NCBI GenBank assembly: GCA_903885505.1
Contig: CAISIU010000008.1
Coordinates: 1 to 32,316 of the forward strand
Reading direction: 5' to 3'
DNA from: an uncultured Actinomycetes bacterium
Lineage (GTDB): Bacteria > Actinomycetota > Acidimicrobiia > Acidimicrobiales > RAAP-2
DNA: 32,316 nt
The translations under genes and the position numbers were made by a program. Below, one piece after another: positions 1 through 32,316 of the stretch (position 1 is its first letter; the number at the start of each line of letters is the position of its first letter). A model generated the notes under the pieces. The model saw nothing but the letters and a program-made list of their open reading frames with translations, was not told the origin of the DNA and searched no databases.

Positions 1-1
1 C

Positions 2-643
2 AAGAGCGCTTTCACCGCTCCCCACGCCGCGGTGTGGCTCAAGGTCGACGCGACAAAGACGATGGAACTGATTGCGTCGCTCAAGGGCCGTGGGGCCTTT
101 GCCAACGTTCGTTTGTCGCCACTCACGGTGATTGCCATGGCCGTCTGCGACGGCGCCCGACACTTCCCGGGCATTAATTCCAGCTTTGATGACGTGGCGA
201 ATGAAGTGGTGGTTCGACGTCGCGTGAACCTAGGAATTGCCGCCGACACCCCTCGAGGACTGATTGTTCCGAATATCAAGGGCGCCGACCAGCTTGGCCT
301 TCTGTCGATGGCTCGCGCGTTGAATGAGTTGGTCGACGTTGCTCGAGCCGGAACCACCACCGTGGCCGCGATGAGCAATACCACCCTCACGATTACCAAT
401 GTCGGCCCCATGGGGGTGGACGCCGCGATGCCGATCTTGCCACCGGGCACCGGAGGCATTTTGGCGGTGGGTCAAGTGGCGAAGACGCCGTGGGTGGTTA
501 ACGACGAGATCGTCATTCGTCAGGTTGTCGAGCTGTGCCTTTCTTTCGACCATCGAATGATTGACGGCGCCACCGCGTCTAACTACTTGGCGCACGTCGG
601 GTGTTTCCTCAACGATCCCGCCGCGGCGCTCTTGGCGGGCTAG
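2..643 (+). CDS. 2-oxoacid dehydrogenase E2 component, catalytic domain (5' partial)
   Basis: This is the C-terminal 213 residues of a dihydrolipoamide acyltransferase (E2). E2 transfers the acyl group from lipoate to CoA in pyruvate-, branched-chain- or 2-oxoglutarate-type dehydrogenase complexes. The reading frame is open from base 2, and the lipoyl and subunit-binding domains lie outside the window. The active-site motif DHRMIDG is present, with His at bases 551-553 and Asp at 563-565, followed by the usual short C-terminal helix. The stretch TNVGPMGVDAAMPILPPG and the GILAVGQV strand are typical of the trimeric catalytic core. The substrate cannot be told from this fragment. A hairpin terminator overlaps the stop codon, so this is probably the last gene of its operon. 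Confidence 0.93.
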   Translation, partial: KSAFTAPHAAVWLKVDATKTMELIASLKGRGAFANVRLSPLTVIAMAVCDGARHFPGINSSFDDVANEVVVRRRVNLGIAADTPRGLIVPNIKGADQLGLLSMARALNELVDVARAGTTTVAAMSNTTLTITNVGPMGVDAAMPILPPGTGGILAVGQVAKTPWVVNDEIVIRQVVELCLSFDHRMIDGATASNYLAHVGCFLNDPAAALLAG

Positions 644-656
644 CCGAGCGTTTTTT
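627..656 (+). terminator. Rho-independent terminator of the E2 gene
   Basis: CGCTC (627-631) pairs with GAGCG (646-650), and inside it GGC (634-636) pairs with GCC (643-645) past a two-base TT bulge. A run of six T (651-656) follows. The stem overlaps the last codons and the TAG stop of the E2 gene, so the coding end doubles as the terminator. Confidence 0.65.
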
Positions 657-670
657 AAATAGTGCGTCGG

Positions 671-702
671 TAAACTAATCTTTCGAAAGGTCGGTCTACT
701 TC
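671..702 (+). promoter_or_regulatory. Probable -10 box and short leader of the first SGNH gene
   Basis: TAAACT (671-676) is a fair -10 hexamer. Transcription from about 683 would give a 20-base leader with the purine-rich GAAAGG (685-690) about 12 bases before the ATG. The 10-mer GTAAACTAAT (670-679) recurs before the desaturase gene at 11292-11301. No convincing -35 box was found. Confidence 0.35.
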
Positions 703-1686
703 ATGCGTAGTTTTCGTCGGCAAACGCCGCTGCTCGTTGCCGCCATTGTCACCCTCAGTGCCTCGAGCGCGTGGGCGGCGACCGCACCCTCGAATGAGTC
801 GGTCGTGGAAAATGCCATTGCCCACTCGACCGTCTCGGTGCGCGCACCCGCGTCGCTCACGCCGGCACTTTCCACCGTGACCCCCTCCAACCTGCTGAAT
901 CTTCAGGGATCCGGAATGGCGAACGATTGCAACCCCTTCGGCAATCCATCGCTCGTGAACACCCCGGTGCCGTGTTGGTTCGGATCAACAACCTCCACTC
1001 GCGTGGTGGTGGCTTACGGTGACTCGTCGATGGGTAACTGGTTGCCGGCATTGGCGAGCGCGATGAAGGCGGCAAATTACAAATTGGCAGCCTTCGTGTT
1101 TCCCGGTTGCCCCACGCTGTATCCCGTGCCGGGGTCAGTCTCGACGGCACTGACGAACGCCATGGCGACGCAGTGCACGAAGTACCGCACGACCGTGCCC
1201 GCCGCCATCGCCGCTCTTCACCCCACCGCTGTCATCGTGAGTCGTCTGGCCACCGGGTGGTCCGGCAATCTCACGGTCGATAGTGCGCAATGGCGAGCCA
1301 CCTTTGCGCAAATCGCCCCCGCGGGTGCCAAGCGCTACATCTTGATGTCAACGCCGAATCTGCCCCAGGTCAACATCCCCGTGTGCCTGGGACTGAATCG
1401 CACCATTGATCAGTGTTCACCGCGATACAACGTCAAGTCGACGTCACATGCCGACGATTACTACAGCGAAATGATGCGTGACATTAACTCCGCCAAGGTG
1501 TTGTCGGTCCCTCTCATCAGCACATATCAATGGTTCTGCCAGCTGGGCCGTCCGGGTACCAATGTGTGTCCGGCAGTCATTAAGAACTTCCTCGTGTACG
1601 TCGATTCAGAACACGTCACTACGGCATACGTGCAATTCATCACGCCGGCCGTCACCGATGCACTTCGAGCCGCGGGCTTCAAGTGA
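703..1686 (+). CDS. Secreted SGNH-fold hydrolase/acyltransferase-like protein
   Basis: This 327-residue protein begins with a classical signal peptide (RR at 5-6, hydrophobic core about 10-22, cleavage near AWA-AT). It continues with an SGNH-type domain like the C-terminal domain of OafA/OatA O-acyltransferases. Visible marks are the nucleophile block AYGDSSMGNWLPAL, with GDS at 106-108, and a C-terminal DSEH at 301-304 that supplies the Asp-xx-His pair. Paired cysteines (CNPFG...PVPC, CLGLNRTIDQC, CQLGRPGTNVC) suggest disulfides outside the cell. Family knowledge suggests esterase or O-acyl transfer on cell-envelope sugars, but the substrate is unknown. The membrane acyltransferase-3 half usually fused to such domains is absent. 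Its stop codon overlaps the GTG of a paralogue, so the two are coupled. Confidence 0.72.
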   Translation: MRSFRRQTPLLVAAIVTLSASSAWAATAPSNESVVENAIAHSTVSVRAPASLTPALSTVTPSNLLNLQGSGMANDCNPFGNPSLVNTPVPCWFGSTTSTRVVVAYGDSSMGNWLPALASAMKAANYKLAAFVFPGCPTLYPVPGSVSTALTNAMATQCTKYRTTVPAAIAALHPTAVIVSRLATGWSGNLTVDSAQWRATFAQIAPAGAKRYILMSTPNLPQVNIPVCLGLNRTIDQCSPRYNVKSTSHADDYYSEMMRDINSAKVLSVPLISTYQWFCQLGRPGTNVCPAVIKNFLVYVDSEHVTTAYVQFITPAVTDALRAAGFK

Positions 1687-2738
1687 TATTCCGACGAGTT
1701 CGACAACTCCTTCTGGCCAGCGTCGCCATTGTCGTGATGGCGACGTCCTTGCCGGTGGGGGCGGCGACGACCGCCACGATGCCCCCCTTTGCGCAACTTC
1801 CCACGTGGTGTCAGTTGGTGGTGGCACGAACCGGGTGTGCGCCGTCAACCACCGGAGAAATTGCAACGTCACTGGCTCAACCTGTTTTACCAATCCCCCT
1901 TCGCACCTTCAATCTTCAGCTCTACGGCGGCAGTGGGCCCACGTCGGTCGAAGACAATGGCCAAGCCAACTGTGAGGGCTACGAGCCCGTCATTACGAAG
2001 AGCAACTGGGTCCCCTGCTCATATGGGCAGCGCACGTCGCGCCGTGTCATCGTGGTGACCGGAGACTCGGAAGCAGAATCCTGGATCCCCGCGTTTGATG
2101 TGTGGGGTCAACAAAACGGCTTTCGCATCGTGATGCTGGCTTTTGAAGGGTGCCCACCGTGGTACTACAACTTGCCCGCAAGCAATAAGTATTCCCACTG
2201 GTCCACCTGCCTGGTGATGTGGCGTCACAAGGTGGCCACCTATCTAGCATCGACTCACCCCGTGGCAGTGGTGGCGACGGGGATGCGTGACGTGGCCCAA
2301 GGAACGAGCGTGGCGACGACCAGTACGGCCGCGCTTGTGACGGCGATGCGCAGTTTCTTCACCACGGCGGTTCCCGCGGGCACCATTGGTATTGCCCTGA
2401 CGAATTACCCCTGGTTCTTTTCGAATCCGCAGCTTCCGATGACCTGCGCCGAAGTGCACGCGACATCGTTATCTCAGTGCAATGGCACGATTGCCAACAA
2501 CGTCGACGCGGCCTATCGAAGTGCGTTCCTGCAGATCGGAAACCTGCACCTCCCACACACCGTCGTGGTGGACACCTTGCCCTTGTTCTGCAACATCACC
2601 ACGACGCAATGCCCCACGGTGGGCAGTAACGCTTTCTTGTATATCGACAGCCACCACGTCTCCACGGTGTGGTCGTGGCACGTGGGTCGAGCACTATCCA
2701 AGTTATTAGCGCCGATTTTGTCGACGCCCGCGAGTTAG
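1683..2738 (+). CDS. Second secreted SGNH-fold protein, paralogue of the upstream gene
   Basis: This 351-residue protein starts at a GTG that overlaps the preceding stop codon (GTGA, 1683-1686), which points to translational coupling. It has a signal peptide (hydrophobic core about 9-26) and the same domain plan as its neighbour. The block VVTGDSEAESWIPAF has GDS at 127-129, and DSHH at 322-325 supplies the Asp and His. The paired cysteines are kept (CEGYEP...VPC, CAEVHATSLSQC, CNITTTQC), with an additional N-terminal pair (CQLVVARTGC). The two proteins have clearly diverged, so the duplication is old. They may act together on an envelope polymer, which is inference. The stop codon overlaps that of the convergent bcp gene. 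Confidence 0.7.
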   Translation: MIFRRVRQLLLASVAIVVMATSLPVGAATTATMPPFAQLPTWCQLVVARTGCAPSTTGEIATSLAQPVLPIPLRTFNLQLYGGSGPTSVEDNGQANCEGYEPVITKSNWVPCSYGQRTSRRVIVVTGDSEAESWIPAFDVWGQQNGFRIVMLAFEGCPPWYYNLPASNKYSHWSTCLVMWRHKVATYLASTHPVAVVATGMRDVAQGTSVATTSTAALVTAMRSFFTTAVPAGTIGIALTNYPWFFSNPQLPMTCAEVHATSLSQCNGTIANNVDAAYRSAFLQIGNLHLPHTVVVDTLPLFCNITTTQCPTVGSNAFLYIDSHHVSTVWSWHVGRALSKLLAPILSTPAS

Positions 2739-3181
2739 GATCGCAAGGCCACCAGGGCGCGATCGACGTGAGTTTCCATGTTGAACTCACTCGCGATGAC
2801 ATCGATGATGCGTTGGTCGCGACCAATAACGAAAGTGGTGCGCCTCACTTTGAGCAGATTCAGGGGTCGCTTCACGCCATATTGACGCGCCACGGCACCA
2901 CCGGCATCGATGAGGAGGGGGTAGTCGAGTGAGTTCGTGGACGCGAAGAGGTTTTGCGCATCACTGTCGTCCATGGAGATGCCCCATCGTTGTGCGCCTA
3001 ACGCCGTGAACTCCGATCCGGTGTCGCGGAAGTGGCAGGCCTCCTTGGTGCATCCTGGGGTCATCGCGGCGGGATAGAAGAACAGCACGATGGGTCCGTC
3101 GCCCAGTGCGGTGGATAACTGACGGGTGATGCCGTCGTGATCAATCAAGCTGAAATCGGGGGCGAGGTCTCCAATGCGCAT
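2735..3181 (-). CDS. bcp: Thioredoxin-dependent peroxiredoxin, Bcp/PrxQ type
   Basis: This 148-residue protein reduces hydroperoxides in the cytoplasm, using thioredoxin-like donors. The motif FFYPAAMTPGCTKEAC carries the peroxidatic Cys in TPGCT and a second Cys five residues later, which is the PrxQ CxxxxC arrangement. The family usually has charged residues where this protein reads PAAM. Length fits the family (about 150). The start is supported by TAGGGT (3188-3193, read on the minus strand) exactly 6 bases before the ATG, with no ribosome binding site, so the mRNA is probably leaderless. The gene lies 23 bases downstream of the epimerase-like gene on the same strand but seems to have its own promoter. 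Confidence 0.92.
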   Translation of the reverse strand: MRIGDLAPDFSLIDHDGITRQLSTALGDGPIVLFFYPAAMTPGCTKEACHFRDTGSEFTALGAQRWGISMDDSDAQNLFASTNSLDYPLLIDAGGAVARQYGVKRPLNLLKVRRTTFVIGRDQRIIDVIASEFNMETHVDRALVALRS

Positions 3182-3204
3182 AACGTCACCCTAGAGCGCA
3201 CCGG

Positions 3205-4131
3205 CTACTTCGTGTCGTGACAAAACGGCGCGACGACGTCTCGACAGATCTCCTTCCACGGGGTCGGGGCTACGCCAAAAGTGTCGCGGGTGAGCTGGTC
3301 ATCAATGATGAAGTCTCGCTCGAATTGGTAGGCGGTGTAACGAAACTCGCGCACTTGGGGGCTAAAAAGTCCCGCCACTGTCATCATGGCGCGAGGAATG
3401 GGCTTGGTCGCCACGCGCGGCACCCCTGCGACGTCGGCGAGATCATCAACGACTTCGGCGGCCGTCTTGGCCTCGTTGGTGACCACGTGCCACGCTTGAC
3501 CCCACCACCGTTCGTCCGTGGCGGCGGCGGCCAATGAGCGCCCGACGTCACCGACGTAGGTCCACGAGTGGCGAGTCGTTGCGGAACCTAAAACGTACGC
3601 GGCTTTGCCACGCAGAATTCGCGGGATGAGTTGATTGCCAAATTGTGACTGGGCACCGGCACCGATGAAGTCGGACGCCCGTAGTTCGACACAGTTCAGG
3701 CGACCCGCATCATGTGCCGAAAGGGCGTCGTGCCACATCTGGGCGCGAATCTGAGCTTTGAGGTAGTGAGCCGACAACGGCATGTCCGGGGTCATGGGCG
3801 TGGTGACCTCTCCGTAGGCGTAGAGGTTCGACAAAGTCACCAAGGTGGCGCCGGTCGCCTCGCAGGCTCCCTGGAGCGCGTGGGCAATGGGTGGCCAATC
3901 CGTGGGCCAGCGGTGGTACTTAGGGTTGGCACAGTTAATGACGGCCGCGGCCCCCTGCGCGAAGCGGGTCACCGTCTCAAGATCACTCGCGTCGCCGGCT
4001 TCTCGGGTGATTCCTGGAACATTCGCCCCCCCGCTGCGGGTCAGCATCGTGACCTCGTGGCCCCCGTCAACGAGGGCCGCCGCGGTGGCTCGGCCGGTCG
4101 CGCCGGCCCCAATGATGAGAAAACGTGACAT
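3205..4131 (-). CDS. NAD(P)-binding epimerase/reductase-like protein (extended SDR)
   Basis: This 308-residue protein begins with a Rossmann fold (MSRFLIIGAGATG, glycine motif at 8-13) and continues like the NAD-dependent epimerase/dehydratase family (LSNLYAYGEVT about 100-110, VELRASDFIGAG about 148-159). The catalytic YxxxK of extended SDRs is not evident, since AHYLKAQIRA (121-130) has Y and K only two apart. The activity may therefore differ from a classical epimerase. The start at 4131 was chosen because GGAG (4136-4139) precedes it and the protein begins at the Rossmann strand. The frame stays open upstream but runs through the intergenic operators into the tetR coding strand. A divergent TetR gene and twin palindromes suggest regulation by that repressor. 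Confidence 0.8.
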   Translation of the reverse strand: MSRFLIIGAGATGRATAAALVDGGHEVTMLTRSGGANVPGITREAGDASDLETVTRFAQGAAAVINCANPKYHRWPTDWPPIAHALQGACEATGATLVTLSNLYAYGEVTTPMTPDMPLSAHYLKAQIRAQMWHDALSAHDAGRLNCVELRASDFIGAGAQSQFGNQLIPRILRGKAAYVLGSATTRHSWTYVGDVGRSLAAAATDERWWGQAWHVVTNEAKTAAEVVDDLADVAGVPRVATKPIPRAMMTVAGLFSPQVREFRYTAYQFERDFIIDDQLTRDTFGVAPTPWKEICRDVVAPFCHDTK

Positions 4132-4146
4132 ATATCTCCAAACAGT

Positions 4147-4157
4147 GAGCAGTGCTC
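4147..4157. promoter_or_regulatory. TetR-type operator, copy 1
   Basis: GAGCAGTGCTC is a perfect palindrome about a central G. It is repeated exactly at 4189-4199. This copy lies close to the start of the epimerase-like gene (4131), where a bound repressor could block its transcription. The assignment to the adjacent TetR protein is inference from position and symmetry. Confidence 0.65.
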
Positions 4158-4188
4158 TCAGTTTGTCATATCGGCAGCGTAGAATCAA

Positions 4189-4199
4189 GAGCAGTGCTC
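4189..4199. promoter_or_regulatory. TetR-type operator, copy 2
   Basis: An identical GAGCAGTGCTC palindrome lies 42 bases from the first copy, about four helical turns, so both sites face the same side of the DNA. It spans the -35 position of the inferred leaderless tetR transcript starting at 4231, as expected for autorepression. Confidence 0.65.
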
Positions 4200-4218
4200 G
4201 CATTTTTTGTGGGTCTGC

Positions 4219-4224
4219 CATACT
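4219..4224 (+). promoter_or_regulatory. -10 box of a leaderless tetR transcript
   Basis: CATACT preceded by TGC forms an extended -10, and the start GTG follows after 6 bases. The same string TGCCATACTGG occurs at the same distance before the DUF1003 gene (10741). Confidence 0.55.
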
Positions 4225-4230
4225 GGACTG

Positions 4231-4911
4231 GTGTCCAGCGGTGTTCGAGCGGAAAATCGTCGTCGTCAGACGGATCTCATCGTGTCGACGGCCCAGGCGC
4301 TGGTCGCGCGTAATGGTGCCAGCGCGCTCAGTCTGCGCGAAGTCGCTCGCGAGCTGAACATGGCCTCCTCGGCGATTTATCGCTATTTCGCCACCCGGGA
4401 CGAATTGCTCACCACCCTCATTGTGAACGCCTACAACGACATGGGCGCGGCGGTGGAAAAGGCAGACGCAAAATTGTCGACGGCGGGTCACCGCGAGCGT
4501 TTCGTGGGCGTGGCACGAGCAGTCCGACGCTGGGCGCTACGTCATCCCCACGATTACGCCCTCATTTTTGGAACGCCGGTGTCGGGCTACGTCGCCCCCG
4601 CCGGCACCATCGTCGCGGCCACTCGAGTGTCAGCCGTGCTGGGGCGCATTTTGTCGCAGGCTGAGGCCGACACCACCACGGCATCCCCGTCAGCGGCAGA
4701 ACGCGCCATGGTGGATGTTGATGCGGTCACGGCGGTCACTGGTCCCTTAAGCGGTCCTCGAGTGATTGATGCCTTGAGCGCGTGGTCGGCCATCTATGGA
4801 CTGATCAGTTTTGAACTCTTTGGCCACTTCGTTGGGTCGGTTAAAAAGAACGACACTTTTTTTGATGCGGCGCTTCATAGTTGGGCCGATCGTTTCGGCC
4901 TGCCGAATTAA
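4231..4911 (+). CDS. TetR/AcrR-family transcriptional regulator with WHG-type C-terminal domain
   Basis: This 226-residue protein has an N-terminal TetR helix-turn-helix (LREVARELNMASSAIYRYFATRDELL, about residues 35-60). Its ligand-binding domain contains HPHDYALIFGTPVSGYVAP, typical of WHG-type TetR proteins of actinobacteria. The ligand is unknown. I start it at GTG 4231 because a -10-like CATACT ends 6 bases earlier and the protein then begins MSSGVRAENRRRQ. A TTG at 4207 is in frame but has no support and would include the promoter. It is divergent from the epimerase-like gene, and two identical palindromes lie between them. Its TAA shares bases with the stop of the convergent response regulator (TTAA, 4908-4911). 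Confidence 0.88.
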   Translation: MSSGVRAENRRRQTDLIVSTAQALVARNGASALSLREVARELNMASSAIYRYFATRDELLTTLIVNAYNDMGAAVEKADAKLSTAGHRERFVGVARAVRRWALRHPHDYALIFGTPVSGYVAPAGTIVAATRVSAVLGRILSQAEADTTTASPSAAERAMVDVDAVTAVTGPLSGPRVIDALSAWSAIYGLISFELFGHFVGSVKKNDTFFDAALHSWADRFGLPN

Positions 4912-5627
4912 CGGTCGAGACGAAAACCCACACCGCGAATGGTGATGAGGTGACGCGGCTCTGACGGCTCGTATTCAATCTTTTGACGAAGGCGCTTGAC
5001 GTGAGTGTCCAGGGTGCGGGTGTCGGCCAAGTCTTGACCCCACCACAGTGTGTCGAGACACTCGTCGCGCGTGACCACTTGACCGAGGCGATTAGCCAGC
5101 AACATGAGTAGATCGAATTCCTTGCGAGAGAGATCCAAGCTCTCCCCGTTTCGCACCACTGTGCGGCGAGAGGCGTCGATGACCAAGTCACCGATAGTGA
5201 TGACGTTCTCGTTCGACTCCACCTCGGTGGTGTGGCGGCGCATCACGGCGCGCACGCGCGCGATGAGTTCGCGCAGGCGGTAGGGCTTCGTGACGTAGTC
5301 GGCCGCACCAAACTCCAGGCCCAAGACCACGTCAAGCTCTTCGGTGCGGGCGGTGACCATGATGACGGGAGTGCGCCGAGTGTCGCGAATCTCGCGGCAA
5401 AAGTCCAATCCCGAGCCGTCGGGCAACATGAGGTCTAAAAGAATCAAGTCAGGGTTTGTCTCGACCAAGAGTCGTCGCGCGTCAGCCAAGTTCGGGGCAC
5501 CGACCACGACAAAACCCTCCACCGTGAGACCGATGGACAAGGCGTCGAGGTAGCTCGGCTCATCCTCGACGACGAGGATGACGGTGCGACCTTCGGGATC
5601 AACCATGTGGGAGTGCAGTGACGACAT
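4908..5627 (-). CDS. OmpR/PhoB-family response regulator (RegX3-like), orphan
   Basis: This 239-residue two-domain regulator has a receiver domain (about 16-128) with the acidic pair E21/D22, phosphoacceptor D65 in LILLDLMLP, T92 and K114. A winged-helix DNA-binding domain follows (about 140-239, ending TIRGVGFRLDR). It should act as a phosphorylation-controlled transcription factor. No histidine kinase gene adjoins it, so its partner must lie elsewhere. The ATG at 5627 lacks a clear ribosome binding site. A second ATG at 5606 (residue 8) is possible and is no better supported. Its leader holds a long inverted repeat (5645-5686), and a promoter candidate lies at 5710-5738. Confidence 0.92.
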   Translation of the reverse strand: MSSLHSHMVDPEGRTVILVVEDEPSYLDALSIGLTVEGFVVVGAPNLADARRLLVETNPDLILLDLMLPDGSGLDFCREIRDTRRTPVIMVTARTEELDVVLGLEFGAADYVTKPYRLRELIARVRAVMRRHTTEVESNENVITIGDLVIDASRRTVVRNGESLDLSRKEFDLLMLLANRLGQVVTRDECLDTLWWGQDLADTRTLDTHVKRLRQKIEYEPSEPRHLITIRGVGFRLDR

Positions 5628-5644
5628 AGCTCAAGGAGAAAGGC

Positions 5645-5686
5645 GACAAACCAGTGCAGCGGGGGAGAAAAAAGCACCGGTTTGTC
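5645..5686. repeat. Long inverted repeat in the response-regulator leader
   Basis: GACAAACCAGTGC (5645-5657) and GCACCGGTTTGTC (5674-5686) are inverted copies, with 12 of 13 positions pairing and the odd one a possible G-U in RNA. The loop is 16 bases. In the minus-strand mRNA it would form a stem-loop ending 17 bases before the start codon. As DNA it could be a protein-binding dyad. Neither flank has a T run suited to a terminator. Confidence 0.7.
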
Positions 5687-5709
5687 ACGACGCCCACGGT
5701 ACGAAGCGG

Positions 5710-5738
5710 AGATTACGAATAGGTGACGTGGTCGTTAA
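5710..5738 (-). promoter_or_regulatory. Candidate promoter of the response-regulator gene
   Basis: Read on the minus strand, TTAACG (5733-5738) and TAATCT (5710-5715) are separated by exactly 17 bases. This would give a leader of about 75 bases that includes the inverted repeat. Confidence 0.45.
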
Positions 5739-5802
5739 TCGTCCGTATCCCCCGAGTGAAACTTGGAGGGTTTCTATACCACCGGCAAGGGGAGAGGCGA
5801 CG

Positions 5803-5808
5803 TACCGT
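5803..5808 (+). promoter_or_regulatory. -10 box of a leaderless transcript (membrane protein gene)
   Basis: TACCGT ends 6 bases before ATG 5815. The purine-rich GGGGAGAGG is about 20 bases from the ATG, too far for a ribosome binding site. Confidence 0.45.
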
Positions 5809-5814
5809 GACGAC

Positions 5815-6228
5815 ATGACAGCTCGAGGTGTTCAACGCGGTTTATGGATACTGGCCATCATCATGGTGGTCTTTTGGACGGCCTGGTTCACTCACCGCTC
5901 TCTCGTTGCCAGTTCGACGTCGTACTACTACGTGGCGTTCGAAAATGCTTTCCCTGTGGCTGATGGGTTACTCACCGCGGCGGTGGTGGCGGGGGCGGTG
6001 GCCCTGCGACGCCAACACGCCACCGCCATGCTGTGGCTCTTACTGGGCGCCGGGGCGGGCATCTACCTTGCGGGAATGGACATCTTGTTCGATGTCGAGC
6101 ACCAGATCTGGTGGACGACGGGTGCGGGGGGATGGATCGAACTGGCGATCAACATCATCACCGTCAGTGCCTCGGTGTCGCTCACGCGCTGGACGTGGCG
6201 ACACCGAGGCGAACTGCTCGGCGAATAA
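5815..6228 (+). CDS. Small integral membrane protein, four predicted helices, unknown function
   Basis: I do not recognise this 137-residue protein. Hydrophobic segments lie at about 8-27, 45-65, 72-92 and 104-124, with short loops and a basic C-terminal tail (RWTWRHRGELLGE). The stretch VAFENAFPVADGLL between helices 1 and 2, and GMDILFDVEHQIW after helix 3, place acidic residues at membrane borders and are candidate conserved positions. The start is fixed by TACCGT 6 bases upstream. The frame is open further 5', but that extension would be hydrophilic and would run through the response-regulator leader. The gene ends directly against the permease stop codon, with no base between them. Divergence from the response regulator makes it a possible regulatory target, which is inference. 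Confidence 0.68.
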   Translation: MTARGVQRGLWILAIIMVVFWTAWFTHRSLVASSTSYYYVAFENAFPVADGLLTAAVVAGAVALRRQHATAMLWLLLGAGAGIYLAGMDILFDVEHQIWWTTGAGGWIELAINIITVSASVSLTRWTWRHRGELLGE

Positions 6229-7704
6229 CTACAGGTTCTGCTCGAATTCTTCGAGGACGACTTCGCGGTCTTCCTTGGTCGGAAGGTTGAAGTACGAGGC
6301 CTTCTTGACGATCCAGAAATACAGCAAGGGAACGAAGCCCAGGGCGATAGATCCAAGTCCAATCCACTTCGTCGTGGTGTTGAGACCGGGAATCACCTTG
6401 ATGAATACGAAGATCATGAAGGCGGCGCCGAGCAATGGCCATAGACCGATGAGCAGAGCGTTGCCGACGGACTTGAAGAGATGCTTGCGGTAGAGCACCA
6501 CGACGGCAAGTCCCGCGGCGGCGTAGTAGAAGCAAATCTGAAGTCCAATGGCGTTGTAGCCGTCCGTCAGGATGTTGGAGATACTGCCGATGTACTGGCT
6601 GCCGATGAAGAGGCCGAGAACAACCACCGTCACAAAAATGATGGAGGCCATGGGGGTCTTGCGGCTCGAGTGCACGGTGCCGAAGATCTTGGGCATGGTG
6701 TGGTCGCGTCCCATGACGAACAGGGTGCGAGTCAGCTGGATGAGCTGAGTTTCGAGAGTGGCGATGGTGGAGAGCACGACCGCGACCACGATGAGCTTGC
6801 CACCGGTGCCACGCCACACGGCCTGACCGAGCACCGACAAGATGTCGGCCGCGTTGTTGGAGTCAGTCAGTTGCGCCGGGGTCAGGACCAAGTTGGACGC
6901 AATGGTGAAGAGCTCGTAAAGGGCAAACACAATGACGGTGCCCAACACGCCGCCGAGGCCCGACGTCGACTTGGCCGACTTGGTCTCTTCGTTCAGGTTC
7001 GCGGTGACATCCCAGCCCCAGAAATAGAAGGCGGCGAGGAGAGCACCCGCGACGAAACCGTTGAAGCCACCCGAGCCCTTAAAGATGGACGGGGCGAACC
7101 AGTGCCACGAGAAGTGAGTGTGGTGCGGAGCGTTAAAGATGGCCAACAAGGCGAAAAGGACCAGCAGGGCCACCTCGGTGCAGGTCATGATGATCTGCAC
7201 GCGGACCGTCACGGTCACGCCCGCGGCCACGGTGACGACCATGGCGAGGAAGAAGAGGGCACCAAACAGGGTCACCAAAGTCTTGTTGTTCGCCCAGGAG
7301 TCAGAGAAGAGGCCCAAGACGTTCGATCCGGCGGGCAAGGTCGCAATGACCGAGAAGATCAGTGAGGAAACGACCAGCGACCAACCGGAGAGATATCCGA
7401 TGATGGGGTGAAGTCCGCGGCGAACCCAGGAGTAGGCGGCGCCGGCGGAGGACTCGTTCTTCGAGAGGTACTTGAAGGCAAAGACGATGCCGAACATGAA
7501 AAAGCCGCAGTAGAGCAACGCGGCCGGACCGCCGTAGGCGACGGCGCCAAACAAGAGCGCGGTGGTGGCGGCGATGGAATAAGCGGGAGCTGAACCCGCG
7601 AGGCCCATGATGACGGAGTCGAACAAACCAAGGACTCCGCCGCGAAGACGATGCTCATGTTGTTCGTGTAATTCGGTCTCGTAGGACGAGTTGGGGTTGC
7701 TCAT
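6229..7704 (-). CDS. APC-superfamily amino acid permease
   Basis: This 491-residue inner-membrane transporter has about 12 hydrophobic segments. The N-terminal LFDSVIMGLAGSAPAYSIAAT is the helix-1 signature of amino acid-polyamine-organocation permeases. The helix 6 region (FYFWGWDVTANLNEETKSA) holds the conserved acidic loop. Such proteins import amino acids or related amines by proton or sodium symport, and the substrate cannot be deduced. A good ribosome binding site (AGGAG, 7711-7715 on the minus strand) lies 6 bases before the ATG. The gene is convergent with the small membrane protein and divergent from tldD. It has no partner gene for a catabolic pathway here. Confidence 0.9.
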   Translation of the reverse strand: MSNPNSSYETELHEQHEHRLRGGVLGLFDSVIMGLAGSAPAYSIAATTALLFGAVAYGGPAALLYCGFFMFGIVFAFKYLSKNESSAGAAYSWVRRGLHPIIGYLSGWSLVVSSLIFSVIATLPAGSNVLGLFSDSWANNKTLVTLFGALFFLAMVVTVAAGVTVTVRVQIIMTCTEVALLVLFALLAIFNAPHHTHFSWHWFAPSIFKGSGGFNGFVAGALLAAFYFWGWDVTANLNEETKSAKSTSGLGGVLGTVIVFALYELFTIASNLVLTPAQLTDSNNAADILSVLGQAVWRGTGGKLIVVAVVLSTIATLETQLIQLTRTLFVMGRDHTMPKIFGTVHSSRKTPMASIIFVTVVVLGLFIGSQYIGSISNILTDGYNAIGLQICFYYAAAGLAVVVLYRKHLFKSVGNALLIGLWPLLGAAFMIFVFIKVIPGLNTTTKWIGLGSIALGFVPLLYFWIVKKASYFNLPTKEDREVVLEEFEQNL

Positions 7705-7742
7705 GGCAGCTCCTCGTTGTTGGTAGTGGGATCACCTCTAAG

Positions 7743-7771
7743 TTGACAGACAAATCGAGCAAACCTAACAC
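7743..7771 (+). promoter_or_regulatory. Possible promoter upstream of tldD
   Basis: A perfect -35 box, TTGACA (7743-7748), is followed after 17 bases by TAACAC (7766-7771), a weak -10. It would give tldD a leader of about 65 bases, as an alternative to the leaderless signal at 7831-7836. Confidence 0.3.
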
Positions 7772-7830
7772 GAGACAGCTGTTTTGAGGTTGAGCCCTTT
7801 AGGAGACCATCTCGAGGTCATCACCCTCAA

Positions 7831-7836
7831 TATGGT
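7831..7836 (+). promoter_or_regulatory. -10 box of a leaderless tldD transcript
   Basis: TATGGT ends 6 bases before the ATG at 7843. GGAG (7837-7840) is only 2 bases from the ATG, too close to serve as a normal ribosome binding site. Confidence 0.45.
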
Positions 7837-7842
7837 GGAGAT

Positions 7843-9345
7843 ATGACAGTTCAGTTTCGCTATCTCGATGAAGCGGTCGCCAGCACCCTCAGTTCAGCCG
7901 CCATCGATGCCGCCACGGCCGCCGGTGCCTCGCTCGCGAGTTGTCGCGTGGAGGCCATTCGTAATCAAGTGGTCGTCTTGCGCGACGGCGACCTCGAAAC
8001 GTCGAGTGACAATGTGGAATTCGGCCTCGGCGTGCGCGTCGTGGTGAATGGAGCCCTCGGGTTTGCGGCCACCGTCGCCAAGACGGCCGATGATGCCCGG
8101 GCAGTGGCCATTCAGGCAGTGAACGTCGCTCGTAGCGTGGCGCGGGCGCAGCGCCAGATCATGGAACTCGCCCCCGAGCCGTCACACGGAACTATCCGCT
8201 GGGCCTCGCCCTACGAGATTGACCCCACCACCGTTCCCTTGTCGGAAAAGGTCGACCTGCTCGGCTCGTGGAGTCGCCAACTCTTGGCGTCACCGCACGT
8301 GCAGCACGTCACTGCGTACGTGCTGGCGGTGACGGAAGAGAAGCACTACGCCGATAGCGCGGGCACGATTGCCTTTCAGCAGCGCGTGCGCGTCAATCCG
8401 GAAGTGGAGGCCATCGCCGTCGATGACGCGGGATTTGAGTCGATGTCCACGACCGCCCCGCCGGTGGGTCGCGGCTGGGAGTACTTGCACGGCACCGGCT
8501 GGGACTTCGCGTCGGAGTTGGCGCAATTGCCGGACTGGTTGGCGGAGAAGAAGGCCGCTCCCTCGGTGGAGGCGGGTCGATATGACTGCGTTATTGACCC
8601 CACCAACTTGTGGCTCACCATTCATGAGTCCATTGGTCACGCCACCGAACTAGACCGTGCGCTCGGCTACGAAGCGGCCTACGCCGGCACGTCGTTTGCG
8701 ACTCCCGACAAGCGCGGAACGTTGAAGTACGGCTCGTCCATTATGAACGTCACGGGCGATCGCACGGCCGTTCACGGTCTCGCGTCGGTGGCTATCGATG
8801 ACGAAGGTGTCGAGAGTCAGTCATTCCCTCTTATCGAAAACGGCATTCTCACCGGTTACCAACTCGACCGAGCCACCGCGATGGTCGCGGGCTATGACCG
8901 ATCGAATGGTTGCGCTTTTGCTGACTCTCCGTTGCACGTCCCCCTGCAGCGCATGGCCAATGTCTCACTGGCTCCCGCCCCCGGTAACGGACCGTCGACC
9001 GAGGAATTGATTTCTGATGTGGAGCGAGGTCTCTACATCGTCGGTGACAAGAGCTGGTCTATCGACATGCAGCGTTACAACTTCCAATTCACCGGTCAAC
9101 GCTTTTTCAAGATTGAAAATGGGAAGTTGGCGGGTCAGGTCAAAGACGTGGCGTATCAAGCGACCACCACCGACTTCTGGGGATCACTCGAAAAGGTGGG
9201 CGGAGAGCAGACCTACCTCTTGGCGGGTGCCTTTAACTGCGGTAAGGCGCAGCCCGGACAGGTCGCCGCCGTGTCGCATGGCTGCCCCAGCGTGCTCGTG
9301 TCCAATGTCAATATTCTCAACACCCGTTCGGAGGCAGGACGATGA
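7843..9345 (+). CDS. tldD: Zinc metalloprotease subunit TldD
   Basis: This 500-residue protein is the catalytic subunit of the TldD/TldE protease. In other bacteria that protease trims unfolded or modified peptides (microcin B17 maturation, CcdA degradation). The zinc site HESIGH (residues 261-266) is present, and the C-terminal NCGKAQPGQVAAVSHGCP region holds the conserved Cys/Gly motif that completes metal binding. It overlaps the tldE-like gene by four bases (ATGA), so the two subunits are made together. No peptide-precursor gene is visible nearby, so the role is probably general peptide processing. Confidence 0.94.
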   Translation: MTVQFRYLDEAVASTLSSAAIDAATAAGASLASCRVEAIRNQVVVLRDGDLETSSDNVEFGLGVRVVVNGALGFAATVAKTADDARAVAIQAVNVARSVARAQRQIMELAPEPSHGTIRWASPYEIDPTTVPLSEKVDLLGSWSRQLLASPHVQHVTAYVLAVTEEKHYADSAGTIAFQQRVRVNPEVEAIAVDDAGFESMSTTAPPVGRGWEYLHGTGWDFASELAQLPDWLAEKKAAPSVEAGRYDCVIDPTNLWLTIHESIGHATELDRALGYEAAYAGTSFATPDKRGTLKYGSSIMNVTGDRTAVHGLASVAIDDEGVESQSFPLIENGILTGYQLDRATAMVAGYDRSNGCAFADSPLHVPLQRMANVSLAPAPGNGPSTEELISDVERGLYIVGDKSWSIDMQRYNFQFTGQRFFKIENGKLAGQVKDVAYQATTTDFWGSLEKVGGEQTYLLAGAFNCGKAQPGQVAAVSHGCPSVLVSNVNILNTRSEAGR

Positions 9346-10721
9346 GTGGTTTGCTGCACCCCCAGGACGTCGCGCGTCAGGTGTTGTCCGAAGCCGGCAG
9401 CGCCGCCACGGTGTACATCTCCGACGGCAGCGAAGCGGAAGTTCGCTTCGCGAATAACACGGTCACGACCAACGGTCAGCGACGTAGTCGCACCGTCACC
9501 GTGATGGTTTTTGACGAACGTGCCGACGGTGTGGCGGCGGGAGTGGCGTCACGCTCCGGTGATGTGGACATCGCCGAGCTAGTCAGCGCGGCGCGCCACG
9601 ATGCGGCCCACGCCCCTCTGGCCACCGACGCCGCGCCACTCATCGGGGGCCTGGTCGATGCGGGCCTGAGCGAGGACATTCCCGAAACGTCACTCGACGT
9701 CATGGCGGACGTTCTTGACTCCCTGCGTGAACTGACCGTTCGCGCCGAGTCGCGTGGCGTCACGATGGCGGGATTTTTCTCGCACGCGCTTCAGACCACG
9801 ACGGTGGTGACCTCGGCGGGCGCGCAGCGCCGCTTTACCCAGCCCACCGGGTCGGTGCAATTGGTGGCTCGTGCCGATGGCGGTAAGCGATCGACCTGGC
9901 GTGGACTATCGACGCCGCACTTTCGTGACGTACCGATGGAGCAGCTCGAAGCCGACCTCTACCGTCGCTTGGAGTGGGCGCAGCGCAGCATCGAGCTGCC
10001 CGCCGGACGCTACGAGACCTTGATGTCACCGTCCACGGTGGCCGACATGATGGCGTACCTCTACTTCAGCAATGAGGGTCCCGACGCGGCCGATGGACGA
10101 ACCGTCTTTTCGAAGCCCGGTGGTGGGACGCGCATTGGCGAGACGATCTCGTCACTGCCCTTCACCTTGTATTCCGACCCCACGGCCGCAGGCCTCGAGT
10201 GCCGACCCTTCGTGGCGACGGGAGCCTCGAGCACCGCAGAATCAGTCTTTGACAACGCGATGGATATTCAGCGCACCGACTGGATTCGAGATGGCGTCAT
10301 TAACGACCTGCGTTTTCACCGTGCGGGGGCTGCGGAGGCCGGCCGGCCGCGAGCAACACCCGGCATCGACAACATCATCTTGGAGGCGGGAGGCACCGCG
10401 AGTCTGGATGACATGATCGCGTCGACCGAGCGCGGCTTATTGCTGAACACTCTGTGGTACGTCCGCTCGGTAGATCCGGCCACCTTGTTGTTGACGGGCC
10501 TCACCCGCGACGGTGTCTACCTCGTCGAGAATGGTCAGGTCACCGGTCAGGTCAACAACTTCCGTTTCAACGAGAGTCCGCTTGACCTTCTGACGCGCGC
10601 CACCGAGGCGGGCGTGAGTGAGCAGACCTTGCCGCGAGAGTTCGACGAGTTCTATCGAGCTCGCACCTGTGCCTTGCGCATCCCCGATTTCAACATGAGC
10701 TCGGTGAGCCCCGCGAGCTAA
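9342..10721 (+). CDS. pmbA: TldE/PmbA subunit of the TldD/TldE protease
   Basis: This 459-residue protein is homologous to TldD but lacks the HExxxH zinc motif, as expected for the non-catalytic TldE (PmbA) subunit of the heterodimer. Typical marks are the N-terminal SDGSEAEVRFANNTVTTNG region, DWIRDGVINDLRFHR and the C-terminal YLVENGQVTGQVNNFRFNESP. Its ATG overlaps the tldD stop codon, indicating translational coupling. The next gene starts 19 bases downstream but has its own leaderless-type promoter. Confidence 0.93.
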   Translation: MSGLLHPQDVARQVLSEAGSAATVYISDGSEAEVRFANNTVTTNGQRRSRTVTVMVFDERADGVAAGVASRSGDVDIAELVSAARHDAAHAPLATDAAPLIGGLVDAGLSEDIPETSLDVMADVLDSLRELTVRAESRGVTMAGFFSHALQTTTVVTSAGAQRRFTQPTGSVQLVARADGGKRSTWRGLSTPHFRDVPMEQLEADLYRRLEWAQRSIELPAGRYETLMSPSTVADMMAYLYFSNEGPDAADGRTVFSKPGGGTRIGETISSLPFTLYSDPTAAGLECRPFVATGASSTAESVFDNAMDIQRTDWIRDGVINDLRFHRAGAAEAGRPRATPGIDNIILEAGGTASLDDMIASTERGLLLNTLWYVRSVDPATLLLTGLTRDGVYLVENGQVTGQVNNFRFNESPLDLLTRATEAGVSEQTLPREFDEFYRARTCALRIPDFNMSSVSPAS

Positions 10722-10728
10722 GCAGTGC

Positions 10729-10734
10729 CATACT
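10729..10734 (+). promoter_or_regulatory. -10 box of a leaderless DUF1003 transcript
   Basis: CATACT within TGCCATACTGG ends 6 bases before ATG 10741. The sequence and spacing match those before tetR (4219-4224). TG one base upstream makes it an extended -10. Confidence 0.55.
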
Positions 10735-10740
10735 GGCCAT

Positions 10741-11295
10741 ATGGCCGTGGACTTCAATTACACCAAGCATCCGCGGGTAGAAGAGCGTGCCCAGCAGGGC
10801 CCCATCACGACGACGGCCGTGCGACTTCACGTGGCCGAACGTGGAATACGAGCCTTCAACGCCCGCATTGGTCTCGCGGTGACGAACGCGGTGGGCACCA
10901 TGTGGGCGGCCTACGTCTTCGCCCTGATCTCCCTCATGTCCTTACCGGCGGTGCTAGTCGGGGTCTTACCCTCCTGGCGACAGCACTTTCCCCACTGGAT
11001 CATTTCGGCAAGCCTGATTTCTCTCGTGGGCTGGATTAGTTCGTATTTCTTGCAACTCGTGTTGCTACCCATCATCATCGTGGGCCAGAACATCCAAGCC
11101 ACGGCGGCGGACCAGCGCGCCGATGCCACCTATCGCGATGCCGAAGCGGTGCTGCACGAGTCTGAGCAAATCCAAAATCACCTCAAGGCGCAGGACGCGG
11201 AAATTGAGCGCCTCCTACACCTCGTCCGGTCGCTCGAAGAGCGGTGGATAAAAAATATTGAACCCGCTCTTCCCAAAGAGAAAAACGACCAGTAA
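10741..11295 (+). CDS. DUF1003-family membrane protein
   Basis: This 184-residue protein matches the DUF1003 pattern. An N-terminal cytoplasmic part ends in FNARIGLAVTNAVGTMW, and two transmembrane helices follow (about 56-80 and 90-116). Next comes the family signature IVGQNIQATAADQRADATYRDAEAVLHE and a C-terminal coiled coil (about 140-172). The function of the family is not established. The start rests on the extended -10 that ends 6 bases upstream. Confidence 0.85.
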   Translation: MAVDFNYTKHPRVEERAQQGPITTTAVRLHVAERGIRAFNARIGLAVTNAVGTMWAAYVFALISLMSLPAVLVGVLPSWRQHFPHWIISASLISLVGWISSYFLQLVLLPIIIVGQNIQATAADQRADATYRDAEAVLHESEQIQNHLKAQDAEIERLLHLVRSLEERWIKNIEPALPKEKNDQ

Positions 11296-11301
11296 ACTAA
11301 T

Positions 11302-11307
11302 TACTAT
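11302..11307 (+). promoter_or_regulatory. Possible -10 box of the desaturase gene
   Basis: TACTAT lies 45 bases before the start codon and would give a leader of about 38 bases containing the GGAG ribosome binding site. The preceding GTAAACTAAT (11292-11301) is shared with the SGNH promoter region. No clear -35 box was seen. Confidence 0.3.
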
Positions 11308-11351
11308 CGCGAAAGCCCTTACTTGGTTGACGTAAACGAGACGGAGACGAG

Positions 11352-12344
11352 ATGGCTGACACTTGGGATGAAGAACTCGCCGTTCAATTAGAGACTGGCG
11401 CTCGTGGCGAACTAATCGTGCCCGGCATTGATGTCAAGGCCATCGTGCGCAAATACACCGGCAAGGTGGGCTGGCCGACCGTGCTGCTCGCGTTTGTCCT
11501 GACCGCTGCCTACGCGTCCGTTTTCATCCTGTGGCACTACCAGTACTTGCCGCTCGTGGCCGGCATGGCCATCAACTCGGTTGTGGCCTATCTCTTTTAC
11601 ACCATTCACCACGACGCCAACCACAAGGCCATCAGCGGTCGACAGAAGAAGTGGGCCTGGCTCGACACCGCTCTCGGTACCTGGTCGGCGATTCCGTTGC
11701 AGCTCAGCTTTGCTGCATGGTCCATGGACCACCTGCGCCACCACGCGTACACCAACGACAAGAAGCGCGACCCCGACATGCTGTGGTCGGGCACCTTGGC
11801 CCAGATCCCCGTCAAGTGGGTTTTTGCCAACCTTCTCCTTCTTCTCGCCGCGATGCCCGGCGGTCGCAAAATGGCCAAGGCCGTGATGCGTGCCATGAAC
11901 CCGCAAGCGGGTCGCACGTCGGAGAGTAAGCCCAACCCGCGCATTTTGAAGGAAGAAGCCATCATGCGCCGCTACACCCAGCTGTGCTTGTTGGCGCTGG
12001 CGGTCTCCATTCCTCTCGGTCTGTTCTGGCCCACCATGTTCTTGTGGCTCATCCCGGGTCGCATTGGCATGTTGATCTTGGTGACCATCTTGGTGTGGTT
12101 CCCGCACTACCCCTATGAGACCACCGAGCAGTTTGGTGCGTCGCGTATTGCGCCGTTCCCGGGCTCGACGCCCATCATGATGGAGCACGACTACCACCTC
12201 ATTCACCACCTCTACCCGAGCGTGCCGTGGTACCGCTACAAGAGCGTCTACAAGGAAATTCGACCCTTCCTCGTCGCCAATGGCGCGTATATGGAGGGCA
12301 GCTCGGTCACCCCGCGCAAGAAGATTCGCTTACTCAACGCCTAA
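11352..12344 (+). CDS. Membrane fatty acid desaturase/hydroxylase family protein
   Basis: This 330-residue protein is a di-iron membrane desaturase. The three histidine boxes are HHDANH, HLRHHAYTN and HDYHLIHHLYPSVPWYR, separated by hydrophobic pairs as in integral membrane desaturases. Such enzymes insert double bonds or hydroxyl groups into acyl chains or carotenoids using oxygen. The third box (HLIHHLYPSVPWYRY) resembles both acyl-lipid desaturases and CrtR-type carotene hydroxylases, so the substrate is open. A GGAG ribosome binding site lies 5 bases before the ATG. It is followed by tRNA-Gly on the opposite strand. No ferredoxin or reductase gene is adjacent. Confidence 0.85.
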   Translation: MADTWDEELAVQLETGARGELIVPGIDVKAIVRKYTGKVGWPTVLLAFVLTAAYASVFILWHYQYLPLVAGMAINSVVAYLFYTIHHDANHKAISGRQKKWAWLDTALGTWSAIPLQLSFAAWSMDHLRHHAYTNDKKRDPDMLWSGTLAQIPVKWVFANLLLLLAAMPGGRKMAKAVMRAMNPQAGRTSESKPNPRILKEEAIMRRYTQLCLLALAVSIPLGLFWPTMFLWLIPGRIGMLILVTILVWFPHYPYETTEQFGASRIAPFPGSTPIMMEHDYHLIHHLYPSVPWYRYKSVYKEIRPFLVANGAYMEGSSVTPRKKIRLLNA

Positions 12345-12360
12345 GGCGCATCGCCAGTTC

Positions 12361-12434
12361 TGGAGCGGGTGACGGGAATCGAACCCGCGTGGCCAGCTTG
12401 GGAAGCTGGAACTCTGCCATTGAGCTACACCCGC
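12361..12434 (-). tRNA. tRNA-Gly (anticodon CCC)
   Basis: Read on the minus strand it folds into a complete cloverleaf. The 7-bp acceptor stem is GCGGGTG/CACCCGC. The D arm is GCTCAATGGCAGAGT. The anticodon stem CCAGC/GCTGG has the loop TTCCCAA, giving anticodon CCC for codon GGG. The T arm has loop TTCGATT. CCA is encoded at 12361-12363. It lies between the convergent desaturase gene and the small secreted protein gene on its own strand. Confidence 0.95.
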
Positions 12435-12476
12435 AGAGAGGCCCAGATTACTCGGGGCTTCTCATCATGAATTTTG

Positions 12477-13049
12477 CTACTTCAGTACTGCCAGCGTCGA
12501 GTTGATGAAGTTGAGCAGTGGGGTTGACGCTTTGGCCGCCGCCGGCGCGGTGAAGGTCAAGATCACGTACTTACCGTTCGCGACCCAGGCATCGAGGCGC
12601 AGGCTCTTCGCGGTGGATAGTGAACCGAGACCATCTTCCTTACCGTTACCGAAGTCCAGGTAGTCATTTACCGGACCCACCTTGGTCTTCGTCATGGCGC
12701 CCGCCGAGGCGGCCACGAGCTTGGTCATGAAGTCCGTGGCGTTCGTGGCCTTGCCGGAAAAGCCTTCGACCTTCCACGCCGCGGCGAGATGCGCGGGGTC
12801 GAGGCAGCTAACGACGAGCGCCTTAGCCCCAAAGTCAATGGTCTGGCCAAGGGCGTTGGCGGGATTCTTGCTGGGCTTCGCGTAGTTGTAGTCGGTGACG
12901 TAGGGGCCGGTGCTCGAGTCAAAGCCGTCGGCCTTGATCATGGAGTGGGTAATCAGGCCACAACCGGTGATAGTGGTGGCGCCGGCTGAGCTGGCCGTGA
13001 GGCCAGCGGTGGCCACAACGAGGGAGGCGAGGAAGAGGCGAGTTTTCAT
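12477..13049 (-). CDS. Small secreted protein of unknown function
   Basis: This 190-residue protein has a signal peptide (MKTRLFLASLVVATAG..., cleavage near SAGA-TT). The mature part has two cysteines (ITGCGLI, VVSCLDP) that may form a disulfide, and a repeated alpha/beta-like pattern ending in a hydrophobic helix (LLNFINSTLAVL). I do not recognise the family. There is no lipobox, so it is probably released or wall-associated rather than a lipoprotein. The start has AAAGG upstream, and TACGCT (13077-13082, minus strand) is a plausible -10 giving a leader of about 20 bases. It is divergent from dcd. Confidence 0.75.
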   Translation of the reverse strand: MKTRLFLASLVVATAGLTASSAGATTITGCGLITHSMIKADGFDSSTGPYVTDYNYAKPSKNPANALGQTIDFGAKALVVSCLDPAHLAAAWKVEGFSGKATNATDFMTKLVAASAGAMTKTKVGPVNDYLDFGNGKEDGLGSLSTAKSLRLDAWVANGKYVILTFTAPAAAKASTPLLNFINSTLAVLK

Positions 13050-13076
13050 GGGTAGACCTTTCTTTGCGTCCCTGCC

Positions 13077-13082
13077 AGCGTA
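13077..13082 (-). promoter_or_regulatory. Probable -10 box of the small secreted protein gene
   Basis: TACGCT on the minus strand is the same hexamer used before gpmA. It implies a transcript start near 13070 and a short leader with AAAGG. Confidence 0.35.
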
Positions 13083-13137
13083 AAAGAGCCGGCACCGCGT
13101 CGCACGGCCAGAACACGAGGGTTTAACGAATCCTTAC

Positions 13138-13143
13138 TAATCT
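13138..13143 (+). promoter_or_regulatory. -10 box of a leaderless dcd transcript
   Basis: TAATCT ends 7 bases before ATG 13151, and no ribosome binding site is present. Confidence 0.45.
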
Positions 13144-13150
13144 GGCTGCG

Positions 13151-13717
13151 ATGGTTCTTTCCGACCGCTCTATTCGCGAAGCCCTGGCTGCGGGGCGCAT
13201 CGTCATCGATCCCCTCAACGAGGCGGATATCCAGCCCTCGTCGGTGGACCTGCGCATTGACAACGCCTTTCGCGTCTTTCGCAACCACACCCGCGGCATC
13301 ATCGACGTCAAGGAAGACCAGACCGACCTGACCGAACTGGTCGAAGTGGGCCCGGACGAGCCCTTCATCTTGCACCCCGGCGAATTTGCGCTGGGCGCCA
13401 CGCTGGAGCGCGTCACAATTCCGAATGACCTCGTCGCCCGTCTGGAAGGCAAGAGTTCCCTGGGACGTCTCGGTCTCTTGATTCACTCCACCGCGGGCTT
13501 TGTGGATGCCGGCTGGGATGGGTATCTCACTCTCGAGCTTTCCAACATCGCCAACTTGCCGATTACCTTGTATCCCGGTATGAAAATTGGCCAGATCAGC
13601 TTTTTCCAGATGACCACCGCGGCGGAGAACCCCTACGGCTCGGGCGTCTTGGGCTCTAAGTATCGCGGCCAACGTGGCCCGACACCGAGTCGCTATTTCG
13701 AAAACTTTCAACGGTAG
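13151..13717 (+). CDS. dcd: dCTP deaminase, probably bifunctional (dUMP-forming)
   Basis: This 188-residue enzyme deaminates dCTP to supply dUMP for thymidylate synthesis in the cytoplasm. The core motif [33 protein letters not shown] and the C-terminal [19 protein letters not shown] closely follow the mycobacterial Dcd:Dut protein. That protein both deaminates dCTP and hydrolyses dUTP, so dUMP is the likely product here. The flexible C-terminal arm that closes over the nucleotide is complete. The start has TAATCT 7 bases upstream. The membrane Fe-S reductase gene follows after 20 bases with its own ribosome binding site and may be cotranscribed. Confidence 0.95.
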
Positions 13718-13737
13718 TAACCCCTAAGGAGTTCCAC

Positions 13738-15804
13738 ATGTTGGTACGCATCATCATTGGCCTGCTTGTCAGCGTCGTCTGTCTGGCTATCGCGGGTCGC
13801 CGCTTTGTCTGGCTGGCCCGCCTTATTCAGACTGGCGCGAAGTCTGACCGTACGTGGCAGGGCATGCGTCGTGCGAAGGAAATCGCGTCCGCGGAAGTCA
13901 TCGAAGTCGCCGGTCAGAAGAAGCTGCTCAAGTGGACGGTGCCGGGTATCGCGCACTTCTTCACCATGTGGGGCTTCACCGTTCTGTCGACCACCATCAT
14001 CGAGGCCTACGGATCGCTGTTTAACCGCGACTTTCACATTCCGCTGATTGGTCAGCAGTCCTGGCTGGCCTTCCTCGAAGACTTCTTCGGGGTGGCCGTG
14101 TTGTTGGCGCTGGTGGTCTTCACCATCATCCGCGTGAAGAACGCTCCGAAGCGTCTTGACCGTGCCAGTCGCTTCTACGGTTCGCACCTCGGACCCGCAT
14201 GGTTGGTGCTCTTCATGATCTCCATGGTGATTATCACCATGTTCGTCTCGCGTGCCGCCCAGGTCAACACCGGCCACTTCCCCTTCACCAAGGGCGGCGT
14301 CGCCAGCACCGTCGCACTGAACCAGTCACACGTCACCAGCTGGGCCTTCGCGTCCAAGGCTCTGGCCAGCGCGATGTCCTCCTTCGGACTGAGCGCCAAC
14401 GGTGTTCTCGAAACCGTCTTCATCCTGCTGAATATCGCCATCATCACCGGCTTCTTGGTGCTGGTCTCATACTCCAAGCACCTTCACATCTTCTTGGCGC
14501 CGATCAACATTGCCTTCTCGCGCCGGCCCCGTGCCCTCGGTGGTCTTGACAAGACCCCCGACATGGACATGGAAAACGTCACCGAAGACACGGTCTTTGG
14601 TGTGGGCAAAATTGAGGACTTCACCTGGAAGCAAATGCTGGACTTCTCGACCTGCACCGAGTGTGGTCGTTGTCAGGACCAGTGCCCGGCGTGGTCGACG
14701 GGTAAGCCCCTCAGCCCCAAGCTGCTCATCATGGGCCTGCGCGACAACATGTTCGCCTCCGCTGACCGTTTGCTCTCGGGTGAAGGCGAAGCCACCACCT
14801 TGGTGCCCTCCATCATTGACCCCGACGTTCTGTGGGCTTGCACCACCTGTGGAAACTGCACCGAGCAGTGCCCGGTCGACATCGAGCACGTGGACGCCAT
14901 CATCGACATGCGCCGTTACGAAGTGCTCATGGAAAGTCGCTTCCCGACCGAAGCCGGCCTCTTGCTGCGCAACATGGAAAACCAGGGCGACCCCTGGGGC
15001 CTCGGCCAGTCCAAGCGCACCGAGTGGCTCGCCGCTCTCGACTTTGAGGTGCCGGTCGTGGACGACGTCATCCCCGAGGGTGTGGAGTACCTGTACTGGG
15101 TCGGTTGTGCCGGCGCGCTCGACGAGCGTGGCCGCAAGCAGGTGGTGTCCACCGCGCGCATGCTGAATCGTGCCGGTGTGAACTTCGCCATCTTGGGACC
15201 CAAGGAAAGCTGCAGTGGTGACCCCGCACGTCGCATGGGTAACGAGTACCTCTTCCAAGAGATGGCCAAGGCCAATATCTCCACGCTGAAGGAAGTGGGC
15301 GCCGTCAAGATTGTGGCCAGCTGCCCGCACTGCTTCAACACCATCAAGAACGAGTACCCGGCGCTTGGCGGTGACTTTGAAGTCATTCACCACAGTGACC
15401 TGCTGAGCCGTTTGATCGCCGACAAGAAGCTCGTGCCGGGCATGAACTTCACGGGCACCGTGACCTACCACGACCCCTGCTACCTCGGCCGTCACAACCG
15501 CCACTTTGACGAGCCGCGTTCGGTCATCGACGCGGTCCCCGGTGTGACCTCAGTAGAGATGCACCGTCACCGTGAAAAGGGCTTCTGCTGTGGCGCCGGT
15601 GGTGCGCGTATGTGGATGGAAGAGAACATCGGTAAGCGTGTCAACATGGAGCGCACCATCGAGGCTCTCGGCACTGGTGCGAATGTCGTGTCGACGGCCT
15701 GTCCGTTCTGCATGATCATGATCGACGACGCCGTGAAGGCGCAGGGTCGTGGCGACGACGTGTCGGTCGTCGACATCTCCCAGGTGCTCGAGCAGTCCTT
15801 CTAA
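13738..15804 (+). CDS. Membrane-bound Fe-S oxidoreductase, HdrD/GlpC-like (Rv0338c type)
   Basis: This 688-residue protein has an N-terminal membrane part of about six helices (residues 1-260). Two 4Fe-4S motifs of the CxxCxxCxxxCP type follow (C306/309/312/316 and C368/371/374/378). Two CCG-type domains come last (SCPHCFN..., YHDPCYLGRHNRH, GFCCGAGGARMW, STACPFC). The layout matches actinobacterial Rv0338c-like proteins and the membrane ETF:(methyl)menaquinone oxidoreductases, which pass electrons from electron-transfer flavoprotein to quinone during beta-oxidation. That role is inferred from architecture. The ribosome binding site AAGGAG lies 7 bases before the ATG. No etfAB genes are in the window. 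A strong terminator follows. Confidence 0.88.
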   Translation: MLVRIIIGLLVSVVCLAIAGRRFVWLARLIQTGAKSDRTWQGMRRAKEIASAEVIEVAGQKKLLKWTVPGIAHFFTMWGFTVLSTTIIEAYGSLFNRDFHIPLIGQQSWLAFLEDFFGVAVLLALVVFTIIRVKNAPKRLDRASRFYGSHLGPAWLVLFMISMVIITMFVSRAAQVNTGHFPFTKGGVASTVALNQSHVTSWAFASKALASAMSSFGLSANGVLETVFILLNIAIITGFLVLVSYSKHLHIFLAPINIAFSRRPRALGGLDKTPDMDMENVTEDTVFGVGKIEDFTWKQMLDFSTCTECGRCQDQCPAWSTGKPLSPKLLIMGLRDNMFASADRLLSGEGEATTLVPSIIDPDVLWACTTCGNCTEQCPVDIEHVDAIIDMRRYEVLMESRFPTEAGLLLRNMENQGDPWGLGQSKRTEWLAALDFEVPVVDDVIPEGVEYLYWVGCAGALDERGRKQVVSTARMLNRAGVNFAILGPKESCSGDPARRMGNEYLFQEMAKANISTLKEVGAVKIVASCPHCFNTIKNEYPALGGDFEVIHHSDLLSRLIADKKLVPGMNFTGTVTYHDPCYLGRHNRHFDEPRSVIDAVPGVTSVEMHRHREKGFCCGAGGARMWMEENIGKRVNMERTIEALGTGANVVSTACPFCMIMIDDAVKAQGRGDDVSVVDISQVLEQSF

Positions 15805-15808
15805 GAGC

Positions 15809-15847
15809 CTGAGCGAGGGGCCACGCGCCCCTCGCTCAGATTTTTTT
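15809..15847 (+). terminator. Strong rho-independent terminator
   Basis: CTGAGCGAGGGGC (15809-15821) and GCCCCTCGCTCAG (15827-15839) form a perfect 13-bp stem with a five-base loop (CACGC). An A and seven T follow. It ends the dcd/Fe-S reductase unit and insulates the pot operon. Confidence 0.93.
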
Positions 15848-15988
15848 CTCCCCCGCCCGTCCGCTCGTCATCATCTCGTCATGCGGTGATGTGGCTAAAT
15901 AATGGCGTATTAGGCGACGAGATTTCCCTCGAGGGCTCATGATGAACAAATCGGACTTTCTCTAGACGCGCCTTAGGAAAAAACATCC

Positions 15989-16016
15989 TTGCGCGAGGCC
16001 CCGTGGGGGCTAAGGT
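15989..16016 (+). promoter_or_regulatory. Probable leaderless promoter of the pot operon
   Basis: TTGCGC (15989-15994) and TAAGGT (16011-16016) are 16 bases apart, and the hexamer ends 7 bases before ATG 16024. The remaining 5' region (15848-15988) holds a 10-bp palindrome, CCCTCGAGGG (15926-15935), whose role is unclear. Confidence 0.45.
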
Positions 16017-16023
16017 TCCGCCG

Positions 16024-17161
<1,138 letters not shown>

Positions 17162-17172
<11 letters not shown>

Positions 17173-18445
17173 CGGATCTGAAATGGATGCATCGATTATT
17201 CGTGGGATGACCCAGCCGAGGATTACTCGACGAGATCTGTTCAAGACGGCGGGCGCCGTCGCGGGCGCGGCCGGATTGTCTTCCGGTCTCTCGTCAGTCG
17301 CCGGTGCGTTGCCGAACTCGAACGTGGGTTCCAGCGCGTGGTGGGCATCACAACGGGCGCACCACCAACTGAACTTCGCGAACTGGCCGTACTACATCGA
17401 CACCTTGAACGGCACTCACCCGTCGTTGGTGGAGTTCAAGAAGGAGAAGGGTACGAACGTCACCTACTCCGAGGTCATTGAGGACAACCCCGCCTTCTAT
17501 CAGCGCATCATCCCGTCGCTCTCGGCGGGCGGCTCGACGGGTTACGACATCATCGTGATGACCAACAACTCGCCTCAGCTGGGTTACCTCATTCAGGGTG
17601 GTTACCTCATTCCGCTCGACCAGAGCGCCATGACGAACTTCAAGAAGTACGCGTCGCCGACGGTCAAGAACCCCGTGTGGGACCGTGGCAACAAGTACAC
17701 GATGGCGTACCAGTCCGGCTGGACGACCTTGGCGTACGACTCGAACAAGGTCAAGAGCCCGGGTAACAGCCTGTCGTTGATGTTTGACTCCAAGTACAAG
17801 GGCAAGGTCGGCATGTTTGCTGACCCGATCGAGCTCGGTGCGATCGGTCTCATGGCTCTCGGCATCAACCCGGCTAATTCCAAGCCGTCGGACTGGACGA
17901 GGGCCGCGACCAAGCTGCGCCAGCAGCGCGACAGCGGCATCGTGGCGGCCTACTACGGCAACGACTACATCAACCACTTGAAGAGCGGCGACCTCGCCAT
18001 CTCCCAGTGCTACTCCGGTGACATCTTCCAGGCCAACGTCAACGGCTCGAAGAACATCAAGTTGCTCACGCCGAAGGAAGGCTTGCTGTTCTGGACTGAC
18101 AACATGGCCATCCCGCTGTACGCGGCGAACCCGCGCGACGCGATGGCCGCGATGGACTTCTACTTCAGCCCGTTGACCCAGGCCGTCGTCGAGTACTACG
18201 TCGACTACATCTGCCCGGTGCCGACGGCAAAGAATGAGCTCCTCAAGCCCACCGGTTGGGACAAGACGGTGCTGGCGGCAATGAAGGCCGAAATTGGTCT
18301 CACCTCGACGCAGGTGGCCTCGGCCCCGACGGTCTTCCCGACCGCCAAGGAGAACGCCATCTCCAAGCCGTACTACCAGTTCAAGAGCCAGACGGAAATT
18401 GACACCTGGAACGAGACGTTCCTGCCGATCGTTCAAGGTCAATGA
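17162..18445 (+). CDS. potD: Polyamine-type ABC transporter substrate-binding protein with Tat signal
   Basis: This 427-residue extracytoplasmic binding protein resembles spermidine/putrescine-binding PotD (NFANWPYYIDTLNG near the start, then SDRY-type alternating domains). The N-terminus carries a twin-arginine signal, ITRRDLFKTAGAVAGAAG (RR at 23-24) followed by a hydrophobic stretch, so it should be exported folded by Tat. No lipobox cysteine is seen, so attachment at the membrane is unexplained. A strong ribosome binding site (AGGAGG) precedes ATG 17162, inside the end of potA. Codon overlap with the next permease (ATGA) keeps the four genes coupled. Polyamine specificity is inferred from the family and not shown. 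Confidence 0.9.
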
Positions 18446-19320
18446 GTCGACTCGCATTCGCCCGCCGCTGGGGGCGTGGGGCTACGCCCTACGCCCTCGG
18501 CGCGCCGGCAGTTGTGTGGTTAATCGCCCTTTTCCTTATCCCCCTCGTGGTGATGTTGGTGAAGGCACTTGAGACGTGCTCGCCGATTACGCAGGCGTGC
18601 ACCATGACGTGGCACTGGTCAGAGTTCTCTTACGTCTGGCACGGATCGGCGCAGTCAATCTTCACCAGTCTGCGCTTCGCCGCTTACGCGACCATCATTG
18701 ACGTCCTGTTGTCTTTTCCGATTGCGTACTGGATTGCCTTTTACGGTGGCCGTCGCAAGAACTTCTTCTTGCTGATGCTGCTCGTCCCCTTCTTCGTGTC
18801 CTTCGTGATCCGCACCATCATCTGGCAATTCCTGCTCAGTAGCTCGGGCATCATCTTGACGGTGGCGCGCGACCTCCACTTGGTCGGCGCGGACTACCAC
18901 GTCTTGCAAACCAGTGGGGCCGTGATTGCGGGCTTGGCGTACAACTACTTGCCCTTTACCGCGCTGCCGATTTTCGTTGCTCTCGAGCGCATCGATAAGA
19001 ATTTGCTTGACGCCGCGCGCGACCTGTACTCCTCGAAGGTGGAAGTCTTCCGCCGCGTGATTTTCCCGCTGGCGCGACCCGGTGTATTCGCCGCCTTCCT
19101 GCTGACCTTCATCCCCGCCTTCGGTGACTACGTGAACCAGCAGGTTCTCGGTGGCATTTCGAACACCATGGTGGGCACGGTAATTCAGAACTACTTCCTT
19201 ACCTTCTCGAATCCGACGAGTGGGTCGGCCTTATCGGCCATCGTGATGGGCATTTCGCTGATTGCCATCGTGCTCGGTGGTATCGCTATTGGCGCGCGCA
19301 ATCTGGGCGACTACGTATGA
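18442..19320 (+). CDS. potB: Polyamine-type ABC transporter permease, PotB-like
   Basis: This 292-residue inner-membrane permease has about six helices. The cytoplasmic EAA loop (LLDAARDLYSSKVEVFRRVIFPLARPG) docks on the ATPase. The N-terminal periplasmic loop after helix 1 (ETCSPITQACTMTWHWSEF) contains two cysteines. It overlaps the binding-protein gene and the second permease gene by four bases each. Confidence 0.92.
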   Translation: MSRLAFARRWGRGATPYALGAPAVVWLIALFLIPLVVMLVKALETCSPITQACTMTWHWSEFSYVWHGSAQSIFTSLRFAAYATIIDVLLSFPIAYWIAFYGGRRKNFFLLMLLVPFFVSFVIRTIIWQFLLSSSGIILTVARDLHLVGADYHVLQTSGAVIAGLAYNYLPFTALPIFVALERIDKNLLDAARDLYSSKVEVFRRVIFPLARPGVFAAFLLTFIPAFGDYVNQQVLGGISNTMVGTVIQNYFLTFSNPTSGSALSAIVMGISLIAIVLGGIAIGARNLGDYV

Positions 19321-20117
19321 GTCGCAAACCCCGTTTTCTTCCGCTGTACTCCTGGCTGTTGATCGGCTACCTGGTTCTGCCGATCTTGGTCATGGTCGTG
19401 TATTCGTTCAACGACGTGGTCACCGGTATTCCCAACGTGAGCTTCACGTGGAATGGCTTTACCACCAGGTGGTATCAACACTGGAGCGACGTGCCCGGCC
19501 TCACCGCCTCCGCGTGGCTTTCCATTCGTCTCGCCCTCGCGGCCAGTGCGGCAGCCACCGTGGCGGGCACCATGCTGGCCCTCGCCCTGGTGCGTTATTC
19601 CAGTCGACGTTTTCGGGGCAAGGCCGTCATTGACTACTTGATGTACCTGAATATTGCCGCGCCCGAAATTGTGATGGGTTCGTCACTTCTCGGACTGTTT
19701 GTCACGATGCGAATTAATCGTGGTTTTTGGACTCTGTTTCTCACCCACGTGGTGTTCTCGGTGGCCTACGTCGTCGTCACCGTGCGCGCTCGACTCACCG
19801 GCTTTGACGTGCGCCTCGAAGAGGCCGCTGCCGACCTTGGCTCACAGCCGCTCACGACTTTTCGCCTCGTCACCTTGCCGCTGATTTTGCCGGGTGTGGC
19901 CGCCGGTGCGCTCATGGCCTTTGCGTTGTCGCTTGATGACTTCGTCGCCAGCGACTTTGTCAGTGGATCAATTCAGCCCTTCCCCGTGTGGGTGTACGGC
20001 GCCACGCGCATTGGCATTCCGCCACAGGTCTTTGTCTTTGGTACCGCGATTTTCTCGCTGGGTCTCATCGCCGCCGTGGTCAGCGTCGTGCTGTCACGTC
20101 GCCAACCCGCGCGTTAA
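19317..20117 (+). CDS. potC: Polyamine-type ABC transporter permease, PotC-like
   Basis: This 266-residue partner permease has about six helices. The EAA loop reads LEEAAADLGSQPLTTFRLVTLPLILPG, and the segment SLDDFVASDFVSG is typical of PotC. It pairs with the upstream PotB-like protein as the transmembrane channel. Its start overlaps that gene (ATGA). The TAA stop shares bases with the stop of the convergent gpmA (TTAA, 20114-20117), so the operon has no terminator of its own in between. Confidence 0.92.
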   Translation: MSRKPRFLPLYSWLLIGYLVLPILVMVVYSFNDVVTGIPNVSFTWNGFTTRWYQHWSDVPGLTASAWLSIRLALAASAAATVAGTMLALALVRYSSRRFRGKAVIDYLMYLNIAAPEIVMGSSLLGLFVTMRINRGFWTLFLTHVVFSVAYVVVTVRARLTGFDVRLEEAAADLGSQPLTTFRLVTLPLILPGVAAGALMAFALSLDDFVASDFVSGSIQPFPVWVYGATRIGIPPQVFVFGTAIFSLGLIAAVVSVVLSRRQPAR

Positions 20118-20869
20118 CCCGCCTGCTTGCCGACGGCCGCCGCGGCCGCTTCTGCTGCCGCCGCGTCGCCGAGATACGAACCACTCACCACCGTGAGGTC
20201 GTCTGTGAGCCGGTATCGATAGGGAATGCCGGTGGGAATCTCGAGTTCGGTGATGTCCTCGGGGGCAATGTTCTCGAGCATCATGCGCAGTGCTCGTAGT
20301 GAATTGCCGTGGGCCACCACCAGCACGGCGCCACCACGAGAAGCGGTGAGTGCCAAGTCGGGTGCCAAGACCTCGGTGAAGTACGGCGTGGCGCGGGCCA
20401 CCACGTCCGCCAAACACTCCGTCGCGGGAATTTGCTCGCGCGTCAGGTCGCGATAACGCGGGTCGTCCCAGTTGCCGCGCGGATCGCCGTCGGGCAGGGG
20501 CGGCGGTGGCACGTCGTAACTGCGACGCCAGAGCTTGAGTTGATCCATGCCGAACTTCTCCGCCGTTTCCTTCTTGTCTTTGCCCGTGAGGTCGCCGTAG
20601 TGGCGCTCATTGAGGCGCCAGTCACGAGTCACGGGCAACCAACTGCGCTGCGCGTGATGCAGGGCGATGTTGGCGGTGCGAATAGCTCTCGTCAGACGCG
20701 AGGTGTGCAGCAGTTGAAGGTCGAGGTCAGCCTCGGCCGCCAGCAACTCGCCGGCCGTTGCGGCCTCCTTCTCACCCTGGGCGACGAGGTCAACATCGTG
20801 CCAACCGGTGAACAGGTTGAGTTCGTTCCATTCAGAACGGCCGTGGCGCAAGAGAATGAGATCGGGCAT
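20114..20869 (-). CDS. gpmA: 2,3-bisphosphoglycerate-dependent phosphoglycerate mutase
   Basis: This 251-residue glycolytic enzyme interconverts 3- and 2-phosphoglycerate in the cytoplasm. LLRHGRSEWN holds the phospho-acceptor His9, and the general acid is Glu88 in RLNERHYGDLTG. A second catalytic His lies in VVAHGNSLRAL. The C-terminal tail is rich in alanine (AAAAEAAAAA), as in some actinobacterial orthologues. TACGCT (20876-20881, minus strand) ends 6 bases before the ATG, so the transcript is probably leaderless. The gene is divergent from the MMPL gene across only 75 bases. Confidence 0.95.
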   Translation of the reverse strand: MPDLILLRHGRSEWNELNLFTGWHDVDLVAQGEKEAATAGELLAAEADLDLQLLHTSRLTRAIRTANIALHHAQRSWLPVTRDWRLNERHYGDLTGKDKKETAEKFGMDQLKLWRRSYDVPPPPLPDGDPRGNWDDPRYRDLTREQIPATECLADVVARATPYFTEVLAPDLALTASRGGAVLVVAHGNSLRALRMMLENIAPEDITELEIPTGIPYRYRLTDDLTVVSGSYLGDAAAAEAAAAAVGKQAG

Positions 20870-20875
20870 GGCTCG

Positions 20876-20881
20876 AGCGTA
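20876..20881 (-). promoter_or_regulatory. -10 box of a leaderless gpmA transcript
   Basis: TACGCT on the minus strand ends 6 bases from the ATG at 20869, and no ribosome binding site precedes the start. Confidence 0.45.
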
Positions 20882-20931
20882 CCCCTGATGTCCCGCCGTT
20901 TTTGGACGTCACGGGGCGCATCGGCCACATT

Positions 20932-20937
20932 TAGTCT
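20932..20937 (+). promoter_or_regulatory. -10 box of a leaderless MMPL transcript
   Basis: TAGTCT ends 7 bases before ATG 20945. This fixes the start of the MMPL gene against a much longer open frame that runs back through gpmA. Confidence 0.45.
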
Positions 20938-20944
20938 CCCCGTT

Positions 20945-22972
20945 ATGACTCGATTGGCCAACTTCTTTTCCTCGCGCCGTGGCGCTCTGATTACCGCTCT
21001 CGCCGCCTTCTTCTTGATTGGCGGCGTGATGGGTGGCCTTAAGACCACCGCCACCAATTCGGCACCTTTGGACCTACCGACGAGTGCCGAATCGGCGCGG
21101 GTGCAGGCCATCCAGGCCACTCTTCCCTCCGCCGTGACGACGACGGCGGTCATCGTGATTGACCGTCAGGGAGCGGCACTGACGGCGACGGATATGACGC
21201 GCATTTCGGCCCTCTACGACGCTCACTTGTCGTCGTTCGTCGCCTCCGGTGCTCGTGGCTTCACGCAGGTGGGCCACACGGCGGCGTTCATTGTTCTGCC
21301 GGTGATCAATGACCCCAACTCGAAGCACATGAGCGATCTCGCCACCCGTATTGAGCATCACGCCCGCGAAGGTCTCATGGACAGTGGTCTGCGCATTTTC
21401 CTTACCGGTCCGGTGGGTGTGGAGCGCGATCTCGGCAATGTCTTTAATGGCGCGGACGTGAAGCTGTTGCTTGCGACGGTCATCGTGGTGGCCCTGCTGC
21501 TCGTGTTGACGTACCGCAGCGCTGTGCTGTGGTTAGTGCCCCTCATCGTTATTGGTAGCGCCAGTCAGGTCGCCGCGACCTTGGCGGCACAGGTACTCCC
21601 ACATTTTGGCCTCGTCTACGACGACGCCACCGGCGGCATCTTGTCCGTTCTGGTCTTTGGTGCCGGCACCGACTACTCCTTCCTCCTCATCTCTCGTTAC
21701 CGCGATGAACTGCGCCAGCACGCCGATCGCCGAGTGGCGATGGCGGCGGCGTGGCGTGGGTCCGTGCCCGCCATCACTGCCTCGGGCGCCACGGTGGCAC
21801 TCAGTTTGGTGACCTTGGCGGCTGCCCTGATCCCCTCCACCCGCTCATTGGGAGTGGCCTGTGCGGTCGGCGTCGTCGTGGCCGTCGTCGCGGCCATCAC
21901 CTTTCTCCCCGCCGCCTTGGCCCTCTTTGGCCGCGGCTTGTTCTGGCCAGTTATTCCTCGCTTCGGAGATGAGCACGCTCACGACCACGGCTACTTCGCG
22001 CGCCTCGCCCGCTGGGTCAGCCGCCGCCCGCTCGTCGCCACCGTGGGTTCGCTCGTTCTCCTCGCCCTTTTGTCCACCGGTATTGGCCAGAGTTCGATTG
22101 GTCTGTCGCAGGCTCAGTCATTCCGCTCGACCCCGCCGTCCATCGTGGGGCAGGAGATTCTGGCGGCGAACTTCCCGGCCGGATCGGCCAACCCCACTTA
22201 CGTCATCACGCCGACGACGCAGGCAAAATGGGTGGAGACCTTGTTGCCGATGGTCCACGGTGTGGTCAACCCGACTATCTCTGAGCAGTCTGAAAAGTGG
22301 ACTCAGTTCAGTGTCACTCTGACGGCGTCGCCGGGCACCGCCCAGTCGTATCAAGAAATTCGCAACCTGCGCCGCGAGCTCTCGGCCGTGCCCGAGACCT
22401 TGGTGGGCGGTGACGTCGCGCAAACTTTCGATTCGAGTAACGCGCAGCACCACGACCGCAATCTCCTCATCCCTCTCGTGTTGCTCGTGGTGTTGGTGAC
22501 CTTGATTGCGGTGCTGCGTGGCTTGCTCGCTCCGCTGCTGCTGCTCATCACCGTCATCGCGAGTTACTTCGCCGCACTCGGTGCGAGCGAGTGGCTGTTT
22601 AAATACGCGTTTCACTTCGCGGCTCTCGACGTCGGGGTACCCCTCATCGCCTTCATCTTCCTGGCCGCATTGGGCTCGGACTACAACATCTTCCTGGTGA
22701 GCCGCATCATTGAAGAGCGCCGGAATCTGTCGCACGTCGATGCGGTCACTCGCGGTCTGTCGGTGACCGGCGTGGTGATCACCAGTGCGGGCATCTTGTT
22801 GGCCGCGGTGTTTGCCGTGCTGGGCGTGTTGCCACTCATCACCTTGACTCAGGTGGGCGTCATTGTGGGTATTGGTGTGTTGCTCGACACCTTGCTGGTG
22901 CGCACCATCTTGGTACCCGCTCTGGCGGTGTTGACGGGTGACCGCTTCTGGTGGCCGCGCCGTCCTCGCTAA
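20945..22972 (+). CDS. MMPL/RND-family membrane transporter
   Basis: This 675-residue transporter has two tandem MMPL halves, each with a helix followed by an extracytoplasmic domain and a five-helix bundle. The paired signatures GTDYSFLLISRYRDELR (D243-Y244) and GSDYNIFLVSRIIEERR (D579-Y580) are the Asp-Tyr proton-relay sites of MmpL proteins. Relatives export lipids, hopanoids or drugs using the proton gradient, and the substrate here is unknown. Start 20945 rests on TAGTCT 7 bases upstream and on the protein beginning just before helix 1. A hairpin overlaps its stop codon, and a small secreted-protein gene converges on it. Confidence 0.9.
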   Translation: MTRLANFFSSRRGALITALAAFFLIGGVMGGLKTTATNSAPLDLPTSAESARVQAIQATLPSAVTTTAVIVIDRQGAALTATDMTRISALYDAHLSSFVASGARGFTQVGHTAAFIVLPVINDPNSKHMSDLATRIEHHAREGLMDSGLRIFLTGPVGVERDLGNVFNGADVKLLLATVIVVALLLVLTYRSAVLWLVPLIVIGSASQVAATLAAQVLPHFGLVYDDATGGILSVLVFGAGTDYSFLLISRYRDELRQHADRRVAMAAAWRGSVPAITASGATVALSLVTLAAALIPSTRSLGVACAVGVVVAVVAAITFLPAALALFGRGLFWPVIPRFGDEHAHDHGYFARLARWVSRRPLVATVGSLVLLALLSTGIGQSSIGLSQAQSFRSTPPSIVGQEILAANFPAGSANPTYVITPTTQAKWVETLLPMVHGVVNPTISEQSEKWTQFSVTLTASPGTAQSYQEIRNLRRELSAVPETLVGGDVAQTFDSSNAQHHDRNLLIPLVLLVVLVTLIAVLRGLLAPLLLLITVIASYFAALGASEWLFKYAFHFAALDVGVPLIAFIFLAALGSDYNIFLVSRIIEERRNLSHVDAVTRGLSVTGVVITSAGILLAAVFAVLGVLPLITLTQVGVIVGIGVLLDTLLVRTILVPALAVLTGDRFWWPRRPR

Positions 22973-22978
22973 CGAGGA
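22963..22978. terminator. Hairpin between convergent genes, possible weak terminator
   Basis: TCCTCG (22963-22968) and CGAGGA (22973-22978) form a 6-bp stem with the MMPL stop codon in its four-base loop. No clear T run follows on either strand, so its terminator role is doubtful. Confidence 0.35.
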
Positions 22979-22981
22979 TCG

Positions 22982-23491
22982 TTAAAACACCGGCGGTGGG
23001 CCGGGGTGAATGAGTTGCTCGATCTGCTGCAAGGCGCTGCCCAGATGGGGGCCGCCGAGAGTGAAAAGCAGGCGGGGCCTCGCGCCACCGCTCGTGACGG
23101 TAGCAGCCGCGCAGCCTCCGAACTCGAAGGAGACCGTGATGGCAATCGGACTAGACACGGTCCGTGAGAACTGAATGAGCTCGGGAATCATGTAGTTCAT
23201 CGGACAGACAGTCCCCGGCGGCAAATTCTGAAGCGGGAGCGCATTGATGATGGCTCGGACCTTCTCGATGACGACGGGATTGGTGGCATACAAGGTGCCG
23301 TAGGTGGTTCGCATCGGCAGAGGCCCCGGATACGACCAACTGACCAACTTCATACCCGCCGGGATGTAGGGCGTTGTGGGCGGTTGGGTCGTCGTGGTTG
23401 TTGTGGGGGGCGTACGAACAGCCGCCCAGGTGGACGGAATGCCCACGCCAAGAACCAGGATCAGGACAAGGGCGACACGGCGGGCGTTCAT
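22982..23491 (-). CDS. Small secreted protein with Thr/Pro-rich linker, unknown function
   Basis: This 169-residue protein has a signal peptide (hydrophobic core about 6-20, cleavage near TWA-AV) and then a low-complexity Thr/Pro linker (about 28-41, PPTTTTTTQPPTTP). A globular part of about 125 residues follows, with two cysteines (GTVCPMN, FGGCAAA) and a C-terminal helix (LGSALQQIEQLIHPG). I do not recognise the family. The linker suggests anchoring across the cell wall. CATGCT (23498-23503, minus strand) ends 6 bases before the ATG, resembling the CATACT boxes of tetR and the DUF1003 gene. It is divergent from dnaK. Confidence 0.65.
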   Translation of the reverse strand: MNARRVALVLILVLGVGIPSTWAAVRTPPTTTTTTQPPTTPYIPAGMKLVSWSYPGPLPMRTTYGTLYATNPVVIEKVRAIINALPLQNLPPGTVCPMNYMIPELIQFSRTVSSPIAITVSFEFGGCAAATVTSGGARPRLLFTLGGPHLGSALQQIEQLIHPGPPPVF

Positions 23492-23497
23492 GCATCC

Positions 23498-23503
23498 AGC
23501 ATG
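23498..23503 (-). promoter_or_regulatory. -10 box of a leaderless transcript (small secreted protein)
   Basis: CATGCT followed by GG, 6 bases before the ATG at 23491 on the minus strand, matches the pattern CCATRCTGG seen before tetR and the DUF1003 gene. Confidence 0.4.
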
Positions 23504-23542
23504 GTTCAGATTTCACCGTGATGGCTGATTTTTCGATGATTT

Positions 23543-23556
23543 GTGACTTTAGTCAC
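23543..23556. promoter_or_regulatory. Second palindrome upstream of dnaK
   Basis: GTGACT-TT-AGTCAC is a perfect inverted repeat centred about 31 bases before the HAIR-like element. It could be an operator for dnaK or for the divergent secreted-protein gene. The protein that binds is unknown. Confidence 0.4.
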
Positions 23557-23570
23557 TTCTTATACAAAAT

Positions 23571-23591
23571 CTTGATACGAGGCTTATCAAG
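23571..23591 (+). promoter_or_regulatory. HAIR-like HspR operator
   Basis: CTTGATA-N7-TATCAAG is a perfect 7+7 inverted repeat with the 7-base spacer of the HspR-associated inverted repeat (consensus CTTGAGT-N7-ACTCAAG). The inner bases differ from the consensus (ATA/TAT in place of AGT/ACT). It covers the -35 box of the dnaK promoter, and HspR is encoded in the same operon. Confidence 0.85.
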
Positions 23592-23601
23592 TCTTTATAC
23601 T
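23572..23601 (+). promoter_or_regulatory. dnaK operon promoter
   Basis: TTGATA (-35, 23572-23577) and TATACT (-10, 23596-23601) are 18 bases apart. This is the best housekeeping-type promoter in the window. The -35 box lies inside the left arm of the HAIR-like repeat, so HspR binding should block RNA polymerase. A small CGGGA/TCCCG hairpin (23618-23630) lies in the leader. Confidence 0.75.
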
Positions 23602-23659
23602 GAGCTCATACCACCGACGGGAAAGTCCCGACGGCGGCTCAATTCAAGGAGTTATCACT

Positions 23660-25480
23660 ATGGCCAAGGCAGTCGGTATCGACCTCGGCACGACGAACTC
23701 GGTGGTCTCGGTTCTCGAGGCTGGAGAGCCCGTCGTCATTCCTAACGCCGAAGGCGCTCGCACGACGCCCTCGGTCGTGGGCTTCTCGAAGACCGGCGAA
23801 GTGCTCGTCGGTGAAGTGGCCAAGCGTCAGGCAATCACCAACCCCGAGCGCACCATTCGTTCGGTCAAGCGCCACATGGGCACTAACTGGACCATCGACA
23901 TTGATGGCACCAAGTACACCCCGCAGGAGATCTCCGCCCGCGTGCTGATGAAGCTGAAGCGTGACGCCGAGGCGTACCTCGGTGAAGCCGTGACCCAGGC
24001 CGTCATCACCGTTCCCGCGTACTTCGACGACGCGCAGCGCACCGCCACTAAGGAAGCCGGCCAGATCGCCGGCCTCGAAGTTCTTCGTATCGTGAACGAG
24101 CCCACTGCGGCCGCCCTCGCCTACGGCCTCGACAAGGGCCCGGCCGAGCAGACCATCTTGGTCTTCGACCTCGGTGGCGGCACCTTTGACGTCTCCGTTC
24201 TCGAAATCGCCGACGGCGTCTTCGAAGTGAAGTCCACCGCGGGTGACACCCACCTCGGTGGTGACGACTGGGACGACGCGGTCATGAACTGGCTGGTGAA
24301 GTCCTTCAAGGACACCGAAGGCGTGGACCTCATGGCCGACAAGATGGCTATTCAGCGACTCAAGGAAGCCGCCGAGAAGGCCAAGATTGAACTGTCGTCA
24401 CTGCAAGAGACGCACGTCAACCTTCCCTTCATTACCGCGACCAACGAAGGTCCCAAGCACCTCGACCTCAAGCTCACGCGCGCCAAGTTCAATGAACTGA
24501 CCGCCGAGCTGGTCGAGCGTTGCCGCAAGCCCTTTGACTCGGCGATCAAGGATGCCGGACTCACCATCGACAAGATTGACCACGTCATCATGGTGGGCGG
24601 ATCGACGCGTATTCCTGCGGTGCAAGAGCTCGTGCAGCGTCTTACCGGCAAGGAGCCGAACAAGACAGTGAACCCCGACGAAGTCGTGGCCATCGGCGCG
24701 GCCGTCCAGGCGGGCGTGCTCAAGGGCGACGTCAAGGACATCTTGCTCCTCGACGTGACGCCGCTGTCGCTCGGTATTGAGACCAAGGGTGGCGTGATGA
24801 CCAAGCTCATCGAGCGCAACACCACCATCCCCACGAAGAAGACCCAGGTCTTCACCACGGCGGATGACAACCAGCCCTCGGTGGAAGTGCACGTGCTGCA
24901 GGGTGAGCGCGAAATGGCCGCCTACAACAAGACCCTCGGCAAGTTCCAGCTCGTCGGCATCCCGCCGGCGCCCCGTGGCGTGCCGCAGATCGAAGTGACC
25001 TTCGACATCGACGCCAACGGCATCGTGCACGTTTCCGCCAAGGACACCGCCTCGGGCAGCACGCAGAGCATGACCATCACCGGTGGCTCTACCTTGTCGA
25101 AGGACGACATCGACCGCATGGTGCGCGACGCCGAAGCTCACGAGGCCGAGGACAAGGCTCGCCGCGAAGAGGCCGAAGTTCGCAACCAGGCCGACTCGCT
25201 GGTGTACCAGACCGAGAAGTTGCTCAAGGAGCAGGCGGAGAACCTGCAGGGCAGCGAAAAGGACGACGTGGAGCGCGAGCTCGCCGCCGTCACGTCTGCT
25301 CTCGAGGGCAGCGACATCGAGGCCATTAAGTCGGCCACCGAGAAGCTCGTCACCGTCAGCCAGACCTTCGGTCAGCGCCTGTACGAAGAGGCCGCCAAGA
25401 ACCAGCAGGCCGCGGGTGGATCTGAGACGGCCGCGGACGATGACCACATCGTCGACGCCGAGATTGTGGACGAGCAGTGA
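23660..25480 (+). CDS. dnaK: Hsp70 chaperone DnaK
   Basis: This 606-residue ATP-driven chaperone binds exposed hydrophobic peptides and works with DnaJ and GrpE. The ATPase motifs GIDLGTTNS (near residue 7), [12 protein letters not shown] and [12 protein letters not shown] are intact, followed by the linker [17 protein letters not shown] type region and substrate-binding domain. The C-terminus ends in the acidic tail DAEIVDEQ. A ribosome binding site (AAGGAG) lies 8 bases before the ATG. It is the first gene of the heat-shock operon, under the HAIR-controlled promoter. Its stop overlaps the GTG of grpE by four bases. Confidence 0.98.
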
Positions 25481-26016
25481 GCGACGTTAACGAACCGGTG
25501 AACCCGGCCGAGGAGCCCGACGACATCGTCGCGCAAGCCGAAGCCGTGCTCGATGAAGCGGGTAGCGACCCACGTAGTGCCGTCGAGCGTGAGCGTGATG
25601 ATCTTCGCGACATGCTGCAGCGCCTTCAGGCCGACTTCGAGAACTACAAGAAGCGCGTTGTTCGTGACAGTGCCGACACGATTGCTCGTGGCGTCGCCAG
25701 CTTGGTCAACAAGCTGCTGCCGGTGCTCGATGCTCTCGACCTCGCCCAAGCTCACTTCACCACCGCCAGCGCCGAGGAACTCGACACGGTGGAGGCGAAG
25801 GCCTTGGTGCAGGCACGCGCGCTCTTGCTCGACACCTTGTCCAAAGACGGTCTCGAGCGCATTGACGAGGTCGGTGCGCCCTTTGACCCACAGATTCACG
25901 AAGCCGTCGCCCATGTCGACGGTGAGGGCGAGCAGGTGATCGATGATGTCATGCGAGCGGGATACCGCTGGAAGGGCGCCGTCGTTCGACCGGCCATGGT
26001 GAGGGTGCGGGGCTAA
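25477..26016 (+). CDS. grpE: Nucleotide exchange factor GrpE
   Basis: This 179-residue protein releases ADP from DnaK. After an acidic, disordered N-terminus comes a long helix (about 35-75: [24 protein letters not shown]), which forms the dimer stalk. The C-terminal beta-domain that contacts DnaK follows ([31 protein letters not shown]). The start GTG overlaps the dnaK stop (GTGA). The dnaJ ATG follows its stop codon directly. Confidence 0.95.
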
Positions 26017-27096
26017 ATGGCCGAGCGCGAATGGTTCGACACTGATTACTACCAAGTCCTGGGCGTGACGTCGTCCGCCACGGACAAGGAGATCACGCGC
26101 GCCTATCGCCAGCTGGCCAAGGAGAACCACCCCGACACCAATCCGGGCAAGGAAGAGACCTTTAAGAAGATCTCCGCCGCCTACGACGTTCTCGGCGATG
26201 CCGAGAAGCGCAAGGAATACGACGAGGTTCGTCGCATGGGTCCCGCGGCCGCCGGCTTTGGCGGCGGTGGGTTCCCCGGCGGTCCCGGTGGCTTTAACAC
26301 CGGAGACTTCGGTGATCTCGGTGACATTTTCTCCGGCCTCTTCGGGGGGCGTCGCCAACGCGCCCAGCGGGGGCAAGATCTCGAGACCAATTTGCACTTG
26401 TCGTTTCGCGACGCGGTGATGGGCGTCGAGACGCAGGTTCACCTCCCGAGCGAGAAGGCCTGCGCGACCTGTCACGCCACGGGAGTAGCTCCCGGCACCT
26501 CGGTGACTACCTGTGAGCGCTGCCAGGGTCGTGGCGTGCTCGCGGATGATCAGGGGCCCTTCTCGTTGTCCTCCGTGTGCCCCTCGTGCAGCGGTCGCGG
26601 CGGCCGCATCGAACGACCCTGTCCCACCTGTCATGGCACGGGCCGCGAACTCTCGCAGCGGTCGGTCAAAGTGCGCATTCCCGCGGGTGTCGAGGATGAC
26701 AAGCGCATCGTGCTCAAGGGCAAGGGTGCTCCGGGCAGCAATGGCGGTCCCGCGGGCAATTTGTATGTCAACGTGCACGTCGCTCCCGATGCCACCTTCG
26801 CTCGTCGTGGGCGTCACCTCACCACCACGGTGCGCGTGAGCTTTCCGGACGCAGTGCTGGGTACCACGGTGGACGTTCCCACTCTGGACGAGCCCGTCAC
26901 GGTGAAGGTGCCGGCCGGTACTCAGCCGGGAACCACGCTGCGCGTGCGTGGCCGCGGGGTCCCCGCGGCGGCAAAGCATCCCCTCGGTGATTTGCTCGTC
27001 ACGGTGGGTATCGATGTCCCGCGAGAAGTCACTGGTGAACAGCGCCGATTGATTGAAAAACTTCGCAGTGCCTTCGGAGAGAAGAGTGCGTCATGA
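26017..27096 (+). CDS. dnaJ: Hsp40 co-chaperone DnaJ
   Basis: This 359-residue class I J-protein has a J domain with HPD at 38-40, and a Gly/Phe region (GFGGGGFPGGPGGFNTGDFGD). Its zinc domain has four CxxCxGxG-type repeats (CATCHATG, CERCQGRG, CPSCSGRG, CPTCHGTG). C-terminal substrate-binding domains follow. It delivers clients to DnaK and stimulates its ATPase. The ATG directly abuts the grpE stop, and its own stop overlaps the hspR start (ATGA). Confidence 0.97.
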   Translation: MAEREWFDTDYYQVLGVTSSATDKEITRAYRQLAKENHPDTNPGKEETFKKISAAYDVLGDAEKRKEYDEVRRMGPAAAGFGGGGFPGGPGGFNTGDFGDLGDIFSGLFGGRRQRAQRGQDLETNLHLSFRDAVMGVETQVHLPSEKACATCHATGVAPGTSVTTCERCQGRGVLADDQGPFSLSSVCPSCSGRGGRIERPCPTCHGTGRELSQRSVKVRIPAGVEDDKRIVLKGKGAPGSNGGPAGNLYVNVHVAPDATFARRGRHLTTTVRVSFPDAVLGTTVDVPTLDEPVTVKVPAGTQPGTTLRVRGRGVPAAAKHPLGDLLVTVGIDVPREVTGEQRRLIEKLRSAFGEKSAS

Positions 27097-27476
27097 ACGA
27101 GAACACCCGTGCCATTTACGTCATCTCCGTCGCCGCACAGTTAGCGGGCGTTCATCCCCAAACTCTGCGCAACTACGAACGCAGCGGTCTGCTCGATCCC
27201 TCGCGCACCAGCGGAGGTTCTCGTCGATTTTCTAACGAGGACCTCACACGTCTTCGGCGCATTCAAGAATTAACGGAGGCGGGCTGCAATCTCGAGGGTG
27301 TGCGGCGTATCTTGCAGTTAGAGGCCGAACTGGCTCGCACTCGCGAGCAAGTCGCGGAGCTTCAGCGAGAGGTGCAGACCGTGGCAGCTGAGACCACCAA
27401 GCAGTTCCGGCGAGATCTCGTGCCCGTGCAGAACACGATGGCCATCTTCGTCAATCGTATTAATCCCCGGAGGTAA
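27093..27476 (+). CDS. hspR: Heat-shock repressor HspR (MerR family)
   Basis: This 127-residue repressor has an N-terminal MerR winged helix ([37 protein letters not shown], about 11-47) and a coiled-coil dimerisation helix (about 78-105). In actinobacteria HspR binds HAIR sites with DnaK as co-repressor, so free DnaK shuts the operon down. A HAIR-like site lies at 23571-23591. The ATG overlaps the dnaJ stop. Its stop codon lies within the ribosome binding site region of clpB (GGAGGTAA). Confidence 0.94.
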
Positions 27477-27481
27477 TTCGC

Positions 27482-29971
27482 ATGGCACTCAATCCGCAAA
27501 AATGGACAACCAAGTTGCGGGAGGCCTTCAGCGAAGCCAACACCGCTGCCGCGAGCGCGGGTAATCCTTACATTTCACCCGAGCACATTTTGCTGGCCGC
27601 AATTTCGCAAGAGGGTGGCGTGGCACGACCCCTCGTGGCGGCCACGGGCATAGATCCGCTGTCCGTGGTGGCTCGACTGACGGACGCCATTTCACGCCAA
27701 CCGCGCGCAACGGGCGGGGCGGAGCCGGGACTCTCGCCCGAAGCGCGTCGCGCCATGGAGACGGCCGACGCTCTTCGCAGCGATCTCGGTGATGATTTTC
27801 TCTCGGTTGATCACGTCGTGGTGGCCCTCGCGGAGCTTGTGGGCACCGATCGCGAAAAGCTACTCACTGCCCTGCGTCAGGTGCGTGGCAGTCAGCGCAT
27901 TACGACCGAAGACCCCGAGGGCACCTTTCAATCCCTCGAAAAGTATGGACGTGACCTCACGCAGGTTGCCCGCGCGGGCAAGCTCGACCCCGTCATTGGT
28001 CGCGACGACGAGATTCGTCGCGTCATTCAGGTGCTGTCTCGTCGCACCAAGAACAATCCCGTGCTCATCGGTGAACCGGGCGTCGGGAAGACCGCGATTG
28101 TGGAAGGTCTCGCCCAGCGCATCGTGGAGGGTGATGTTCCAGAATCACTTCGTGATCGCCGCGTGATTGCCCTTGACCTCGCATCAATGGTGGCGGGCGC
28201 CAAGTACCGCGGTGAGTTTGAAGAACGCCTGAAGGCCGTGCTGAAGGAGATTCAAGACTCGAACGGTGAGGTGATCACCTTCATCGATGAACTGCACACC
28301 ATTGTGGGTGCGGGAGCCTCCGAAGGTGCCATGGACGCCGGCAACATGATCAAGCCGCTGCTAGCGCGCGGTGAGCTTCGCCTCATTGGGGCCACGACCT
28401 TGGACGAGTACCGCCAGTACATCGAGAAGGACGCGGCCCTCGAGCGACGCTTCCAACAAGTATTCGTCGGTGAGCCCTCGGTGGAAGACACCATTGCCAT
28501 CCTCCGCGGGCTCAAAGAAAAGTACGAAGTGCACCACGGTGTTCGCATTCAGGACGCGGCTCTCGTGGCGGCAGCCACGATGAGTCACCGTTACGTCCCC
28601 AATCGCTTCTTGCCCGATAAGGCCATCGATTTGATCGATGAAGCCGGTTCTCGCCTGCGCATTGAGATTGACTCCATGCCGACCGAGCTCGACATCGTGC
28701 TGCGCCGTATTCGTCAATTGGAAATTCAGCGCGTGGCCCTCGCCAAGGAGACTGATGAGGCGTCCATCGAGAATCTCGCGAAGCTCGATGAAGAGCTCGC
28801 CAATCAGCGCGAGCAGGGTGACGCGCTGGCGGCTCGCTGGCAGGGCGAAAAAAACGTCATTGACCGCATTCGCAGCGCGAAGCTCGAATTAGAAGAGCGG
28901 CGGGTGGAGGCCGAGCGTCTCGAACGAGATGGCGATCTCACTGGCGCCTCCGCGCTGCGCTACGGCACCATTCCCGAACTCGACCGCACGGTCGCCAGTG
29001 CCACCGAGGAACTCGCCGTCCTGCAAGCGAGTGGCGCCTTCCTCAAAGAAGAGGTCGATGCGGAAGACGTCGCCGAGGTGGTGAGTCGCTGGACGGGTGT
29101 TCCCGTCTCCAAGTTGTTAGAGGGCGAGCGCGACAAGTTACTGCGCATGGAAGAGCTGCTGCACTCGCGAGTGGTGGGTCAAGACGAGGCGGTAACCGCG
29201 GTGGCGAATGCCATTCGCCGCTCGCGTGCCGGACTCGGTGATTCGGGTCGGCCCATTGGATCGTTCCTCTTTCTCGGCCCGACGGGTGTGGGCAAGACCG
29301 AGCTCGCTCGCGCTCTGGCCGAATATCTCTTTGATGACGAGCACGCCATGATTCGCATCGACATGAGCGAATACATGGAAAAGCACGCCGTGAGTCGTCT
29401 CGTCGGCGCCCCTCCGGGCTACGTCGGCTACGAAGAGGGCGGACAACTCACCGAAGCGGTGCGTCGCCGGCCCTACTCGGTGATCTTGCTCGACGAGATG
29501 GAAAAGGCGCACCCCGACGTCTACAACCTGCTGCTCCAAGTGCTCGATGACGGTCGCCTCACCGATGGCCAGGGCCGCACGGTGGACTTCACCAACACCG
29601 TCTTCATCATGACCAGTAACTTGCCCGGTGAGCCGTCGGACTTCTTCCGGCCCGAATTCATCAACCGCATCGACGACATCATCCGCTTCCGCTCGCTGGA
29701 TGAAAAGGACTTGTCGGTCATCGTCGGGATCCAGTTGCAGCGTTTGCGACAGCGCCTCGCCGAAAGGCGTCTCAGCCTGGACGTCAGTGCGGACGCGATG
29801 GCGCAAGTCGCTCGCGACGGGTACGAACCGGCCTTCGGTGCGCGCCCCTTGAAGCGCGTCATTCAGCGGCAAATTGAGGACCCCATCGCGCTGGCCATCC
29901 TGCAGGGGGTCTACCGAGATGGGGACACGATTCACGTGGATGCGGTGGAGAATCACCTGACTTTTTCCTAA
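27482..29971 (+). CDS. clpB: Disaggregase ClpB, with a shortened loop in the second AAA+ domain
   Basis: This 829-residue hexameric disaggregase works with DnaK to recover aggregated proteins. It has an N-domain (1-145), then AAA-1 with Walker A GEPGVGKT (197-204), then the coiled-coil middle domain (about 390-515). AAA-2 follows with Walker A GPTGVGKT (599-606) and the pore motif GYVGYEEGG. Family length is usually about 850-870. Between the sensor-1 strand IMTSN and the arginine-finger motif FRPEFINR only LPGEPSDF remains (714-721), whereas E. coli ClpB has about 20 more residues there. All catalytic motifs are intact, so it should be active. GGAGG lies 8 bases before the ATG, and the gene is 5 bases after hspR, as the last gene of the operon. 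Confidence 0.96.
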
Positions 29972-29977
29972 GCGAAC

Positions 29978-29983
29978 TACTGT
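29978..29983 (+). promoter_or_regulatory. -10 box of a leaderless transcript (GT-C-like gene)
   Basis: TACTGT ends 6 bases before ATG 29990, only 6 bases after the clpB stop codon. It gives this gene a promoter separate from the heat-shock operon. Confidence 0.4.
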
Positions 29984-29989
29984 GACGCC

Positions 29990-31279
29990 ATGACGTCGCC
30001 ACGTTTCGTGACTCGCCTCGCCTCGCTGAGCTACGGCCGCGCCCTCGCCCTCATCACCTTTCTCGCTTTTGTTTGGCGCGAGATTTACGTGACCTTGGAA
30101 TTACCCATGCGCAAGGTGACGGATGAGTTTTGGTACATCATGCAGGCGCATCGCTTCTTTGGGGCGCATGCGTGGACCTGTGTCAATTGCTACGCCCCCG
30201 CACCCACTGCATCACACGGACCACTGACTTCCACATTGATGGCGCCGGTGGCGTGGCTCTTTCCGAACGCCATGCCGTCTCTACGTTTTGTCATCCCTTT
30301 TGTCGGTGCGGCCACGGTGGTGGGTGTGGCGACCTTGGCGAAGCGCGTGCATTCGCCACGTGCCGGCTTAATCGCGGCCACCTTGGCCGCCCTCTATCCC
30401 GGTCTGTGGATCCGTGACGGCCTCGTCGTTTCCGAACCCTTCGCCATGTGCGCGTTGGCATGGTTACTGGCGTCGCTCATCAGCTGGTGGCAGCGCCCGT
30501 CGTATGGATGGGCGGTGGCGGTCGGACTGTGCGCCGGTGCTATCGCACTGACCCGTTCCGAGTTGTTGCTGTGGGCCCTCCTGGCCATCCTCATCGCCTG
30601 GCGAGGCACTCGTCAATGGCGTCTGGTGACCCAGGTGTTGTTGATGGTGGGTCTCATTGTGGTGTCGATTTCACCATGGATTGCGTATAACAACGGACGC
30701 TTCTCAAAGCCCGTCTACCTCTCGACAAATCTCGGCATGACGTTGGCGGGGGCAAACTGTCATCTGACCTATTACGACGGGCGATTTATGGGTTATGACG
30801 CCTGGGCCTGCGCCTTGGCAGCGGAGAACTCGGTGGCCGCCATTCCCGACGAGTCAGTGAAGTCCAGCGTGATGACTCACGAAGCGACGACATATATTTC
30901 CGCACACTTGTCCCGACTGCCGATCGTCATTGTGGGACGCGAATTGTGGCTCTTCGGGCTGTATCGCCCGAATGCCGTCGTCGGCATTTCTCAGCTGGCG
31001 AGCCAGCCGAAATGGGCGACATGGCTACAAGCCGCAGGTGCGTGGGTTCTCTACCCGATTTTCCTCGTGGTGATGTGGAAGCGTCGACGACTCGCCGATG
31101 TCACCTCACGACTCTTTGCGCGCATCACCGTGATGACTCTTGCCTTCGCTCTTTTCTTGGCGGCCGCTTTCGTGGGCCACTGGCGCTATCGACTAGGCCT
31201 CGACGTGGTCGCTCTCGTCACCGTGGCCTTATGGCTCGCCGACCGCTCACGCGGTGGTGAACAGGCGACTTCGCTCTAA
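29990..31279 (+). CDS. Polytopic membrane protein, GT-C glycosyltransferase-like
   Basis: This 429-residue protein has about ten hydrophobic helices. After helix 1 the first outer loop contains an acidic pair in KVTDEFWYIMQAHRF, the position of the catalytic acidic residue in PMT/ArnT-type GT-C enzymes. A large extracytoplasmic stretch (about 245-315, with CHLTYYDGRFMGYDAWAC) follows helix 8. Such enzymes move sugars from polyprenyl-phosphate carriers to envelope acceptors. Similarity here is at the level of topology and this motif, so the call is tentative. It lies 18 bases after clpB but has a leaderless-type promoter, and purA follows. Confidence 0.6.
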   Translation: MTSPRFVTRLASLSYGRALALITFLAFVWREIYVTLELPMRKVTDEFWYIMQAHRFFGAHAWTCVNCYAPAPTASHGPLTSTLMAPVAWLFPNAMPSLRFVIPFVGAATVVGVATLAKRVHSPRAGLIAATLAALYPGLWIRDGLVVSEPFAMCALAWLLASLISWWQRPSYGWAVAVGLCAGAIALTRSELLLWALLAILIAWRGTRQWRLVTQVLLMVGLIVVSISPWIAYNNGRFSKPVYLSTNLGMTLAGANCHLTYYDGRFMGYDAWACALAAENSVAAIPDESVKSSVMTHEATTYISAHLSRLPIVIVGRELWLFGLYRPNAVVGISQLASQPKWATWLQAAGAWVLYPIFLVVMWKRRRLADVTSRLFARITVMTLAFALFLAAAFVGHWRYRLGLDVVALVTVALWLADRSRGGEQATSL

Positions 31280-31335
31280 GAATCGTTGAAAAGTCAGACC
31301 TTCTGCCGTCTTACCAGTCCACGGCATCCATCATT

Positions 31336-31341
31336 TAGACT
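31336..31341 (+). promoter_or_regulatory. Possible -10 box of purA
   Basis: TAGACT would start transcription at about 31348, the first base of the purA palindrome. The best -35 candidate, TTACCA (31311-31316), is 19 bases away, so the promoter is weakly supported. Confidence 0.35.
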
Positions 31342-31347
31342 TCCACG

Positions 31348-31363
31348 GGAGTAGGCCTACTCC
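31348..31363. promoter_or_regulatory. 16-bp perfect palindrome in the purA leader
   Basis: GGAGTAGGCCTACTCC is its own reverse complement. It lies 17 bases before the purA start. It may be an operator, or in RNA a 6-bp stem with a GGCC loop at the 5' end of the transcript. Confidence 0.5.
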
Positions 31364-31380
31364 GGAAAGCGTGGGTTCTC

Positions 31381-32316
31381 ATGCCAGCAACCGTGGTTGT
31401 CGGAACGCAGTGGGGTGACGAAGGTAAGGGCAAGTTGACCGACCTTCTGGCCGGTGAAAGCGATTTTGTCGTTCGCTATCAGGGTGGGCACAACGCGGGT
31501 CACCGCATCGTCGTCAAGGGTGAAACCTTCGCCTTGCAGCTCGTTCCCTCCGGAATCTTGTACCCGCACGTCACTCCCGTCATTGGTAACGGCGTGGTGG
31601 TGGACCCGGCCGTACTGATCCAAGAACTCGATGGCCTCATTGCCAAGGGCGTGGATGTGTCCAAGCTCATCGTCTCGGGCAACGCGCACCTCATCATGCC
31701 GTATCACCAAGAACTTGACCGAGTAACCGAGCGTTACCTCGGCAAGAACGCCTTGGGTACGACCAAGCGTGGCATTGGACCGGCGTACGCCGACAAAGCC
31801 AGCCGCGTCGGTCTGCGCGTGCAGGACTTGCTCGACCCGAAGATTTTCCGCGAAAAGCTCGACATGGTGCTGGCGGAAAAGAACCCCCTCCTGACTCGCG
31901 TCTACAACCGCATGCCCATGGACGCCCGCGCCATTTCGGCTCGCTACCTGGACGAGTTCGCCGCTCGCCTCACGCCCATGATTGCCGACACGGTCGGCAT
32001 CTTGCACGACGCTCTCGACGAGGGTAAGAAGCTGCTGCTCGAAGGGGCGCAGGCGACCTTCCTCGACCTCGATCACGGCACCTATCCCTTCGTAACGAGT
32101 TCGAACCCGGTCGCCGGTGGTGCGGCGGTGGGCTCGGGGCTCGGACCGCACGATCTCACTCGCATCTCGGGAGTTGCGAAGGCGTACATCACCCGCGTGG
32201 GCGCCGGTCCCTTCCCCACGGAACTGACCGATGACCTCGGTGAAACCTTGGTCGACCGTGGCCACGAATTTGGAACCAACACCGGCCGTCGCCGTCGCGT
32301 GGGATGGTTCGACGCG
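31381..32316 (+). CDS. purA: Adenylosuccinate synthetase (3' partial)
   Basis: The first 312 residues of an enzyme usually about 430 long are present, and the frame is open at the window end. PurA joins aspartate to IMP with GTP in the first step towards [14 protein letters not shown] (8-18) is the phosphate loop with catalytic Asp13. GGHNAGH ends in catalytic His41. [14 protein letters not shown] is the family signature, and the last residues [14 protein letters not shown] are part of the GTP-binding region. The ribosome binding site is poor (GGAAAG, more than 10 bases from the ATG). The start is nevertheless clear from the protein N-terminus. A palindrome lies just upstream. Confidence 0.96.

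Follow-up and report, generated by a model that had tools for sequence, protein, structure and literature searches.

Twin palindromes as probable operators of a TetR-family regulator beside a divergent oxidoreductase gene

Two identical copies of a short palindrome, GAGCAGTGCTC, lie in the 99-bp intergenic region between a tetR gene and a divergently transcribed epimerase-like gene in an uncultured Actinomycetes bacterium (GCA_903885505.1, contig CAISIU010000008.1; the window referred to below is the whole stretch of 32,316 nucleotides that was analysed). This arrangement raises the question of which protein recognizes the two sites, and what its binding would mean for the two flanking genes. 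Comparison of related sequences indicates that the palindromes are most likely operators of the adjacent TetR protein.

The sequence element is an 11-bp odd palindrome with exact copies at 4147–4157 (site 1) and 4189–4199 (site 2), the starts of which are 42 bp apart, just as the sequence-only reading had described. Its placement of one copy near the epimerase-like start and of the other at the −35 position of a presumed leaderless tetR transcript also holds: site 1 precedes the ATG of the epimerase-like gene (4131, minus strand) by 15 nt, and site 2 spans −42 to −32 relative to the leaderless tetR start (GTG, 4231). Across the entire window, this pair is the sole palindrome with arms of at least 5 bp that is repeated within 100 bp. 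A single GAGCAGTGCTC is not rare, and one further exact copy is present in the genome assembly, within coding sequence; the informative feature is the pair, not the lone 11-mer. A search of the genome for further copies, proposed earlier as a way to define a regulon, yielded only this intragenic copy, and relaxed operator matches across the window genome were fewer than those of the reversed-pattern control (77 versus 105). Because the other exact copy is coding and relaxed matches show no excess over the reversed pattern, a wider regulon was rejected, and in this genome the switch appears to act locally. A 7-of-10 operator match (CAGCGGTGTTC, 4236–4246) just within tetR may be due to chance.

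The tetR gene (4231–4911, plus strand; assigned by Pfam, orthologs and helix alignment) encodes an N-terminal helix–turn–helix domain (PF00440, TetR_N; 41 bits against a curated cut-off of 24) with the recognition helix ASSAIYRYF, and a C-terminal ligand-binding domain (PF13305, TetR_C_33; 74.4 bits, cut-off 26.8). Its neighbor (3205–4131, minus strand; PF01370/PF13460) encodes an NAD-dependent epimerase-like extended short-chain dehydrogenase/reductase (SDR) with a GxGxxG motif, and lies divergent to tetR in orthologs as well; the conserved YxxxK was not found in the sampled region. At its other end, tetR shares a 4-base overlap of stop codons (4908–4911) with a convergent response-regulator gene (4908–5627, minus strand).

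Conservation of the operator pair

Orthologs were gathered by a search with the protein only, in which the palindrome was not used and which returned relatives 43–53% identical to the window TetR. Every one of these 16 loci (window included) has GAGCNNNGCTC ahead of tetR, in most cases as a pair, so that both sites are mostly kept in orthologs and the comparison with related genomes that had been suggested from the sequence came out in favor of the palindromes. In a second protein-only sample, for which a paralog served as query and which shares a few loci with the other sets, at least one site was present in 12 of 12 TetRs of the YRY type. Among 198 genomes of the order, 12 contain the pair pattern; the reversed-pattern control gave none.

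The converse approach, a scan of 84,980 species for the pair alone, retrieved at least 120 stretches, and the 80 loci that were read are nearly all from Actinomycetota. This TetR lies within 400 bp in 62 of these, the target gene is found in nine more, and nine have neither; 62/80 and 71/80 are sample figures from the at least 120 matches, and the counts are not independent, many loci being related. Among the loci with neither gene are hairpins or repeats from Clostridia and Chlorobium. At two target-only loci (L065 and L132) the sequence ends close to the site, and at another (L066) the TetR gene is 1.4 kb from it. Seven loci (L055, L061, L079, L080, L124, L131 and L136) harbor the target and both sites, with no tetR found in a flank of at least 1 kb, and in one genome (G009) the intergenic region has been split: the SDR promoter has both sites, and tetR, with a site of its own, is 1.35 kb away. 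This split and those seven loci argue that the operator pair belongs to the target promoter and not to tetR alone.

Similar elements also occur in repeats. In Amycolatopsis pithecellobii, five copies of GAGCASTGCTC form an array with an exact 62-bp period (L122, 2667–2925); no TetR, SDR or F420 gene was detected in the vicinity. Three Streptomyces loci (L120, L128 and L099) have clustered GAGCASTGCTC-like repeats, some perfect and others degenerate, that lie apart from the TetR system.

Arrangement of the sites around the two promoters

The promoters described here were assigned from conserved hexamers. On the target strand, TTG directly follows site 2 in 71 of 71 loci (oriented by gene position), including the window (4188–4186, minus strand), where it begins the predicted −35 element TTGATT (4183–4188, minus strand). 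The best target −10 lies at a spacer of 17 or 18 bp in 62 of the 71 loci, compared with about 20 of 71 in shuffles; for the window gene, alignment places it at CAAACT (4160–4165, minus strand), with a spacer of 17 bp. The predicted transcription start near 4153 then falls within site 1, which would cover −4 to +7 of the epimerase-like transcript, with site 2 at −46 to −36 (center approximately −41). On the other strand, the predicted leaderless −10 of tetR is CATACT (4219–4224, plus strand), 6 nt before the GTG, in a NANNNT-N6-(A/G)TG pattern present in most same-genus orthologs; with the GTG taken as +1, site 2 overlaps the tetR −35 region and ends 19 bp before this −10. As far as hexamers can position them, both promoters in the window are overlapped by the two shared intergenic operators.

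Since the TTG abuts site 2 and the −10 usually follows 17–18 bp further on, the operator pair brackets the predicted promoter of the divergent target. A target promoter between the sites implies a minimum site spacing of 40 bp (11 + 29), and the spacing between sites 1 and 2 is set by this promoter. In the scan, the pattern of which admitted 38–68 bp only, the observed spacings were 40–59 bp, with 53, 56, 49 and 52 bp the most common; a few spacings of 19–35 bp come from loci that were retrieved by protein search or examined subsequently. A rule of 42 bp, or four helical turns, therefore does not survive: both a constant distance and a helical phase between the two sites were rejected as general features, phasing being weak (R 0.22–0.30 over 71 loci, kinship ignored), and same-face cooperativity of sites 1 and 2 is not supported as a general property.

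What does stand of the proposed two-way repressor is that the symmetric sites would be those of the adjacent TetR and serve both directions, as conservation, the pair scan, promoter anatomy and the covariation of helix and operator described below all suggest. The palindromes are very probably two operators for TetR_C_33-type dimers that would mediate ligand-released repression of the oxidoreductase gene and of tetR itself. Ligand-free dimers would occupy both sites, site 2 against the target −35 and over the tetR −35 region, and site 1 over the target start, thereby keeping both genes off; TetR would leave the DNA on binding a small molecule, perhaps one that the oxidoreductase acts on. We infer TetR binding, repression and ligand release, with repression drawn by analogy with divergent TetR-family members: five of five tested Streptomyces proteins of this family encoded less than 200 bp from a divergent neighbor repressed that neighbor (PMC3511530).

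The weak −10 of the window target (CAAACT) counts against this reading, and so does the location of site 2. A center near −41 is the position of class II activators, and site 2 is fixed there. The main rival is accordingly a dual regulator that would contact RNA polymerase from site 2 and activate the target, with site 1, the tetR-side sites, or both, serving repression. The register between site 2 and the TTG is invariant in 71 of 71 loci although site 1 shifts by about 20 bp, and it is kept even where site 1 lies inside the spacer, 19 bp away (L016 and L019); simple occlusion does not need so exact a register. However, the TTG matches a −35 element well and looks activator-independent, the position of site 1 at or just after the transcription start suits repression, and the first T of the TTG also forms part of the operator's symmetric flank, an overlap that may explain the register. 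We consider activation unlikely on balance, and repression from both sites remains the preferred reading.

The distance between site 2 and the tetR −10 follows a different pattern. It falls into clusters of 8–13, 19–23, 27–32 and 49–50 bp with empty gaps between them (89 loci). Permuting the site positions 5,000 times in a 58-locus subset never gave such clustering (R 0.66), and p is about 4e-5 when each 55% identity cluster contributes a single locus. Many relatives have additional, weaker operators at a distance of exactly 19 bp from site 2 in the direction of tetR, with a mean of 5.3 of 10 matches versus 2.6; the z of about 20 leaves ample room for the offsets being the best of many and for the loci being related. 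A match of at least 7/10 is present at +19 in 39 of 100 loci (background 0.4%), the 49–50 bp class has a weaker operator at +38 as well, and the last operator of this lattice lies approximately 10 bp before the tetR −10. A 10-bp periodicity in the position of site 2 relative to the tetR −10 was also considered, and is mostly explained by the 19-bp lattice (10 + 19n). The +19 operator is common but not universal among relatives and is not a defining feature of the clade: in the window there is no match of at least 6/10 at +19 from site 2, and the 19–23 bp class to which the window belongs has no clear third site, its distance not being explained by the lattice. Side-by-side binding thus appears better supported at 19 bp, between site 2 and the weaker tetR-side sites, than between sites 1 and 2. 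A lattice counted from site 2 and shared by the clade across Actinomycetota, on which side-by-side dimers would shut tetR in whole-lattice steps while site 2, at zero-bp register to the target −35, would act on polymerase by contact instead of blockage, and of which the window would be the shortest form, is a possibility that we regard as rather doubtful.

Recognition helix, half-site and target enzyme

The recognition helix contains YR[YH] in 87 of 87 members of the clade, preceded by SSA in 85. The window helix (ASSAIYRYF) fits the SSAxYR[YH] signature of the Rv1816-like clade as defined here, and its pair of GAGCNNNGCTC sites, site 2 being followed immediately by TTG, conforms to the operator arrangement of the same clade. 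By contrast, four sister TetR paralogs with a YTY helix have no GAGCNNNGCTC upstream. Their sites are mostly GAACNNNGTTC (GAAC...GTTC-type) or AACASTGTT: GAACNNNGTTC is found in two (L044/L192 and L193), AACACTGTT and AACAGTGTT in a third (L038), and neither in one. Because the YTY paralogs mostly carry GAAC...GTTC-type sites instead, the TetR appears tied to its site. The change of half-site from GAGC to GAAC together with that of the helix from YRY to YTY would look like a specificity switch, although four paralogs are few, and gives a candidate recognition-helix code (YRY with GAGC, YTY with GAAC). Two members with an SSAVYRY helix (L217 and L221) have one-mismatch sites only, which counts against the preferred model. 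Among the YTY paralogs L044, L038 and L193, two adjoin a divergent SDR of the same family. For the Actinomycetota-wide clade, which includes Rv1816 of Mycobacterium tuberculosis, the operator rule may be put as GAGCANTGCTC, with TTG abutting site 2.

These results bear directly on the idea that another factor binds the palindromes and that the TetR gene is merely a neighbor. This is very improbable: a scan with the palindrome leads to this TetR clade and a scan with the TetR leads back to the palindrome, the half-site changes along with the recognition helix, and the window genome is without another promoter-like exact copy. A chance repeat, or hairpins or terminators acting at the RNA level, as a few scan matches outside Actinomycetota appear to be (terminator-like stems at L057/L106, a simple repeat at L059), is barely credible here, since an arm-5 odd palindrome was repeated in only 10 of 200,000 mononucleotide shuffles of the 99-bp intergenic region (about 1 in 20,000) and the pair is conserved across orders while the intervening sequence changes.

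In relatives, the divergent gene encodes either an SDR of the window family or an F420H2-dependent quinone reductase-like protein (PF04075, F420H2_quin_red), the epimerase-like SDR of the window being one of these two kinds. In a TetR tree, well-supported branches show at least three switches of target type; parsimony gives 6–7. Since one operator–promoter cassette governs the NAD(P)-type SDR in some loci and the F420H2-dependent reductase in others, having switched between the two at least three times, both enzymes may answer a single chemical need. From these targets, our guess is that the ligand is quinone-like or another reducible compound. As a gene switch the system is well supported but ordinary in other respects, and its operator code can be read.

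Comparison with known systems

The closest familiar arrangement is tetR/tetA, in which a divergent repressor acts on both promoters through two palindromic operators between the genes (PMC3511530). As in the Tn10-type system, a TetR-family gene here is divergent to its target and two palindromic operators lie in the shared intergenic region. However, the two systems have different operator sequences and architectures, the target here is a PF01370 epimerase-like oxidoreductase and not a drug efflux pump, the spacing of the sites follows from the target promoter enclosed by them, and relatives of the window system add weaker operators at 19-bp spacing.

Two structurally characterized proteins are homologous to the window TetR. 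SCO4313 of Streptomyces coelicolor (PDB 2oi8) matches over most of its length (E 1.7e-27); its recognition helix differs from that of the clade (SGPALYRYF), and it is not mentioned in the open-access literature searched. Nor was the operator motif found there in a regulatory context, the matches listed being primers and unrelated sequences.

Rv1816 of M. tuberculosis (PDB 5d1r) belongs to the same family over residues 6–205 (E 3.5e-30) and shares the recognition helix of the window clade (SSAVYRY..SRDELLT). It has been linked to mmpL3/7/11 and kasA, and to palmitate (PMC6463170); no GAGCA-type operator for it is reported in the open-access literature searched. In the genomes of four close Rv1816 homologs (L209–L212), CAAGAGCAGTGATCTC is conserved directly upstream of their own leaderless tetR start, with site 1 in three of the four, and in one (L210) CAAGAGCAGTGATCTC is kept although the divergent target is gone. 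The genomes of these homologs thus provide a concrete prediction for the operator of M. tuberculosis Rv1816 (CAAGAGCAGTGATCTC/CAAGAGCAGTGATCTCG).
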